The notes under the pieces: generated by a model
What the model saw: the letters and a program-made list of their open reading frames with translations, nothing else
What the model was told of the DNA's origin: nothing
Databases searched by the model: none
Part shown: positions 1 to 64,000 of the stretch, in pieces
Numbering within the stretch: the stretch's first letter is position 1
How the letters are laid out: every line of letters begins with the position of its first letter
Translations under genes and position numbers: made by a program
From: Weissella oryzae SG25
GTDB taxonomy: Bacteria; Bacillota; Bacilli; Lactobacillales; Lactobacillaceae
Length of the DNA: 64,000 bases
Assembly (NCBI RefSeq): GCF_000691805.2
Contig: NZ_DF820491.1
Location: 1 to 64,000 of the forward strand
Reading direction: 5' to 3'

Positions 1-1440
1 ACTTAGTGAATCGGACGTTGAATCACTGTCTGAGATTGAATCACTTAGTGAGTCAGACGTTGAGTCACTATCCGAGATTGAGTCACTCATTGAATCGGAT
101 GTTGAATCACTATCCGAGATTGAATCACTTAATGAATCGGACGTTGAGTCGGAATCGCTGATTGAATCACTTAATGAATCTGATGTTGAGTCACTGTCTG
201 AGATTGAATCACTCATTGAATCGGACGTTGAATCGCTGTCGGAGATTGAATCACTTGTTGATTCTGAATCACTTATTACATCTGATGTTGAGTCACTCAA
301 TGAGTCGGAGATTGAATCACTTAGTGAATCTGAAATTGAATCACTTGTTGATTCCGAATCACTTATTACATCTGATGTTGAATCACTATCACTGATTGAA
401 TCACTCAATGAATCACTGTCTGAAATTGAATCACTCATTGAATCTGATGTTGAGTCACTACCACTGATTGAGTCACTCATTGAATCGGACGTTGAGTCAC
501 TATCACTGATTGAATCACTCAACGAGTCGGACACTGAGTCACTATCACTGATTGAGTCACTCATTGAATCCGATATTGAATCACTTAATGAATCTGAGAT
601 TGAATCCGATATTGAATCACTTAATGAATCTGAGATTGAATCCGATGTTGAGTCACTGCCTGAATCTGGTAGTGAATCAGACGTTGAATCAGACGTTGAA
701 TCAGACATTGATTCACTATCTGACGTCGAGTCCATTTCTCCGTAAACCGCTAACGTACCACTTGCACCTGTTATGTTAGCTCCTTCAATATGATATCGGA
801 ACAGATAGTAGACACTGGTATCTGGGAATAATTTAGCTAATGCATCCTTAGATACATGGAATTCTGCAACTGAACCAGCAGGATTGCGTAGATAAGACGA
901 TGCATATGTGGTTGAGCCATCATCTTCCATACTAACAGCCGGCGTAATTGAAGCATGTACATCACTACCTACACGGCTAGTAAGCATAATTACGTCACTT
1001 GTATCTGATAGAACTCGACCATTCTTAACATTTGAAACAAGTAAGTAGTCTATTGAGCCATCATTATTCTTGGTCATTCCTAGAACTTTATAGCCCTGCT
1101 GCTGATAGTTGGATACCATTGTACCTATATCGCCAGGTGATGTTTTAACCGAATTAAAAATATCACTATCATTAATAGTATCTTTAAGAGATTGCGTATC
1201 TGCTGGAATCGTTGTTGATTTTTTGGTACTAAGCAGATTTTTGTCCGTTACCTCAACGGACTTACTTTCACTTGCAGTTCCTTGTGCATGTACCACAGTT
1301 GGTAGCGCAGCCCCACCACCAAAAATACCAGCCATACTGGTTATAGTTGCATAAATCCACGTTTTATTTGATTTATATGCTTTGTATCTTTGTTTAGGAT
1401 CAGAACTTTGTAACTGTTTGATTTTATTTTTTTTTGACAT
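1..1440 (-). CDS. Serine-rich repeat adhesin, N-terminal part (runs off left edge)
   Basis: The minus-strand frame is open from an ATG at 1440 to base 1, giving the first 480 residues. Residues 20-28 read KAYKSNKTW, a variant of the KxYKxGKxW signal motif with Asn for Gly. A hydrophobic stretch and a likely cleavage site near VHA (about residue 52) follow. Residues about 53-232 form a non-repetitive domain. From about residue 234 the protein is a monotonous Ser-Asp alternation (SDSxSDS), the glycosylated serine-rich stalk. This architecture is that of serine-rich-repeat adhesins exported by SecA2/SecY2 and glycosylated by GtfA/GtfB, and that system lies downstream in the window. A second binding region and an LPxTG anchor would be expected beyond the edge but are not visible. 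The upstream SD (AGAGAG) is weak. Confidence 0.93.
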
Positions 1441-1617
1441 CAATTGTTCTCTCTTTTTCTCAATATAATTAAACCATACTCATTACTTCCAAAAGTCTTA
1501 ACTTTGTTTTTAAACTTATAATCATTAACCTTTATCAGAACTTTCACATTTTTTTGTAAAGATACTAGAATTCAACAATTAAAAAGTCTATTTCTTTACA
1601 TCAAAGCCCCTTAATTA

Positions 1618-1908
1618 TTACAAGCTATTTATGCTCATTACCTTTTTGAGATGTTCGCTATCCTCAAACTTTTTAATAAATTTTAAATACCGTAATAAAT
1701 CAAAAGTTATTTGATAAAATATTTGTGAACAACCAATCAAGTGAGCTGAATTTTGCTTGGAATATTTAAAGGACTTATACTGATTTAAAGTTACCACCAC
1801 AGTACTACGAGTCATCGACAAATGATTTTTCTTTTGCAACCCATTTGTAAACATATGTATCGACATTATTTCATTATTCATAGTCTTAAAAAAGATTTCT
1901 GCATTCAT
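1618..1908 (-). CDS. Hypothetical small protein
   Basis: No family is recognised. The frame is open from 1941, but the ATG at 1908 is preferred because AGGTGAT lies 7 bases before it, giving about 96 residues. The protein is basic and rich in Lys, Ser and aromatic residues, with no signal peptide or clear membrane helix. It lies upstream of the adhesin on the same strand and divergent from the Mga-like regulator. It could be a small orphan gene of this island or a chance reading frame in very AT-rich DNA. Confidence 0.35.
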   Translation of the reverse strand: MNAEIFFKTMNNEIMSIHMFTNGLQKKNHLSMTRSTVVVTLNQYKSFKYSKQNSAHLIGCSQIFYQITFDLLRYLKFIKKFEDSEHLKKVMSINSL

Positions 1909-2104
1909 TAATACATCACCTACATTGTTATAAGCTGTCATTCCTTATTGGAATTTTAAAACAACATTCTATGTTTATATGTTGCTTTAAGCTGATAAAA
2001 AGTTTTAATTTATATAAACAAACAACAGTATCTGATATATAATTAAAACATCTTACCTAATTGTTAATTTTATAACAAATAGCCCAATGTAGTGTCTCAA
2101 AAAA

Positions 2105-2121
2105 TTAACTTAAAAAGTTAA
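2105..2121. promoter_or_regulatory. Palindrome upstream of the Mga-like regulator
   Basis: TTAACTT-AAA-AAGTTAA is a perfect 7-3-7 inverted repeat about 80 bases before the regulator start. It could be an autoregulatory operator. The AT-rich setting makes chance occurrence possible, and no second copy was seen in front of the adhesin. Confidence 0.25.
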
Positions 2122-2203
2122 AATATAAGCAAGTTTTTATCCAGCAAATTCTTATACAAAGCAATACACTTATGTTTATTTAATAAGATATGGGGAGTAT
2201 ATA

Positions 2204-3694
2204 ATGCTTGAAGAATTGAATGAGAATTTTGGGTCAGAATTATATGATAGAGATTCAAGAAGTATGACAAATATCTGTCGTATTATTTTTGATTATCAAA
2301 ATCCAATTAGTATTAATTCACTGATGGAAAAAACAAAATTAACGAGGCAAACAATCTACAAATATATTCATGAAATTAATCAAATTTATAGAAATATTGG
2401 CCACGCTAATGAAATAATTTCTAATGTAAACGGCCAATATTATTTTAAAGGCAACAGTTTTGATTATGCTGAATTATTTTTAAGAATAATTTCTAATACC
2501 GTTCTTACAAAATTAGCAATTGCTCTTATAAATAATCCTTCTGTTGATTTCAAAGAGTTTTGTTTCGAAAATTTCATATCGCAAAGCACCGTAAGACGTT
2601 TAATTACAAATATAAATAACCGTATTAATACGTTTAACCTGGCGATAACCATTAAAAATAATTCAATTTCAGTTGTTGGCAGTGAAAATAAGATTAGATA
2701 TGTCTTTGCGAGCTATTTTTGGCGTACTTTTCGTGGCTTATACTGGCCTTTCACTGCCGTAGATAAAGATAATATAATTAACCTCATTGACACACTCGGA
2801 AAAAAACTGCATTTTACAATAAAATCCGGACAAAAAATTGAATTAGCTTACATATTTGCCGTTAATATTTGTCGAGCAAAAAATAACCATTCGATTGGTC
2901 ATATCACTCCGTTTGATAGTTTCCTCGTAACCAAACTTTTTTCACAATTAGCAGACAATTTTGAACAAGTTTCAAAAGAATTCTTTGCAATTGCTGAAAT
3001 AGATATAAGATTCATATTCCTATGGCTAAGCACTTTACCGCAGTTTTATTCAATAACAGATACGAAAACACTTTTTCTTCAGACCCTAAAAGACAAAAAA
3101 ATTCGAAATGAATCTACTAAATTCATTGAAATAATTACCAAAGCTGACCCTGAATCATTAAAGCTGATCCCAACACAATATAATCAGTTACTATTAGACT
3201 TAATTTGTGGCCGCCTTTCAGTTGAATTATTTGGTAACCTGCCCTTTACTGTTTCTGATTTAAACCTTAATAAATATACAAATATTTTAGCGCCTAGCTA
3301 TATAAAACGAATAAGCATGATTATTTTAAAAACCCATCCTTCTATCAAGACTTCCGATATCAAGGCGCTTGCTATCAGGTATGGTTGGGCTTTAGCTTTA
3401 TTTATGCCAATTCATAAATTTGAACGAACCATCAATATCTATCTTGATACTGATATTTTAATTGATCTTGAAAGTCAGATGAAAAATCAACTCAGAAATA
3501 TTTTATGTAATTTCTTCAATATTGAAATTGAAACAGATATTAATAGGTTAAATCAGGCTGATCTAATTTTAACTACTAGTCTTCTAACTGATTATCTACC
3601 CTTAAGTACTCCCAAAATTCAAATTCATCCTCAATTAAGTTCAAAAGAACTAAACGTCATTATTAAGTTTTGTGAGGATTTAATTAAAGTTTAA
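2204..3694 (+). CDS. Mga-like transcriptional regulator
   Basis: A 496-residue protein close to the length of Mga/AtxA-class regulators. Residues about 20-65 hold a helix-turn-helix (LMEKTKLTRQTIYKYIHEIN), and a second winged-helix-like segment (residues about 110-160, SQSTVRRLITNINNR) follows. The rest is a long helical region as expected for PRD-like and EIIB-like domains, though PRD histidines are not obvious. It is the only long plus-strand gene in the first 23 kb and lies between the adhesin and a secreted Ig-like protein, so control of surface proteins is likely by analogy with Mga. GGGGAG at 2191-2196 serves as SD. A terminator follows at 3744. The target genes are inference. Confidence 0.75.
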   Translation: MLEELNENFGSELYDRDSRSMTNICRIIFDYQNPISINSLMEKTKLTRQTIYKYIHEINQIYRNIGHANEIISNVNGQYYFKGNSFDYAELFLRIISNTVLTKLAIALINNPSVDFKEFCFENFISQSTVRRLITNINNRINTFNLAITIKNNSISVVGSENKIRYVFASYFWRTFRGLYWPFTAVDKDNIINLIDTLGKKLHFTIKSGQKIELAYIFAVNICRAKNNHSIGHITPFDSFLVTKLFSQLADNFEQVSKEFFAIAEIDIRFIFLWLSTLPQFYSITDTKTLFLQTLKDKKIRNESTKFIEIITKADPESLKLIPTQYNQLLLDLICGRLSVELFGNLPFTVSDLNLNKYTNILAPSYIKRISMIILKTHPSIKTSDIKALAIRYGWALALFMPIHKFERTINIYLDTDILIDLESQMKNQLRNILCNFFNIEIETDINRLNQADLILTTSLLTDYLPLSTPKIQIHPQLSSKELNVIIKFCEDLIKV

Positions 3695-3743
3695 CTTACA
3701 GCCTTTTTAAAGATACACGAATATAAAGTCAAGTCTAAGGTAC

Positions 3744-3775
3744 ATCCTGAAAGTTAGTAACTTTCAGGATTTTAT
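3744..3775 (+). terminator. Terminator of the Mga-like gene
   Basis: ATCCTGAAAGTT / AACTTTCAGGAT form a perfect 12-bp stem with a 3-base loop, followed by TTTATT. It lies about 50 bases after the regulator stop codon. Confidence 0.85.
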
Positions 3776-4118
3776 TATGCTTAAAATTTCAAAACAAATG
3801 AAATATTTATCCAAACAACTTAGCCTATTACTTATAACACAAGCATTATGCTTTTAATGTCGTCCTTGCCTTAACAACGATTGCATTCGATTTTCATATA
3901 AAATAACCCACTAGCCGCAAGCAAATCAACTACTACTTTTATCTATCGTAGTAATTAATTAGGCTATAATTTTAAAAGGATTCAACAACAAGCCCAAATT
4001 TAATTCAGTTATAGGGAGCCTAATAGGCTAAGGCCACCTGAAGTAATCAGTATATTTAAAGATAATCGTCAGTAGGCATAAATACTGATTTTCTTAAACA
4101 ATTCCACCATCAGGTGTA
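3776..4118. other. Intergenic region with nested inverted repeats
   Basis: No reading frame of note. Between 4035 and 4116 an outer repeat (CACCTGA / TCAGGTG) encloses an inner one (AATCAGTAT at 4045-4053 / ATACTGATT at 4082-4090). This could be an RNA structure or a relic of a mobile element. No transposase fragment is visible. Confidence 0.3.
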
Positions 4119-4152
4119 CAAAAAAACCGTTTGAAAAAAATTTCAAACGGTT
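4119..4152 (-). terminator. Terminator of the Ig-like secreted protein gene
   Basis: AACCGTTTGAAA (4125-4136) and TTTCAAACGGTT (4141-4152) form a 12-bp stem with a 4-base loop. Read on the minus strand it is followed by a T run. Confidence 0.85.
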
Positions 4153-4214
4153 AAATTATATTTAACTATTAAGATAAATATTAAGCTCGAATTAGCAAAA
4201 TATAATCCTTTATT

Positions 4215-5456
4215 TTAGTTATTGGCCATTACAACGACAAGGGTTTGATCACTCTTTTCACCAGTACTATTGCTTTCAATAACCTGAATAATGTCATTTG
4301 GAGCCATAAATCCAGTAGGTACATTAAATGCCCATGATAAATCTTTTTGAACAACAGTTATACCACTTTTACCTGTCGTATAATTTGTGACTGTAATGAT
4401 GTCACCTTCCTTAAAGCCAGTTCCTTTAATTGTTGTATCTTTAGCTAACACAGGTTGACTAACAACTGGCTTTGGAATCTGAACACCTTCATGTAGAACA
4501 GTTGTTGTTGCAGCTTCACTTTCACCAACTCCAGTATTTTGTGTAACTGAAATTGTTACACCTGCATTTTGTGCTGGAATTTTAATTTTGTATCCGCCAC
4601 TCTGGTCAACTTTACCGTTACCAATGATTGTACCAGCTCCATTTTTAATGGTAATTTCAGCACCAGGCGTACCCTTTCCTGAAACTTCAGTAGCAGTATC
4701 GTAAACTGGTGTCTCAATCGTTGGCTTTACATTCAAAAGATCATAGCCTGGATCCAATTGTGCAACAGGAATCGTAGTTGTTCCTTCTGTATTACCTACA
4801 GCATGCCAATCAATCAATTCATCCTTTGTTGCAATTGTTGCACCTAGATGATATGCAGATCCGTCAGCCGCATTTGGAATTCGGATACCTGTCGCTGTTA
4901 CCATTTGTCCCAAATCCATGGTCAACTTAACATCCATTGTTGAAGATAATCCAATACCGCTAATTGCTGGATTAGTTAATTCTAGAAGATAGTTATCACC
5001 ATCTCTTACCACCTTCATGTCATCCTTAGTATAATTATACTCTTTACTAGTTAATCCAATTTGGTATGAAAATTGTGATGACGTAATGTAGTCTGGGAGC
5101 TTGCCGCTTGCTGCTAGTGCATTGAATTCTGAAGGTAATTTAATAACTGCAGTTGTATGATCGTTAAAGTCGACAGAAAGGAACGACTTAACCTTATAAT
5201 CCAAATCCAGTGTACCGTAAGTTACGGTATTATTCGCTTCCAACTTTAAGCCGCTAATTGCTGAACCACTAGTTGTAAGCTTACCTTGTGTTTGAAAATC
5301 AGCACCTTTTGGTGTCACCTTTGAGTTAGCAGTTTGAGCATTGTTACCATTACCAACTGCTGCAGCTGATGCAGAAGCAATTCCAGTGCCACCAACAAGC
5401 CCTAAAATCATTGATGACATCAAAAGAACATTTCCCAGTTTAATAGACTTTCTCAT
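4215..5456 (-). CDS. Secreted protein with tandem bacterial Ig-like domains
   Basis: The ATG at 5456 (MRKSIKLGN) is preferred to the in-frame GTG at 5468, because the GTGGGG around that codon serves as SD. The protein has 413 residues. Residues 1-30 are a classical signal peptide ending in ASASA, not the KxYKxGKxW type. Residues about 50-240 form a beta-rich domain without a recognised name. The C-terminal third has two Ig-like repeats (VSGKGTPGAEITIKNGAG and IKGTGFKEGDIITVTNY) of the kind that follow adhesive domains in Gram-positive surface proteins. It ends in VVVMANN with no LPxTG, GW or LysM anchor, so it is probably released or held non-covalently. It is a single-gene transcript next to the accessory Sec operon. 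Confidence 0.7.
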   Translation of the reverse strand: MRKSIKLGNVLLMSSMILGLVGGTGIASASAAAVGNGNNAQTANSKVTPKGADFQTQGKLTTSGSAISGLKLEANNTVTYGTLDLDYKVKSFLSVDFNDHTTAVIKLPSEFNALAASGKLPDYITSSQFSYQIGLTSKEYNYTKDDMKVVRDGDNYLLELTNPAISGIGLSSTMDVKLTMDLGQMVTATGIRIPNAADGSAYHLGATIATKDELIDWHAVGNTEGTTTIPVAQLDPGYDLLNVKPTIETPVYDTATEVSGKGTPGAEITIKNGAGTIIGNGKVDQSGGYKIKIPAQNAGVTISVTQNTGVGESEAATTTVLHEGVQIPKPVVSQPVLAKDTTIKGTGFKEGDIITVTNYTTGKSGITVVQKDLSWAFNVPTGFMAPNDIIQVIESNSTGEKSDQTLVVVMANN

Positions 5457-5485
5457 AATAAACCCCACTCTTTTTGAAAAGTTTT

Positions 5486-5511
5486 TTAGAAAGGTCGGCC
5501 AACATTTCTAA
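5486..5511. promoter_or_regulatory. 26-bp imperfect palindrome before the Ig-like gene
   Basis: The arms TTAGAAA and TTTCTAA are perfect, and the centre around GGCC is also largely symmetric, with 22 of 26 positions matching the reverse complement. It lies about 30 bases before the start codon, where an operator or 5' UTR hairpin would act. GC in the centre stands out from the AT-rich surroundings. No similar site was found upstream of the adhesin or gtfA. Confidence 0.4.
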
Positions 5512-6060
5512 ATTCATAATAGCTTCACAATCTTCAAATGTAAAGCAATATGAATTAGATTTTTTTATTTGGTTTATGTATACTTTTTGCCTAGTAATAT
5601 AAAAATATTAGCAATTCAACATTCTAATTCAGATTAGTTTGTAACGCTTACAATGCTTTAAACAAAGGGAATGCCCTTTTTATAACTATTCATTTACTAA
5701 TTTCAATAAATGTTTGACCATTTCTAACCTATTAATAATTTATTGAAAATTTCTTTGCTCAAAATTTATTAAAATTTCCAATTTTAGTAAATTCATCTAA
5801 ATTATCTTGGCAAAAATTAGCGATTTGCTTATATTTTAATAGTGTTCCAATACTTTATTTTATCTGAAGCAAATTTTTTAAATACATTCTATCAGGGGTT
5901 CATAATGACAATTCGCTAAGCGTTCTCTTAATATGGATGTGAGCTTAATAAATTATTTCAATTAGCAAATATAAAAGACGTATTATTAGTCCCAATATAT
6001 TAAAGTAAAATAATACTTTCCTCATTTACTTATAATTCAATTTTTTATAAGCTATAAAAT
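5512..6060. other. Long AT-rich intergenic stretch without a gene
   Basis: About 550 bases between the Ig-like gene promoter and the terminator of the glycosyltransferase operon. Both strands are dense in stop codons and no hairpin, tRNA or riboswitch motif was recognised. Confidence 0.5.
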
Positions 6061-6103
6061 AAAAAAGATGGAGTTTTGGCTATGGCCAGATTCCATCTTT
6101 TTC
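6061..6103 (-). terminator. Terminator of the accessory Sec operon
   Basis: AAAAAGATGGA (6062-6072) pairs with TCCATCTTTTT (6092-6102), with a smaller GGC/GCC stem inside. It lies just after the stop codon of the last glycosyltransferase and ends in T residues on the minus strand. Confidence 0.85.
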
Positions 6104-6118
6104 TAAATTAGTGTTAAA

Positions 6119-7189
6119 TTAAAGATTTTTATTATCCTTTATCAAAACATCATCAAAACCTAAATTAATATAACGTAACATTGCCATTAGTGAGCGCTTA
6201 ACAAAAAATCCCCCACTAACTGCCGTCTGCCAAGGCTTAATTGCCTGCAACATTGCATCATAATCGGCTGGACTTACTTGAGCCAAAACTTGGTCAATCT
6301 CGTTCAAATCATCAACAACTAACCCAATGCCTGCTTTTTTAATCCATTCAGCATGAGCCGTCTTACTAGCAATAATCACTGGTAAACCAGCCGCTATATA
6401 TAGGGAAAGCTTTGTTGGGTTATTGAATTGATTATAGTAAACGAAATTCATATTTGATTTTTCTTTAATGTTATCAGAAACAACCAAGCCAAATCCACCA
6501 GTTAGGTTTGCCACAATCATGTCACTAGGAAGTCGCCCTAAATAATTTACACTTGGATTTTTTTTAACATCTTCGCTCACCTCTCGCCCATAAAAGTTTA
6601 TCGGCGTTGAAGCTACATAATCAAAATTAATTATATTGCGTCCTGCAACATAATATAGCTGTTTACGATAAGTTTTCTCTAAAAGCTGGCCATCATAAAA
6701 GTAGTCCCAAATATGCATCGCAATCATTGGAACATGCACGCCATCTTCCTGTAATTTCGCTCCAACTTTTTCATTGGCAACTAAAAGCAAATCAAATCTA
6801 CGCAGTTGGCCAAGCCAAAAATCATTCTCACGGTCATAATTATCGTGTTCATCAGTAAACATCCAAGTAGGTACATCGTGTAGTAAGCCAACTATCTTAA
6901 TGTCTTGAATCCTTTTAAGGTAATCGATAAATTCAGCCTGAAAGTTCATATTTGTCCAAAGTGGATACTGTACAACCACTAAATCATCTGGCTGTATTGG
7001 TCCTAAAAGAGCTTTTAAAAGCTGACTACGTCTACTAGGATTATTATCAAGGTTTGAATATGGTGAAAGATTTATTTCTTTAAAGCCTAATTGTTGAGCT
7101 GACCTAGCAACATTCTTACTCACAATATAAATTGCATCGTACTTTTGTGAGTAATCACTAGCATTAAAACGTACAATCCATTTTGTCAT
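6119..7189 (-). CDS. Gtf3/Nss-like glycosyltransferase (second copy)
   Basis: A 356-residue soluble protein with no signal or membrane helix. It matches the glucosyltransferase-3 (Gtf3/Nss) type that extends GlcNAc on serine-rich-repeat adhesins in streptococci: an N-terminal half with DDLVVVQYPLW and VGLLHDV, and a C-terminal half with NPTKLSLYIAAGLPVIIAS, the usual donor-site region. It starts 4 bases after the neighbouring homologue, with an SD of GGAGGAG. Both copies share the segment PLWTN and the ending pattern IKPWQ.AV..GFF. It is the last gene before the operon terminator. The sugar donor cannot be read from the sequence. A likely role is adding the second or third sugar to the adhesin in the cytoplasm. 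Confidence 0.82.
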   Translation of the reverse strand: MTKWIVRFNASDYSQKYDAIYIVSKNVARSAQQLGFKEINLSPYSNLDNNPSRRSQLLKALLGPIQPDDLVVVQYPLWTNMNFQAEFIDYLKRIQDIKIVGLLHDVPTWMFTDEHDNYDRENDFWLGQLRRFDLLLVANEKVGAKLQEDGVHVPMIAMHIWDYFYDGQLLEKTYRKQLYYVAGRNIINFDYVASTPINFYGREVSEDVKKNPSVNYLGRLPSDMIVANLTGGFGLVVSDNIKEKSNMNFVYYNQFNNPTKLSLYIAAGLPVIIASKTAHAEWIKKAGIGLVVDDLNEIDQVLAQVSPADYDAMLQAIKPWQTAVSGGFFVKRSLMAMLRYINLGFDDVLIKDNKNL

Positions 7190-7192
7190 CTT

Positions 7193-8260
7193 CTACTCCT
7201 CCACATTAACTAGGCGATCCGTGAACCCAAGCTCTAAATACCGAACCGTCTCAATTGCTGCTTGCTTTGAGAAGAATCCTTGCGTTACAGCCATTTGCCA
7301 TGGCTTAATATTTTCAAGCATTTGCTCATAATCTGTTTCCGTAAGTGCATCAATCTTCGCATCAATCTCCGCCAAAGAATTAACCACTATGCCCACTCCA
7401 CGCTGTGCAATCCATTCTGCATGAGCTGAGTTGGCCATTACGATAACTGGCAACCCCGATGCTAAGTATAATGACAACTTCATTGGATTATTGTATTCAC
7501 CATAATGATGCATCCCTTTATAGCCACTACCCTTAGCATAGTAAAGCAACCCAAATCCTCCCTCAAGCTGACTTGGAATATCTATGCTCTTCATTGGTCC
7601 TAATAATTTAATATAATCTGGAACTGCTTCTTTTTGATGTGGTCCAATGAAATTAATTGGTACTTTCGATGCATATTCAGCTAAAATTGCCGGATCAATT
7701 CCAGTTGCCACATAATAGAGCTCCTTAATGAATCGTTTCTCTTTTAATGGACCCTGATAAACAAAATCGGTTAAATCCATCGAAATTAAGGGCTTATTTA
7801 CCCCGCCTTCACTAGCTAATCTACGAGCCATTTTAGGATTAGCAGCAATTACTAAATCATATCTATTTAGCATCCATAATGATGCATCACCGGTGTAGTC
7901 TCGCTCTCGATTATCATGAATCCACGATAAAATATCCCAAACCATCGCTACAATCTTAGCTTTTCGTACTGTAGACAAATAATCAATAAATTCTACTTCA
8001 AATTCCGTGTAATTAGTCCACAAGGGATATTGCACAATAACAATATCACCTGGTAAGACTGCAGATAATAGAGATTCCAATCTAACTTGCCGTGCTTCTT
8101 TGCCTTCTGTTCTCAATTCTTCAGCATACATTCGTGGATAATGTAAAATTCGAAAACCAATTTCATTAACCGATTCAGCTGCCATTCGATTTGCAATAAT
8201 TCCAGACGCATGATTATTTGCATATTCATTATCATCAACTTCTGTAATCCAATAAGTCAT
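7193..8260 (-). CDS. Gtf3/Nss-like glycosyltransferase (first copy)
   Basis: The ATG at 8260 (MTYWITEVDDN) follows AGAGGTAAAT and is a better start than the in-frame upstream codon at 8326, which would add a poorly conserved 22-residue tail. The protein then has 355 residues. It carries the same signatures as its downstream neighbour: GDIVIVQYPLWTNY near residue 85, VAMVWDI, and the donor-site stretch NPMKLSLYLASGLPVIVMA near residue 275. It is a paralogue, not a copy, since sequence differs throughout. Expected role: a cytoplasmic sugar transferase that extends O-glycans on the serine-rich adhesin, acting after GtfA/GtfB. Two different enzymes in tandem suggest a glycan of three or more sugars (inference). 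Confidence 0.82.
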   Translation of the reverse strand: MTYWITEVDDNEYANNHASGIIANRMAAESVNEIGFRILHYPRMYAEELRTEGKEARQVRLESLLSAVLPGDIVIVQYPLWTNYTEFEVEFIDYLSTVRKAKIVAMVWDILSWIHDNRERDYTGDASLWMLNRYDLVIAANPKMARRLASEGGVNKPLISMDLTDFVYQGPLKEKRFIKELYYVATGIDPAILAEYASKVPINFIGPHQKEAVPDYIKLLGPMKSIDIPSQLEGGFGLLYYAKGSGYKGMHHYGEYNNPMKLSLYLASGLPVIVMANSAHAEWIAQRGVGIVVNSLAEIDAKIDALTETDYEQMLENIKPWQMAVTQGFFSKQAAIETVRYLELGFTDRLVNVEE

Positions 8261-8322
8261 ATTTACCTCTTTCAATACTCTTCCAAATTCAATTTTCTTT
8301 AATTTAGTGAGTACTATCAGCT

Positions 8323-9078
8323 TCACTTGTCAGTCATTCGTGAATATAATTCTTCACGTAAATCAGTTGGAAAATATTCAAAATTTTTCCCAGGTAAAAT
8401 TGACAAAGTACTTCCTGACTGATTTAAAAATTTATTTCCTAATTTATTCATCAACTCTAAAAAGTCTGGCCGATTCCCATCACTATAAGCAAATATTCTA
8501 TTAATTTCCGAGTCATTAAAATTAAGCTCAGTCAATTGACCAAACGAAAAATTAACCACATATTTATTCGAATCTGGTTGGTTAGTCGAATCATTGACTG
8601 TTACCCAACCACTGTGCCGACTAAAATTTATATCAAGTTTATCTATCTTCGAGCTGTCGCTAAGAATTAAATATTTAAACTTAATCCACTGATGCTTAAG
8701 ATTAAGCAAACTAATATCATAAGACACTGCTTCATTTGGTAACACGAAATCGACTTCTAAATCGGCAAAATTATCTGTTTCAATTAAATTGCCTCTTACA
8801 TCAAAATATTTAATTTCCAATTGAACTGCCAGTGCCTGATCTGCTTCTAAAATAGCCGATAAATGATACTCACTATTTGCCTCTAATAACGGTAAACTAG
8901 GTGCACCACCAGACAACATATAATCAGTCTTTGAGTGCCAAGTACAAATCGGCATTCCAGGTGAAAAAAATACGTTTGAAAAATAGGTTGTACCATCTGG
9001 TAATAATTGAATTGTTGAGCCATGAACTGACACATCACTTAAATCATTTGGCCAACGAACAAAATAAACATTAGTCAT
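8323..9078 (-). CDS. asp3: Accessory Sec protein Asp3
   Basis: A 251-residue protein with the Asp3 signature region: FSNVFFSPGMPICTWHSKTDY followed by LSGGAPSLPLLEANSEYHL, and a beta-sandwich-like middle. Two ATG codons are adjacent; the one at 9078 has better spacing to GGAGG. The gene overlaps the end of asp2 by a few bases, so translation is probably coupled. Known role: with Asp1 and Asp2 it forms a complex on the cytoplasmic face that helps deliver the glycosylated adhesin to SecA2. The C-terminal about 60 residues, after SRHSGWVTV, are less typical. Confidence 0.93.
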   Translation of the reverse strand: MTNVYFVRWPNDLSDVSVHGSTIQLLPDGTTYFSNVFFSPGMPICTWHSKTDYMLSGGAPSLPLLEANSEYHLSAILEADQALAVQLEIKYFDVRGNLIETDNFADLEVDFVLPNEAVSYDISLLNLKHQWIKFKYLILSDSSKIDKLDINFSRHSGWVTVNDSTNQPDSNKYVVNFSFGQLTELNFNDSEINRIFAYSDGNRPDFLELMNKLGNKFLNQSGSTLSILPGKNFEYFPTDLREELYSRMTDK

Positions 9079-10663
9079 CATCTACCTCCAATAAATCGAA
9101 GAAATCTGTCTTCTGATCATCATCTTGAAAATATTTACGATCAAAATCGGTCTGTAACAATGCCTTACATTGCTTTGTGAACCAAAGAACAATCCCTAAA
9201 CCATCATCATTGTGTCGCCCTTCAAGTCCCTTGTGTAAAACTTTTGTCTTGGGATACTTTTCTTTCAAATAATTGAAAATTTTCTTAAAAGGGAGATCTG
9301 TATCTTGCAGCATATGCACAATATTAAAAGTAGTTTTAGAAAAATCCGCAGCAAAAAAACGCTCCCAGAATTCTTTATCTAATCTTTTAGCAGTATCTTT
9401 GGTTAGCTCCCCTGTCAAATCTATAATCGTATCTAAGGTCAAATCTCCATTATAAGGATCAAATATTCGCGAATTAAATGCTAGGCCACCAAGATTTGCC
9501 AAAGGCTTTCCTACTATAATTGCATGAGGTTCCAATACAGCACCATAGTAAAATGCTGCATAAGTTCCCATTGATATTCCAGATAAAATCAAATCATCTT
9601 TAGTAAAGCCTAATTGATCCAAGCAACCTTGAATTGCTTCAATAAGCTGCTTCTCTAAATTGTCCCCTCGATAAAACGAACCACCAACAATTCGTGGATC
9701 CTGAATCAACATAAAGGGTGCACCCATACTTCCCATCATCCAACGACCTTCATAATTTTCCGCCGCTCGATATCCTGAAAAATAAACATTTAGCGGTGGC
9801 TTTAAATCACCTGCATTGAAGTAATAGGCTAATTCTTGATCACGATGATCTTTATCAAGTAATCTTTTACCGCCCATAGCTAAGAAATTATCCGGTTCCA
9901 AATAAGAACGTAAATGTACATCACCAAGTTCAATTTGACCTTTTCCCTTAGCCATTACAGCAATATTAATCGCAAAATCCGGAAACCCAATGTCCCGGAA
10001 CACCTTGTTGGCTTCTATATCACTTTTCGTAAAATCCCATGTCTTAGCAACTCCAGCCTGAATATAATATGCTCTAAAGAAATAATCGATATCATCGCCC
10101 TGAGCAGCGCTTTCCACATGAATTCTAATTTTTCCAGTTGGTACCCATCGATTTTTCCACAACAAAACTTGTTGGTAGTCAGTTCCAAAATCACCTGCTA
10201 AGCTCAAATAAGCAGCCCCTTTTTTTGTAACCGTCCCCGCAAAATTTTTTGAAATCTCAACCATACTATTATCAATGCTTGTTCCCCAGGAACCAGTATA
10301 ATTTTCATTTATAAAAGCAATAAATTCACTGCCCCCATCAATTAAATTAACTTTTTTTGCACCCTTTAGCTTAAGAATTCTTTCCTGCTCGGGCGTGAGC
10401 GTGGCATAACCCTCATAAAAAATTTGATAGCTGGGGAATTTTGTTAAATCAAAATTTGTTAGATTATCCATTGCTTCAAAGCTAAACAAAAAAATATTTC
10501 CAGAATTATTTGGGTTTTCTACAGGTATCGCAGCCAAATCACTTAACTTTTGCGTTAAACTCTCATCCATCGGCAAATGATAATAACCATAATTCTCACT
10601 TAATAACTCAATATTGTTTAACTTTTTTCCACCAATATGAAAAATTTTGCTTTTTTCAGCCAT
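9071..10663 (-). CDS. asp2: Accessory Sec protein Asp2, putative acetyltransferase
   Basis: A 530-residue protein with an alpha/beta-hydrolase-like second half. The nucleophile elbow GISMG puts the catalytic serine at residue 364, close to Ser362 reported for the streptococcal enzyme. A histidine in the C-terminal GLEGRHNDDG segment is the likely catalytic base. Known role: Asp2 works in the Asp1-2-3 complex and O-acetylates GlcNAc on the adhesin as it is prepared for export. The motif is intact, so enzymatic activity is expected. It overlaps asp1 by 8 bases and asp3 by a few bases, as in a tightly coupled operon. Confidence 0.94.
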   Translation of the reverse strand: MAEKSKIFHIGGKKLNNIELLSENYGYYHLPMDESLTQKLSDLAAIPVENPNNSGNIFLFSFEAMDNLTNFDLTKFPSYQIFYEGYATLTPEQERILKLKGAKKVNLIDGGSEFIAFINENYTGSWGTSIDNSMVEISKNFAGTVTKKGAAYLSLAGDFGTDYQQVLLWKNRWVPTGKIRIHVESAAQGDDIDYFFRAYYIQAGVAKTWDFTKSDIEANKVFRDIGFPDFAINIAVMAKGKGQIELGDVHLRSYLEPDNFLAMGGKRLLDKDHRDQELAYYFNAGDLKPPLNVYFSGYRAAENYEGRWMMGSMGAPFMLIQDPRIVGGSFYRGDNLEKQLIEAIQGCLDQLGFTKDDLILSGISMGTYAAFYYGAVLEPHAIIVGKPLANLGGLAFNSRIFDPYNGDLTLDTIIDLTGELTKDTAKRLDKEFWERFFAADFSKTTFNIVHMLQDTDLPFKKIFNYLKEKYPKTKVLHKGLEGRHNDDGLGIVLWFTKQCKALLQTDFDRKYFQDDDQKTDFFDLLEVDDD

Positions 10664-12242
10664 ATAAAACCTCCTGCCATCTTTCGATTGCTTGCGCTAG
10701 ACCATTGATTTCAATCTGTTTGACTGATTCTACTAAAGCTTTATTCCAATTATTTTGCCCATTTAAATAAAAATCTAAGGCTGATAATAAATCAGTAGCT
10801 TTGCTTAAGTGTTTCCCATTAAGGTTATCAACAAAATAAATCGATGAATATTCACTAAGAATTGGTACACCGCTACTTAACACCATTGATTGCATAAAGG
10901 AATTAGTATCATTTCTAAAATTGACATAAAGTCGTAACTGCTTAAGGTCATTTTGGAAAGTCTCAGTATCTGGCTTAATTCGATATTGAATCACATGATA
11001 AAATTCATAGCTACGTTTAATTTCCTCAAATTTTTCACCAGAAGCTTTAAGTAATTCGAATTCTTCTTGCAAAGCTGCCGTTATCTGACCTCTTGCCATC
11101 GCTGTATAATACTTATCAAAAAGTTTATAATCTTCCGATTCAACATCAATATGTGAATTTTGCCAAATAAAGGTCGCCAGAATATCCTTCAAGCGAGTAA
11201 TCTCATTTGCATCAGGTGTATCAATAATCAATCTAATCTTTGCTTCTTTTGACAAATAACTTAACACTTGCTTGTATAGTTGCTCAAATTCTGTATCAAC
11301 CCGATTAATCCGCCAATAAATAAACTGTTCGGCAACCGTATTACTAGCACCCAAATTCAATTGACTTGTAAAAATCGGAATAACTTTACCCTTTAAAGCC
11401 AATAAGGGATTTAACAATTTTAATTGTTGATATTTGACTAAACTATCGGTTACCAGTGCCTTACCTGCTAATAAGCGTTCATAGTCAATTGCTTTTAGTT
11501 CAGTTAGCTGCGAATGATTATCCACGTAACTATAAACAATTGCTTCCTGATAAGGAAACGTTTGACTAACCTTCATCATTTGTCGACTATTACCATCCAC
11601 AATTAATCGGTCGCTACGTGGATCAAAATGCTTTAAGTTTTTAAGGAGAAATTCACTATAAATGTCTTCCATATTTGCATAGAAAAGACGATTGAATTTA
11701 TCCTGGTTAACTGCGTCAACACGAATACCATTGGAATTTTCTGTTAATACTACTTGACCCTTTTCATCAAAATAATCTCGTTCAATTAACTCGTTTGTTT
11801 GGTCTAAATACGTTGAGCTTAAGATAAATCCAAAATCTGAAAATAAATCTTTTTGGACATACTCACCTTTAAAATAATGAACTTCTTTAACATATCCAAA
11901 ACGATTAAAATAAACTTCACCAAAACGTTGACCATTTTGTAACAATAAAACTTGATCACGCCCGTAAACCTTTTCAACATCACTTGGTAAGTTAAGATCA
12001 TCCATTACCATTGGAATAACGTTAGCATCACTAATGTTTTGAATCTGCTTGTAAAATTTAATGAAATTATCATCTGCACTTTGCCTAAACTCAGCCAATA
12101 AATACCGTAAAAAAGGTACAAAATTTGGAACTAATACTCGCCATTCAAAGTTGCTTTGTTCAAAAGCTTCTATCATTTTAAGGGTTGAATCAGTTTCCAA
12201 ATTCGTAATTTCAGGTTGCCAACCAGCTAATATATAAATCAT
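10656..12242 (-). CDS. asp1: Accessory Sec protein Asp1
   Basis: 528 residues, within the usual Asp1 range (about 510-530). It begins MIYILAGWQPE and has a GT-B-like fold without an obvious catalytic set; Asp1 is known as a glycosyltransferase-like scaffold that binds the adhesin and Asp3. The C-terminal region contains SMVLSSGVPILSEYSSIYFVD, a typical Asp1 stretch. Its ATG overlaps the secY2 stop by 4 bases (ATGA), and it overlaps asp2 at the other end. The order secY2-asp1-asp2-asp3 is the conserved core of accessory Sec loci. Confidence 0.93.
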   Translation of the reverse strand: MIYILAGWQPEITNLETDSTLKMIEAFEQSNFEWRVLVPNFVPFLRYLLAEFRQSADDNFIKFYKQIQNISDANVIPMVMDDLNLPSDVEKVYGRDQVLLLQNGQRFGEVYFNRFGYVKEVHYFKGEYVQKDLFSDFGFILSSTYLDQTNELIERDYFDEKGQVVLTENSNGIRVDAVNQDKFNRLFYANMEDIYSEFLLKNLKHFDPRSDRLIVDGNSRQMMKVSQTFPYQEAIVYSYVDNHSQLTELKAIDYERLLAGKALVTDSLVKYQQLKLLNPLLALKGKVIPIFTSQLNLGASNTVAEQFIYWRINRVDTEFEQLYKQVLSYLSKEAKIRLIIDTPDANEITRLKDILATFIWQNSHIDVESEDYKLFDKYYTAMARGQITAALQEEFELLKASGEKFEEIKRSYEFYHVIQYRIKPDTETFQNDLKQLRLYVNFRNDTNSFMQSMVLSSGVPILSEYSSIYFVDNLNGKHLSKATDLLSALDFYLNGQNNWNKALVESVKQIEINGLAQAIERWQEVLYG

Positions 12243-13468
12243 TGTTTCCTCCGTCTTTGCTTACCAAAGAGGTTATAGTTATCTTTATAGAATAAAAAGT
12301 CGACATCTTCCCGTACCGTTTCGAAAATTGCGATTAATACGAATAGCATTGCGAAATAATTCGAAAAATTACTATAGGCAACCTTACCAGTCCAGCGGCC
12401 AACCAATAATGGTACAGTTACTACAACTGCTAATAGCAAACTACCAGTAAGCGCAAAAAATAGTACGCGTTTCGTAATATAGCGATGGGTTGCTTTTCCA
12501 GGTTCGACATTTAAAATGTAATCATTAGATTCTTGCAAACTTTTAGCAATTTGATCAGGCATAATATTAACAAAAGAGAATAAAACACCAAGAATATAAA
12601 TAATCGCACCGTAGACTATAATTCCACGATAATAATGCATGTTAAACATCGATAATACCAGATCATTTCTCCTATTCGTTAATTGCATAACATAGGCCGG
12701 TAAATACATAAATGTATTAGCAAACATTAGGGGTAACGTTCCGGCAATCAGAATCTTAAAAGCAATATAAGCATCCTTTGATCGCCGATCAATACCAATT
12801 CTCTGTACGTCCAGATGATACTCCGCAGAATATAACGCACTAACTATAAATACAAAAAGAACAGTGACTAATATTAAAATTAATAGGCGCTCCAAATGCA
12901 TAACCACTACTGCGTAGTTAGCTAATAAGCTACGTGTTAATCCACTAATAAGCCCTGGCACAATCATTATAAATGGTCCACCCAAACCAAAAATTGCATT
13001 TAAACTTGCTATCCAACTAATTAACATCGCTCCAGTAATAAGCGTCAATACAGTAATTAGAAATAGAGTAAATTCACTTATATTTTTTGCCGCTGGAGCA
13101 ATTGAACTTTTAACACCAAAAGCAAGCAAAGTTGCTTGTAAGGTCGCCAAGATAAAAGTTGATTGCACTTGTATATTTCCACGCTGCCTTTTAGAAAGAC
13201 CGGCAGCATTATCTGGATTAGCAAACGTTATAATTGATAGAATAATTGAGACTGTCATATATGGTCCCATTCCCAAAGAAAATAGGGTTGGACTAGAAAA
13301 CACACCACCAGTCATTAGAGCCAATAAATTCTGGACACTCTCAACGCCATTCATCTGAAAATTCATGATGTGGCCGGGGATTGGTATGCTCTGCCCAAAT
13401 GTATAGACTAATAGCAAGCCAATTGTACATAATCCTTTTTGAATTAAATCCTTATATTTTTTTATCAT
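12239..13468 (-). CDS. secY2: Accessory Sec channel SecY2
   Basis: A 409-residue, roughly ten-helix membrane protein of the SecY family. The N-terminus has the plug-region sequence GQSIPIPGHIMNFQMNG, and the segment LSKRQRGNIQ and the cytoplasmic loop AEYHLDVQRIGIDRR match SecY2. It is shorter than housekeeping SecY, as is normal for SecY2, and it sits between secA2 and asp1. Function: a dedicated membrane pore for glycosylated serine-rich adhesins. The start follows a weak SD in the 46-base gap after secA2. Confidence 0.95.
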   Translation of the reverse strand: MIKKYKDLIQKGLCTIGLLLVYTFGQSIPIPGHIMNFQMNGVESVQNLLALMTGGVFSSPTLFSLGMGPYMTVSIILSIITFANPDNAAGLSKRQRGNIQVQSTFILATLQATLLAFGVKSSIAPAAKNISEFTLFLITVLTLITGAMLISWIASLNAIFGLGGPFIMIVPGLISGLTRSLLANYAVVVMHLERLLILILVTVLFVFIVSALYSAEYHLDVQRIGIDRRSKDAYIAFKILIAGTLPLMFANTFMYLPAYVMQLTNRRNDLVLSMFNMHYYRGIIVYGAIIYILGVLFSFVNIMPDQIAKSLQESNDYILNVEPGKATHRYITKRVLFFALTGSLLLAVVVTVPLLVGRWTGKVAYSNFSNYFAMLFVLIAIFETVREDVDFLFYKDNYNLFGKQRRRKQ

Positions 13469-13514
13469 CGATTAATTCTTCTCTATCCATTTTTATATTT
13501 TGAACTTAAATTTT

Positions 13515-15878
13515 TTAGGGGAAAATCAAATTAATTGAGCCGTCTGGCTTCTTTTCAATTTCTGTTAGAACAATATTTTTAAATATATTCAGCCAAATTT
13601 GATCTTCCATTTCAAAAAAACTTCTACGAGCTTCTCGACCAAATTCATTAATTGGCTTACGCTGTGCAGTCCCACGTCCATCAACAACGGCTCTTAACTG
13701 TTGCAAGTAATCTAACTGATCAATCCATCCCATATCAATTGACTTTAAAATCACCAATTTCTTAAAATGGGCCAGTTGTTTTTCACTTTTAAAACGATTT
13801 AAGGCTGCTTCTAATAATTCTCCAGCCATTGTAGTTAAAAAGTGTTGAACATTTTTACTTGAATAATCATTATCCAAAGCCTGTTCAAGATCTTTCATTT
13901 GATATTGACTATCCATATTATTAAAAATAAAATCAGCAATCTCGTGTAGGCCAATTTCTTTCCGTTTACCAATAAAAGGACCCACTACTTTATATTGAGT
14001 ATCCGCAATAATTTCATCTAAATATTTTTGATTTTCTGCTAATACTTTATCTCGAGCTTGATAAATTTTATCGCGTTGCCCGCCCAACACTAGTTCAAAA
14101 GCCAATGTTGTCTTACGACCTTCTTCTTGTTTATTTTCAGCCCGCTTTTGAGCTTTATCCATCAAACGCTTAGCACGAAAACTAGTTAGTTGTTTAGTAA
14201 ATGCTACCTTGCCGCTCTCGGCTCGCTTTAACAACCGATTTCGATATTTTCGGATTCGGTCAGTTGAATTTTCAACAATAACTTTATCTTCTAGCGAAAC
14301 AAAGAATTGACTTGAGCCTGGCTCACCTTGGCGTCCAGCACGGCCACGCAATTGATTATCAATTCGCTTACTAGTCATTCGCTCAGTTCCAACTACTAAC
14401 AACCCCCCATTAGCTTTAGCAGTATCGGTCAATTTTATATCAGTTCCACGCCCAGCCATCGAAGTTGCTAAAGTCACTGAAATACTTGTACCAGCTTCTT
14501 TGATAATTTCTTTCTCTCGAGCTGCCGTTGTTGCATTCAATAAATTATGCGGAATTCCATGCTTTAACAACAATAATGAGTACAAATTCGACAGGGTAAC
14601 TGAGCCAGTTTCAATTAAAACAGGCCGGTTATCATTAATACCTGCTTCAACCAATTTAAGTGAGCTTTCAAGCTTACTTTGGTTATCCAAATAGATTTGA
14701 TCAGGTAAATCAATGCGTCGTACTGGTTCATTCGTTGGAATTTGAATTACTTCTAAATGATATGTATCAATAAACTCTTTCTCATCAGTTTTCGCAGTTC
14801 CGGTCATTCCAGATAATCGCTTGAATTTTTTAAACAAACTTTGGTAACTAATTGTTCCCAATGTCTTTGATTCTGTTGTAATTTCTACGCCTTCTTTTGC
14901 TTCAATTGCTTGATGGATACCACCACTTAATTTGACACCCTGCATTGCACGTCCGTTGACCTCATCCAACAAAACTACTTTTCCATCTTCAACTACGTAG
15001 TCTCGTCCCCTTTGCTTTAAATACTTTGCTTGTAAGGCCAAAATTAAGTGCCGATAGAGGTTAAAATATTTTGCTGATAAAATCTTTTCAATATCAAAAT
15101 AATTTCGAATTTTATCTAGTCCATCTTTAGTAAACCAAACTTTCAACTCATCATCGCTTAGCTCATAATCATCAGGTGTTAGACCGTTTATGAACCATTG
15201 ACTAATTTGAAAAAAGTTGGATTGAACCTTTGGCGCTCCAGAAATAACCAAAGCAGTTTGAGCACCATCAAGTAACACAGAATCGATTTCATCAATAATT
15301 GCAAAATTAAAACGTGTAACCATCTTATTTGCTATGTCGGAACCTAAATTATCAAATAAGTAATCAAAACCCAATTTAGAATGAGTGGAATATATAATAT
15401 CTGAGGTATATAACACTTTCTCTTCAGCTTCATCCATATTACTTACACCAATTCCAACTGTTAGACCCAACCACTGATAGACACGCCCCATGTCATGACC
15501 ATCTCGATCAGCCAAATAATCATTAGCTGTAATTAAGAAGTTTCCTTTATTGCCTAGCAATGCCCTAGCATAAAGTGGCATTGTTGCCACCAGAGTCTTT
15601 CCCTCACCAGTTTTTAATTCTGCAATATTACCATAAAACAAAGCCACTCCACCCAGAATCTGAACTTCATATGGTTCCATTCCTAAAACACGTCGGTCGG
15701 CCTCAATTACAACCGCAAAAACTGCTGGCAAAATGTGTTCAATTCTCTGTCCTGTTGCTAAAGCTTGTTTGAAAACCTGTGTCTGTTTTTGTAATTCGAT
15801 ATCTGACATTGCTTGATAAGTCGGTAAAACTTGATAAATTTGCTTAACAATTCGTCGATATTTTTTCACTCTCAACAT
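13515..15878 (-). CDS. secA2: Accessory Sec ATPase SecA2
   Basis: 787 residues, matching SecA2 (about 790) rather than housekeeping SecA (840 or more). Walker A TGEGKT is at residues 90-95, the Walker B/DEAD motif DEID at 196-199, and the C-terminal motor motifs SMAGRGTDIKL and QLRGRAGRQGEPGSSQF are intact. The protein ends in SINLIFP, with no cysteine-rich zinc-binding tail, as expected for SecA2. Function: an ATP-driven motor that pushes the adhesin through SecY2. It precedes secY2 here, whereas the streptococcal loci place secA2 after asp3, so the gene order is rearranged. The SD is GGGGAG. Confidence 0.96.
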   Translation of the reverse strand: MLRVKKYRRIVKQIYQVLPTYQAMSDIELQKQTQVFKQALATGQRIEHILPAVFAVVIEADRRVLGMEPYEVQILGGVALFYGNIAELKTGEGKTLVATMPLYARALLGNKGNFLITANDYLADRDGHDMGRVYQWLGLTVGIGVSNMDEAEEKVLYTSDIIYSTHSKLGFDYLFDNLGSDIANKMVTRFNFAIIDEIDSVLLDGAQTALVISGAPKVQSNFFQISQWFINGLTPDDYELSDDELKVWFTKDGLDKIRNYFDIEKILSAKYFNLYRHLILALQAKYLKQRGRDYVVEDGKVVLLDEVNGRAMQGVKLSGGIHQAIEAKEGVEITTESKTLGTISYQSLFKKFKRLSGMTGTAKTDEKEFIDTYHLEVIQIPTNEPVRRIDLPDQIYLDNQSKLESSLKLVEAGINDNRPVLIETGSVTLSNLYSLLLLKHGIPHNLLNATTAAREKEIIKEAGTSISVTLATSMAGRGTDIKLTDTAKANGGLLVVGTERMTSKRIDNQLRGRAGRQGEPGSSQFFVSLEDKVIVENSTDRIRKYRNRLLKRAESGKVAFTKQLTSFRAKRLMDKAQKRAENKQEEGRKTTLAFELVLGGQRDKIYQARDKVLAENQKYLDEIIADTQYKVVGPFIGKRKEIGLHEIADFIFNNMDSQYQMKDLEQALDNDYSSKNVQHFLTTMAGELLEAALNRFKSEKQLAHFKKLVILKSIDMGWIDQLDYLQQLRAVVDGRGTAQRKPINEFGREARRSFFEMEDQIWLNIFKNIVLTEIEKKPDGSINLIFP

Positions 15879-15893
15879 CTTAACTCCCCTGTC

Positions 15894-16106
15894 CTAATGA
15901 TTAAGAAAATACGCAATTACATCTTGCAACTTAGTAAATAAAGCAATCAATGTAACTATTAAAAGTATTAAAAATAAGGATGGTCGTAAATATTGCCACT
16001 TCGAAGCGGCACTCTTTTTAGTGTAAAGATGTTTTTGACTTTCAGCTTTAAACCCATCTTTGATTAATTTATCTAACCGGTTATCTTTATCTTCTTGGTC
16101 TGGCAT
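15894..16106 (-). CDS. Small membrane protein in the accessory Sec operon (possible SecE/Asp4-like)
   Basis: 70 residues. The first 40 are highly charged and cytoplasmic-looking (MPDQEDKDNRLDKLIKDGFK); residues about 47-66 are a single hydrophobic helix (LFLILLIVTLIALF). It is co-directional with gtfB (43-base gap) and secA2 (15-base gap), so it belongs to the operon. Streptococcal loci encode Asp4 and Asp5, small membrane proteins with limited resemblance to SecE and SecG. Position and topology suggest this is the counterpart of one of them; a charged N-terminus and one C-terminal helix fit SecE better. Direct sequence recognition is weak, so the name is inference. Confidence 0.7.
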   Translation of the reverse strand: MPDQEDKDNRLDKLIKDGFKAESQKHLYTKKSAASKWQYLRPSLFLILLIVTLIALFTKLQDVIAYFLNH

Positions 16107-16149
16107 CTACCTTCCCCCCTCTTACAAGTTAAAGCAAAAAGCGGCCTAA

Positions 16150-17478
16150 CTAGGCCTCAATTTCAACCTTCGTTAAAGCCTGCTGATAATCAGCCACTGT
16201 TGATTGCTTTCCCCCTTGCTCAATTAATTGCTTGAGCATCTTACGCCAGTCTGCTTGCTTGTTTAATGCACTGGCAATCGCATCACAAATTGTTTTTGTG
16301 TCCTCAAAAACAAGGCTGCGATAATTATTTTGCTTAACTTTAGCCAATGATAGAATTAACATTTGAGATTGGTATGCTCGCTTCAAAATATCACCGACTT
16401 TATTTCCAGCATTAATGTCCAAATAAATATCAGCTTTTTCAAGTTCCTTTGTCAAATGTGCATCACTAATCGACGGAATTAAGTGTAAATTAGTGTATTT
16501 TTCACCAATATTCAACAACTTCTCACTCATATTTGTTTGCGCCGCCACCGTAACCATTAGCTCAGGGAACGTTGATAAGATTGTTTCCAAACCTGGCATA
16601 TTATCACTATTAGTTAACACAAAAGCATTCTTACGATAAGCAGTCTGTCGCTTAAACACACCAATTGGTGACAAATAAGCTAATTCAATCGTAGTATCAG
16701 GATAAAGGCCCGTTACTTTTTCCAAATAGGCTTGCTTGTCAAAAACAATCTGTCGCAAAGCTCTAGGTTGCTTCAACTCATTTGCCATATTTCCAGGTAC
16801 ATTCTCACCCATTGGTTCTTGCCAAAATAGGGTTGCGTTAGGCTTCTGGGCAATTGCTTCGCTAATGAAAAGTGGATATGACAAAGAGTTAATATAGCTG
16901 CTGGTCACCGTAATATCTGCTGCTTTTAGAAAATATAGGAAAAATTGAGTCAAATTATCAAAAAAGTGAAGCTGATTTTGATAATTTAACTGAATCGTTT
17001 GTGTCTGCAAATTTTCAACAATTACAGCCACGCCATCGCGATAATATTCGGTGACATAGGCCTGACCAGCGTTATAAAAAGTAGTTGCATAGTGATCACC
17101 AGCGATGTTATACAGATCCTTTTTAATAAGTTCTTTATTATCAGGCTTACTATACCAATCAACGCTATCAACCAATCTGTAGCCTTTACGTCGATAATTA
17201 ATCCGACCAACGGTTTGCCTTAAAAACTCAATGCTTGCCCCAAGGCCATCTGCATGTCGAATTTCATAAAACGTTGGGATGGTTACTTGGTTAAAGAACC
17301 GTCCTAACCGATTACTTTCACTTATTCCAGTAAAGTAAGTAAACGGATTCAGTGCGCCATCCGGTAACTCACCTCGATAATGCACAAACAATGAACTACG
17401 CTCTAAATTCGCCGTCTTCAAAGATTGAAGTAGTGTTTGTGTCTGTTCATTATAAAAATCAAAAATATTAACCTTCAT
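16150..17478 (-). CDS. gtfB: GtfB, glycosylation co-factor of the adhesin O-GlcNAc transferase
   Basis: The ATG at 17478 (MKVNIFDFYNEQ) lies 9 bases after AAGGGAG and is chosen over an upstream in-frame codon, giving 442 residues. The sequence matches GtfB/TarA-type chaperones: LFVHYRGELPDGALNPFTYFTG at the start, then LNYQNQLHFFDNLTQFF, and a GT-B-like C-terminal half with DIYLDINAGN. Known role: GtfB binds the unmodified serine-rich stalk and forms a heterotetramer with GtfA, which transfers GlcNAc to Ser/Thr. It lacks an evident catalytic pair, as usual for the regulatory subunit. It overlaps the end of gtfA by 11 bases. Confidence 0.92.
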   Translation of the reverse strand: MKVNIFDFYNEQTQTLLQSLKTANLERSSLFVHYRGELPDGALNPFTYFTGISESNRLGRFFNQVTIPTFYEIRHADGLGASIEFLRQTVGRINYRRKGYRLVDSVDWYSKPDNKELIKKDLYNIAGDHYATTFYNAGQAYVTEYYRDGVAVIVENLQTQTIQLNYQNQLHFFDNLTQFFLYFLKAADITVTSSYINSLSYPLFISEAIAQKPNATLFWQEPMGENVPGNMANELKQPRALRQIVFDKQAYLEKVTGLYPDTTIELAYLSPIGVFKRQTAYRKNAFVLTNSDNMPGLETILSTFPELMVTVAAQTNMSEKLLNIGEKYTNLHLIPSISDAHLTKELEKADIYLDINAGNKVGDILKRAYQSQMLILSLAKVKQNNYRSLVFEDTKTICDAIASALNKQADWRKMLKQLIEQGGKQSTVADYQQALTKVEIEA

Positions 17479-18949
17479 CAGTTGCAACTCCCTTACCAAG
17501 CATTAATTCTTCCCAAACTTTAGCGACATTTTCTTTTAAGTATTTACGTGCCTGCCTACGTACAATTGGACGGGCTGTTTCAACCATATTTGTCGCATAG
17601 AAAGTTAGTAAGGCCTGTTCTAAGGAATTTACCATTTGGCTAAAATCACCTCGTGGATATAATAAGCCACTTTTACCATCAACGATAAACTCACGATTAC
17701 CATAATCAACATCAGCACCAATAATCGGCAAAGATTCAGCCGTTGCTTCTAACAAAGACAAGCCAAATCCTTCTGAGGTGGAAGCCGATACGTATGCACC
17801 ATATTGCTTATATACAGAAGTTAGCTTATGATGCCCCTTTAATTTAATGTAATCAGTAGCTTTCAATTCATTAATCAATTGCTCTAACTTACCACGTTCA
17901 CCACCCTCACCATAAATATCAAGCTTAAGCTCTGGTATTTTACTTTTGGCAGCCACAACTGCTTTAATGATGATATCAATATGTTTTTCACTAGCTAAGC
18001 GACTGGCTGTTATCAAACTAAACGGTTGGTAATTAGTGCTTTCTACAATCTTTTCGATATAACCAACTGGAATCACAACAATTTTAGTTGGCTTTGCTAA
18101 TTGAGCTTTCAAAACTTCTTTTTGTCGCTCAGTTGAAACAATAATAGCTTCAAAATAATTGGCATTATCAAAAACGTACTCATAATTGTTATTCCACAAA
18201 ATATGGGTACCCGTAGAAAGATTTTCATTGTAATGTTCAGCATGTACAACAGAAAATAGACGAACTTTGCCAACTAAATCTGGTAACAAAATTTCTGCGG
18301 CATCAAGTGAACGATCAATAATTACCGCATCGTCGGCCTTTAAACCAAGCTTCTGCATAAAATAGGTAAAAAAGCCTGTGAGTCCATACAAAATTTGATT
18401 ATCAATTAAAGTTACTGTAATTTCGCCATTTTCATAAAATTGTTCAAAAGCTTTCTCACCATTTAATTTAAAGAACACCCGTCGTGCTAGCTTACCTGCT
18501 TGATACTCTTCAAAATTATTTAATGAATGATCAAAATGCAGAATTTGTACAAGTTTATTTTTTTCGAATTGCCTAACAATGTTAAGCTTATCCGTATTTA
18601 TTTTTGTGAGCTCATACCGCACATCCTCATGCTCTAATTGAACAGTTAAACGCTTATCGTCTTCAAATGTCACTTTATAGGGTGCAGCTAATGCATTTAA
18701 AAATTTTTCAATCGGATAATCAGAATCCTGTGCTGGTCGCCCACTTAAAACGTTATAAATCCAAAGTACTTGTTTACGTTCAAAATTCATCAAGTCGGTA
18801 TAAATTGAGACGTTAGTTGATATATAATTCAAAAAAATATAATAATCATCAACTGGTCCAGCTTCAAATAATTCTTTTCGATATTTTTGGGCATACTCGA
18901 CACCACTCGAAGCATAACCAATCCCTTTGTTAACATTAAAAACTCGCAA
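17468..18949 (-). CDS. gtfA: GtfA, O-GlcNAc transferase for the serine-rich adhesin
   Basis: 493 residues with a TTG start supported by GGGGAG seven bases upstream. The N-terminus MRVFNVNKGIGYASSGVEYAQ is the GtfA acceptor-domain signature. The C-terminal GT-B half has the donor-site motifs ITASRLASEKHIDIIIKAV and the E-x7-E region in TSEGFGLSLLEATAESLPI. Known role: with GtfB it adds the first GlcNAc to serine and threonine residues of the adhesin in the cytoplasm. It is the first gene of the operon. No terminator is seen between it and the genes downstream, so GtfA, GtfB, the export machinery and the later glycosyltransferases are probably one transcript. Confidence 0.95.
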   Translation of the reverse strand: MRVFNVNKGIGYASSGVEYAQKYRKELFEAGPVDDYYIFLNYISTNVSIYTDLMNFERKQVLWIYNVLSGRPAQDSDYPIEKFLNALAAPYKVTFEDDKRLTVQLEHEDVRYELTKINTDKLNIVRQFEKNKLVQILHFDHSLNNFEEYQAGKLARRVFFKLNGEKAFEQFYENGEITVTLIDNQILYGLTGFFTYFMQKLGLKADDAVIIDRSLDAAEILLPDLVGKVRLFSVVHAEHYNENLSTGTHILWNNNYEYVFDNANYFEAIIVSTERQKEVLKAQLAKPTKIVVIPVGYIEKIVESTNYQPFSLITASRLASEKHIDIIIKAVVAAKSKIPELKLDIYGEGGERGKLEQLINELKATDYIKLKGHHKLTSVYKQYGAYVSASTSEGFGLSLLEATAESLPIIGADVDYGNREFIVDGKSGLLYPRGDFSQMVNSLEQALLTFYATNMVETARPIVRRQARKYLKENVAKVWEELMLGKGVATDEG

Positions 18950-19387
18950 ATTTCTATCTCCCCATCGTTCATTTATATCTGCACAATAAAAGATATAGTC
19001 ATAATTTTGGTCATTAAAACTATTGTGTAAATATTTTCACTAATATAATTCTACACTACATATTCAAAAAAATGTGAACTTTTTGTGAAAGATAATTCCA
19101 AAAAAATAACTTCAACCGACTATTTCTTAGCCTATTTTAAAGTTACCAATCAAACAGAATAATTTATTTTCTTACCCATTCAAGCTACTTTCAGATAATT
19201 ACTTAAAAACATTTCGATCAACTTTTAAAGCCAGTATTACAATATTGATTCATTATTCAAAAAAGTTTTAAGTACTCATAATTAAACTTTTAAAAAACAC
19301 TTTCTTTTTTCTTTGCACACAGCATTTTCTTTAATAAATTCTATTGTTGGCAATCGATTTCACCCTACTGATTTGACCTTAACAAAA
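18950..19387. other. Promoter region of the accessory Sec operon
   Basis: About 440 AT-rich bases between gtfA and the terminator of the ABC operon. Candidate promoter hexamers exist on the minus strand near 19030-19070 (for example TTGAAT and TATATT-like elements) but none is clearly best. No reading frame or RNA motif was recognised. Confidence 0.35.
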
Positions 19388-19431
19388 TAAAACGGCCAAT
19401 AATTGATATAATATCAATCATTAACCGTTTA
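19388..19431 (-). terminator. Terminator of the ABC transporter operon
   Basis: AAACGG...TTGATAT pairs with ATATCAA...CCGTTT across 19388-19431, followed by T residues on the minus strand. It lies 46 bases after the permease stop. Confidence 0.75.
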
Positions 19432-19477
19432 TTTGGATAAATATTTCACCAAAAATTCAACCCTTATTCTCTTCTAA

Positions 19478-21298
19478 TTACTTACGAATCGCTCCCTTAG
19501 TCGCACCCGTTAACTTTATATAATAAACTATCGTTATTACGTAATAGATAAAATAGATTCCATACATACTAATCATGGCACTTAAGAGTCCTGCATATGG
19601 TTGATGCAAAATTAATTCGAACATCTTTAAACCAAATAATACATCTATCGTACCTATTAACAGCGGGATCATGAATAAGATACCAATATCTGTGGCAATT
19701 GTTCTTCTAATCACCTGTTTATTTGCACCAATCATTCTAAGAATCTCATAGCGATGTTTATCAGTTGAGACAGACGATAGAATTTTAAACATCAATGTCG
19801 AAGCCAACATCGCTAAGAATCCAATGCCTAAGAAAAAGCCCATAAACTCTAGACCACCACTGAAACTCTTTAACATATTAAAGGTAGAATAGTTACCCGC
19901 CATCACTTGGTCGTTTACGCCAGTTGCTTTAATTTCAATTGCCTGGTTTTTCTTTAATATATCTTGATTATTTATTAAATTATTAACCCTAATTAAAGTA
20001 ACAGTTTTAACATCTCCTTGTTGACCTAAAGCCAGGTCGTCTGGTAAAAGTTTAGCCTTAAAGTCTGTATAAGTAGTTGGTGAATACTTAACTAATTGCC
20101 CAGCTACATCTCTCAAAGTATGTTCAGTCCCTGGATTTTCTAACATAGCATCCCCTGAGAGCCACTTGGTTCTTGGGTGATCACTTTCTGGGTTAATAAT
20201 AGTTGGAACTTTATGTGTATTAATCTCTTTGACATTAAAATAAACAACATTATTACGAATTACATAGTGATATTCGTTTGACCAAGTTAGATCGTTAAGC
20301 TTCGACAAATCGACATTTTTACTAGTATAAGCTGCCGTAATAGGACTGCTTCCTTGCGCTTGTTGCGGTATAAGCACCTGAAAAGCTTGCCCGACCGAAA
20401 CTGCACCCAAGGCTAATGCGAAAATCACTGAAATTGCTGTTAAGATTTTTTGGTAATCGCTTAACCTAAACAAAGTCTGTCCATTTATAAATGGGCGTAA
20501 TGACTTTTTGATGAAGTTCGTTTCACGCAGCTTAAGCAATACTAACTTTAAAGTCCGACTAAGAAATAGATAGGTTCCCCAGATATTTAAAATAATAATT
20601 GTAACGAAGACAGCAAGATAAACCGAGCCAAAATCATTAATTTTTATCATGAGTACAAAACTCAAACTAAGAATTATCAACCCAAGGAGGCCAACTATAA
20701 TGTCACTAAGCGGCTTAACTTTCGGTTGCTTAGCTGTATGATTTGCATTTAATAAGGTAATTGTGTCCACCCGACGCAATTTAACAGTATTAATAAAGCC
20801 ATTTAAAATAAATAAGGCTATAAAGAAGAGACTTGTGTCTATTAGTGCTCCTAATGAAAATGAACTCCAATGTTGTACCTGAATATCCAAAAGGCCGAGT
20901 AAGAATGTGCTGCTAAGAGCTGTCAACCCAAGACCAAATGCCAACCCAATTACTAAGGCCACTAAGCCTAGCAAAATTGTTTCAATAAACAGTAGAGCTC
21001 CAATCTGAGATTTACGTGCCCCTAACATTGAAATTAGACCATATTCACTCTGCCGTATTTGCAACAAAAAGCTGTTCGCAAAATTCAGATAAACAAAAGT
21101 AATCACACCCAATAAAAACTCACCAACCGTAAAAACTGGTCCTAGCAAAGAAATTGATGAATTAGCATGTAAAAAGCTCTCATTGGTTGCTAAAGCTGTA
21201 AACATATAGAAGATGGCAATTGCTAATACTAATCCAACAAATAAGACCGTAAAATCTCGCCATCTTGATTTCAACGATTTTATCGCAACATTAAACAT
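19478..21298 (-). CDS. FtsX-type ABC transporter permease
   Basis: 606 residues. The layout is the MacB/BceB-like permease type: an FtsX domain in the N-terminal half (RQSEYGLISMLGARKSQIGALL after two helices), a helix bundle in the middle, an extracellular domain at residues about 310-450, and a second FtsX domain at the C-terminus (YEILRMIGANKQVIRRTIATDI). It pairs with the ATPase 12 bases upstream. BceAB-type pumps in Firmicutes sense and expel cell-wall antibiotics, but they normally sit beside a two-component system, which is absent here. Its extracellular domain is also shorter than in BceB. Substrate unknown; lipid or peptide export is likely. Confidence 0.85.
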   Translation of the reverse strand: MFNVAIKSLKSRWRDFTVLFVGLVLAIAIFYMFTALATNESFLHANSSISLLGPVFTVGEFLLGVITFVYLNFANSFLLQIRQSEYGLISMLGARKSQIGALLFIETILLGLVALVIGLAFGLGLTALSSTFLLGLLDIQVQHWSSFSLGALIDTSLFFIALFILNGFINTVKLRRVDTITLLNANHTAKQPKVKPLSDIIVGLLGLIILSLSFVLMIKINDFGSVYLAVFVTIIILNIWGTYLFLSRTLKLVLLKLRETNFIKKSLRPFINGQTLFRLSDYQKILTAISVIFALALGAVSVGQAFQVLIPQQAQGSSPITAAYTSKNVDLSKLNDLTWSNEYHYVIRNNVVYFNVKEINTHKVPTIINPESDHPRTKWLSGDAMLENPGTEHTLRDVAGQLVKYSPTTYTDFKAKLLPDDLALGQQGDVKTVTLIRVNNLINNQDILKKNQAIEIKATGVNDQVMAGNYSTFNMLKSFSGGLEFMGFFLGIGFLAMLASTLMFKILSSVSTDKHRYEILRMIGANKQVIRRTIATDIGILFMIPLLIGTIDVLFGLKMFELILHQPYAGLLSAMISMYGIYFIYYVITIVYYIKLTGATKGAIRK

Positions 21299-21309
21299 TT
21301 CATTTCCCC

Positions 21310-22071
21310 CTAATCGTTGAATGTACCCAATTGATTCAAAATATTCCGATAAAATGTCTCACGATCAGCTGAGCCCCGCTCTAAAGTATTGATAATTTCA
21401 CCATCACTTAAAAATAGAATTCTTGAAGCAAATGAGGCTGAAAAAGCATCGTGCGTAACCATGACAATCGAAATTTCCTCATCAAGATTTATTTTACGTA
21501 AGTAGTACAACATTTCACGTGCATTTTCTGAATCCAAGGCACCGGTTGGTTCATCTCCAAAAATCAACGAAGGCTTATGTACTAAAGCACGGGCAACACC
21601 AACTCGCTGTTGCTGACCACCGGAAAGTTCTGCTGGGTATTTATTTAATAACGTTTCGATTCCCAATAATTTAACCACCATTTTCACGGCCTCTGCTATT
21701 TTAATTGGCTTAATTTTTTGTAAGGTTAATGGTAATTCAATATTTTCCCTGACGGTCAAACTATCGATCAAATTATAATTTTGAAAAATAAAGCCCATAT
21801 CATGCCCACGAAAATCAGCAATCTGCCGATCATTCATTTTTAAAATATCTTTATTGTTGATTAAAACTTGCCCACTTGTTGGCTGCATTAATGTTGAAAG
21901 AATATTCAAAAGTGTTGATTTTCCTGAACCAGAAGGCCCCATAATTGCAACAAATTCACCTTGTGCAACTGCCAATGATAAATTTTTCAACACTTCCTGC
22001 TTAACGCCTTGTGAACTTTCATAAGTTTTGTTGATATGTTGTGCATCCAAAATTAATTCTGCTTTTGTCAT
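21310..22071 (-). CDS. ABC transporter ATP-binding protein
   Basis: The ATG at 22071 (MTKAELILDA) follows GGGGGG at good spacing; the in-frame codon at 22083 lies upstream of that SD. 253 residues. Walker A GPSGSGKST, signature LSGGQQQR and Walker B SLIFGDEPTGALDS are all intact, the set of the LolD/MacB subfamily. It would power the FtsX permease encoded immediately downstream. The 11-base gap indicates a two-gene operon ended by the terminator at 19388. Confidence 0.93.
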   Translation of the reverse strand: MTKAELILDAQHINKTYESSQGVKQEVLKNLSLAVAQGEFVAIMGPSGSGKSTLLNILSTLMQPTSGQVLINNKDILKMNDRQIADFRGHDMGFIFQNYNLIDSLTVRENIELPLTLQKIKPIKIAEAVKMVVKLLGIETLLNKYPAELSGGQQQRVGVARALVHKPSLIFGDEPTGALDSENAREMLYYLRKINLDEEISIVMVTHDAFSASFASRILFLSDGEIINTLERGSADRETFYRNILNQLGTFND

Positions 22072-22194
22072 AATTCCCCCCACTAAACGGCTCTATTTAA
22101 TTTATTATCATAAGTTTACTGTATTTTTTTACGATGCTCTCTTACATTTATGTAAGGTTTATTTCTGCCCCACTTTTACGCTTATAAGCAAAGT

Positions 22195-22226
22195 AAAAAG
22201 ACGCCCCTTTAATTAAGGAACGTCCT
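22195..22226 (-). terminator. Terminator of the SDR gene
   Basis: GACGCCCCTTTAATTAAGGAACGTC (22200-22224) folds into a hairpin with two internal mismatches. On the minus strand it is followed by TTTTT. It lies just after the SDR stop codon. Confidence 0.75.
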
Positions 22227-22239
22227 GATCTAATTAAAA

Positions 22240-23061
22240 TTAATGTTTAATCAAACGGTCGACAAACTTGTCTAAAGTAAATTTGAATACCTTGGGATGA
22301 TTACGTGCAGCCCACACCGCTAAACGGTCTCCGCTAGCATGGAAGTAGCGTCGCTTTGGTTTGCTTGCATTTGCAGCCCGATAAAAAAGCTGTGCCAATT
22401 GTTCACTAGTTGCACCAGGCATCCGATCACTAGTTAATAGGTTGCTAACAGCTGTCACTAGTGTCTTATATGGTGAATTATCATGCAAATTCTTCTTAGC
22501 ATTATCCATAGCAATTTGCGCCCAAGCTGATGCTGTTCCTCCAGGTTGGATAACAATTGAATGCAGACCGAACTGACGAATTTCAGTATCTAAAACATCA
22601 CTCCACTGTTGTAAGGCGGCTTTAGAAGCATGATAATGTGCCCCTAATGGCATATATAAATCTCCACCAATTGAAGAGATATTTACAATTAAGCCGGTCC
22701 CTTGTTGACGCATCGTTGGCAGAACTTGGTTGGCCAAATCAACCGCTGCAAAATAGTTTACGTCAAATTGATACTTCGCCTTATCCACGGTAATTTCTTC
22801 GGTTGGACCAAATTCACCATAACCGGCATTATTAATTAATACATCAATACGCCCATACTTTGCGATAGCCTGGTCAACTAAATTTTTATTCTGCTCACTA
22901 TCAGTTACATCAACTTTGATGGCTAAGATATTTGACCCGGATGGAATTTTTTCGACACGGCGAGCGCCCGCAATTACCTGCCAACCTTCTTTAGCAAATA
23001 ATTCAGTCGCTGCATAGCCCATACCGTTTGATGCACCTGTAATAATAACTACCTTATTCAT
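22240..23061 (-). CDS. Short-chain dehydrogenase/reductase
   Basis: 273 residues of the classical SDR fold. The cofactor motif TGASNGMG is at residues 8-15, NNAG follows near residue 86, the catalytic serine is in NISSIGG and the catalytic pair is in YHASK. The arginine-rich stretch after the first strand (GARRVEK) suggests NADP(H). The C-terminal 90 residues resemble the oxidoreductases often annotated as ketone or aldehyde reductases. It is divergently transcribed from a TetR-family gene, the common arrangement in which the repressor controls the enzyme. Substrate unknown. Confidence 0.9.
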   Translation of the reverse strand: MNKVVIITGASNGMGYAATELFAKEGWQVIAGARRVEKIPSGSNILAIKVDVTDSEQNKNLVDQAIAKYGRIDVLINNAGYGEFGPTEEITVDKAKYQFDVNYFAAVDLANQVLPTMRQQGTGLIVNISSIGGDLYMPLGAHYHASKAALQQWSDVLDTEIRQFGLHSIVIQPGGTASAWAQIAMDNAKKNLHDNSPYKTLVTAVSNLLTSDRMPGATSEQLAQLFYRAANASKPKRRYFHASGDRLAVWAARNHPKVFKFTLDKFVDRLIKH

Positions 23062-23138
23062 ATTCTAATACGCTCCTTCTCAACGTTACGCTTGTAACCC
23101 TCTGCTGAAAATAATAAAATTAATGTAGTAAAAAAACA

Positions 23139-23170
23139 AGCTGCAAAAAAGCATAAGTAACAAAGCAGCT
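23139..23170. promoter_or_regulatory. Candidate operator between the SDR and TetR genes
   Basis: AGCTGC (23139-23144) and GCAGCT (23165-23170) are inverted repeats separated by 20 bases in the divergent promoter region. Both the SDR and the TetR promoter must lie here. Arms are short, so this is tentative. Confidence 0.25.
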
Positions 23171-23198
23171 AATTTGTAACAGACTCGAGGTCTTTATT

Positions 23199-23711
23199 AT
23201 GGCTAAAACCGCATTTTCACTTGCCCAGCAAGTAGATAGTCAAAACTTTATCACTGAGGCCGTCTTAAATCTTTTAGAAACCAAACCATACGATAAATTA
23301 ACCATCACAGATGTCGTAAAAAAAGCTGGTACATCACGGATGGCTTTTTATCGTAACTTTGCATCCTTAGATGACGTTTTGATTCAGTACTACTATAATT
23401 TATTTCAAGAATTTTTTATTAAAAAAGAAAAAGAAGCTAATTTCGACCAACAAATTGCAGTCCTAACTGAATTTTTAACTGCGACTCGTGAAGAATTATT
23501 AAGGGCCTTCAACCAAGGTTATGAACAACCAATTTTTGTTGCCTTTAGTCGTCAAGTACTTGAATTTATGAATCCGCAATCCAAACTAGAAAATTATCAA
23601 GTAAAATTTATTGCTGCTGGTACGTTTGCTGTTTGGAAAGAATGGTTAATTTCAAAAGATGATAGTTCTGCCGCTGAAATTAATGCTATGCTTCATGCCT
23701 TCGCCTGCTGA
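23199..23711 (+). CDS. TetR/AcrR family regulator
   Basis: 170 residues. The N-terminal 50 residues hold the TetR helix-turn-helix (KLTITDVVKKAGTSRMAFYRNF), with the usual Tyr-Arg-Asn-Phe ending. The C-terminal ligand domain is of the short TetR_C type found in many Lactobacillaceae. It is divergent from the SDR gene with a 137-base shared promoter region, so local repression of that gene is likely (inference). Confidence 0.88.
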   Translation: MAKTAFSLAQQVDSQNFITEAVLNLLETKPYDKLTITDVVKKAGTSRMAFYRNFASLDDVLIQYYYNLFQEFFIKKEKEANFDQQIAVLTEFLTATREELLRAFNQGYEQPIFVAFSRQVLEFMNPQSKLENYQVKFIAAGTFAVWKEWLISKDDSSAAEINAMLHAFAC

Positions 23712-23754
23712 AATTCACTTTAACTTTCTTGCAAACCAATTAAACTTCTCATTC

Positions 23755-23790
23755 AAAAAGAGCGTTTAGCTAAATTCTGCTAAACGCTCT
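23755..23790 (-). terminator. Terminator of the Asp23 operon
   Basis: AGAGCGTTTAGC (23759-23770) and GCTAAACGCTCT (23779-23790) form a perfect 12-bp stem with an 8-base loop. The T run lies on the minus-strand side, so it ends the asp23 operon; it may also slow transcription from the TetR gene. Confidence 0.88.
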
Positions 23791-23823
23791 ACACTTAGGA
23801 TAGCTCAACGTTTGAACTTCCTT

Positions 23824-24348
23824 TTACTTAACCCGTTCATTATCGTCATCGGTCACTTTATCTTTTGCAGCTTCATAACCTTGACTTGTCTTTTCCTTGA
23901 TTGTTTGACCAGCATCAGCTGCTCGATCTTGTAAAGACGTTTGGTTTTTATCATATTCATCACTACTTTGAATATCTACAACCTTAACATTCATCTCCAC
24001 CAAATCTAGCCCAGTCATTTTAGCAACTTGTTCGCTAACTATTTTTTTAACATCGGCATAAATATCACGAGCATCTTTACCATATTCGGTAATAATATCC
24101 AAATCTACAGCAACTTGTTCTTTCCCAACTTCAACAGAAACGCCCTCAGTTGGATCATCACTATTAACAAGTTTATTTTTTACGTTGGCGATAAAGCCTG
24201 CATCGACACCGAGCAAACCATCAATTTTCTCAATTGAATAGCCAACAATTTTTTGAATAACTTTATCATCAAATGACAATTGACCTTTAATGTCCTTTTG
24301 ATTAGCCTTCTTATCTGTAGTTGTATTAGTATTCCAAGTTGTATCCAT
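23824..24348 (-). CDS. Asp23/Gls24 envelope stress protein
   Basis: 174 residues. The Asp23 (DUF322) domain covers residues about 20-130, beginning GQLSFDDKVIQKIVGYSIEKIDGLLGV and including VAVDLDIITEYGKDARDIYADVKKIV. A charged, disordered C-terminal tail (DRAADAGQTIKEKTSQGYEAA) is longer than in Staphylococcus Asp23. The family is anchored at the membrane by AmaP and needed for cell-envelope stress tolerance. It is the last gene of a four-gene operon that contains its anchor. Confidence 0.93.
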   Translation of the reverse strand: MDTTWNTNTTTDKKANQKDIKGQLSFDDKVIQKIVGYSIEKIDGLLGVDAGFIANVKNKLVNSDDPTEGVSVEVGKEQVAVDLDIITEYGKDARDIYADVKKIVSEQVAKMTGLDLVEMNVKVVDIQSSDEYDKNQTSLQDRAADAGQTIKEKTSQGYEAAKDKVTDDDNERVK

Positions 24349-24370
24349 AATTCAATCTCCTATTCTGTAA

Positions 24371-24565
24371 TTACTTACTGAAAATTCGCTTGATCTTATC
24401 AAAAGATATATTCCATACCTGTATTGCCCAACCAATCAGCCAGCCAACGCCTGCAAATATAATAACTAATAACGTTTGCCAAAAGCCAAAGGTAAGCAGC
24501 AGGATTGCTAGTAATAAGCCAATTATTAGCCCCATCACTTGCGGTTCTAAATTGAATTTAGGCAT
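24371..24565 (-). CDS. DUF2273 small membrane protein
   Basis: 64 residues with two hydrophobic helices (residues about 12-30 and 34-50) and a basic C-terminus. DUF2273 proteins accompany Asp23 and AmaP in many Firmicutes. It lies between amaP and asp23, with gaps of 16 and 22 bases, supporting a joint role in placing Asp23 at the membrane. Confidence 0.88.
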   Translation of the reverse strand: MPKFNLEPQVMGLIIGLLLAILLLTFGFWQTLLVIIFAGVGWLIGWAIQVWNISFDKIKRIFSK

Positions 24566-24581
24566 CCATCAGTCCCCCCTA

Positions 24582-25142
24582 CTAGACAACTCTCGTCCGC
24601 TTCTTACTTTGATTAGCTTGATCAACAATTAACTTCGTTTCAATTCTAGCAACGCCAGTATCTTTTAACAAAGCTTGCAAGCCATCTTCCAACTGCATTT
24701 TAATTGTGCCTAAATTTGCTAACATCGCTTGCTGGTAAGGCGTCTTTGCTCGAACAATTAAGTTGACTTTCCTACGATGATTTTTTATTTTAACGTCAAT
24801 ATCAGTTAAACCGCTCCCTGATAAGGAACGCTTTACAAAACCAGTAATTCCACGATTATCTAATGTTAAGCTACCAGTTTTATCGCGAATTAGGGTTACA
24901 TCATCTTTTTTAGTTGGCCAAAATAGAATTATGATTGCCCCAATTACTAAGAGGAGTGCTAACACAATCGCATAATAGTACGCTATATTAGCAACACTTA
25001 AATTGTTCAACCCAATTTTCTTTAGCCCTATATTTAGCTGATGGATAACAATTCGACTTTCTGGTCGCCAAATAATCACGAGGAATGGCAAAACATAGAG
25101 CAAGGTTAATACCAAGATTACCAATTTATGCCATATTCTCAT
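24582..25142 (-). CDS. amaP: AmaP, membrane anchor of Asp23
   Basis: 186 residues: a membrane helix at residues about 8-26, a short outside loop and a second helix at about 55-75, then a cytoplasmic domain with the AmaP pattern GSLTLDNRGITGFVKRSL and VDVKIKNHRRKVNLIVRAK. In Staphylococcus AmaP anchors Asp23 at the membrane. It is the second gene of the operon, 12 bases after the GlsB-like gene. Confidence 0.9.
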   Translation of the reverse strand: MRIWHKLVILVLTLLYVLPFLVIIWRPESRIVIHQLNIGLKKIGLNNLSVANIAYYYAIVLALLLVIGAIIILFWPTKKDDVTLIRDKTGSLTLDNRGITGFVKRSLSGSGLTDIDVKIKNHRRKVNLIVRAKTPYQQAMLANLGTIKMQLEDGLQALLKDTGVARIETKLIVDQANQSKKRTRVV

Positions 25143-25154
25143 AAGAATACCTGC

Positions 25155-25400
25155 CTATTTTCTGCGACTTAAAACGGCTGAAACTACTAAAACTAGAATA
25201 ATCGCCCCGATTAGCGATGGTATTAGAGCCATTCCTGCCAACGAAGGTCCCCACGACCCAAGTAGCATTTCACCTAGCCATGACCCAATGATTCCGGCTA
25301 AAATATTGCTAATCCAGCCCATTGCACCGCCATTCTTCGTAATCGCTCCAGCGGCCGCACCAATAATGGCTCCTACAATTAACACCCAAATTAAATGCAT
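25155..25400 (-). CDS. GlsB/YeaQ/YmgE family stress membrane protein
   Basis: 81 residues, glycine-rich with three hydrophobic segments (GAIIGAAAGAITKNGGAMGW, then two more helices). This is the transglycosylase-associated-protein family that usually leads Asp23 operons in lactic acid bacteria. The SD is GGAGG five bases before the ATG. First gene of the operon. Confidence 0.92.
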   Translation of the reverse strand: MHLIWVLIVGAIIGAAAGAITKNGGAMGWISNILAGIIGSWLGEMLLGSWGPSLAGMALIPSLIGAIILVLVVSAVLSRRK

Positions 25401-25646
25401 ATCGTACCTCCATTTTCATACAACAATGTTCTAACAATGTCTACACTTATATTGTACAAATTTATAAATTTAACAGCAAGAAATATGCCTAAATAATAGC
25501 ATACACTAGGCAATTATTAGAAAAAACAATTCTATTGGCGCTAACTTGGAAATTGATAATGCTCTCACCTAAATTAAAATATAATGCCCATCAAGTGCTC
25601 TATCCTAATTTTTGTTAACTTAACATTCATCCAAACTGCCTAAAGA

Positions 25647-25681
25647 AAAAGTGTTACTAGTATTTAACTAGTAACACTTTT
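25647..25681 (-). terminator. Terminator of the GT-C-like gene pair
   Basis: AAAAGTGTTACTAGT (25647-25661) and ACTAGTAACACTTTT (25667-25681) form a perfect 15-bp stem with a 5-base loop just after the stop codon at 25696. Confidence 0.9.
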
Positions 25682-25695
25682 CTTTGTATAAAAAA

Positions 25696-27429
25696 TCAAT
25701 GATTCTCATCACCACGTTGCCTAATTGTGTACATAAGTAAGCACAAGATTGGTAAAGCATAAATCATTCCCAAAGAATATCGTACTGAAGCATTTAAAGG
25801 TGAAATTACTGCTGCCAATAATTGGATATAAAATGGGGATAGAAAAATTAGTGATTCCCAACCAAATAATTTGTTTATAATCGCCATTAGGATTAATCCT
25901 AGAACGATGTATAGGGCACCGGAATTTAGTAAGCCTATTATTCCACTATCTTTGCTGATTTTTTCAGCAATTTGCTTACGCCATTTATGATTGTTTTTAC
26001 TGCTCTTATCTAAGTTATCACCCTTTAATTGGAAATTAGGATAATCTACCGTCATATCACGGTACTGTGGAGCCATAATATCAAAGTAACCATAAAACTT
26101 CATAAGTGCTGCTCTTAAGAAAACTCCTGGATGCTTAGTAAGCATTTGCAACCAAATTTTGTTAAAGTTACGCCAGTCAGCTTTTTTAATTGTATTATAA
26201 CGATAACTGTCTTTTTCAAAGTATCCAGATGATTTAACTGGATCAACGTTTCCAGGCTGATAAACAGTCGCCATTTCCCCTAAATTAAAGATCCGTTGTA
26301 AATTATCTCGCTCAAAAGCAGTCAAATCATTCGGATACTCCTGTACATATAATGCAACTTGTTGAATTTGGATTCCTTTCGCTTCTATCGGATCATCTGG
26401 AACAACAACCCCTGTTGCAAAGAGCATCGCCATAGATATCTTAAACATTAATAACGGTATCAATAAGGTTGTTAGAGCTATCTTCCTTAGCTTTGGAATA
26501 AATAATAAGAATACAAACTCTAAAAAGATTACCAGCCAACCATATTTTACGCTGATTAAAATAATAAGGGTCGTAAATGTTAACAATATATAGGCAAGGC
26601 GTTGATTAATTTTTTGATATATTAATCCAGCTAAAATACCTACTAATAAAATCGTAGCTGCTGCAAAAGACGGATTTTTTACTAAGGACCAAGCCGAAAT
26701 TGGAATCATAAAAGTTGACATTGTCAAAAGTAAGGCGATTAACTTCGCCCAATAGTTTTGTACCAATGATCCTATCACTTTTAGCGTAAAGGCAAAGGCA
26801 AAAACGGTTAATATAAATTGGCTTGTTGCCAACAAAGCTAACCCCGGCGTAAAGGACTTAAAAATAATTAAGCTATATTTTAAAATGCCACCATAAATAA
26901 ATGTTAGATAAAAATTATGTTGGTTAGTTATTAATCCACTACCATGTTTTACTAAATAATCAGCAATTGGATAAACTTGAGCTGGTGCCATAAGATGATG
27001 TGTAACTACATATGCTTTGCTTTCAATAATTTCTTGGGCTTGCATTGCCAAATCCCAACCAGCTGAGCCAGGAAAGATAATAATTGAAAATGGTAACCAA
27101 ACAATCGCTAATAATATAAAAAGCCGATGTGTTCGTTGGTATAGGTAACCAACAAAGGATTGAAGCCAACTTGGTCCAAGTTTATCTCGTGTAATAATAA
27201 CCAAACGTTTTAAATAGTAAATTATTATTCCTAATATTAATACGATTAGGAAAAAATAAGCTAAACTTAATAGTGAATTTTTTTCAATTAATCGTAGCGT
27301 CAAGTGGTAGTTCTTTGTGTATAAGCCAAAAGTCATACTACCCGCAATTAGGCCAAGTATGATAAATAAATAAAGTGTACGATATACCTTAAGTATTTGC
27401 TTAGGCCAATTTTTTACCTTATTATTCAT
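25696..27429 (-). CDS. GT-C-like polytopic membrane protein (DUF6020 type), copy 2
   Basis: 577 residues with about 12 membrane helices. An early extracellular loop has IIIFPGSAGWDLAMQAQEII, in which the acid residue after the PG motif resembles the catalytic-site acid of GT-C glycosyltransferases that use polyprenyl-phosphate sugars. A large outside domain follows at residues about 380-500. It starts 59 bases after a homologous gene, so the two form a tandem pair. With the GtrA and GtrB-like genes some kilobases upstream, a role in adding sugars to a cell-wall polymer on the outer face is likely (inference). Acceptor and sugar are unknown. Confidence 0.7.
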   Translation of the reverse strand: MNNKVKNWPKQILKVYRTLYLFIILGLIAGSMTFGLYTKNYHLTLRLIEKNSLLSLAYFFLIVLILGIIIYYLKRLVIITRDKLGPSWLQSFVGYLYQRTHRLFILLAIVWLPFSIIIFPGSAGWDLAMQAQEIIESKAYVVTHHLMAPAQVYPIADYLVKHGSGLITNQHNFYLTFIYGGILKYSLIIFKSFTPGLALLATSQFILTVFAFAFTLKVIGSLVQNYWAKLIALLLTMSTFMIPISAWSLVKNPSFAAATILLVGILAGLIYQKINQRLAYILLTFTTLIILISVKYGWLVIFLEFVFLLFIPKLRKIALTTLLIPLLMFKISMAMLFATGVVVPDDPIEAKGIQIQQVALYVQEYPNDLTAFERDNLQRIFNLGEMATVYQPGNVDPVKSSGYFEKDSYRYNTIKKADWRNFNKIWLQMLTKHPGVFLRAALMKFYGYFDIMAPQYRDMTVDYPNFQLKGDNLDKSSKNNHKWRKQIAEKISKDSGIIGLLNSGALYIVLGLILMAIINKLFGWESLIFLSPFYIQLLAAVISPLNASVRYSLGMIYALPILCLLMYTIRQRGDENH

Positions 27430-27488
27430 TTTTTTCTCCGCTAATTTAAATTCATATTCCCAAAAAACTTGTCATCAAATTATCCATG

Positions 27489-29213
27489 TTAATTTCCACC
27501 ATCATTCACCTTTAAGGTGTTAGTCCCCGACAATAACATAATGGTCATCGGGATAGTTAGCATTACTGGTAGTACATAACGTAAATACCCGTCAACTGGT
27601 GATAGGAACCCTACGGCAATGGTTGAAAGAGCCATTATACTAAAAGCTAACGCAAATTTATTTTTTAACGCAAAAGAAATGAAGGTCAACAAGACAGTGG
27701 TTAATCCCCAAAAACCAGTAGTTAGCAATATATTAGTTGGTACAAAATTTTGTAAATTAAGCATGAAAGTTGCTAAACGCTTTTGACCTTCAGTTGGTAA
27801 GTTATTGAAATCTGCAAACAACTTTGAATCCTCATACGGAACAAAACCAGCTCCTGCAAAGCCAAGGTCAAAATTAATTCGCCTATCACCAAAATATTGA
27901 TAATGATAATAATTTCTAATGAAAGCATTGATATACATACTTGGTGCGTTCTTCAAACCTTCAAGCCAAATTGACCAAAACCATGCTTTATGTGCATTAA
28001 TCGGAGCAGCCTTAATCATCGCCATTCTTTGTGTATAGGATTTTCCTGCCACAAAAAAACCATCGGGATAATAGTAATAGGTATGCTTTATTGGATCATA
28101 AGCACCATTAGTATAGCTCATTGTCATAAGTTTAAGATCAGCCAATTTGGCCAACTTATGCTTAGACTGTGCTGAAAAAGCTTCAGGTTTATGCTTCAAC
28201 GTATAAACGATTTGTTGACTCGGTAGCGCCAAAGCCTCAACACTCTCTGTTGGTTCAACATGCAACGCTGGTAATAATACTTTAGACCAAATAGCAAAAA
28301 CAAATAATGCTGTTGCAAAAGTTGCTAGTAATTGTTTCAGCGGAAGCCTAAAAATCAGAAAAACAAATATTGCCGTAAATAACAGTAAGAAAGAATCATT
28401 TCTGACTAAGACCAAACATACTCCCGAAACTAACAAAATTAGCTGATCAGAAAATTTGCTTTGTTTAAGCATTAAACGTATCAATGCGCCAAAGAAAAAG
28501 ACCAAAGTAATCAAAAAAATTGCTGTTTTATTTACATTCACTACTAAGATTGGAAAAATCGGAAATAAACCAAAAAACGAAATTACAAACCAACCGCTCC
28601 GTTTACCTAGTGTACTAATCGTTGACACTAAATAAGCCAAGGCTGTACCTAATAAAAGGGCCTGTACTAATGTTATTATTGCGACACCAAAATATGCTGA
28701 TTTTAATCCAACATAGCCCAACCAATATAAGCCACCCAAAAAAAGGCTCGTCAATAGCGGATGATGATTTGTTAAATAAAATTGCTGATGCGCATAATTA
28801 AACACGGTGCCGTAGAAGTGAATATTCTGAGCAGGCATATTACTCCTAAAAATACCGTTCAATTGATCGGCGCCGTCCCAGCCTATTACTCCCGGAAAAG
28901 CTAATACAATATATGGTAACCATAGCAAGATGATTACACCTAGATAGGTTAACCATTGATAAGTATGCTTACTATCTCTTAATTTAATTGCCTTAGCCCG
29001 TAAAAAGATTAATGACAGGACCATTTCAATTATAAAGAAAATAATAAAACTTATAATCCCTAGGCCTATATTGCCTAACCCATCAACAAAAGTAAATGGA
29101 TTACCATGTGTAACCATTGAATGGCCAATTAGCCACACTAAAGTTGCGTATGCCGCAAAAACAATTCCCGAAAATATTATTCTTCGTGAGCGAAGCTGGA
29201 ACAATATTTGCAT
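27489..29213 (-). CDS. GT-C-like polytopic membrane protein (DUF6020 type), copy 1
   Basis: 574 residues and about 12 membrane helices. The first outside loop contains IVLAFPGVIGWDGADQLN, aligned with the FPG...WD motif of its downstream neighbour. The two proteins share topology and length but little identity, so they are old paralogues and probably differ in sugar or acceptor. They may act as outer-face glycosyltransferases that take sugar from undecaprenyl phosphate. The start follows GAAAGGAA. Confidence 0.7.
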   Translation of the reverse strand: MQILFQLRSRRIIFSGIVFAAYATLVWLIGHSMVTHGNPFTFVDGLGNIGLGIISFIIFFIIEMVLSLIFLRAKAIKLRDSKHTYQWLTYLGVIILLWLPYIVLAFPGVIGWDGADQLNGIFRSNMPAQNIHFYGTVFNYAHQQFYLTNHHPLLTSLFLGGLYWLGYVGLKSAYFGVAIITLVQALLLGTALAYLVSTISTLGKRSGWFVISFFGLFPIFPILVVNVNKTAIFLITLVFFFGALIRLMLKQSKFSDQLILLVSGVCLVLVRNDSFLLLFTAIFVFLIFRLPLKQLLATFATALFVFAIWSKVLLPALHVEPTESVEALALPSQQIVYTLKHKPEAFSAQSKHKLAKLADLKLMTMSYTNGAYDPIKHTYYYYPDGFFVAGKSYTQRMAMIKAAPINAHKAWFWSIWLEGLKNAPSMYINAFIRNYYHYQYFGDRRINFDLGFAGAGFVPYEDSKLFADFNNLPTEGQKRLATFMLNLQNFVPTNILLTTGFWGLTTVLLTFISFALKNKFALAFSIMALSTIAVGFLSPVDGYLRYVLPVMLTIPMTIMLLSGTNTLKVNDGGN

Positions 29214-29364
29214 TTTATAAATTCCTTTCAGTGACCCTAAGCAATTACCTAATAAAGTTTTAAGACAATAGCTATTGATGTTGTCTAACCACCTTCAAAA
29301 TGGTCATTATCAATCCTCATTAATTATAATCAAAAGTAGTTTGTTTTCAAAATTCCCCTTTATA

Positions 29365-29404
29365 GAGAAAGTTCACCCAATGACTAAACGCCACTGGGTG
29401 AACT
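29365..29404 (-). terminator. Terminator of the GH73 gene
   Basis: AGTTCACCCA (29370-29379) and TGGGTGAACT (29395-29404) form a 10-bp stem. The T run on the minus strand is interrupted (TTTCTC), so strength is moderate. Confidence 0.65.
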
Positions 29405-29423
29405 ACTTAAAACTCTTTAAACT

Positions 29424-31274
29424 TTAAGGCAATTGTAAGTCTTGTTCTAAAACATGTTCATTAACTTCCCCATTTGGGTATTTAATATAGTACTCATAAT
29501 GCGAACTAGCTGCATTTTTTATCAATCGCGTTTTAACAGTTCCAACCCAGCCACGGTGATTTACTAAACTATAACCATTGGATTCGGCTGTAGCTACGTT
29601 TTTTATCTTCACTTGCTGACCTACTGCAAATTTGGGTTCAACGGCGGAAGTTAAATCTTGTTCCAACACGTGCATACTTTGCTGCCCGTCACCATAATCA
29701 ACGTAATATTCATAATGGGAGCCATACATATTTTTTACACTATTTGATTTAATTGTTCCAACCCAACCACGTCGATTGGTCAAATCATAGCCATTTGATT
29801 CAATATTAGCACTATTTTTGATTTGTACTGTCTGCCCATTAGTAAACTTTGGCGTTGTAGGTATCTGTAAATCCTGTTCTAATACATGCATACTTTGCTG
29901 TCCGTCACCATAATCAACATAATATTCATAATGCGAACCATACATATTCATAGGAGTATATGACTTAACTGTTCCAATCCACTTTCTTCGACTACTCAAA
30001 TCGTAGCCATTCGATTCGATGTTAGCGGTATTTTTAATTTCAACCGTTTGTCCAACCTTAAATGTTGATTGAGGTGCAAGATCCAAGTCTTGTTCTAAGA
30101 CATGTTCACTTCTAATTCCGTTTCCATAATCAATGTAATATTCATAGTGTGAATTATACATGTTCATTACATTAACTACTTTAACTGTTCCAACCCAACC
30201 ACGTCGATTGGTCAAATCGTAACCATTTGATTCGACATTAGCACTGTTCTTAATTTGAACTGTCTGTCCTGGACTAAACACTGGCGGAACTAGTGATAAA
30301 TCCTGTTCCAAAATTTGCTGATTGGAACTACCATCATTGTATTTCACATTATAAGAATAGTGTGACGAACTTACATTGTTAATCGAAACAGATTGAACAA
30401 CACCAGACCAACCTTGATGATTAGTTAAGTCTGCACCATTAGCCTCATTCGTTGCAAAGTTAGCCACTCTTACATAATTTCCTACTTTATACTGGGCTAC
30501 CGGTGCTGGCTGCAAATCTTGCTCTAGCACGTGCATGCTTTGTTGCCCATTACCATAGTCGATATAATACTCATAATTTGAGCTAGCCATATTTTGTGGT
30601 GTAACTGATTTAACTATCCCTACCCAATTCTGCTTGGTAGTTAAATCATAACCATTTGATTCGCTAAGCGCAAAGGGAGCAATTTGTACAGTTTCACCAA
30701 CCGTGTACTTAGGATCAGCCAAAGTATCAAAACGTTCCAAATCATATTGTTGAATTAAAGCAATTAACTTATTCGGATAATTTGGATCAGTAGCATAACC
30801 ACCTGTACTCAAACCTTTTGCTGCATCTTGATAGGTAGGTGCATTTTCACGCCATACATCTGAGTAGCGTGCATTATTTCGCAAAAGGCTAGCATTATCA
30901 AGCATTGACGTATAAACTGACGGATATTTTTTAAAAGCTGCAACAGTATTATACCATTGGCCCGTATCACTATCATATTCAGCAGTAGTCACATCATATG
31001 ATTGGCCATTATAAGCACCTTTAACACCAAAATAGTTACTAGCATTTGTTGCAAGCTCACTTTTTCCCCAACCACTTTCGAGAATCGCTTGAGCCATCTG
31101 AATTGAAGTGTATAATCCATTTTCACGAGTGGCCTGCTGAGAACCAGGTGCAATTTGATTTATAAAGTCTTGCTGTGCATCCGCATGAACGGGTGTATTA
31201 TTCTGGGCAAAATATAAGCCTCCCATCAAGCCAAACATGACCAAAACATACTGCCATATTTTTTTGTATTTCAA
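29424..31274 (-). CDS. Secreted GH73 N-acetylglucosaminidase with six C-terminal SH3-like repeats
   Basis: A TTG at 31274 (MKYKKIWQYV) is the preferred start, since GGAGG lies at good distance before it and the result is a normal signal peptide (about 30 residues, ending PVHA). 616 residues follow. The GH73/FlgJ-type hydrolase domain covers about residues 35-190, with the catalytic Glu in ILESGWGKSE and the family motif NYFGVKG. It cleaves glycan strands of peptidoglycan. The last 420 residues are six repeats of about 70 residues, each of the pattern VGQTVQIKN...YDLTNRRGWVGTIKS...YYVDYGNG..MHVLEQDL, presumably wall-binding. The next gene upstream in the cluster carries the same repeats. Confidence 0.88.
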   Translation of the reverse strand: MKYKKIWQYVLVMFGLMGGLYFAQNNTPVHADAQQDFINQIAPGSQQATRENGLYTSIQMAQAILESGWGKSELATNASNYFGVKGAYNGQSYDVTTAEYDSDTGQWYNTVAAFKKYPSVYTSMLDNASLLRNNARYSDVWRENAPTYQDAAKGLSTGGYATDPNYPNKLIALIQQYDLERFDTLADPKYTVGETVQIAPFALSESNGYDLTTKQNWVGIVKSVTPQNMASSNYEYYIDYGNGQQSMHVLEQDLQPAPVAQYKVGNYVRVANFATNEANGADLTNHQGWSGVVQSVSINNVSSSHYSYNVKYNDGSSNQQILEQDLSLVPPVFSPGQTVQIKNSANVESNGYDLTNRRGWVGTVKVVNVMNMYNSHYEYYIDYGNGIRSEHVLEQDLDLAPQSTFKVGQTVEIKNTANIESNGYDLSSRRKWIGTVKSYTPMNMYGSHYEYYVDYGDGQQSMHVLEQDLQIPTTPKFTNGQTVQIKNSANIESNGYDLTNRRGWVGTIKSNSVKNMYGSHYEYYVDYGDGQQSMHVLEQDLTSAVEPKFAVGQQVKIKNVATAESNGYSLVNHRGWVGTVKTRLIKNAASSHYEYYIKYPNGEVNEHVLEQDLQLP

Positions 31275-31301
31275 ATCATCCTCCAACTCAAGTTTCCAAC
31301 T

Positions 31302-33290
31302 TTAATTACTAGCTGAGCTCTGTAAATCCTGTTCTAAGACATGCATATTACATTCGCCATTTGGATATTCCACATAGTATTCATAATGTGAACTAGCGGC
31401 ATTTTCTATGGCATATGATTTTATGATACCTTGCCAACCACGATGATTGGTTAGATTATAGCCATTGGCCTCACTGATTGCGCTATTTGTTATTTGCACA
31501 CTTTGCCCAATATTAAACTTTGGCGTAGCTGCCTTTGCTAAATCTTGCTCTAACACGTGCATACTCTGGATTCCATTGCCATAATCAACATAGTATTCAT
31601 AATGTGAGCCATACATATTCATAACTGCCGTCGATTTAATTGTACCAATCCAACCGCGACGATTACTTAAATCGTAACCATTTGATTCAATATTAGCACT
31701 ATTCTTAATTTGTACCGTTTGTCCAACTTTATAAGTTGGCGAACTTGGATTTTGCAAATCCTGTTCTAATACGTGCATACTTTGAACACCATTACCATAG
31801 TCAACATAATATTCATAATGTGAGCCATACATATTCATAACTGCCGTCGATTTAATTGTACCAATCCAGCCGCGACGATTACTTAAATCATAACCATTTG
31901 ATTCAATGTTAGCACTATTCTTAATTTGTACCGTTTGTCCAACTTTATAAACTGACGCTACCGGCTTAGCCAAATCTTGTTCTAAGACATTTGTCGATGT
32001 TGTCCCATTCCCCCAGTCAATCGTGTATTGATATTTTGAGGTACTTTGCGCAAGTACTGCAACTTGAACAACTGTTCCAATCCAACCTTGCTTTGAAACT
32101 AAGCTTGTCCCGTCACTTGTTGCCGTTGCGGTTTGTTTAAGTTGTACTTGTTGTCCAACTTGAAAGGCACAATCATTTGATAAGCTTACATCTTGCTCTA
32201 ACACATGTTCATTACGACTGCCATCAGCATAGACTAAATAATAAGCATAATGTGATGAAGCTGTATTATTAATTTCAAATGATTTCACAGTCCCAGTCCA
32301 ACCACGATGATTAGTTAAGTCATACCCATTAGCTTCATTTGTAGCATAGTCAGCTACCTTTAATAATGAACCGACCTTGTAGGCAGGAGCTGGTGCAGCT
32401 TGTAAATCTTGTTCTAAGACATACATACTTTGGACACCATTATTATAATCAATGTCATATTCATAGTGTGAACTTCCCGCACTAGTTGGTGTCACAGATT
32501 TTATTGTACCAACCCAGCCACGCCGATTTGTCAAATCATACCCATTGGCTTCGCATATTGCACCAGAAGTAATTTGAACCGTATCGCCCACCTTATATTT
32601 GGCGGGTGTCAACTGATTATAGACCTGCTCAAGCAACCATTCATAATCATTCATCGTATAGGTCGTTCCATAAAAGCGAGCGGCCATATCTGCCCAATAA
32701 CCATTCGGATCTGTATGGTTGGTTTCATTAAACAAAGAACTGGTCATTGCATGGCTAAAGACGGTAGTCCCTAATTGAGGCTTTAACCCATATTCTTTAA
32801 GGTACCGTGCCTGCATCGTTGCTAAATTATATAACTCCCCCGCAAAGGCATCTTTACCTTCAACTTCAACTTGCTCTGTTTGAATATAGCGTGAATTTGC
32901 GGTAGGTCCTGCTCCCCATGCTAAATAGTTTGGGTCAGCAATTTCAACTCGATTCGTTGAGTCAACGAAAGAATGAACAAATGCCGAACTATAGTTATTC
33001 AACATATAGTTAATTTCATTCCAAATTGCATTGCTGCTTAATTTATCACTTGAATTAGCTGTTTCATGAACAATCACACCTTCAGGCTTACCAACGCCAT
33101 TTCGGTAGGCATACTTAGGTAGGGCATTCGAAATATCATTGGTATTTGCTGACGGGGTCCACCCCTTACCCATAATATAGTCATTGACCGCATTTGCACT
33201 GGCAGTTTGTTGACTACCTAGCAAGCCCATGGTGACCGTACCAAATAATAAAAAGAACGCAATAATACACTTTGCTTTAACTGACTTCAT
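31302..33290 (-). CDS. Secreted N-acetylmuramoyl-L-alanine amidase with six SH3-like repeats
   Basis: The ATG at 33290 (MKSVKAKCII) follows GTGAGG and is better than the in-frame codon 12 bases upstream. 662 residues. A signal peptide of about 35 residues ends QTASA. The amidase_2 domain covers residues about 55-225, with the zinc-ligand region VIVHETAN and the C-terminal NHTDPNGYW. Six repeats of about 70 residues follow, of the same type as in the GH73 enzyme. Repeats 4 and 5 are almost identical in DNA (about 31530-31960), a sign of recent duplication; repeat 3 is the most diverged. The gene lies 28 bases upstream of the GH73 start. Confidence 0.9.
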   Translation of the reverse strand: MKSVKAKCIIAFFLLFGTVTMGLLGSQQTASANAVNDYIMGKGWTPSANTNDISNALPKYAYRNGVGKPEGVIVHETANSSDKLSSNAIWNEINYMLNNYSSAFVHSFVDSTNRVEIADPNYLAWGAGPTANSRYIQTEQVEVEGKDAFAGELYNLATMQARYLKEYGLKPQLGTTVFSHAMTSSLFNETNHTDPNGYWADMAARFYGTTYTMNDYEWLLEQVYNQLTPAKYKVGDTVQITSGAICEANGYDLTNRRGWVGTIKSVTPTSAGSSHYEYDIDYNNGVQSMYVLEQDLQAAPAPAYKVGSLLKVADYATNEANGYDLTNHRGWTGTVKSFEINNTASSHYAYYLVYADGSRNEHVLEQDVSLSNDCAFQVGQQVQLKQTATATSDGTSLVSKQGWIGTVVQVAVLAQSTSKYQYTIDWGNGTTSTNVLEQDLAKPVASVYKVGQTVQIKNSANIESNGYDLSNRRGWIGTIKSTAVMNMYGSHYEYYVDYGNGVQSMHVLEQDLQNPSSPTYKVGQTVQIKNSANIESNGYDLSNRRGWIGTIKSTAVMNMYGSHYEYYVDYGNGIQSMHVLEQDLAKAATPKFNIGQSVQITNSAISEANGYNLTNHRGWQGIIKSYAIENAASSHYEYYVEYPNGECNMHVLEQDLQSSASN

Positions 33291-33311
33291 CTTTATCCTC
33301 ACAATCTAAAA

Positions 33312-33785
33312 CTAGTTTTTAAAAAAAGCGGGATAAAGCGCCTTAATTGCCGTGGCATAGTCAATGCTATCTGAGTTAGCTTTATTAATTACCTTTGCAA
33401 TATCTAAGTCTGAAAAGGAGCCTGTATTAATCCCTTGTTCTTGCAACTGGTTACGTGCTTCAGAAACCATGTCACTTGTAATTGGTGCACCTGTACTAGC
33501 CGACATTATACTTGAGTACTGTGACGCTGCCTCACCCATCTCACCGCTTGGTTGACTCGCATTTGAACCTGAATTTTGATTACTTACACTACTTGTTGAG
33601 GATTGCGCAGTATTTGTCTGCACCTTTTTTTCACTTGATTGTTTAGATTCAGTTGCCTTTTTTTTACTAGTTGTTGTTTTGGTTGTTGCTACCTGACTGT
33701 CTGTATGCTTTTGAATGGCAAAGATTGAAAGGCCACCAATAATTAGTAAAATTATTATGCCACTAATCCAATAAATTTTTTTCAT
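33312..33785 (-). CDS. Membrane-anchored extracellular protein of unknown function
   Basis: 157 residues. A single N-terminal helix (residues about 5-23) is followed by a low-complexity Ser/Thr/Lys/Gln linker and a folded C-terminal part (residues about 95-155, beginning SSIMSASTGAPITSDMVSEA). There is no lipobox, so it is a type-II-like membrane protein. The helical C-terminal domain has ARNQLQEQGINTGSFSDLDIAKVI. Located just before the amidase, it may belong to the same operon. No family recognised. Confidence 0.7.
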   Translation of the reverse strand: MKKIYWISGIIILLIIGGLSIFAIQKHTDSQVATTKTTTSKKKATESKQSSEKKVQTNTAQSSTSSVSNQNSGSNASQPSGEMGEAASQYSSIMSASTGAPITSDMVSEARNQLQEQGINTGSFSDLDIAKVINKANSDSIDYATAIKALYPAFFKN

Positions 33786-33881
33786 ATTATCGCCCCTAAA
33801 AGCTTTTGATTATTTAATTATAATACAAATACAAAAATAATAGCTTAATCTCGACTTAAAAGCCCGTTTAAATCTTCGTAC

Positions 33882-34832
33882 TTACTTTTTTAAATCGTGC
33901 ATACGATTATCAGCTTTAATTAATTCAAGCTCAAAATTACGCTTCTCATTTACTTGAATTGCATTAAGAATGGCTCCGGCAAAGAAAGCAAGCACGGCAA
34001 TTACTAACAAAATCATTGATACAACCAAAGTTGGCATGTTAGCAACAATCCCAGTATGGCTGAATGGTAACCATACTCGTGAAATGAACATAATCATTGA
34101 AATAGCAAATGTTATCAATGCCAAGAGACCATAAAAGGCGAAGGGATGGTAGCTACGATATAAATTAACTACTGCCTTCATTACCCGAATTCCATCACCA
34201 TAAGTATCTAGCTTTGATTCAGAACCTTCAGGCCGATCACGATACTCAATCACTTGATTTTCAACTAACATCTTCTTTTCGGTTGCATGAATTGACATTT
34301 CTGTTTCAATTTCAAAGCCGCGTGAAAGCACTGGGAAAGTCTTAACAAAACGGAAACTAAAAGCTCGATAACCGGTTAAAATATCCTTAATATCAGTCTT
34401 GAATAAAAAGTTAATTAGTCCACGAACAGAGCTATTCCCAATGTTATGAAATGGCCGCGTATTTTGTTCAAAATAAGTTGATGAAAGTCGGTCGCCAACA
34501 ACCATGTCCACACCACGACTAACAATCTTTTGATACATTTCAGGAATAGCCTCAACTGGATAGGTATCATCGGCATCAATCATGATATAGGCTTCTGCAT
34601 CAATTTCACGGAACATGCGCCGAATTACTGCCCCTTTTCCTTGTGCATATTCATGCCGAACTACTGCACCTACCGCCAATGCCAACTCACTCGTCTTATC
34701 CTTTGAGTTATTGTCATAAACATACACAACCGTTCCTGAGATGTTTTCAGTTGCTGAAAGTACATCCTTTACAACTTTTTCAATTGTTTGTTCTTCATTA
34801 TATGCTGGAATTAAAACTGCTAGCTTATCCAT
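33882..34832 (-). CDS. GtrB-like polyprenyl-phosphate glycosyltransferase (GT2)
   Basis: 316 residues. A GT2 catalytic domain has VLIPAYNEEQTIEKVV at the start and the DxD motif DADD at 86-89. Two hydrophobic helices at residues about 230-290 anchor the C-terminus. This is the DPM1/GtrB layout: it loads a sugar from a nucleotide donor onto undecaprenyl phosphate on the inner face. A GtrA-type flippase is encoded upstream and GT-C-like proteins downstream, the three parts of a Gtr glycosylation system. The sugar is not known. Confidence 0.88.
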   Translation of the reverse strand: MDKLAVLIPAYNEEQTIEKVVKDVLSATENISGTVVYVYDNNSKDKTSELALAVGAVVRHEYAQGKGAVIRRMFREIDAEAYIMIDADDTYPVEAIPEMYQKIVSRGVDMVVGDRLSSTYFEQNTRPFHNIGNSSVRGLINFLFKTDIKDILTGYRAFSFRFVKTFPVLSRGFEIETEMSIHATEKKMLVENQVIEYRDRPEGSESKLDTYGDGIRVMKAVVNLYRSYHPFAFYGLLALITFAISMIMFISRVWLPFSHTGIVANMPTLVVSMILLVIAVLAFFAGAILNAIQVNEKRNFELELIKADNRMHDLKK

Positions 34833-35008
34833 CTTTAAGTTCCTATCATTTTAAAATTTAACGTACATTTAAGTATACTGTAATTTACCTAGCTCAAACA
34901 AGGCTCAGTATAATATTTAATTTATCTGTGCAATGCTATTAACTTTTAAATAATTGCTCTACATTTACTGGATTAGGTAGCTTACCAACTTTTTAATTAT
35001 GAAAAACA

Positions 35009-35034
35009 AAAAGCCGAGTATTAATTCGGCTTTT
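35009..35034 (-). terminator. Terminator of the GtrA-like gene
   Basis: AAAAGCCGA (35009-35017) and TCGGCTTTT (35026-35034) form a 9-bp stem 16 bases after the stop codon, so the flippase gene is transcribed on its own or partly uncoupled from the GT2 gene. Confidence 0.85.
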
Positions 35035-35050
35035 CAATAACTTTATTTTA

Positions 35051-35479
35051 TTAACGTTCAAACTTCTTTTTAGCTCTAAAGATAACCATCTTACTTAAGA
35101 TATAATTAGTCAAAATTACAAAGATATTTTGGATAATATTCCATACCATATCATTTTGCTTTAATAGGCTGACACCAAACCACATCATAGCTGAACCGAT
35201 AACTCCGGTAGCAAAACGGGCCAGATAGAATTTTACAATTTCTGAAAAATAATCTGAAAATGTTTCCGCCTGACTGTTGAAAACCCATTTACGATTTGTT
35301 AGATACGCCACCAAAACCGTAATAAACCAGGCCAACCAGTAAGATAATTGCACTGGCATGTTTGTTAAACGTAACCCGGCATAAATTAAAATATTAATAA
35401 CGGTTGTCACTCCACCGAAAAAGAGGTACAGCAACTGTGATCTAAATTTAACAATAATATCCTTTATGAGTTCCAACAT
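35051..35479 (-). CDS. GtrA-family membrane protein
   Basis: 142 residues with four predicted helices and the GtrA pattern LLYLFFGGVTTVINILIY...YLTNRKWVFNS. Members of this family are thought to flip polyprenyl-phosphate sugars across the membrane. The GtrB-like gene follows on the same strand after a terminator and about 220 bases. Confidence 0.92.
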   Translation of the reverse strand: MLELIKDIIVKFRSQLLYLFFGGVTTVINILIYAGLRLTNMPVQLSYWLAWFITVLVAYLTNRKWVFNSQAETFSDYFSEIVKFYLARFATGVIGSAMMWFGVSLLKQNDMVWNIIQNIFVILTNYILSKMVIFRAKKKFER

Positions 35480-35613
35480 GGTACCTCTCCAATAGCTTTA
35501 TTCACCGCATTTTAACATATTTTACGATTTTAATTCTTTAAAAACCAACAAAATACTGTCTTAAAAGACTAACACACTTTTTTAAACATCGTATAATTTT
35601 TTAAAATTTTAAA

Positions 35614-35898
35614 TTAAAAATTATCTTTATCCTCCACAGACAGCGACGTTTCTTAATCAATTGCTTAATTAAGTTCAATTTGCACTATTTTCTTTGTATT
35701 AGGTTACTGGTCCTTAGAAATTTTTTCAATTTCCGCCAAATTCTATTGTAAAGCTTCAATATCTACTTTGACTTAATATTGTTGAAATTCTAATAAGTTC
35801 AATCGGTCAACAATTGTATCGAGTCCGGCTGCTATTAACTTGGTCGACCCCTTTGTAGCTCCGGCTAACAAAATTATTTGTATAATACTTTCTTCCAT
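35614..35898 (-). pseudogene. Decayed 95-codon gene with internal stops
   Basis: One frame from ATG at 35898 to TAA at 35614 reads as protein, beginning MEESIIQIILLAGATKGSTK, and continues with acidic, Gln-rich helical sequence (EALQ-stop-NLAEIEKISKDQ). It is broken by five internal stops, all TAA or TAG, none TGA, and no frameshift. Each is one C-to-T change from CAA or CAG, and several sit next to real Gln codons. The simplest reading is a gene decaying by C-to-T change. The family was not recognised; the first helices faintly recall PTS IIA of the lactose/cellobiose type. No good SD precedes the ATG. Confidence 0.5.
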
Positions 35899-35983
35899 AT
35901 AAAATATCCATAGTTTAACCCTTCGACTTGACGCTAAGAAAAGTCCTAATTTACCAATAATTTCAATAACCCAGTATCTTTTT

Positions 35984-36436
35984 TTAATCAGTTTGCTGCT
36001 GTGTTAAATAGCTATCGATTTTTTCAAAACCGGATAGAAAATTTACTTTCTCTACATCGGTTAATTTTGCTAAAGCAGCCTCCATAATTGCCAAGCGAGC
36101 AGTACTGAGCGCCTGATTAACCGATATACCCAAAGGTGACAACACAATGCGCCGGACTCTACTGTCTTCTGAATTAAGCTTTGAATTAACTAGTCCAGCT
36201 CGCTCCAAGCGGTCAACTTGCCGGCTAATTGTTGACACTGGTCGATTAAATAATTTAGCCAAGCTACCAATCTGGGTTGGTGCTATATTAGCAATTGCCA
36301 CGAAGAGCGGAAACAATTTACTGTCTAAATCTACCCCTGCCGCTTTTAATAAAGTTTGGTCATTTTTAGGGTCATCAAAAAAACGGACAATCTTAAATAA
36401 ATGCTGATAAACTTGCTGATAATATTCTTTTTCCAT
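35984..36436 (-). CDS. MarR family regulator
   Basis: About 150 residues from the ATG at 36436 (MEKEYYQQVYQ). Upstream in-frame ATGs at 36445 and 36472 exist and the SD is poor for all, so the start is uncertain. The winged helix covers PTQIGSLAKLFNRPVSTISRQVDRLERAGLV and the wing NSEDSRVRRIVLSPLG. Divergent from a quinone-reductase-like gene, with a 48-base inverted-repeat operator between them. Repression of both genes, relieved by an electrophile or oxidant, is the likely scheme. Confidence 0.88.
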   Translation of the reverse strand: MEKEYYQQVYQHLFKIVRFFDDPKNDQTLLKAAGVDLDSKLFPLFVAIANIAPTQIGSLAKLFNRPVSTISRQVDRLERAGLVNSKLNSEDSRVRRIVLSPLGISVNQALSTARLAIMEAALAKLTDVEKVNFLSGFEKIDSYLTQQQTD

Positions 36437-36459
36437 AGCTATCATGATAACAAAAAAAC

Positions 36460-36507
36460 TTGCATTTTGCACATATTGTGTTACTGTATTTTATGTGCAA
36501 TATGCAA
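36460..36507. promoter_or_regulatory. MarR operator between the two divergent genes
   Basis: Arms TTGCATTTTGCACATA (36460-36475) and TATGTGCAATATGCAA (36492-36507) match at 15 of 16 positions as an inverted repeat with 16 bases between. TTGCAC (36467-36472) with TTTATG (36490-36495) at 17-base spacing is a possible promoter for the plus-strand gene, so a bound repressor would block it. Confidence 0.65.
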
Positions 36508-36538
36508 ATAAAATACAAACAATTAAGGTGGTTATATT

Positions 36539-37495
36539 ATGCAAGCCGCAATTATTAAAGAACAAGGTCAAACACCAATCCTTGGTGAGTTCCCTGAACC
36601 AAAAGCACAAGAAGGAAAATTATTGATTAACGTCAGCGCTGTTGCTTTAAGTAATGTCGCTAAAGCCCGCTCAATGGGTACCCACTATTCAAGCGCTGGT
36701 AGTTTCCCTCGCGTAGCTGGAATGGACGGTGTTGGTACTTTAACTAATGGTCAACGTGTCTATTTTATTAACTCCGTCACCGGTTCGCTTGCCAAACAAG
36801 CTTTAGTCGCACCCGAAGTCCTTATTCCTATTCCTGATGGTCTGGATAATCAAACAGCAGCAAGTATTGCCAATCCTGGTATGAGTTCTTACGCTGCCCT
36901 CGTATACCGTGCAAAGATTCAACCTGGTGATGTGGTCCTAATTAATGGGGCAAGCGGGACTGCCGGTAGTTTGGCTGTAAAGATGGCCTATGCGCTAGGT
37001 GCCAAACAAGTGATTGTGACCGGCCGTGGTAACGCAGCACTTACAGCTACCGGCGCGGATGCTATCTTAGCTACCGACACATTTGATTTAAATGAATCAA
37101 CGGGTCAAAAAGCCTATGCAACAGAATTAGCAGCTATTATTCCAGCTGTTACAATTGTCCTAGATTATCTGTACGGTAATACCGCAACAATCATTATCAA
37201 CACACTTGCACAAACGATTGGTGCTAATCATACCATCCGCTATGTTCAAATTGGTTCCATTGCTGGTGTTGAAACGCCAATTCCAGCTGCAGCACTCCGT
37301 TCATCAAAGCTGATACTAATGGGATCTGGTTTTCGCTCAGTTGATGACACAGACATTCTCACCAGTATTGAACGTACCTTCCAATTAGCCCTTGAAAATC
37401 ATTGGACAGTGCCTATCCAAAATTTCACTTTGGATGAAATTGAAAAAGCATGGCAAGCTTCAAGTAACCCTCGCCCTATTATCACAATTAATTAA
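36539..37495 (+). CDS. Zinc-independent quinone oxidoreductase-like protein (MDR family)
   Basis: 318 residues of the medium-chain dehydrogenase/reductase superfamily. The N-terminal GroES-like domain covers residues 1-120 (LINVSAVALSNVAKA), and the Rossmann motif is GASGTAGSLAVKMA near residue 140. The structural and catalytic zinc cysteines of alcohol dehydrogenases are absent, so NADPH-dependent reduction of quinones or enones is more likely. Divergent from the MarR gene and preceded by its operator. SD is AAGGTGG. Confidence 0.88.
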   Translation: MQAAIIKEQGQTPILGEFPEPKAQEGKLLINVSAVALSNVAKARSMGTHYSSAGSFPRVAGMDGVGTLTNGQRVYFINSVTGSLAKQALVAPEVLIPIPDGLDNQTAASIANPGMSSYAALVYRAKIQPGDVVLINGASGTAGSLAVKMAYALGAKQVIVTGRGNAALTATGADAILATDTFDLNESTGQKAYATELAAIIPAVTIVLDYLYGNTATIIINTLAQTIGANHTIRYVQIGSIAGVETPIPAAALRSSKLILMGSGFRSVDDTDILTSIERTFQLALENHWTVPIQNFTLDEIEKAWQASSNPRPIITIN

Positions 37496-37506
37496 ATTTA
37501 GCTGAT

Positions 37507-37532
37507 AGCAAGCCCAACAGGCTTGCTTTTTT
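37507..37532 (+). terminator. Terminator of the quinone-reductase-like gene
   Basis: AGCAAGCC (37507-37514) and GGCTTGCT (37520-37527) followed by a T run, 12 bases after the stop. Confidence 0.9.
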
Positions 37533-37598
37533 ATACTAAAATCCGAAAATAACCTCTTCTTTTGGATAGAAATTTTTTATTTTCTCCTATTAATCAAT

Positions 37599-37642
37599 TT
37601 GATACTGTGCTAAGTTATAAGTATAAATTAAAATCATTATAA
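37599..37642 (+). promoter_or_regulatory. Promoter with PerR-type box before the VIT1 operon
   Basis: TTGATA (37599-37604), a 17-base spacer and TATAAA (37622-37627) form a strong sigma-A promoter. Directly after it, TTAAAATCATTATAA (37628-37642) matches the PerR/Fur-type consensus TTATAATNATTATAA at 13 of 14 specified positions. A repressor there would block the transcription start. The PerR gene is the third gene of this operon, which fits autoregulation. Confidence 0.7.
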
Positions 37643-37658
37643 ATTAGAGGCGGGTTTC

Positions 37659-38354
37659 ATGAAGAAAGAAAGTACACACAAAAAACTTAACCTTTCACAA
37701 AGGAATAACCTGGTACGGGCAGCTGTTATGGGAGCCAACGATGGTATTCTATCAATTTCCGGCATTGTCATTGGTGTTGCCGCTGCAACATCTGCAACAT
37801 TTACAATCTTTATTGCTGGTTTTGCTGGCATATTAGCAGGTACTGTTTCAATGGCGATGGGCGAATATGTTTCAGTGCATTCACAAAATGATGCTCAAGT
37901 TCGTGCGGAGGCCGAACAACGTTACGCTTTGACTAACGATTATCCAACAGAATTTAATTTTGTCTATGAAAAATATGTTGCCCAAGGCGTCCCATCTGAA
38001 CTAGCTGATAAAGCGACTAAAGAGATGATGGCTAAAGATGCCCTTGGAACTACCGTCCGTGAACGTCATGGTTTCACTCTCCATCACGAGGTCTCAGCAA
38101 TTGGTGCAGCTCTGGCTTCCATGCTCTCCTTTCCAAGTGGCTCACTTTTACCAATGCTATCAATTACCCTCTTTCCTAGTCACATTCGAATCTTTGCTAC
38201 CGGTCTGGCAGTTGCCTTGGCTTTAGCCATAACTGGTTTTTCTGCGGCAAAACTTTCTGGTGCAAATCTTGTCCGAGCAACTTTAAGAAATGTAATTGCT
38301 GGTATTTTTACAATGATTATTACCTTTACTATCGGTAGCCTAATTGGAGCATAA
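37659..38354 (+). CDS. VIT1/CCC1-type iron/manganese transporter, first
   Basis: 231 residues with five helices. The N-terminal signature VMGANDGILSISGIVIGVAAAT and MAMGEYVSVHSQNDAQ are the metal-binding helices of the VIT1/CCC1 family, which moves Fe(II) or Mn(II) out of the cytoplasm. The soluble loop at residues about 75-140 (TNDYPTEFNFVYEKYV) is the metal-binding domain. SD is GAGGCGGG. It is followed after 1 base by a paralogue. Confidence 0.9.
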   Translation: MKKESTHKKLNLSQRNNLVRAAVMGANDGILSISGIVIGVAAATSATFTIFIAGFAGILAGTVSMAMGEYVSVHSQNDAQVRAEAEQRYALTNDYPTEFNFVYEKYVAQGVPSELADKATKEMMAKDALGTTVRERHGFTLHHEVSAIGAALASMLSFPSGSLLPMLSITLFPSHIRIFATGLAVALALAITGFSAAKLSGANLVRATLRNVIAGIFTMIITFTIGSLIGA

Positions 38355-38355
38355 A

Positions 38356-39048
38356 ATGTCTAAAACAAATAACACACAAAATACTGCCACCATGGAAGAA
38401 CGCCTAAATACGATTCGTGCAGGGGTGCTCGGTTCAAACGATGGTATCCTAACAGTTGTCGGGGTCCTCTTTTCAGTTGCTGCGGCTACAACTAATCAAT
38501 TCACAATTATCATTGCCGGTATTGCTGACTTACTAGCCTGCGCCTTATCAATGGCATCAGGTGAATATGCATCAGTTAGTGCTCAATCAGATGCTGAAAA
38601 GGTGGCCGTAAAAAAAGAGGCCTGGCGTGTCAAAAATACCCCTATAGAAGTTGAACAAGACATTGTCGACTTCTACTATCAACGTGGCGTTACATTATCA
38701 ACATCAAAAAAAATTGCTGCTGCTTTGATGCAAAAGCAGCCTTTGGAAACAATTTTAAGTTGTAAATATAATATCCGCCTTGAACACTATGTGAATCCCT
38801 GGGCAGCAGCCTTCTCATCAGCTATTTCTGCTTCTTTGGGTGGACTTTTCCCCTTGCTTGCGCTTGTTTACAGCCCCATTCACATCCAATTACTCATGAC
38901 AATTTTGGCTACAGTCCTTGCCGTTGCTCTAACTGGTGCGCTGAGTGCCCGTTTTGGTCATGCTTATATGAAAAAATCAATTATCCGAAATGTTATAATT
39001 GGGTTGCTTACCATTGCAATTCACTATGGGATTGGTCGGCTATTCTAA
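38356..39048 (+). CDS. VIT1/CCC1-type iron/manganese transporter, second
   Basis: The ATG at 38356 (MSKTNNTQNT) has GGAG 7 bases upstream; an in-frame TTG at 38344 is less likely. 230 residues with the same fold as its neighbour (VLGSNDGILTVVGVLFSVAAAT and MASGEYASVSAQSDAE). Identity to the first copy is moderate. VIT1 proteins work as dimers, so the two may form a heterodimer (inference). The stop of the first gene and this start are one base apart, so translation is coupled. Confidence 0.88.
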   Translation: MSKTNNTQNTATMEERLNTIRAGVLGSNDGILTVVGVLFSVAAATTNQFTIIIAGIADLLACALSMASGEYASVSAQSDAEKVAVKKEAWRVKNTPIEVEQDIVDFYYQRGVTLSTSKKIAAALMQKQPLETILSCKYNIRLEHYVNPWAAAFSSAISASLGGLFPLLALVYSPIHIQLLMTILATVLAVALTGALSARFGHAYMKKSIIRNVIIGLLTIAIHYGIGRLF

Positions 39049-39080
39049 GCAAAAAATCTTGGAGGTAGACTTAACAATCA

Positions 39081-39503
39081 ATGACAGAACTAGATGAAGC
39101 ACTCACAATTTTACAAAACCGTGGGTTTAAAAAGACTCCTCAACGGATTAATATCCTTGAATATTTAATTCAGCATCGCATTCATCCAAGCGCTATGAAA
39201 ATTGCTGATAGCTTGGCAATGAATTTAACAACCGTCTACAATACTTTAGATGTCTTAATTGCCAGTAAGTTAGTCTATCCAATTGATAACAATCAAGATG
39301 GTAAAAAGCATTACGACTATTTTGTACATCCGCATTATCATGTAATTTGCCGTAATTGTGGCAGGATTGTTGACGGCAAAAATATTGATTTACAAAATTT
39401 CCCTACCTTGGCCCGCCAAGCCAGCGGCTACTTAATTGAGCAAACTAGCTTGGAATTTACCGGGTTATGCCCTGCATGTCAAAAACTGCTAGATATAAAC
39501 TAA
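39081..39503 (+). CDS. perR: PerR-type Fur family regulator
   Basis: 140 residues. The winged helix is residues about 15-80 (TPQRINILEYL...MNLTTVYNTLDVL). Regulatory-metal ligands of Bacillus PerR are all present: His35 (RIHPS), the Asp of HYDYF, both His of HYH, and the Asp in IVDGKN. Two CxxC pairs (CRNC and CPAC) make the structural zinc site. This set marks PerR, the metal-dependent peroxide sensor, rather than Fur. It is the last gene of the VIT1 operon, preceded by GGAGG, and ends at a large terminator. Its site lies at the operon promoter. Confidence 0.85.
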   Translation: MTELDEALTILQNRGFKKTPQRINILEYLIQHRIHPSAMKIADSLAMNLTTVYNTLDVLIASKLVYPIDNNQDGKKHYDYFVHPHYHVICRNCGRIVDGKNIDLQNFPTLARQASGYLIEQTSLEFTGLCPACQKLLDIN

Positions 39504-39508
39504 AACAT

Positions 39509-39602
39509 AAAAAAGACTCCATCACAGATGAATTACTCCATAATTATTAGACAAAAAGTTGATAATTATGAGGCACTTAAATTTGTTGATGGAGTCTTTT
39601 TT
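39509..39602. terminator. Large two-stem terminator shared by perR and the acetyltransferase
   Basis: An outer stem AAAAGACTCCATCA (39511-39524) with TGATGGAGTCTTTT (39587-39600) encloses an inner stem CATAATTAT (39539-39547) with ATAATTATG (39562-39570). Poly-A and poly-T flanks make it work in both directions. The unusual length (94 bases) could also reflect an inserted small element. Confidence 0.7.
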
Positions 39603-39615
39603 ATACTGATAGTTG

Positions 39616-40143
39616 TTACTTACTAGCCATGTAGCGGTCAATAACCTGCTGACAAGCAGCAATTATGTCAGCCCTAGCTGGCATATCTTTATAAAATACG
39701 GGTGTGTATTTTGGATCACGCGCCTTAAATTTATTAACGCCATAGGCAATACTATTGCTTGGAACATCCTTAGTAATAATTGCACCAGTACCAATAATTG
39801 TATTGTCGCCGATTACTACTGGTCCAACAATTTTGGCGCCATCAGCAATGACCACATTTTCACCAATTACTGGATTACCCAGATTCTCCCATTGGTGACT
39901 TTCATTGTTATACGTTTGATTAGCACCAATCGTTACATTTTGGAGAATTACTACATTATCTGATATTTTAGCTGCAGAAATCGTGCAACCCTTACCATTG
40001 TGGCCAAAGGAAACTGATTTTGACATCTCAACACAGTTAATTTCAAAATTATAATCCTTTTGCAATAAATCTGCTGCTAATTGACGTTCCTCATTTATTT
40101 CGGAAAAACATTGCATATTCAATAAAGTTTCAAAGGTATTCAT
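39616..40143 (-). CDS. Hexapeptide-repeat acetyltransferase (serine-acetyltransferase-like)
   Basis: 175 residues with left-handed beta-helix repeats: ISDNVVILQNVTIGAN, PVIGENVVIADGAKIVG and PVVIGDNTIIGTGAIITKDVP. The C-terminal helical part is short and the N-terminal domain of CysE is only partly present. It belongs to the serine-acetyltransferase/maltose-acetyltransferase class; the acceptor is not certain. A monocistronic gene with a shared terminator with perR. Confidence 0.8.
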   Translation of the reverse strand: MNTFETLLNMQCFSEINEERQLAADLLQKDYNFEINCVEMSKSVSFGHNGKGCTISAAKISDNVVILQNVTIGANQTYNNESHQWENLGNPVIGENVVIADGAKIVGPVVIGDNTIIGTGAIITKDVPSNSIAYGVNKFKARDPKYTPVFYKDMPARADIIAACQQVIDRYMASK

Positions 40144-40274
40144 TAGTTCATACGTCCTTAGTTAAATTACTTGATGCAAAGTGTAATCGCTAAAATTTTT
40201 TCTGTCAATCAATTCTTATGATTTATTCCATCAATTTTAGGCATTAACGCCTTATCTAAGATCTCCCTTTTAAC

Positions 40275-41807
40275 TTAAAGAACTAATTTTTGCCAAACTT
40301 CAGCATATTTTTCTGCATTAACCAATAAAATTACTTCATCACCTATATGCAAGATAAAATCACCATTTGCAACATATGATTTACTATCCCGAACGATTTT
40401 TTCAATCAAAACACCCTTTGGCAACTCTAATTGACGAACCTCTTTGTTTTCGAGCGGACCTGTCGGTGCAACAATAATCCGTAGCTCCTCAATATGGCCA
40501 CTGAGTGAGGCCAAAGCACTCGGTAGCTTAAGTTTAGCTCTTAACGCTTCATAAATAGGTTCGCCACCCAAAACGTCAACTATTAAATATGCAATTAATG
40601 CCACCAAAGCCATTGGCACCAAGTGCTCCATTGAACCAACCATCTCAGCAATTAAAATGATGGCGGTAAACGGCGCTTTTGAAACACAAGCAAAATAGCC
40701 AACCATTCCTAAAACCAGCATATTGGGTAAAGCCGCCGCCGAAATCAATTGCCAATGTAACAAAGTTGCACCGAAAAGCTCGCCACTAATTGCACCCAAC
40801 GTCAAAATTGGTAAAAAGATTCCACCAGGAACGCCTGACCCAAAAGCTAGTGCAGAGCCAACAAAACGAATAATCAAAATCAAGCCTAATATTTGTAGAC
40901 TATTTTGATATTGGCTTAACTTAGTAATTATTAAAGAGCCGCCGCCTAAAAGCTGTGGCCAATAGAGCCCTATTGGTAGTAAAGTTAAAAATACTAATCC
41001 AAAATGATACTGCCGCGGTAACCACCAGAATAGACGATAAAAATTGCTAGCCCGCAACGTAACTTGTTGATAAATATACCCCGCTAGCCCCAAAAATAGC
41101 CCCAATATAATTAACCAACCATACTGGTTGAGCGGTAAAGTGTAGGTTATTTTAATATTTAAGACAGGCTGTAGGCCAAAAACATAACTACTGACAATAT
41201 CTGACATAATCGCACTTGCTAAAGAACCTAACCAGACTAATAGTGAAAATGAACGGTAGACTTCTTCCAAAACAAAAAGCGTTCCCGCAATCGGTGCACC
41301 AAAAGCAGCTGATAGACCAGCTGCTGAACCCATAGCAATTAGCAATTTTTTATCTTGACCAGTCAGGCGCCGCCTTAAACTGAAAAGTTCACCGACTGCC
41401 GCACCCAGTTGCACAGATGGCCCTTCTCGCCCTAGAAAGGCACCTGACCCAATTGAAATTAGGCCACCTAAATATTTACGCCAAAAAACCGATAAGGGAT
41501 TAATCGTTAATTGACCGGCTAATTGAGCTTCAACTTGAGGAATCCCCGAACCATTTACATTTGGGTCTTTCTCAATAATTTTACCCAAAATAAAGGTCAA
41601 ACCAAAAAAAAGCAGTAAGACAGCCCCTAGTGCCAATACTGGATTTGACCCTGACTTAATTGCCTGAAATAAGCTATTCCAACCATGTAAGATATACTCA
41701 ACCAGCCAGCGAAAACTACTAACAACAATTCCAACTAATAAACCAACGATTATTCCCCTGATAATCGCTAATTGTCGCTCCTTATCAATTTTTACTAATG
41801 AACGCAT
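40275..41807 (-). CDS. ClC chloride channel/transporter with C-terminal TrkA-C domain
   Basis: 510 residues. The three ClC selectivity motifs are present: GSGIPQVE, GREGPSVQLG (with the gating Glu), and the C-terminal pair GSGVPGGIFLPIL. The C-terminal 70 residues form a TrkA-C-like regulatory domain (LPKGVLIEKIVRD and ILHIGDEVILL). This is the usual bacterial Cl-/H+ exchanger architecture, useful in acid resistance. No operon partner. Confidence 0.9.
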   Translation of the reverse strand: MRSLVKIDKERQLAIIRGIIVGLLVGIVVSSFRWLVEYILHGWNSLFQAIKSGSNPVLALGAVLLLFFGLTFILGKIIEKDPNVNGSGIPQVEAQLAGQLTINPLSVFWRKYLGGLISIGSGAFLGREGPSVQLGAAVGELFSLRRRLTGQDKKLLIAMGSAAGLSAAFGAPIAGTLFVLEEVYRSFSLLVWLGSLASAIMSDIVSSYVFGLQPVLNIKITYTLPLNQYGWLIILGLFLGLAGYIYQQVTLRASNFYRLFWWLPRQYHFGLVFLTLLPIGLYWPQLLGGGSLIITKLSQYQNSLQILGLILIIRFVGSALAFGSGVPGGIFLPILTLGAISGELFGATLLHWQLISAAALPNMLVLGMVGYFACVSKAPFTAIILIAEMVGSMEHLVPMALVALIAYLIVDVLGGEPIYEALRAKLKLPSALASLSGHIEELRIIVAPTGPLENKEVRQLELPKGVLIEKIVRDSKSYVANGDFILHIGDEVILLVNAEKYAEVWQKLVL

Positions 41808-41871
41808 AACCCCTCCAAAATAATTAATCAGCTGTATGAAAAATTGCGACAGAATACTTTAACCCAAACAA

Positions 41872-41903
41872 AAAGTCCAAACAGCTAAGGCCATCTGGAC
41901 TGC
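41872..41903 (-). terminator. Terminator of msrA
   Basis: AGTCCA (41874-41879) and TGGACT (41896-41901) extended by imperfect GGC/GCT pairing inside, followed by TTTTT on the minus strand. Directly after the msrA stop. Confidence 0.7.
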
Positions 41904-41915
41904 TAGGTTTAAAAA

Positions 41916-42437
41916 TTATTTATCAGACCAATATTGCTTCTGATAAGCCTTTCTAGGAATCATCATTAAATGTTCACGTAAAGGATTCTTTTTATAAAAT
42001 TCTTGATGTGCTTCTTCTGCATCATAAAATGGCTTAGCATCTTCAATTGATGTGACAATTGGTGCAGAGAAGCGACCAGATGCTGCTAAAGCCGCTTTAG
42101 ATGCTTCTGCAACTTGTCTTTGCTCATCATTAGCAACAAAGATAACCGGACGATAACTATCACCACGGTCGGCAAACTGACCAGTTGCATCAGTTGGATC
42201 AGCTAGCTGCCAATATAACTCAACCAATTGTTGATAACTAACAATCGTATTATCAAACCAAATCTTTACGGCCTCAGTATGCCCGGTCGTATGAGAAGCG
42301 ACTTGCTCATAGGTAGGGTTTGCTACCGTTCCACCAGTATAACCTGAACGTACCTTTTCAATTCCAGGTAATGTTTCAAATGGCTCAACCATGCACCAAA
42401 AACATCCCCCAGCAAAAATTGCTGTTTCTATTGCCAT
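41916..42437 (-). CDS. msrA: Peptide methionine sulfoxide reductase A
   Basis: 173 residues with the catalytic motif GGCFWCM at residues 10-16 and the MsrA signature [19 protein letters not shown] and [12 protein letters not shown]-like (here [12 protein letters not shown]). It repairs methionine-S-sulfoxide in proteins. A second resolving Cys is not evident near the C-terminus, so recycling may use Cys in the GGCFWC motif. Close to the PerR operon, consistent with oxidative stress management. Confidence 0.95.
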
Positions 42438-42614
42438 ATTGTTGCTCCCCCTTTTCTCTTATCGAATTGCTAAATGCAAGCCCCTAATTTGCTTAACAAA
42501 AAAATCGCTTACATATTAGCAACTAACAATAATTTTAATACTCCCTCCGCCAATGTCAACCGAATTAGCTTACCCAATGTTCAGCCTATTGAGATTCCCT
42601 TTTACCTAAGCCCT

Positions 42615-42650
42615 AAAGAAAAAGGCTAGCCTTATCAGCCAACCTTTTCC
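42615..42650 (-). terminator. Terminator of the tautomerase-like gene
   Basis: AAAAGGCTAGC (42620-42630) pairs with GCCAACCTTTT (42638-42648) at 9 of 11 positions, followed on the minus strand by T residues. Just after the stop codon at 42664. Confidence 0.65.
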
Positions 42651-42663
42651 TTAAATTTTATCT

Positions 42664-43053
42664 TTATAACTTGCCATTTAAAAACTGCGCTTCTCCATCA
42701 CCAAAGCTCCAATCGTCATCGTTGTTACTTACTAAGCTAACAACGACATCACTTGGTGCAATTCCCAAATCAGCTTGAAGTTGTGCTGTCAATTTACGAT
42801 AGAAAGCCATTTTAGCCTTAGTTGTTCTTGTTCGAGTTACCAAATTAAAAACAACTACATCTTTTGTGCGAGGAATGTTTAAACCAGTATCTAGAATTTG
42901 CATTTCAAAGGGCTCATGTTGGGTCAAAATTTGATAGCGATCACCAACTGGTGTACTAAATTCTGACAATTGCACTTCGTATGCAATATCTAATAAGCGT
43001 TTTAAGTAAGCTTCATCATGGCCCTTAATTAGGTCAATTCTCATTAATGGCAT
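42664..43053 (-). CDS. Tautomerase-family protein
   Basis: 129 residues, beginning MPLMRIDLIKGHDEAYLKRLLD. The N-terminal proline exposed after methionine removal is the catalytic base of the 4-oxalocrotonate-tautomerase superfamily. The length is about twice a 4-OT subunit, a fused or long type seen in Firmicutes (YusQ-like). Its substrate is unknown. Confidence 0.82.
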   Translation of the reverse strand: MPLMRIDLIKGHDEAYLKRLLDIAYEVQLSEFSTPVGDRYQILTQHEPFEMQILDTGLNIPRTKDVVVFNLVTRTRTTKAKMAFYRKLTAQLQADLGIAPSDVVVSLVSNNDDDWSFGDGEAQFLNGKL

Positions 43054-43122
43054 TTTAATACTCCTGTTTAGTTGTTAAATAAATTAGTCCCAGTCGAAAG
43101 GACAACTAATCGCTTATACGTC

Positions 43123-43671
43123 CTATGCTAAATGTTGGTTTACAAAATCACCAAACTTTTCTCCAGCAGCTTTCAAAAAGGCTTGTGTATCTGAATTAGT
43201 GATTTTACCAGCCTCATCAGCTAATTTGCTACTGTTACCAATGTATAGTTCTGGCTGATGCATCAAATTCATATCAAGAAAATCAAGTGAATTGCGCAAA
43301 ACATGATTAGAAATTGCACCACCAAGTGCAGAAGTTGATTGTGTCAAAACAACTGCTGGCTTTTGCGACCATACATTTTCACCCCAAGGCCGTGATGCAA
43401 TATCGATTGCATTCTTCAATGCTGCTGGTACACTACGATTATGTTCTGGACTCGCAAAAATGATTGCATCTTGTTCAGCCACTGTTTGTCGGAAAGTAGT
43501 ATAACTTGCAGGCGAATCAGCATCATAATCTTGATTATAAAGTGGCAAATCAGCAATATTAATAAACTGCACCGTCGCATCTGCTGGTAATCCAGCAATA
43601 AAGGCTTCCGCTACCCCCAAAGAATAAGAATTCTTACGTAAAGAACCAACAATAACCCCATATTTAGTCAT
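43123..43671 (-). CDS. NADPH-dependent FMN reductase-like protein
   Basis: 182 residues with a flavodoxin-like fold: GSLRKNSYSLGVAEAF binds FMN phosphate, and ASPEHNRSVPAALKNAIDIASRP is the family motif for chromate or quinone/FMN reductases. Likely an FMN-dependent NAD(P)H reductase for quinones. It stands alone between the tautomerase and MazG-like genes, in a cluster of redox-related small genes. Confidence 0.9.
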   Translation of the reverse strand: MTKYGVIVGSLRKNSYSLGVAEAFIAGLPADATVQFINIADLPLYNQDYDADSPASYTTFRQTVAEQDAIIFASPEHNRSVPAALKNAIDIASRPWGENVWSQKPAVVLTQSTSALGGAISNHVLRNSLDFLDMNLMHQPELYIGNSSKLADEAGKITNSDTQAFLKAAGEKFGDFVNQHLA

Positions 43672-43825
43672 AAGACCCTCCTGAATTGTATGTATAAAAA
43701 GTAAGTATTACTCTATTATTTAACCTCTCTATTCTAATAAATGCAAGTTTTTTTCACTAATACTTACTTCATTTATACAGATTTCTATATTCATCAAGCT
43801 TCTTTCATGAAAAGTTGTTATTCAA

Positions 43826-44143
43826 CTAATCATTTTCAAAGCGTTTCAACAGCTTGCTTTCACTCTGTGCCATTAATTCAGCCGGTGTAATATCAAATTT
43901 GCTAGATAAGATTAATAATTGATCCATTACATCCGCCATTTCTTCAACCAAATTAGCTTGCCAACCGGCTTGTTCAATTTTTTCACCTGGATGATCTCGA
44001 CCAATTTCTAAAGCACGCACGGCGCGCGAAAGTTCACCTAATTCTTCAGTCATAAAATTTAACCGAATCAAAGGTGAAAAACGATACCAATTACGCCCCT
44101 TATAAAAATCAATTAACCATGCTTGATGTTCTTCAATTTGCAT
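43826..44143 (-). CDS. MazG-like nucleotide pyrophosphohydrolase
   Basis: 105 residues. The all-helical NTP-PPase motif is present as EELGE (residues about 33-37) and EEMADVMDQ (about 67-75), the ExxE and ExxD halves that hold magnesium. Such proteins hydrolyse non-canonical nucleoside triphosphates. The length suits MazG-like single-domain enzymes. Confidence 0.85.
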   Translation of the reverse strand: MQIEEHQAWLIDFYKGRNWYRFSPLIRLNFMTEELGELSRAVRALEIGRDHPGEKIEQAGWQANLVEEMADVMDQLLILSSKFDITPAELMAQSESKLLKRFEND

Positions 44144-44238
44144 TGCCTATTATCTCCCTATCACTGTTTTAGCTATACTTATTAGGTTTATATTCTTTCA
44201 TGATAATTCAATTATTAACTACTTGTAAACTTACCAAC

Positions 44239-44280
44239 AAAAAAGCTTCAGGTCAAAGTATTAGATTCCTGAAGCTTTCA
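44239..44280 (-). terminator. Terminator of the metE-luxS operon
   Basis: AAAGCTTCAGG (44242-44252) and CCTGAAGCTTT (44268-44278) form an 11-bp stem, just after luxS, with a T run on the minus strand. Confidence 0.9.
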
Positions 44281-44283
44281 TAA

Positions 44284-44763
44284 TTAAATTGTTACTACAT
44301 GGCGGTCAAAAGGATTATCCGAAATTCCTTGGGCTAGAATAATTTCAGCCCAGGCTTTAGCTGAATGTAATGAGTGATCTTTATAGTTACCACATTCTTT
44401 GATTGTTGTTGCAGGTACATCTTCCCAAGTTATTTCATCGCGAATACGCACTAATACGCGGGTAAATGCCGCAGCAAGTTCGGTCGTTGTATAAGCTTGC
44501 CAGGCAATGACATGAAAGCCAGTCCGACACCCAAACGGTGACATATCAATAATACCATCAAGTTCATCACGTACTAATGATGCAAATAGGTGTTCTAGGG
44601 TATGAATACCGGCAGTTTCAATTGCCGTTTCATTTGGCTGCGTTAAACGCAAATCGTAATTTGTAATTGACCCACCAGTTGGACCACTTTGTTCCTCAAT
44701 TAGCCGAACGTAAGGCGCCTTAACTTTAGTATGATCCAGGGTGAAACTTTCAACTTTAGCCAT
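44284..44763 (-). CDS. luxS: S-ribosylhomocysteine lyase LuxS
   Basis: 159 residues. The metal site is HTLEH (His54, Glu57, His58) with Cys124 in ECGNYKDHS, and Cys80 in PFGCRTGF matches the catalytic cysteine. LuxS splits S-ribosylhomocysteine into homocysteine and the autoinducer-2 precursor. Its ATG overlaps the stop of the gene before by one base (TAATG), coupling translation. It thus feeds homocysteine to the methionine synthase in the same operon. Confidence 0.97.
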
Positions 44764-45479
44764 TACTTTGCCTCCTTTAGATATGCAATTGATTTATTTA
44801 CTTCAACCTTAGTACCAGCATACTGCTTTGTAATCCACTTTTGAATTTGCGGATTATGGTATAGGCTAAGCAAGGTTTGGTAAGTCTTATTATGTTGATT
44901 CTTACTTGCTGTAGCGAGAATATTAATGTTTATCTTGGTTGAAGCATCAACTTTTTCATGAGCAAGCGCATCTTTTAATACATTTAAATGTCCTGCTTGC
45001 GCCGTTGAATTTGAAATCAAGACTGCACCAACACTCTTATCATTCTTAAGAACTGATACGCCGGTTGTATCATCAATAGCCTTAAATTGAAAATTATGTG
45101 GATTACTCTGAATGTCCTTAATCGTTGATAAATCATTAAAATTACTCTTTAAAGTAATTAATTTCTCAGCAGCTAATAAGCGTAAGCCACGCGCTTGGTT
45201 GGCATCATCTGATGATAGCGCAATCGTAGCCCCATCAGGAATCGCCTTGATACTGTGATATTGTGAGAAGAGCCCCATCGGCTCAATATAAGTTGTTCCC
45301 AATGCAGCCAATTTTTGTGGACTTGCCTGATTAAAGGCGGTGAAATATCCGTAAGACTGAAAGGCGTTCACATCAATATCACCATTTGCGGTCGACTTAT
45401 TCAATAAGGCACCATCACTAAAGATTTTTACTTTAATTTTGAGATGATCAGCCTTAGCTTGTGGATTGCTTCTTTTCAT
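44763..45479 (-). CDS. MetQ/NlpA-like protein lacking the signal peptide
   Basis: From ATG 45479 (after GGGGG) the protein has 238 residues. It aligns to MetQ/NlpA methionine-binding lipoproteins from the second segment on: [25 protein letters not shown], then the ligand-binding region [20 protein letters not shown] and [17 protein letters not shown]. The usual signal, lipobox Cys and first strand (about 40-55 residues) are absent, and the gene begins 5 bases after the metE stop. Either a deletion made a truncated, non-secreted protein, or it has become a cytoplasmic ligand-binding protein. Its position inside a methionine operon fits a methionine-related past role. Confidence 0.82.
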
Positions 45480-45484
45480 ATAGC

Positions 45485-46606
45485 TTACCCCCAAACTTCC
45501 TGAGCAACTGACTTAACAAATTTTAGCTTAGCCCATTGCTCAGCATCAGTTAATGTGTTGCCCTCTTCCGTAGAAGCAAATCCACATTGCGTAGAAAGTG
45601 CTAATTGCTCCAATGGTACATATTGACTGGCTAGTTCAATCCGTTGGATTATATTCTCGCGTGCTTCGAGCTGAGCTTGTTTTGAGGTTACTAAGCCCAA
45701 AACTAACAAAATATTTTTACGATCGTTATAAATTTCAGTCAACGGCTCAAAATCACCTGAGCGAGCGTCATCAAATTCCAAGAAGAAAGTATCATAATTC
45801 AGCTGACCAAGGTACTTCGCAATTGGTGCGTAGCCGCCCTCAAAAAGATAGGTTGACTTAAAATTACCACGGCAAATGTGGGTAGATACCCGTAAATCTG
45901 CTGGCAAATCTGCTAACACTTGATTCACTAAGTATACAATATCTTCACACTGCTTAACATACTTTGCATAATCGGCATCATGCTCATTCAACCGAGCAAT
46001 TAGGAATGCCCAAGTTGTGTCATCAAGTTGAATATAACGAGCACCTAAATCGTAAAAGTGCAAAAGCGTTTCATGATAAGCTTTTGCCAAATCATCTAAA
46101 AAGGCTTCCCAAGTAGGATAAAATTGTTCCCAACCATCTGAGCGACCATCACGGTTCGGAATTAATGACGGTGATGGAATCGTCACTTTAGCCTCAACAC
46201 CTTCAGGTAGGACCGACTGCAGATAACTAAAGTCTGCAAAGAATGGATGCTCAGGATTAAAAGCAACCTTATCAACTAAGCGAACATTTGTTGTCCGAGT
46301 TTTGGCCCCGTGGAATTTGTAAGATGCTTCTTGTTCATATGCTTCAATCCCGTTCAAGCCCCAGATAAAGTCTAAATGCCACCATGAACGGGCAAACTCG
46401 CCATCAGTTACTGCCTTTAAGCCAACGGCTGCTTCTTGGGTTACGAGCTTGGCAATTTCTTCGTGTTGCACTTCAATCAATTGTGCTTTCGTTATTTCGC
46501 CAGCAAAGTAAGCTTGTCGTGCTGCTTTGAGTGGCGCAGTCCGTAAAAGTGAGCCGACTTGGTCAAAGTGTGTGTGGGTTAAAGTTGTAGTTGTCTCTGT
46601 AGTCAT
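45485..46606 (-). CDS. Methionine synthase, cobalamin-independent (MetE C-terminal type, YxjG/YxjH-like)
   Basis: 373 residues equal to the C-terminal catalytic half of MetE. The fold signature is VGSLLRTAPLKAARQAYFAGEI, then DGEFARSWWHLDF, and the zinc-binding Cys/His residues are in THICRGNF and LSTQCGFAS. Such short proteins (Bacillus YxjG/YxjH) methylate homocysteine, perhaps with other methyl donors than long MetE. The ATG overlaps the stop of a 42-codon leader ORF by 4 bases (TTATGA). A T-box upstream controls the operon. Confidence 0.9.
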   Translation of the reverse strand: MTTETTTTLTHTHFDQVGSLLRTAPLKAARQAYFAGEITKAQLIEVQHEEIAKLVTQEAAVGLKAVTDGEFARSWWHLDFIWGLNGIEAYEQEASYKFHGAKTRTTNVRLVDKVAFNPEHPFFADFSYLQSVLPEGVEAKVTIPSPSLIPNRDGRSDGWEQFYPTWEAFLDDLAKAYHETLLHFYDLGARYIQLDDTTWAFLIARLNEHDADYAKYVKQCEDIVYLVNQVLADLPADLRVSTHICRGNFKSTYLFEGGYAPIAKYLGQLNYDTFFLEFDDARSGDFEPLTEIYNDRKNILLVLGLVTSKQAQLEARENIIQRIELASQYVPLEQLALSTQCGFASTEEGNTLTDAEQWAKLKFVKSVAQEVWG

Positions 46607-46731
46607 AACAATTTGCTCTCGATTCTGTGGTTACTTGTAATTTTGTTAACTAATCTTTGCTGTAAAGACCACATTCGACTTTGCCCCAAACCTTCGCCAA
46701 CTAACTGGCTAATATTCTTTATCACTTTCAT
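46603..46731 (-). CDS. 42-residue leader ORF overlapping metE
   Basis: A short frame begins with ATG at 46731, preceded by AGAAAGGAG at 10 bases, the best SD in this stretch. It reads MKVIKNISQLVGEGLGQS and is basic at its C-terminus. Its stop TGA overlaps the ATG of metE (TTATGA), while metE itself has only a weak SD. This is what translational coupling looks like. It lies after the T-box terminator, so it is transcribed only when the T-box reads through. No family recognised. Confidence 0.55.
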   Translation of the reverse strand: MKVIKNISQLVGEGLGQSRMWSLQQRLVNKITSNHRIESKLL

Positions 46732-46784
46732 CAACAGCCGACTCCTTTCTAATTTTTGAAAAGCTTGTATTTATCTGCTTACAC

Positions 46785-46824
46785 AAAAAAACGCCCCGTA
46801 GCTATAAATAGCTACGAGACGTTT
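46785..46824 (-). terminator. T-box attenuator terminator
   Basis: AACGCCCCGTAGCTA (46788-46805 region) pairs with TAGCTACGAGACGTT, then T7 on the minus strand. Pairs with the T-box sequence when the antiterminator is formed instead. Confidence 0.88.
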
Positions 46825-47056
46825 GCACGTGGTACCACTCGTTTTCAAGTATTAAATCAATACTCCTCTATTCGATACGGCCTAAGATTTAGGCGATATC
46901 TAGCGCAATAACGGGCGCAACCGAGCGGTGCTAACTTTTTGAGCTCACAACACTAACACTCCAAGACCATTTTCCAAACTTAATCTCCACTGATTTACAC
47001 CAACCATCAGCTCTCTGGGCGAGATACCATAAGTACTTCATCTCTTCAAAGCATTT
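46785..47056 (-). ncRNA. T-box leader (methionine) upstream of metE
   Basis: On the minus strand the leader contains AGAGAGCTGATGGTTGGTG (Stem I), GGAGTATTG, and the T-box bulge GAGTGGTACCACG (complement of 46828-46840). A candidate specifier codon ATG (complement of 46968-46970) in AAAATGGTC would read tRNA-Met. The terminator is at 46788-46824. Uncharged tRNA pairing with the UGG of the T-box would prevent it. Methionine specificity fits the metE-metQ-luxS operon downstream. Confidence 0.88.
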
Positions 47057-47153
47057 TCAATAGCTTTATATTAAGACTGAAATGATAATTTATAAAGTGT
47101 TTTATTATAATTTTCTAATTTAAATGTTAAGTGACCTCGACTTACCCGCTAAA

Positions 47154-49262
47154 TTAGGCTTCGTCCGCCGTAATTACAATTGTATTGTCCTGCAAGTCGG
47201 CCTTTAAGTTCTTAGCATCCATATTTTCTAGATAGAAATCAGTCACCTTGTCCCGAATTTGTTGTTCAATTACACGACGTAGTGGACGAGCACCCATTGC
47301 CTCATCATAGCCTTCCTCAATCAACCAATCCTTGGCTGCTTGCGTAACCGTCAAAGTAATCTGCTTCTTTGCTAAGGTCTTGTTCACATCATCCAACATC
47401 AAATTAACAATTTCTTGTAAGTCAGTCTTAGTCAAATGCGAGAACTCAACAATGGCATTAAACCGGTTCAAGAATTCTGGCCGGAAGTATGGAGCTAACT
47501 TTTCCATGACACTCTTTGATTCTGCTGAATCTTCACTTAGACTCTCATTACCAAAGCCGGCATTTGAAGTTGCAATTACAACTGTATTCTTAAAGTTGAC
47601 TGTATTACCTTGCCCATCTGTCAAACGTCCATCATCCATAACTTGCAAAAGTAAGGTCAAAACTTGTGGGTTAGCCTTTTCAATTTCGTCTAATAGGACG
47701 ATTGAATATGGCTGACGACGAACCTTTTCTGTTAAGGTATTGCTATTATCTTCATAACCGACATAACCCGCTGTCGCTCCAATCAACTTAGAAACCGCAG
47801 TTAAATCTGCATACTCTGACATATCTAAACGAATAACATGCTCTTTTGAACCAAACATGTCCAAGGCTAATTGCTTGGCTAGCTCAGTCTTACCAGTACC
47901 AGTTGGCCCGACAAACAAGAAGCTACCAATTGGTCGATTACCCTCATCAAAGCCAGCTCGATTACGACGAATTGCCCGTGATACAGCTTCAACCGCTTCA
48001 TCTTGGCCAATCACCTTACCACGCAAACGTTCATTAATTCCCTTAAGTCGTTCGATATCTGAAGCACCCATTTGTGCCACTGGTACCCCGGTCAAACGCT
48101 CAACACTCTGCGCAATATCATTAACGGTTGCGGTAACCTTTTTAGCTTCACCGGCTTCATCAATTTGCTTTTGCAACTCGTCAATCTTGCTCTTATGCTT
48201 TAACGCATCTTCAAAGGCTTCTTTTTCAACTGCGGCACTTTGCAATTCACGTTCTTGCTTGATCTCGTTTTCAAGACTAACAACATCAGTAACTGGGTGA
48301 TTGGCTGCAATATGTGCAGCTGTCATATCCAATAAGTCAATTGCTTTATCAGGCAATGAACGTTGTGGAATATATTGAATAGAATAATCAACCGCTGCCT
48401 TCAAGACCTTATCTGGCAATTCTACATTATGATGTTGCGCATACAAATCACGGATACCTAAGAGAATGTTGAATGAATCTTCGGCATTTGGTGCATTAAC
48501 AGTAACTTCGTTGAAACGTCGTGCTAATGCGGCATTCTTCAAAATCGTATTACGATATTCATCCTGCGTTGTCGCACCAATTACGGTAAATTCGCCACGA
48601 CTCAAAGCCGGCTTTAAAATATCCGCCAAGCCCTTTGAACCACTGTCGCCACCCATAGAACCTGTGCCCAAAATTTGATGAATCTCGTCAAAGAAGATAA
48701 TAATATTACCAGCATCTTTAACTTCCTTAATCAACTTTTGGACATTCTCCTCAAAACTACCACGGTATTGCGTACCAGCTTCAATACTTGATAAGTCAAT
48801 TGATATAATCTCTTTATCGCGAATTGAAGCGGGCACATCACCAGCAACAATTGCTTGAGCTAGGCCTTCAACAACCGCAGTCTTACCAACTCCGGCATCC
48901 CCAACCAAAACCGGATTGTTCTTAGTTCGCCGGCTTAAAATTTCTGCTGTCTCTTGAATTTCTTTGTTACGACCAATCACCGGATCAAGTAGCTCATTAC
49001 GCGCTTCTTCAGTTAGATTACGTCCCAACTTTGCTAACATACTATCTTTTTGTGGACCTTGTGCATTTTGCTCAATTTCTGCCGCTGCTGGAGCTTCGCC
49101 ACCTGGCAAACGACCGGTCTGCCGATATTCGGCAAATTGTTCAGGAGTCACTTCACGGCCATTAATTAAATAACGAGAACCTTCTGAATTCAGACCGTTC
49201 ATCCGACCCATCATCTGATTAAAAATATCATCCATATTATTAAAATCATTGTAGCTTGCCAT
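47154..49262 (-). CDS. clpL: ATP-dependent Clp ATPase ClpL
   Basis: 702 residues, the ClpL length. There is no ClpA/B N-domain and the N-terminus [20 protein letters not shown] is Asn/Met-rich as in ClpL. Two AAA+ modules have Walker A GDAGVGKT (D1, near residue 120) and GPTGTGKT (D2, near residue 445), with Walker [10 protein letters not shown] and [10 protein letters not shown] coiled-coil M-domain-like stretch lies between ([17 protein letters not shown]). ClpL is a heat and stress chaperone that works without ClpP. SD is TGGAGGG. No certain CIRCE or CtsR site was found upstream. Confidence 0.93.
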
Positions 49263-49494
49263 AAATTATTTCCCTCCAATTAAATTGTTATACTTGTTAT
49301 TAATCAAACTAAATTCTCAGTATTTACTATAGATATTCTTAGTTATTAAATACTATGAACTAGCAAATTTATTTCATTTGATTTAACCACAACTATATTA
49401 TAACACGCTAAAGTTATAAGTTGGCGAACATTAATCAACAATTTCGGTAATAATGTATGACTAGCCCATGAATCATATATCAATCAAGATAGGC
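49263..49494. other. Promoter region of clpL
   Basis: On the minus strand TATAAT (in GTGTTATAATATAG, about 49398-49411) is a good -10 candidate about 130 bases before clpL. No good -35 lies at 17 bases, and neither an inverted TTAGCACTC (CIRCE) nor tandem GGTCAAA (CtsR) could be found, so the heat-shock control is not evident. Confidence 0.35.
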
Positions 49495-49779
49495 TCAGTT
49501 TAATAAATAGTCACGTATGTGGCTTTTGAAAGTCTTTAATTCTTGACTTGGTGTGTTCTCAACTGTTGCCAAATGGTTATCACCATCATGCCAAATTTCA
49601 AGGATACTACTCGTGTATAGCTGTTCTGCATCCACCATGTGAATTCTTAAAGTAATTGTTTTAGCAGTTAATTTCTGAGCATATCGAACAGCTTCGGCGA
49701 AATACTCTGTCCGATATTCATGACTACTAGCATGATCGAAAACACTATCAAAATAACTAACTGAATACCATTGGTCCAT
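49495..49779 (-). CDS. Small hypothetical protein
   Basis: 94 residues, soluble, rich in aromatic residues and histidine (MDQWYSVSYFDSVFDHASSHEYRTE). No signal, helix or named family recognised. It is flanked by clpL and a glutamate-cysteine-ligase-like gene with gaps above 100 bases on both sides and thus is a single gene. Codon use resembles its neighbours. Confidence 0.6.
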   Translation of the reverse strand: MDQWYSVSYFDSVFDHASSHEYRTEYFAEAVRYAQKLTAKTITLRIHMVDAEQLYTSSILEIWHDGDNHLATVENTPSQELKTFKSHIRDYLLN

Positions 49780-49880
49780 TTTATCCTAACCTCTATTCAA
49801 ACTTATTAGGTTTAGGATAACTCATTTCGAACTTTTTTTCAATTTAAACTTAACCAACATAACTTTTATGCAATTTAAAT

Positions 49881-51209
49881 TTAATCAAGTCCCGCTAAAC
49901 GACGAGCCATCAAATCATATTCGCTCCCTTGAAACTGATACTGTAAAAAATCAGTTTGCCTTTTTTTAGCTGTTTTTCGAGCCCAATTTTGTAATGCGAT
50001 GGGATTTGGCCCAACTTTTAATAATTGATTCGCTGGTGTTTGATCAACTTGATTAAGCATTCTAGTAATCCGTGATAATGGTTGATTAAAATAACCGTCA
50101 AATAAATTGTTAATTACTGACAATTCATGCAATATTGTCTTATCATACTTAAACGGATTTTCTGGTGTACTTAATGCTAACTGATCAGCCTTTTGCCGTA
50201 AATGGATTAATTCATCCGTCGAATATTCTTTCTCAAAAATTATTATCCACAAAATAATTAAGTTAATTACTTCCAAATCAGCCAAACTCAATCCATAACT
50301 ACTAAACGGATTAGTATCAATTACTCGAAGCTCTAAATACTCGATACCCGATTGGAGTAAAGCTTGATAATTACCATGGCCCTTGAACCTGACCGTACCG
50401 TAAAACTCACTACTTGCATATAGCATGCCACTTTGTACTGCATTTTCAAGTTGATTAACATGTTGCTCAAAGCTATCATGGTAATTTACATCTAAATCCG
50501 GAGAATTAACATACCCATATACACTATTGCGAATGGATCGTGCACAAGGTAAGTCAGCGGGAATTTGGTAATCTGTTTTTGCTATGGCTAAGGGGCTGGC
50601 CCCAAAAAGATAAATCAATAACCCCCGATTAGCTTCAAGACCCTGCGCTAATTTAAAATAAAACTTATTTTTAAAACTTATCCAGTCCTCAGCACCTCTT
50701 AGCTTAAATAAATTTGATAATAATGCTTCATTAATACCAATATTAATATGCGGTCCACTAATAATGCCATGAACTGAACCATATCGAGCTAGCAAATATT
50801 TATGGTAATCCGCTTCCCAATGCTTTTCAAAAAAATTATCGAGCCAAACAACCTTTTCTGGTTCAATAACTGGTGGTAAACTCAACGGCCATAGAGCTTC
50901 TTTTTCCGATAGATGGCTTTGTAGTAAATATGTTAAAATGCGTAATTCTTGATGGGCTGCTGCCAATGAATGTCTAACTGGGGTTACTAGTTCCATCATT
51001 CCTTCTGTATAATCACTTTGCAAAAACGGGTGTGTTCTACGATCCCCAAACGCTGCTGGATAAGGATGATCACTTAGCTGACCATCATATAAGATCCGAT
51101 TAACTTCCATTTCTAATCCATAACTACCATTTAATAAAAATTTCCGCCAATTTCGATGCTCAGTAAAGACTTGCAAATAGCTTTTTGACTTTTCAATTAG
51201 TTTTGCCAT
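49881..51209 (-). CDS. Glutamate-cysteine ligase-like protein
   Basis: The ATG at 51209 (MAKLIEKSKSY) follows AAGGGGGG and gives 442 residues. It has the GshA/GshF glutamate-cysteine ligase pattern: LNGSYGLEMEVNRI near residue 35, SDYTEGMMELVTPV near residue 70, and ISGPHINIGI-like ATP/glutamate contacts. It covers only the ligase domain, not the ATP-grasp domain of bifunctional GshF. It would join glutamate and cysteine to gamma-glutamylcysteine. The M20 dipeptidase gene ends 24 bases upstream and both are on the same transcript. No GshB is seen in the window, so the product may be gamma-glutamylcysteine only. Confidence 0.85.
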   Translation of the reverse strand: MAKLIEKSKSYLQVFTEHRNWRKFLLNGSYGLEMEVNRILYDGQLSDHPYPAAFGDRRTHPFLQSDYTEGMMELVTPVRHSLAAAHQELRILTYLLQSHLSEKEALWPLSLPPVIEPEKVVWLDNFFEKHWEADYHKYLLARYGSVHGIISGPHINIGINEALLSNLFKLRGAEDWISFKNKFYFKLAQGLEANRGLLIYLFGASPLAIAKTDYQIPADLPCARSIRNSVYGYVNSPDLDVNYHDSFEQHVNQLENAVQSGMLYASSEFYGTVRFKGHGNYQALLQSGIEYLELRVIDTNPFSSYGLSLADLEVINLIILWIIIFEKEYSTDELIHLRQKADQLALSTPENPFKYDKTILHELSVINNLFDGYFNQPLSRITRMLNQVDQTPANQLLKVGPNPIALQNWARKTAKKRQTDFLQYQFQGSEYDLMARRLAGLD

Positions 51210-51232
51210 AACGCCCCCCTTGCTACCCAATA

Positions 51233-52639
51233 CTAAATTTGATCTAAGCTTAATAAGGCCCGAATAAAAATAGCCATCGTCCTAGTTAAATTTGCAACTG
51301 GTACATACTCATTAGCTTGATGGCTAGTAACTGGTAAATCTGGAAACTGGCCCCCAAATGCAACACCTCGTTTTAATAAGTGAGCATAAGATGCGCCGTT
51401 TGATGTTTTAGGTGGCGCATACATCCCAACTTCACTGGCATAAGCCAAAGATAGTACATGAACTAATGGGTCTGCTAATGGTACCAAGTGTGGTTCCATG
51501 CCTCCAGACTTAACCGAAATTACAGCATGTAGCTCTCCCAAATGACTTTGGACTTGTTTTTTTACTTGAGTTAGATTCACTCCTTGTGGATAGCGGAAGC
51601 CTAAGAATATCTGTCCTTGTCCATTATGATTAAATCGCATGATTGCAACATTTACCGTTAATGCACCCATTTCACTATCATTAAAGTTTAAATCCAGTGA
51701 CTTGGCTAAAATATCTAGATGTAATTGATCTAGGTAGGTTAAAAAAGCTTTGGCGTCATCTTCAAATGCATATTGATTTAAAAAGTGGGCCAAATACGTA
51801 CCGGCATTCTCTCCATCTTGAGGATATGCCCCATGTGCCTGACGTCCATATAAAATTAAACGCAAATCACCTTTTTCAAGTTGACTTTTTCCGCGTAAAA
51901 AAGGATATTGTGTCAAAAAATTATTAAAATCGGTAATAATTTGTTCGTTATCACTAACTCTAATCCGTGCCCGTGCCTCTCCTGGCACAACGTTACTCCG
52001 TTCGCCGGCAATAAATCGCAACAAAATAAACGGACCGCTTGATTCACTTGGAAAGCGTAATTGGATTGTTTGAAAAGCTTTTTCGCCATTGATTACTGGG
52101 AAGGCACCATCGGGTGAAAATCCCATGGTTGGCTCACCAAATTGTGCAAAATATCTGGGTAAATCCCGCCAACTATTTTCTTCATCTGTACCGATAATTA
52201 ACCGAACTTTGCGTTTTAAAAGTGTCTTTTGGTCCTTTAAATACTTAAGGGCATAATAAGCTGTCATTACATCCGATTTCATATCTGCCGCACCACGTCC
52301 GTATAGCTTACCAGCTACAATAGTTGCCTGAAATGGGGGTGTGTCCCACCCTTTTCCAGCTGGGACAACATCAATATGAACCAATATTCCAACAGTTTCT
52401 TCAGCATCGGTTGGCCCATATTCAATCCAAGTAACCCGATTTTCAAAACGACCAAATAAAAAACCATCGCGCCGTGCAAACTCTTCCATCTTGCTTAAAG
52501 CACGGACCGTTTCAATGCCAAAAGGCGTTTGCGGTGTTTGCGTTTTTTCATCTAAAACTGATGGGATGCGCATGATTTCTGCCAGATCCTTTAATAGAGC
52601 ATCTTCATACTTTTGACTTGCTTCGTGTAAAGTCATCAT
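51233..52639 (-). CDS. M20-family dipeptidase (PepV-like)
   Basis: The ATG at 52639 (the first of two, MMTLHEASQKYED) follows TGAGG; the frame is open further upstream to 52810, but that part overlaps no conserved sequence. 468 residues. Metal site: VGILVHIDVVPAG (His, Asp), GRGAADMKSD, GTDEENSW (Glu pair) and the C-terminal His in PVTSHQANEY. Sapep/PepV dipeptidases release N-terminal residues from dipeptides, including Cys-Gly-like thiol peptides in some cases. The coupling with a glutamate-cysteine ligase suggests a role in thiol or amino-acid supply (inference). Confidence 0.9.
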   Translation of the reverse strand: MMTLHEASQKYEDALLKDLAEIMRIPSVLDEKTQTPQTPFGIETVRALSKMEEFARRDGFLFGRFENRVTWIEYGPTDAEETVGILVHIDVVPAGKGWDTPPFQATIVAGKLYGRGAADMKSDVMTAYYALKYLKDQKTLLKRKVRLIIGTDEENSWRDLPRYFAQFGEPTMGFSPDGAFPVINGEKAFQTIQLRFPSESSGPFILLRFIAGERSNVVPGEARARIRVSDNEQIITDFNNFLTQYPFLRGKSQLEKGDLRLILYGRQAHGAYPQDGENAGTYLAHFLNQYAFEDDAKAFLTYLDQLHLDILAKSLDLNFNDSEMGALTVNVAIMRFNHNGQGQIFLGFRYPQGVNLTQVKKQVQSHLGELHAVISVKSGGMEPHLVPLADPLVHVLSLAYASEVGMYAPPKTSNGASYAHLLKRGVAFGGQFPDLPVTSHQANEYVPVANLTRTMAIFIRALLSLDQI

Positions 52640-52795
52640 TTTTACCTCAACTTTCGATAAAGCGTGCTTTTCACCAATCATTTCAACTGAGCCTATTGCT
52701 TTAAGCCTAACAAAACAAATTCGTCTTTTAATGAATGAACTTTGCCCTTTTCTTGAGTATCCTGTATTTATTTTTAAATTAGCATTATCAACAAA

Positions 52796-52824
52796 AAAAC
52801 CGAAAGTCATCCGACTTTCGGCTT
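52796..52824 (-). terminator. Terminator of the second ClC gene
   Basis: CCGAAAGTC (52800-52808) and GACTTTCGG (52813-52821) form a 9-bp stem with a 4-base loop, followed on the minus strand by TTTTTTT. Confidence 0.92.
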
Positions 52825-52857
52825 TATTATTTTAATTCAATTAATTTTTAACAAAGT

Positions 52858-54144
52858 CTACAAATTTCGATCCACTATTTTGGCAAAGGTCATTGCTAAA
52901 GCGACACTTAGCCCTAATGGTAAAAGCGCTGAATAATCTAAATGGCAAACTTCAAACAACATGAATAGCGCCATTAGTGGAGCTTTTTGGGAAGCCGCCA
53001 AAACAGCACAAGCCCCAAGTAAAGCGCCTTGGCCAAGCGTAGCACTAGGAACGAGTAGTACATAGGCTGTAGCGCTAATTGCGCCAAAAGCTGCACCAAC
53101 AGCGATTGAAGGTGTTAGTGTTCCACCCCAAGCACCACCTTTAATTGTCAGGGTCGTCACTAAGGCCTTAGCGACCATACCAAAAGCCAGTACATAAACT
53201 AAAGTATGACTATTTGCCGTAATCGCTAACTCAGCCGTCCCACGGCCATTCCCCATTATTTCTGGATAAAACATAGCGATTATCCCAGTCAACAAAGCTG
53301 CTAATGGTAACTGCCATAAAATTTGTTCATATTTAGCTTTATGTTGGTCAGCCCAAGTAAAGCCGCGCCTTAAGTAAGCGCCAATCATACCGCCTAAAGG
53401 GCCTACCAGCAGAATGAATGGTAGTAAAGCTAGCGAGAATTTGGTGTCAGCTAGAAGATAGTATGGATGAAAGCCTTTGATCGTTGCCCCCACAAGAGTC
53501 GCAATTATGGACATTACCAAACTAACACTAACTGTGCGTGCTGAAAGTTTTTTTAGTAGAATTTCTGTTGAGAACATCAATCCCGTAATTGGTGCAATGT
53601 AAACACCAGCAAAACCAGCTCCAGCTGCAGCCGCAATCAAAAGCTTACGATCAGCTGCTTCTAAATCACGTAAGCCCAAACGATCAAGCAAAGTCACCCA
53701 TTGCTGAGCTAACATTGATCCCGCCTCACGCGGAGCCAATTCGCGACCAATTGATCCGCCCACACCAACATAAAAAATCTGTGTCATAACGTGAATGACC
53801 GTAGTAAAAACTGGCATCCGCTCTCCAGCTAGCGCTTTATTAATACTTACATTTCTTTTAAATTTTTTTTGAAGTAAATACCAAATTAAAGCAGCAATTA
53901 TTCCTCCCAAAAGCAAAGAAAATAACCGCCGTTCTGGCAATACTTTTGAGGCAACCGGTATCAACGAACTTTCTTCAAAGCCCAGGAAAAGGTGCTCGAC
54001 CGCTTCCAAAAAAAGACTCAATAACAAAGATGATAGGCCGACTATTAATCCCAAAAATATAGTTGATACTGCTAAAACAATGTTTTGTCGAAGTCGCTTA
54101 GCCTTATCTTGACCCCAGCTTAGTTCCTCTTTGCTAACTTGCAT
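52858..54144 (-). CDS. ClC-family voltage-gated chloride channel-like protein
   Basis: 428 residues, ten or so helices and no C-terminal domain. The central motif reads GRELAPREAGS in place of the classic GREGP, keeping the gating Glu but inserting residues; the C-terminal motif is GGAWGGTLTPSIAVGA. The signature GSGIP is not well kept. This marks a divergent branch of ClC proteins that differ in ion selectivity (for example fluoride or other anions; inference). A second ClC in the same window, at 40275, has the canonical motifs. Confidence 0.85.
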   Translation of the reverse strand: MQVSKEELSWGQDKAKRLRQNIVLAVSTIFLGLIVGLSSLLLSLFLEAVEHLFLGFEESSLIPVASKVLPERRLFSLLLGGIIAALIWYLLQKKFKRNVSINKALAGERMPVFTTVIHVMTQIFYVGVGGSIGRELAPREAGSMLAQQWVTLLDRLGLRDLEAADRKLLIAAAAGAGFAGVYIAPITGLMFSTEILLKKLSARTVSVSLVMSIIATLVGATIKGFHPYYLLADTKFSLALLPFILLVGPLGGMIGAYLRRGFTWADQHKAKYEQILWQLPLAALLTGIIAMFYPEIMGNGRGTAELAITANSHTLVYVLAFGMVAKALVTTLTIKGGAWGGTLTPSIAVGAAFGAISATAYVLLVPSATLGQGALLGACAVLAASQKAPLMALFMLFEVCHLDYSALLPLGLSVALAMTFAKIVDRNL

Positions 54145-54259
54145 GTTGCTTTCCGCCCCTCAAAATTCTATGTCACTAACTGAAAAATTATAGCCCTCCG
54201 AGCTTTATAGTGTCAATATTTGTTCAGTTGGTTGTCATCACTATTTAAATTCAATTAAA

Positions 54260-54295
54260 AATCCCAGCAGGTAGCAACATTTACCCACTGAGACT
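54260..54295 (-). terminator. Terminator of the YxeA-like gene
   Basis: TCCCAGCAGGTA (54262-54273) and TACCCACTGAGA (54282-54293) pair with a few G-U pairs on the minus strand, followed by TTTTT. Confidence 0.75.
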
Positions 54296-54302
54296 ATTTG
54301 GT

Positions 54303-54686
54303 CTATTTTAACTTGGCCAAGACATTAGCTGGAATTTCAGATTCTTTAACACCATTTGGACCCTCTGTAACACGCTTTTGACTTATTTTAGCCTCTACAT
54401 ATGAGTTTGGTACCAATGGTTTTACTTCATCAGCTTCACCACTAATGAGTACGTGCCGGTTTTCAATTTTGCCTTCTTTTGTAACAAATTTTAATATGTA
54501 GCTGTACCCTTTAAGCCCTACAATCTTTTTACCCGAATCGTCAAGCACATCGTTTGCTTCTGGAATATTCGAAGGTGCTTTAGCATAAACAGTTTGGCTA
54601 GCATACACACTTTGATAATATTCATATCCCATAAAGCCAGCAAAGCCAAGCAGAATCACCAGTAATAAAGTTATAAATGATTTCAT
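54303..54686 (-). CDS. YxeA-family (DUF1093) secreted or membrane-anchored protein
   Basis: 127 residues. Residues 1-25 are a signal or anchor helix (MKSFITLLLVILLGFAGFMG), followed by the small OB-like domain typical of YxeA, here SYILKFVTKEGKIENRHVLI and NSYVEAKISQKRVTEG. No lipobox Cys was found. Such proteins are common in Lactobacillales next to ABC transporters or toxin genes; the function is unknown. Single-gene transcript. Confidence 0.78.
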   Translation of the reverse strand: MKSFITLLLVILLGFAGFMGYEYYQSVYASQTVYAKAPSNIPEANDVLDDSGKKIVGLKGYSYILKFVTKEGKIENRHVLISGEADEVKPLVPNSYVEAKISQKRVTEGPNGVKESEIPANVLAKLK

Positions 54687-54923
54687 TGAAATTACCCCCT
54701 ATAAGCCGTGTTTAATTAGGACCTATCCTTATATTTAAATGATAATTTAATTTTTAAAGTTTAGCCTTACACTTTTGTAATAATAAGCAAGCCTTTTATT
54801 CAAACGAATATCAGTCAACTAAGCATGCTAGTCCATGCTATAAAAATCATTACAATTTAAAGAAGCAAATAATGTAGAACCTAAAATGTTTGCTTCAATA
54901 ATTCTACAAAGTTCAATTTCAAA

Positions 54924-54971
54924 AAAAGTGCCGCTCTAATATAGTAATTAACTACTTAGAACGACACTTTT
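54924..54971 (-). terminator. Terminator of the lipase toxin-like operon
   Basis: AAAAGTGCCGCTCTAA pairs with TTAGAACGACACTTTT with two mismatches, with a smaller GTAATTAAC stem in the loop. T run on the minus strand. It overlaps the last stop codon. Confidence 0.85.
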
Positions 54972-55273
54972 CAATTATCCTGCTTTTTCAAATCTGCATC
55001 TTGATTTTTTAACAATACTTCGTAATCGTTCCTCAGCTTAGCAAGTTCTTTTTTAGCTGCTTTCACCCGCTCATTATGCCATTCTAATTGTTGCCTGGAC
55101 TCTCGACAAACCATTTCATCATCAGCAATGCCAAGTTTCTGAATGGTTGCCTGGATTTGATTAAATTGAGCTTCAAATTTCTTTTTGTAATCTACAAACT
55201 CATCAGTAAATTTTTCAATTTCTCGCCTGGCTTTATCACGGGCTAATCGTTGCTCAGCTTCTAAATCTTTCAT
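54971..55273 (-). CDS. Small helical partner protein (Lap/TlaA-like candidate), second
   Basis: 100 residues, entirely helical and charged (KARREIEKFTDEFVDYKKKF and KAAKKELAKLRNDYEVLL), with no signal or membrane helix. Its ATG overlaps the stop of the preceding gene by 4 bases (ATGA). Small helical proteins encoded just after LXG-type toxins are often targeting partners in type VII export (Lap, TlaA1/TlaA2). Sequence identity to a named family could not be seen; context and length are the grounds. Confidence 0.65.
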   Translation of the reverse strand: MKDLEAEQRLARDKARREIEKFTDEFVDYKKKFEAQFNQIQATIQKLGIADDEMVCRESRQQLEWHNERVKAAKKELAKLRNDYEVLLKNQDADLKKQDN

Positions 55274-55536
55274 TTGATTGAATTTACCCCAGCTTTAAAT
55301 TTTGACTCAGCATGAATCTTCCCAATTGCCTCTGTTGCTTTATCGCCAGCCTTACCTTTAAGATTTTCTTCGATTAAGTGTTCTTTATTTGCGAGCTTGC
55401 TCAAAAATGCTTGTTCATCAAACATAACCTTGGCTTCATTGATTGCCTTCAAACCAACGTAGCCCACTCTTAATGCACTTGGCAACATCACTCTAGCCAG
55501 GCGCTTTCCCATATCCTGTAGCTCTTTTTCAAACAT
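55270..55536 (-). CDS. Small helical partner protein (Lap/TlaA-like candidate), first
   Basis: The ATG at 55536 (MFEKELQDMGKRL) is preferred to a longer start at 55575, since it begins 2 bases after the lipase stop codon, implying coupled translation. 88 residues, helical, basic at the C-terminus. No family name recognised. Position directly after a lipase with a C-terminal helical domain, and the pair of small genes that follow, are as in the reversed-LXG lipase toxin TslA loci of Staphylococcus (inference). Confidence 0.65.
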   Translation of the reverse strand: MFEKELQDMGKRLARVMLPSALRVGYVGLKAINEAKVMFDEQAFLSKLANKEHLIEENLKGKAGDKATEAIGKIHAESKFKAGVNSIK

Positions 55537-55538
55537 CT

Positions 55539-56882
55539 TTAAAAACCATAGCCCTTTCCAAAAGCAACCGCCCATTTTTTGTCGTTCATGACTGCGTTAT
55601 TACCAGTATTTTTTAATCCTTGCGCAACCACTTTTAAATGTGCTTTTTGGGTTTGAATAGCTTTATGAGTCTGGATAATCGCATTTTGATCTACATGCTT
55701 TTCAACAGTGCTATTCGTTTCGTAAACAATCTGATTGAGGTCTGCCATAGTAACCCCCATGCCATCAAAAGTATGAAAGAGAGTGGATTTAACCTCTTTA
55801 AAAATCTTATCCATATCAGTCATAATACTTTGATTAACCCGATCAATGTTATCTAAATGTTCATTCAAGCTTAATAACACATTCGCTACCATATCTAATT
55901 GAGCCTTATCAGCTGCAACTTTGCCACCTGTAGCAGCACTTGCTGTAACACCGAATAGCCCCGATAAAAGCAACTTGCCGGTCTTTTCAAAGAGTTTAGC
56001 CCCCTTTTTGTACCAACTAGTACCTTTCGCCATAATATCAGCTTCAAGTCCAAAAATTACAATCGAGATTCCTAAGCGGTTAGTGATTTGTTTGACGATA
56101 TTATTCGTCCAAGCATAAAGTAAGATATCTGAAACACCTGCATTATCTGCTTTAAAATTTTCTGTGTAAGAACCTAACAGATGCGTTGAAAGTAAATCCA
56201 AAATGGGGGTTCTTGAATTTGACTTCGCAAATACCGTTGTTCCATATGCCTGCATTGCTGTCCATTGTGCAATTACATCGTTATAGTGGACAATATTTAT
56301 GACCTTTTGCTTGCCGCCAATCAACAACCACTGCTTTTCTTTAGTCGTTAGTTGTTTTGATACATCGGCACTAGAAAAAGTCATTGCTGAAACATGATGT
56401 GTTGCCGCAACTTTTTGAGCCAACGCACCACCCAATGAATGACCAGTAATCTGGGTTACTTTACCTTTTTTTGCAACTTCACTATAAAATTCTTCAGCTG
56501 AACTAAATTGACTACTTTTTGATTGCAAACCACCAACAACATTCCCACCATCTGCAACCATACCGTCTGCTATGGTCTCATTGTCAAAATCAGTGCCGGC
56601 AAAAGCAATTGTTATATGGGAGTAATCAGGTTGCCCATTTACAATTGGTGCAACTGCTAAACCTTGAAAGCCGTTATTTGAGAATGCAGTTTCTTTTTGA
56701 CCATTTACTATATCATTATTTGCAACTCCTATAACAATATAATCTTGCTTCGTAGAAGGATTGCTTAATCTTTGCCCTATAGATATATGACTTGTTCCCT
56801 TTTAAAAAAAAGAAGTATTGTAAGACTTATCACTTAAAAATTCATCATTTTGATATTGAGTATTTGAAATTTTATAAACCAT
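55539..56882 (-). pseudogene. Class-3 lipase with C-terminal helical domain, broken by an in-frame stop (reversed-LXG toxin-like)
   Basis: One frame runs from ATG 56882 to 55539 (447 codons) and is broken only by a TAA at codon 27 (56802-56804), beside a T8A4 tract. After it the frame continues KGTSHISIGQRLSNPS. The lipase domain has FAGTD and the nucleophile GHSLGG (Ser149 of the full frame). Residues about 260-300 are hydrophobic and small (SGLFGVTASAATGGKVAA). The last 150 residues are helical (ITMADLNQ-like; VEKHVDQNAIIQTHKAIQTQ). This order, lipase first and LXG-like helical part last, is that of TslA, an S. aureus type VII lipase toxin. The ATG overlaps the stop of the gene before (TAATG). 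A restart at ATG 56561 would lack the first 107 residues. Confidence 0.75.
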
Positions 56883-57277
56883 TATTCCTTCACTACCTCT
56901 CCATCACTTAGACTTACATTAATTTTTTGTACTGTCTTTCCATAAACGAGTTTACCTTTTTGAGGGTCGTATGAACCACCAGAATTAATATTATCCTCGC
57001 CAAAATACGACACCCCGTTAAGTTCAAAGTGTGAATCATTCAATTCTACATCATATGAAATTGCTCCACTTCCCATTTTAACGCCTTGATTTTTAAATTT
57101 TATACTCAATAAATTTGCATAATTATTTTTAATTTCCCTTGCTACAGAAATTTGTCTAGTCTTTTCTTGTTGCCAATCGTAGTCTTTCTTGTAATCCATG
57201 CCAAATTTTCCCCCAACCAATAATATAACTACCCCTATAACTACCACCCATGGTAGCCATTTACGCCTTTTAATCAT
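56882..57277 (-). CDS. Membrane-anchored extracellular protein, candidate immunity protein
   Basis: The ATG at 57277 (MIKRRKWLPWV) has GGTGA at 6 bases; an upstream TTG at 57289 is less likely. 131 residues: a helix at residues about 7-25, then an outside domain (DYKKDYDWQQEKTRQISVARE and SIKFKNQGVKMGSGAISYDVEL). It overlaps the lipase ATG by one base. Surface-anchored immunity proteins are needed against lipase toxins that act outside the cell, such as TilA for TslA. A decayed paralogue sits directly upstream. The immunity role is inference. Confidence 0.7.
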   Translation of the reverse strand: MIKRRKWLPWVVVIGVVILLVGGKFGMDYKKDYDWQQEKTRQISVAREIKNNYANLLSIKFKNQGVKMGSGAISYDVELNDSHFELNGVSYFGEDNINSGGSYDPQKGKLVYGKTVQKINVSLSDGEVVKE

Positions 57278-57372
57278 ATATTTCACCAAAATAATTATTC
57301 AATATCATAAATCGAAATAACTGAGTTATTTTTTTAATGCCTCTAACTTTATTAGAATTTAGCTTTAAATCG

Positions 57373-57800
57373 CTATATACTTTTTCGTTTAAACCACGTC
57401 TGTTCAATATCATCACCATTATTCTGTAATTCTCTCTCTGTTACTTAAAAAAACAGAGATGGCTTTTTCGATATGTCCGTTTAACGCCAATGATGAGTAC
57501 CCATCCCAAATTTCTCCATTTAGATTTACAATTATGCCTATTACAACAACATTTGATCCATTTTGTTCAACAGTAATTACGTAATTAAATGTATCTGATG
57601 CATACTCACCTTTACCTTAAAAAAAATTTCAGTAATACCTTTAACTTTACTTTTAGTAAATTTTGCTACGGAAATTTGTCTAGCCTTTTCTTGTTGCCAG
57701 TCATAATTTTTCTTGTAGTCTAATCAAAGCTTTCCTAGAATCAAGAATAAAATTAACCCAACTGGAATAATCAAAACCAGCCATTTTATTTTTTAAACAT
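57373..57800 (-). pseudogene. Decayed paralogue of the candidate immunity gene
   Basis: Read on the minus strand, pieces in different frames give KWLVLIIPVGLILFLILGK, a TGA stop, then LDYKKNYDWQQEKARQISVA, clearly homologous to DYKKDYDWQQEKTRQISVA of the intact gene downstream. Later pieces read GKGEYASDTFNYVITVEQ and LALNGHIEKAISVF, then VTERELQNNGDDIEQTWF in a third frame. Breaks: a frameshift at the start, a TGA, and two shifts at T tracts. The C-terminal half is unlike the intact copy, so the two are diverged members of one family. Confidence 0.7.
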
Positions 57801-58227
57801 ACAATTTCAAATCAAATAAATTCTTATTTAATACTTTATATATTGTGATTATTTTAACATTATTTAAGAATTAATAGCAACATCATAATTAAGCAATAAA
57901 AAATCCAATTACCAAATCCCAAATGAAAATAAGCCTTACTAACTAGTAATTAAACTGCAAGTAAGGCTTATTTATTTTCAACTTAACAGTGCTTCAATTA
58001 TTTAAGATTAGTATTCTAAAATTTATTAAAGAAATCTAACTGAAAGATTTTTTAAGATAGTATCTAATATCATCGTTAAAAATTAAAAATCCACATTCTT
58101 CGTCAATCAGCGAAATAATGTGGATTCCCCCTCTAAAATAAGTATTAATACCTATCTTCCTTCACCAGTATATCATTAAACTGATTTATGTTTTTATAAG
58201 TTTAAACATACCTATAGTCAGTAATAC
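57801..58227. other. Gene-free region with two terminator-like hairpins
   Basis: AATAAGCCTTACT (57928-57940) / AGTAAGGCTTATT (57960-57972) and AATCCACATT (58089-58098) / AATGTGGATT (58117-58126) are separate hairpins with T runs on the minus strand. The region between has no reading frame of note. They look like orphan terminators of genes that have been lost. Confidence 0.55.
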
Positions 58228-58265
58228 CAAAGAAAAAAGAGCAAGCTCGAAATGAACTTGCTCTT
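58228..58265 (-). terminator. Terminator of the HdeD-like gene
   Basis: AAGAGCAAG (58237-58245) and CTTGCTCTT (58257-58265), followed on the minus strand by TTTTTTCTTT. Confidence 0.85.
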
Positions 58266-58332
58266 AAAGTATTATCTTAATTTTTAGACTTAGGGGAATC
58301 AAATACCTCATAAATACTCCCCATGTTTCTTA

Positions 58333-58866
58333 TTACTTCCAGGTAAAGTAACGGACCAACTTGAAGATTCCCAAAACCAATAGGATGCTTCCTAGCAAAG
58401 TCCAGAGCAATAATGCTCCCCAAAATGGGCTGAACAATAGGATGATTCCGGCCAACAAACTAAGAATTGCTGAGAAAATCATCCAAGCTGGTGATGCTGA
58501 TGACCGAGCCATACTAAAGCCAACAAAGCTTTCAACCAACCATGTTATTCCAACAAAAATCCCAATTAGCGCAAAATAGTAGGTTGTTGCTGCTGCTAAA
58601 TCTACAAATGTAAATATTCCAGCAATTAAGTACAAAGCTCCCAACAATAAATGTCCCAAGCGGCCCCAACCACTTTCATTATCTAAGCGGAAAACTGTGA
58701 AGACATAGCCTAGACCGATTAAAATAAAAGCCAGGCCAATTAAGATTGCAGCGACAGCCGCTGTGCGACCTGGCCAGAACAAAATCAAAGCCCCAAAAAT
58801 TACTGATAGTAACCCATCAAAACCAATTCCATTACGAATATGCTTGAAAAATGAATCTGAAAACAT
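58333..58866 (-). CDS. HdeD/DUF308 family membrane protein
   Basis: 177 residues with six membrane helices in three DUF308 pairs (DGLLSVIFGALILFWPGRTAAVAAILIG, RLGHLLLGALYLIAGIFTF, and MIFSAILSLLAGIILLFSPFWG). The family includes the acid-resistance protein HdeD of enterics. Role in Gram-positives is not established. Single gene with SD GGAGGGG. Confidence 0.9.
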   Translation of the reverse strand: MFSDSFFKHIRNGIGFDGLLSVIFGALILFWPGRTAAVAAILIGLAFILIGLGYVFTVFRLDNESGWGRLGHLLLGALYLIAGIFTFVDLAAATTYYFALIGIFVGITWLVESFVGFSMARSSASPAWMIFSAILSLLAGIILLFSPFWGALLLWTLLGSILLVLGIFKLVRYFTWK

Positions 58867-58951
58867 AAATACCCCTCCAATCGTTATACATTAACTATAA
58901 CATTTACTAAGGATAAACTGCAAAAGCTAAAATTCAGCTTTGCCTTTCAGC

Positions 58952-60817
58952 TTATTTTTTTAAAGGAAATAACATGCGCAACCCATTTAAGATTACTAGA
59001 ATTGTGCTACCTTCGTGCGCAAAAACACCAAAGGTAATATTACTCAAACCCAAGAAGTTTAAAATAACCAGGGCTACCACAATTAACAGGGCAAAAATAA
59101 TATTTTCCCAAACGATAGTCTTCAAGCGCTTTGATAACCGGTAAGCATACCGCAGCTTTACTAAGTCATTTTTCATCAAGACCATATCAGCTACGTCCAC
59201 TGCCACATCAGTTCCATTTCCCATCGCAATCCCGATATCGGCCCCAACCAAGGCCGGCGCATCATTAACGCCATCACCAACCATCCCAACTGCACCATAT
59301 TGCGCCTGCAATTGTTTAATCACGTTCAATTTTTCAGCTGGTAAAACATTTGCGATGACTTCGTCAATCCCAACACGTTTAGCAATTGCACTTGCTGTCA
59401 ATTCTGCATCACCCGTTAACATCACGGTATGCACATTTTCATTACCTAAATATTTAATCACCGCATTTGCTGCTTGATTTGGCTCATCCATAATACCGAA
59501 ATAACCAACTACTTGGTGATTTGCAGCAATATAAATAACTGTTTTACCCGCCATTGCTAGTTTATTTTTAGCCGTTTCAATCGCTTCCGGTACCTTCGTG
59601 AAAAGTGCTGGTTTACCAATTTGATAGGCTACATTGGCATAATCGGCAGTTAGCCCTTCGCCAAGAGTTGTCTGAATTGTTAAATCTAATGGCTTAGCAT
59701 CAGACAAATAGCGGACAATTGCTGCCGCTAAAGGATGATTAGCCTGACTTTCCATTGAAAAAATTACATTCTTAAGCAAATTTTCTTCAACCTGAGCGTC
59801 TAAATGAAAATCAGTTACTTCAGGTTGCCCATTTGTTAAAGTTCCAGTTTTGTCAAAGGCTAGTACTTTTAATTCACTCAAACCAGCCAAAAAACTACCA
59901 CCCTTAAACAAGATATTTTGCTTTGCTGCATTAGAAAGACCAGCTAAAGTTGCCGGAATGGCACTAACTGCCAACGCACAAGGCGAAGCTGAAATCAAGA
60001 AAATGATGCTACGATATAATGTTTCCGACCAAGTCCAACCAAACAGGTATACGCCCATTAATATCACTAGCGGGAAGAAGCCCAGAATGACGGTTACATA
60101 AATTGGCTCAAAGCGTTGAATCTTTGAGGCAATCCGACTAAGGTCTGTTTGAGATTGCTCAACTAATTGGAGAATCTTGGCAAAAACAGTATCCTTGCTC
60201 AATCGGGTCACAGTCAAAGTGATTCCTTCGCCAAGATTAATGGTTCCTGCAAAGACTTCGTCCCCACTTTGTTTTTCACGGGGCATACTTTCCCCATTAA
60301 TTGTGGCTTCATCAATAACTGCTTGATTTGTCAGTAATCTACCGTCAATCGGAATCTGTCCCCCTTTAGGTACCTGAACCTGATCATTAACCTGTAATTG
60401 AGTAACATCGACGGTGTTAATTTGACCATCTGCTTGAATTTGGCGTGCCTTTACTGGTGTCAAAGCCAATAAATTACTTATCTCACGTCGACTCTTGCCC
60501 TCTGAATAATCTTCCAAGAAATGGGCCCCGGCGAAAATTAAAATTAATAAGGCGGCTTCAAAAAAATCACCAATTAAAATTGCCCCAAAGGCACCAATTG
60601 ACATTAGTAAATGAATATTGGGCGTAAAACGACGCTTTTCACGTGTACTCTGCCAAGTTTGGCTAAAGCCCTCAAATACGATATGGTAACCTGCCAAAAT
60701 ACTGGCTAATAACAAACAAATAACAATGATACTTTTTGGCAAACCCAAGAATTCACCAGCCAGCCCTGCAAAAAATAGACCTAATCCTGCAAAATATAAG
60801 CTTAATTGCTTTTTCAT
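58952..60817 (-). CDS. Heavy-metal P1B-type ATPase (zinc/cadmium type)
   Basis: 621 residues with no N-terminal HMA domain and eight helices. The membrane metal site is ISASPCALAVSAIPATL (residues about 275-291), an SPC variant of the CPx motif. The phosphorylation site DKTGTLTNG is near residue 322 and the hinge MVGDGVNDAPAL is intact. The SPC site and lack of HMA fit ZntA/CadA-like or CtpD-like exporters. It is divergent from an SmtB-like repressor and starts 34 bases from its operator. GGAGGT precedes the ATG. Zinc or cadmium export is likely. Confidence 0.9.
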   Translation of the reverse strand: MKKQLSLYFAGLGLFFAGLAGEFLGLPKSIIVICLLLASILAGYHIVFEGFSQTWQSTREKRRFTPNIHLLMSIGAFGAILIGDFFEAALLILIFAGAHFLEDYSEGKSRREISNLLALTPVKARQIQADGQINTVDVTQLQVNDQVQVPKGGQIPIDGRLLTNQAVIDEATINGESMPREKQSGDEVFAGTINLGEGITLTVTRLSKDTVFAKILQLVEQSQTDLSRIASKIQRFEPIYVTVILGFFPLVILMGVYLFGWTWSETLYRSIIFLISASPCALAVSAIPATLAGLSNAAKQNILFKGGSFLAGLSELKVLAFDKTGTLTNGQPEVTDFHLDAQVEENLLKNVIFSMESQANHPLAAAIVRYLSDAKPLDLTIQTTLGEGLTADYANVAYQIGKPALFTKVPEAIETAKNKLAMAGKTVIYIAANHQVVGYFGIMDEPNQAANAVIKYLGNENVHTVMLTGDAELTASAIAKRVGIDEVIANVLPAEKLNVIKQLQAQYGAVGMVGDGVNDAPALVGADIGIAMGNGTDVAVDVADMVLMKNDLVKLRYAYRLSKRLKTIVWENIIFALLIVVALVILNFLGLSNITFGVFAHEGSTILVILNGLRMLFPLKK

Positions 60818-60850
60818 GGTTTACCTCCAATTCTTTTTAGTTTTATGATA

Positions 60851-60870
60851 ATATGAACACTCGTTCATAT
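60851..60870. promoter_or_regulatory. ArsR/SmtB-type operator
   Basis: ATATGAAC-ACTC-GTTCATAT is a perfect 8-4-8 palindrome, in the form of SmtB/CzrA/CadC operators. It lies 34 bases before the P-ATPase start codon, so the repressor would block the ATPase promoter. Confidence 0.85.
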
Positions 60871-60984
60871 ATCCTTATGTTTATAATAACAGCTTAAAAA
60901 CGCTTTTTCAAGGTAACGTCTTTTATCAAAGTAAGTTTTACTGTATGATTAATAATATTATTACTTTAGGTAAGGAGCTTTATT

Positions 60985-61320
60985 GTGGCAATTGAAAATT
61001 ATCCAAAGAAAAGCATTACACTAAAAAACCACGAAACCGCTGACCAAATTGCCAGCCCACTCGCTAATTTTTTTAAAACACTTAGCGATCCAACTCGCCT
61101 TAGAATTATTTTGGCAATTGGTACAACCTCGCTAAGTGTAAATGAAATTTCAACTATTATTAACATGAGTCAATCAAGCGTTTCTCACCAGCTACGCATT
61201 TTACGTGATAACCACCTTGTCATTAGCCAACGCTTTGGACAACATATTCATTATCAATTAACTGACCAACATGTCCTAACAATTCTTGAAAATAGTTTAG
61301 ATCATATTAGCGAAAGCTAA
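60985..61320 (+). CDS. SmtB/CzrA-type ArsR repressor
   Basis: 111 residues from a GTG start with GGAG at 8 bases. The helix-turn-helix is residues about 50-80 (VNEISTIINMSQSSVSHQLRILRDNHLV). The alpha-5 metal site is DQHVLTILENSLDHISE: Asp, His, ten residues, His, two residues, Glu, exactly the SmtB zinc-site spacing. There is no alpha-3N cysteine motif (SLSVNEI in place of ELCVCDL), so it senses zinc (or cobalt) rather than cadmium or lead. It represses the divergent P-ATPase. It ends at a shared bidirectional terminator. Confidence 0.92.
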   Translation: MAIENYPKKSITLKNHETADQIASPLANFFKTLSDPTRLRIILAIGTTSLSVNEISTIINMSQSSVSHQLRILRDNHLVISQRFGQHIHYQLTDQHVLTILENSLDHISES

Positions 61321-61363
61321 AAAAACTGACAGACCAGTGTTTACCGAGTCTGTCAGTTTTTTT
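61321..61363. terminator. Bidirectional terminator between the ArsR and DUF916 genes
   Basis: AAAAACTGACAGAC (61321-61334) and GTCTGTCAGTTTTT (61348-61361) form a 14-bp perfect stem with A and T flanks that serve both strands. Confidence 0.92.
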
Positions 61364-62465
61364 ACTTTTGCCGCTTCTTTATTAAGAACCAGCCAACTCC
61401 AAAGATTAGTGCAAGCAAGCAAACTACCCCCACTAAAATGCTAGTCCAGTCTGTTGATTTTATTGTCACGTCCTTGCGGTTTAAACTTTCAGCAACTGAG
61501 CCTTTAATTGTAAATTCTCGCTCAAATTGCCAGCGATATTGATATTTTTCGGCCTTTTTATCATCAAAAGCCCTTGTTTCATAATTTGCTTGGCCGTTTT
61601 TCTCAGCAAAAGCCGTCAACTTCAGGAGATACTTTCCTGGCTTTAAACGTTCACCACTATCCAAATTAATTGAATAATTAAAATTAGTATTCGGTGCCAT
61701 TTGCATAGTTGACCGCTTACTTTGATATAGAAGTTTTTTACCATCTGCCGAATAAACCTTAGCAATCACACCAAATTGATTAATATATACTGGCAGTGGA
61801 TTTTGTAAATTAGCATCAATTACATTACGATAGTTCACCTGACTGGCTTTAACAGACTTTAATTTTAATCCATCCTTGGCTACTTTAGCCACTGGGAATG
61901 AATTACTTAAATCTTCGTTTTGCCGCATCAATAGGGCCAATTGGAACCCATAAATATTTTTTATCGCTGTCTTACTAGTTCCCTCTTGAGTGGCATTATC
62001 CGCTGCTTGATCATTAAAGGTCAGACCACCAGCTATAATACCGTCAAATTTTTCGTCCGGCATCTTTACTTTAAATATGACATCTTTACTTTCGTGCGCC
62101 TTTAATTTAACATCTGTTGGAATTGTAACTAAATCTGGTAAAGCATATTTCAAACTTTTATCTGCTTTAGCTGTTAAATCACCATAATCAACCGCCCCAT
62201 TTGCATTGGTACTTGCGCTTGCGACTTTAGTAGTAACTGTAATCGGTTTGTCAGTATTATTTGAATATTTTAAATGTAATTCTTCTTCTTGACCAGGTTT
62301 TAGGAGGAGATTAAAAAATCCATCCTTTGTGTTAATTTGATTATTTGGCAAGGTTGGCTCAACTGAAAAACTTAGCTCATTAGCTGAACCAATTATGAAA
62401 CTAAAAGCAGTCACAATGGTTATGCAACTAATAAAAATCACGGACTTTAAAATTTTCTGTAACAT
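61362..62465 (-). CDS. DUF916/DUF3324 cell-surface protein
   Basis: The ATG at 62465 follows GGAGGGG; 367 residues. A signal peptide of about 25 residues, a DUF916 domain (FSVEPTLPNNQINTKDGFFNL; residues about 30-160), a DUF3324 domain (residues about 165-310) and a C-terminal membrane helix with a KKRQK tail. This is the protein that accompanies WxL proteins in surface complexes of Lactobacillales. Here no WxL gene is adjacent, so it stands as an orphan. The role may be to bind peptidoglycan and hold a WxL partner encoded elsewhere. Confidence 0.9.
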   Translation of the reverse strand: MLQKILKSVIFISCITIVTAFSFIIGSANELSFSVEPTLPNNQINTKDGFFNLLLKPGQEEELHLKYSNNTDKPITVTTKVASASTNANGAVDYGDLTAKADKSLKYALPDLVTIPTDVKLKAHESKDVIFKVKMPDEKFDGIIAGGLTFNDQAADNATQEGTSKTAIKNIYGFQLALLMRQNEDLSNSFPVAKVAKDGLKLKSVKASQVNYRNVIDANLQNPLPVYINQFGVIAKVYSADGKKLLYQSKRSTMQMAPNTNFNYSINLDSGERLKPGKYLLKLTAFAEKNGQANYETRAFDDKKAEKYQYRWQFEREFTIKGSVAESLNRKDVTIKSTDWTSILVGVVCLLALIFGVGWFLIKKRQK

Positions 62466-62603
62466 ATTCCCCTCCATCTATCCAAGCCGTCTATTCCCCA
62501 CATCTACTTAATAAAAGCAAACAATCTTTACTTAATTATATATTAAACACCAGGTATTTACCTGATAAACACCTTGAAAAGTCCGTATATAACTATTTAA
62601 ATC

Positions 62604-62650
62604 AATAAAAGCCGTAAAACTCTCAATTTGAAAGTTTTACGGCTTTTATT
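62604..62650 (-). terminator. Terminator of the acyltransferase gene
   Basis: AATAAAAGCCGTAAAACT (62604-62621) and AGTTTTACGGCTTTTATT (62633-62650), an 18-bp perfect stem with a loop of 11 bases. It overlaps the stop codon. Confidence 0.92.
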
Positions 62651-64000
62651 AGTGACTAACTTTATCAAGCAAAGCTTTTGCTACAATTTGTGTATAGTAT
62701 AACTCACCATCGGAATTTGGATGAACTTGATCATCATAAAACCAATCCGGATGATTGCTACTAGCTTCATTCCATGAAATAATATGCAAATTTTTATACT
62801 GCTTGCTTGCTGCTGCAAGTTGCGTGTTCACTTGATTCTGCCAACGCTGCGCAGGTGCATGAATATCAACCCAATACACCTGCCTATTTGAACCAATTGA
62901 ATTCATAAAATCATTGAACTGGCTATCAGTCCAAGTACCATTGGTTCCCAATGATACCAAAACCGTGTCCGCCAATTGATTTGAATGTTTTAAATCATCT
63001 AAAACTGAATAGCTCTCATAAAGTTGTCGACCAACTTGTGCATCAATCTGCATTTTTGGAAAAACACTTTGTAATTGTGGGGCTGATGCTAAAACAACTG
63101 AATCCCCAATTGCAGTAACTGGTAAATTTGCAGCCGCTTGAACTTGACTTTGGGAAAGACCAAAACGTTTGGTTAAATCGGTTGCGTCACCATCTGCTTG
63201 GCTACTAGCTGACATACTATTTGCCTGATCAGCAGCTTTCTTTTTTAGTAAATCACTATTTTCCTTAATCTTATTTTGTAACGCGCTAGGTTTACTTGAT
63301 CGGTCACCAGCTGCTGGTAAAGCAATTATCACGAACATGGCTGTAAATAAAACAAATAATGTATACTGTCGTAATCTTGCCTTTTGTAATCCTGGTTCTA
63401 GTATGGCTACCTTACTAGCTAACCACCAATCTTTAACGGTGCGATTTTTCAAAGGTTGCTCAATATAGCGATATGATAGTTCACTTGCCAATAAAATTAA
63501 CCCAATCTCAATTAAAGTATACAAAATAGGTTGTCTACCGACATCAACCTTTGCTTCAAAAAAGACCATAATTGGAAATTGCCACAGATAAATCCCATAG
63601 CTTCGACTACCAATATATTTAAAGAAAGGTGTTGTCAGTAAGCGACCAGTTATCGTTGCTGGGTGAGCAACCACAAGTATTAGTAGGACAGTAAATATAC
63701 TAAATAAGTACATCCCCCCCTGGTAGACAAAAGCTGAAGCGTCGCTGACAAATAAATAGAAAACAACCATCAAAATAAGGCTTCCAAGTCCCAATAAATC
63801 TAGCACATTGCGATTTTCGCTAGGTATTTTTTTGCTCAAGCCACTACTAGGCCAAACAAAAGCTAAGGCACCACCCAGTAGAAATGCAAAAGCACGTGTA
63901 TCGCTACCATAGTAAACTCGACTTGGATCAGTCCCAGGGTGAAATAAAAAAGCCATTACAACGGCACTAATAATACTTAAGGCAAACAAAATATTAAATA
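62649..64000 (-). CDS. Acyltransferase-3/SGNH protein (OatA-like), C-terminal part
   Basis: The frame is open through base 64000, so the N-terminus lies outside the window. What is seen begins in the acyltransferase_3 membrane domain (RAFAFLLGGALAFVWPSSGLS, and the helix YGIYLWQFPIMVFFE). A linker of about 60 residues and the SGNH esterase/transferase domain follow, with block I AIGDSVVLAS, the oxyanion part LVSLGTNGTWTD and the block V DDQVHPNSDG. This is the OatA design, which O-acetylates peptidoglycan MurNAc and gives lysozyme resistance. Other surface sugars are possible. Confidence 0.88.
   Translation of the reverse strand, partial: FNILFALSIISAVVMAFLFHPGTDPSRVYYGSDTRAFAFLLGGALAFVWPSSGLSKKIPSENRNVLDLLGLGSLILMVVFYLFVSDASAFVYQGGMYLFSIFTVLLILVVAHPATITGRLLTTPFFKYIGSRSYGIYLWQFPIMVFFEAKVDVGRQPILYTLIEIGLILLASELSYRYIEQPLKNRTVKDWWLASKVAILEPGLQKARLRQYTLFVLFTAMFVIIALPAAGDRSSKPSALQNKIKENSDLLKKKAADQANSMSASSQADGDATDLTKRFGLSQSQVQAAANLPVTAIGDSVVLASAPQLQSVFPKMQIDAQVGRQLYESYSVLDDLKHSNQLADTVLVSLGTNGTWTDSQFNDFMNSIGSNRQVYWVDIHAPAQRWQNQVNTQLAAASKQYKNLHIISWNEASSNHPDWFYDDQVHPNSDGELYYTQIVAKALLDKVSH

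Follow-up and report, generated by a model that had tools for sequence, protein, structure and literature searches.

A short open reading frame (ORF) lying between a methionine (Met) T-box and the methionine synthase gene yxjH in Weissella oryzae SG25 is almost certainly a translated and selected leader peptide, because relatives share its core, VGEGLGQSRM, through mainly synonymous changes. The last residue of the core is the amino acid of the T-box. We consider it an even bet that the leader works as a second sensor at this Met codon, in tandem with the T-box, by a mechanism that we infer: with the ribosome at the Met codon, the conserved residues would occupy the exit tunnel; charged tRNA-Met or a related metabolite would then influence how that codon is decoded, or how the chain is released directly afterwards; and translation or stability of the operon would change as a result. 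We favor such a second control step because divergence of the leader is mainly synonymous, its exact pattern occurs at one place, the operon order is the same, and a parallel design exists behind tyrosine (Tyr) T-boxes upstream of nhaC. Among the three roles that the original prediction offered for the ORF (coupling device, small protein or second level of control after the T-box), the last fits best.

The features of the locus are given in Table 1 by their positions in the window, the whole stretch of 64,000 nucleotides that was analysed. The upstream T-box and its terminator are present as originally described, and the T-box scores above the gathering score of its covariance model. We take its specifier to be AUG at 46970-46968 (minus strand), a register that agrees with T-boxes aligned from other yxjH-type genes of the genus, and AUG so placed fits the downstream pathway (methionine synthase). 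Between terminator and gene lies an ORF with its own Shine-Dalgarno sequence (SD) and a cognate codon. It had been described as 42 codons long, with the best SD after the T-box terminator, a TGA overlapping the metE ATG as TTATGA, and a single Met after the first, at codon 20, and every one of these details holds (full translation, minus strand 46731-46603: MKVIKNISQLVGEGLGQSRMWSLQQRLVNKITSNHRIESKLL, then a stop). A TTG stands one codon upstream and would, if used, make 43 codons. The median SD of 33 ORFs in the window is -7.4 kcal/mol against the anti-SD. Farther down the operon, the MetQ/NlpA-like gene is without the N-terminal part present in relatives (at locus L126 the PF03180 match places profile position 1 at residue 33) and thus probably without a signal peptide.

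Table 1. Features of the leader and operon, as positions in the window.
Feature	Position	Strand	Basis or remark
Met T-box leader	46812..47058	-	RF00230, 107.6 bits; gathering score 93
Intrinsic terminator of the T-box	46789..46824	-	16-pair stem, then T-run
SD of leader ORF, AGAAAGGAG	46742..46750	-	-8.5 kcal/mol against anti-SD
Leader ORF, 42 codons, MKVIKNISQLVGEGLGQSRMW...KLL, then stop	46603..46731	-	Translation; conserved core
Conserved core VGEGLGQSRM	46672..46701	-	Pattern match 46672-46698, V codon immediately before; common to 6 other species
Species-specific extension, TGG where relatives have TGA	46603..46671	-	Six relatives have TGA at that codon
Weak SD of yxjH, GAGAG	46616..46620	-	-3.0 kcal/mol
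yxjH-type B12-independent methionine synthase (metE-like)	45485..46606	-	NF004875, 622.6 bits; cut-off 576
MetQ/NlpA-like gene, N-terminally short	44763..45494	-	PF03180 match from profile position 17 at residue 9
luxS	44284..44763	-	S-ribosylhomocysteine lyase models, best 276 bits; cut-off 277

Conservation of the peptide upstream of metE in relatives, which the original prediction named as a check, was found in seven species with the frame kept. A VGEGLGQSRM leader precedes a yxjH-type operon in 7 of 28 genomes of the genus, that is, in half of the 14 in which our search found yxjH. Five close species have the leader MQYLCVTAHRCLFVGEGLGQSRM, whereas G003 has IQALCVTVHRCLVVGEGLGQSRM, each followed by a stop; the start codon is ATG in six of the seven species and ATT in G003, where a strong SD is kept (start at L061 1459-1461; SD -9.5 kcal/mol). 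Conservation is concentrated toward the C-terminal side and stops at the Met codon: the N-terminus of the window species diverges, and what follows the core Met is a stop in six species, whereas the window species continues with Trp and 21 more residues. The order leader-yxjH-metQ-luxS is the same in G011 and G006; in G003 a Cys/Met-metabolism PLP enzyme gene comes directly after the leader, and yxjH, a metQ-like gene and luxS lie behind it.

Of 397 family genomes, five contained the exact nine-residue pattern GEGLGQSRM, each of them belonging to the genus and each at this place, with no control matches; two further carriers (G005 and G008), outside that sample, were found by inspecting regions upstream of yxjH. 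An order-wide search matched 1 of 395 genomes, the window itself, in a sample that included only five genus genomes. Seven other yxjH loci of the genus lack the motif: in G020 yxjH comes after a luxS-like frame, and the remaining six have a T-box-like leader close before the gene. The exact pattern was absent from the viral contigs searched, neither the whole peptide nor the sister peptide matched plasmids, and a phage search returned two weak unrelated matches (E 5). A DNA search gave matches in 20 genomes, one of them the window itself; the others were short (21 to about 50 nt). Weak whole-peptide matches in four genus genomes (E 0.01-0.06) fell in a common 247-aa frame, a protein-phosphatase-like ORF at L003, the one locus inspected, and were set aside as chance. 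A profile match in G004 (E 0.009) was also rejected; it lies within a thymidine-kinase-like frame.

The comparison of synonymous with non-synonymous changes, also named originally as a check, came out mainly synonymous. Differences in the core among the three sequence types are synonymous only: the window genome (G000) differs from G003 at six codons and from G011 at five, none of them non-synonymous, the following TGG/TGA codon apart. Over the whole ORF, G003 and G011 differ by eight synonymous and four non-synonymous codons (the start codon and three others). Third codon positions account for 7 of 7 and 6 of 7 changes in the core plus following codon and for 8 of 14 in the whole ORF, and the other two frames have no synonymous changes. 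Equally few amino-acid changes arose in 33, 9 and 6 of 100,000 random-substitution trials for the three comparisons. The five close species show no difference in 72 nt of the ORF while fourfold sites of yxjH differ by up to 29%; this invariance alone does not single out the ORF, because the 5' flank, toward the T-box, hardly varies either (0-9 of about 120 positions changed, against 1-10 of about 79 in the 3' spacer).

The closest parallel to the Met leader is found at nhaC. When 12 T-box leaders of the window genome were screened for a leader ORF that reaches 8 codons and whose SD scores -6 or better, two passed: the Met/yxjH leader and a Tyr/nhaC leader. The latter (locus L134, G000:C5:119900-121650) has 18 codons (MGLSKIKIKTSFGGLSRY, then a stop), an SD of -11.6 kcal/mol and a stop 47 nt before a gene that matches the NhaC model TIGR00931 at 344.6 bits, under the cut-off of 370. 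Our nhaC sample comprised 112 loci (all 30 of the genus search, 22 of the family search and 60 hand-picked from the family list), of which 101 contain a T-box core by our pattern. The motif GGxxRY follows the core in 43 of these 101 leaders, spread over 10 of 22 genera, and in 19 of 20,200 shuffled gaps. Leaders outside the genus include MHTCGGNPRY, MNKPSCGGLIRY and MENCGGIIRYQLTFMN, each ending at a stop, and in 19 of the 24 cases there a canonical start lies in frame behind an SD that scores -5 or better. All four third bases are in use in the Gly codons; Tyr is always TAT (43/43), and all but one of the 43 Arg codons are CGA or CGT. Among 88 T-boxes of five other genomes, GGxxRY was confined to the three nhaC loci included. 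Arg plus the T-box amino acid thus closes the Met motif and the Tyr motif alike, a link that rests on few residues and may reflect convergence. Neither the core peptide of the Met leader nor a paper naming an nhaC/Tyr T-box leader peptide was found in the literature searched, which excluded most subscription papers and all preprints.

Folding with a modelled ribosome distinguished the two kinds of leader. For 40 of the 43 Tyr leaders (the near-copies G006, G023 and G027 were left out), placing Arg in the P site and Tyr in the A site brought the nhaC SD and start to a predicted accessibility of 0.62, up from 0.42. The mean gain was 0.195, compared with 0.037 for shuffled upstream sequence (largest of 18 replicate means, 0.071), and 31 of the 40 lay above the median of the shuffles made from them; the Wilcoxon test (p = 7e-6) overstates the significance, as related sequences are not independent. 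The Tyr codon lies 41-73 nt from the gene. In the same test, the Met leaders of seven species gave gains of -0.24 to 0.00, no better than shuffles, leaving an ErmC-type unmasking of the yxjH start unsupported. Control of start access by ribosome position, as in rtpA, is thus predicted for the Tyr leaders as a group and not for the Met leader, and the models support translational attenuation of the ErmC kind for the former alone.

The genus adds a further twist to the Tyr leaders. At 18 of its 30 nhaC loci (e.g., L195, L200 and L205), the strong SD serves an NTG-GGR-TAY start whose frame stops after 3-5 codons (MGY, MGYLM, MGYLN, MGYTN and others), and it is the -1 frame that encodes the conserved peptide, with GGxxRY at 17 loci and GGLNHY at one. 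Eight of the 18 have no ATG, GTG or TTG in the -1 frame between the upstream stop and the site; in the window species and G012, the start is fused in frame with the Tyr peptide. This arrangement suggests that a -1 shift at a hungry Tyr codon opens the long frame. We propose gating by Tyr starvation because tRNA-Gly in the P site, on stepping back, could pair again with GGG and the codon in the A site is Tyr: fed ribosomes would stop after 3-5 codons, and Tyr-starved ribosomes would shift to the frame of GGxxRY. A 2016 review calls it unclear how far 'hungry codon' frameshifting occurs in nature and what it is used for (PMC5009743).

Leaders of other specificities were also seen. Two valine (Val) T-boxes precede brnQ-like genes, one followed by ...NGGLIRVYIF... 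(L330, G196) and one by MKNVVSN and a stop (L342, G085), with specifiers read by eye. The T-boxes at L347, L331, L371 and L374, three of them read by eye as isoleucine (Ile; AUC), are followed by SD-bearing ORFs that include MNSDISGIKN..., MDDPSGIIEND..., MESDIY (then a stop) and MKDSDISDIRGIIKN.... These Val and Ile examples suggest, without proving it, that T-boxes of this family are commonly followed by leaders that encode the cognate amino acid. A Met T-box at L395 (G196) has a 32-codon leader with one internal Met, after Arg, and stands before a putative O-acetylhomoserine-sulfhydrylase-like gene. At L333 and L335, two consecutive T-box-like antiterminators precede an amino-acid ABC permease gene; apparent leader ORFs there were dropped, being positioned inside the second T-box.

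The leader of rtpA (anti-TRAP) in B. subtilis is short, with consecutive Trp codons, and reportedly figures in studies by Chen and Yanofsky (2003, 2004). As here, a T-box that acts on transcription, in that case a Trp T-box, is followed by a short translated leader ORF with a cognate codon before the first gene (PMC11255114). The original remark that short ORFs in this position lie outside the classical T-box scheme is fair, but a tandem of T-box and leader peptide is already known. Unlike rtpA, the leader described here has a single cognate codon, the last of a conserved motif, and the yxjH start is not predicted to be unmasked. In M. tuberculosis, metE and ppe2 have B12 riboswitches with translated upstream ORFs (uORFs), so that a riboswitch plus uORF likewise stands before metE; there, however, the riboswitch is of another kind, the uORF of metE is part of the aptamer region and reduces MetE expression, and limited conservation is reported (PMC11260477). 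The yxjH-luxS operon of Lactobacillus paracasei shares the Met T-box and the operon core and is induced by methionine lack; the term 'leader peptide' does not occur in that text (PMC6004538).

Could the ORF instead be there mainly to pass ribosomes on to yxjH, as a coupling device whose own sequence matters little? In the window species, where TGG in place of TGA extends the ORF into yxjH, the stop/start overlap and weak SD fit the original proposal, and translation of yxjH is probably coupled to the leader; such coupling, by termination-reinitiation across a stop/start overlap, has been demonstrated for uPPE2-PPE2 (accessible part of PMC11260477). The proposal does not extend to the six relatives, whose ORF stops immediately behind SRM; the next gene, which has a normal SD of its own (-7.4 or -6.6 kcal/mol), begins 77-79 nt farther on in five species and 46 nt farther on in G003, where it is the PLP gene. 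Coupling is plausible only as a feature of the window species because of this gap; what is conserved in the sequences is the peptide, not the overlap, and we regard coupling as the main role as distinctly unlikely. That the conserved stretch is an RNA element rather than a peptide we hold to be very unlikely. All three types have the same last 14 nt, CAAAGTCGAATGTG, and a 10-pair hairpin is predicted inside the ORF of two of them; yet the changes that do occur sit at third codon positions and are synonymous in one frame only, and the folding of the window and G003 leaders is not unusual against shuffles (z +0.68 and +0.33; G011, z -2.36), which leaves an RNA-only reading unsupported.

The peptide might also be a small protein that has an independent function and is regulated together with methionine genes. 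Coding conservation would be expected of it, but only 23 residues exist in the relatives, with no family match; both termini diverge in the window species, and the fixed place between T-box and first gene is kept even where that gene differs, so that we think this role improbable, marginally more so than coupling. A less remote, though still unlikely, alternative is a ligand-sensing arrest peptide, in which nascent VGEGLGQSRM would bind methionine, SAM or another sulfur metabolite and stall at the end of the core, with tRNA charging irrelevant. TnaC, with tryptophan, is a precedent, and it and other arrest peptides are, in the sources as far as available, likewise short, C-terminally conserved leaders before a regulated gene; we claim no sequence similarity. 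In all seven species the conserved C-terminal residues adjoin the candidate stall codon, and in six a stop codon follows immediately. The window species has nevertheless lost that stop and kept the core, and the final residue of the Tyr leaders follows the T-box amino acid, an exchange that codon sensing explains no less well.

Several observations also weigh against our preferred reading, the second sensor at the Met codon. A stall at codon 20 in the window species would hinder, not help, coupled translation of yxjH; the Met leader shows neither predicted unmasking nor, in the window and G003, unusual folding; G003 starts with ATT; and no Arg-Met leader was found at 28 yxjH loci of other genera (12 with a T-box core by pattern, one of these inside a coding region). 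In its favor, the nhaC leaders offer the same layout, with a GGxxR-Y end behind a Tyr T-box, and a ribosome held there is predicted to free the nhaC start.

We tentatively, and with less than even confidence, place the Met and Tyr leaders in one modular class, which would combine a G-rich core, Arg and the T-box-sensed amino acid with an exchangeable last codon, a translational second tRNA reading and, in the genus, a -1-gated Tyr version. Its endings so far are R-M (here), R-Y (before nhaC) and one R-V (before a brnQ-like gene). The Tyr leader makes the question of natural hungry-codon frameshifting testable; if true, its gate would be a natural regulatory use of such frameshifting. The T-box is usually regarded as a complete switch. 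If the peptide re-reads the same amino acid, a set of transporter and biosynthesis genes in lactic acid bacteria would contain a hidden translational step.
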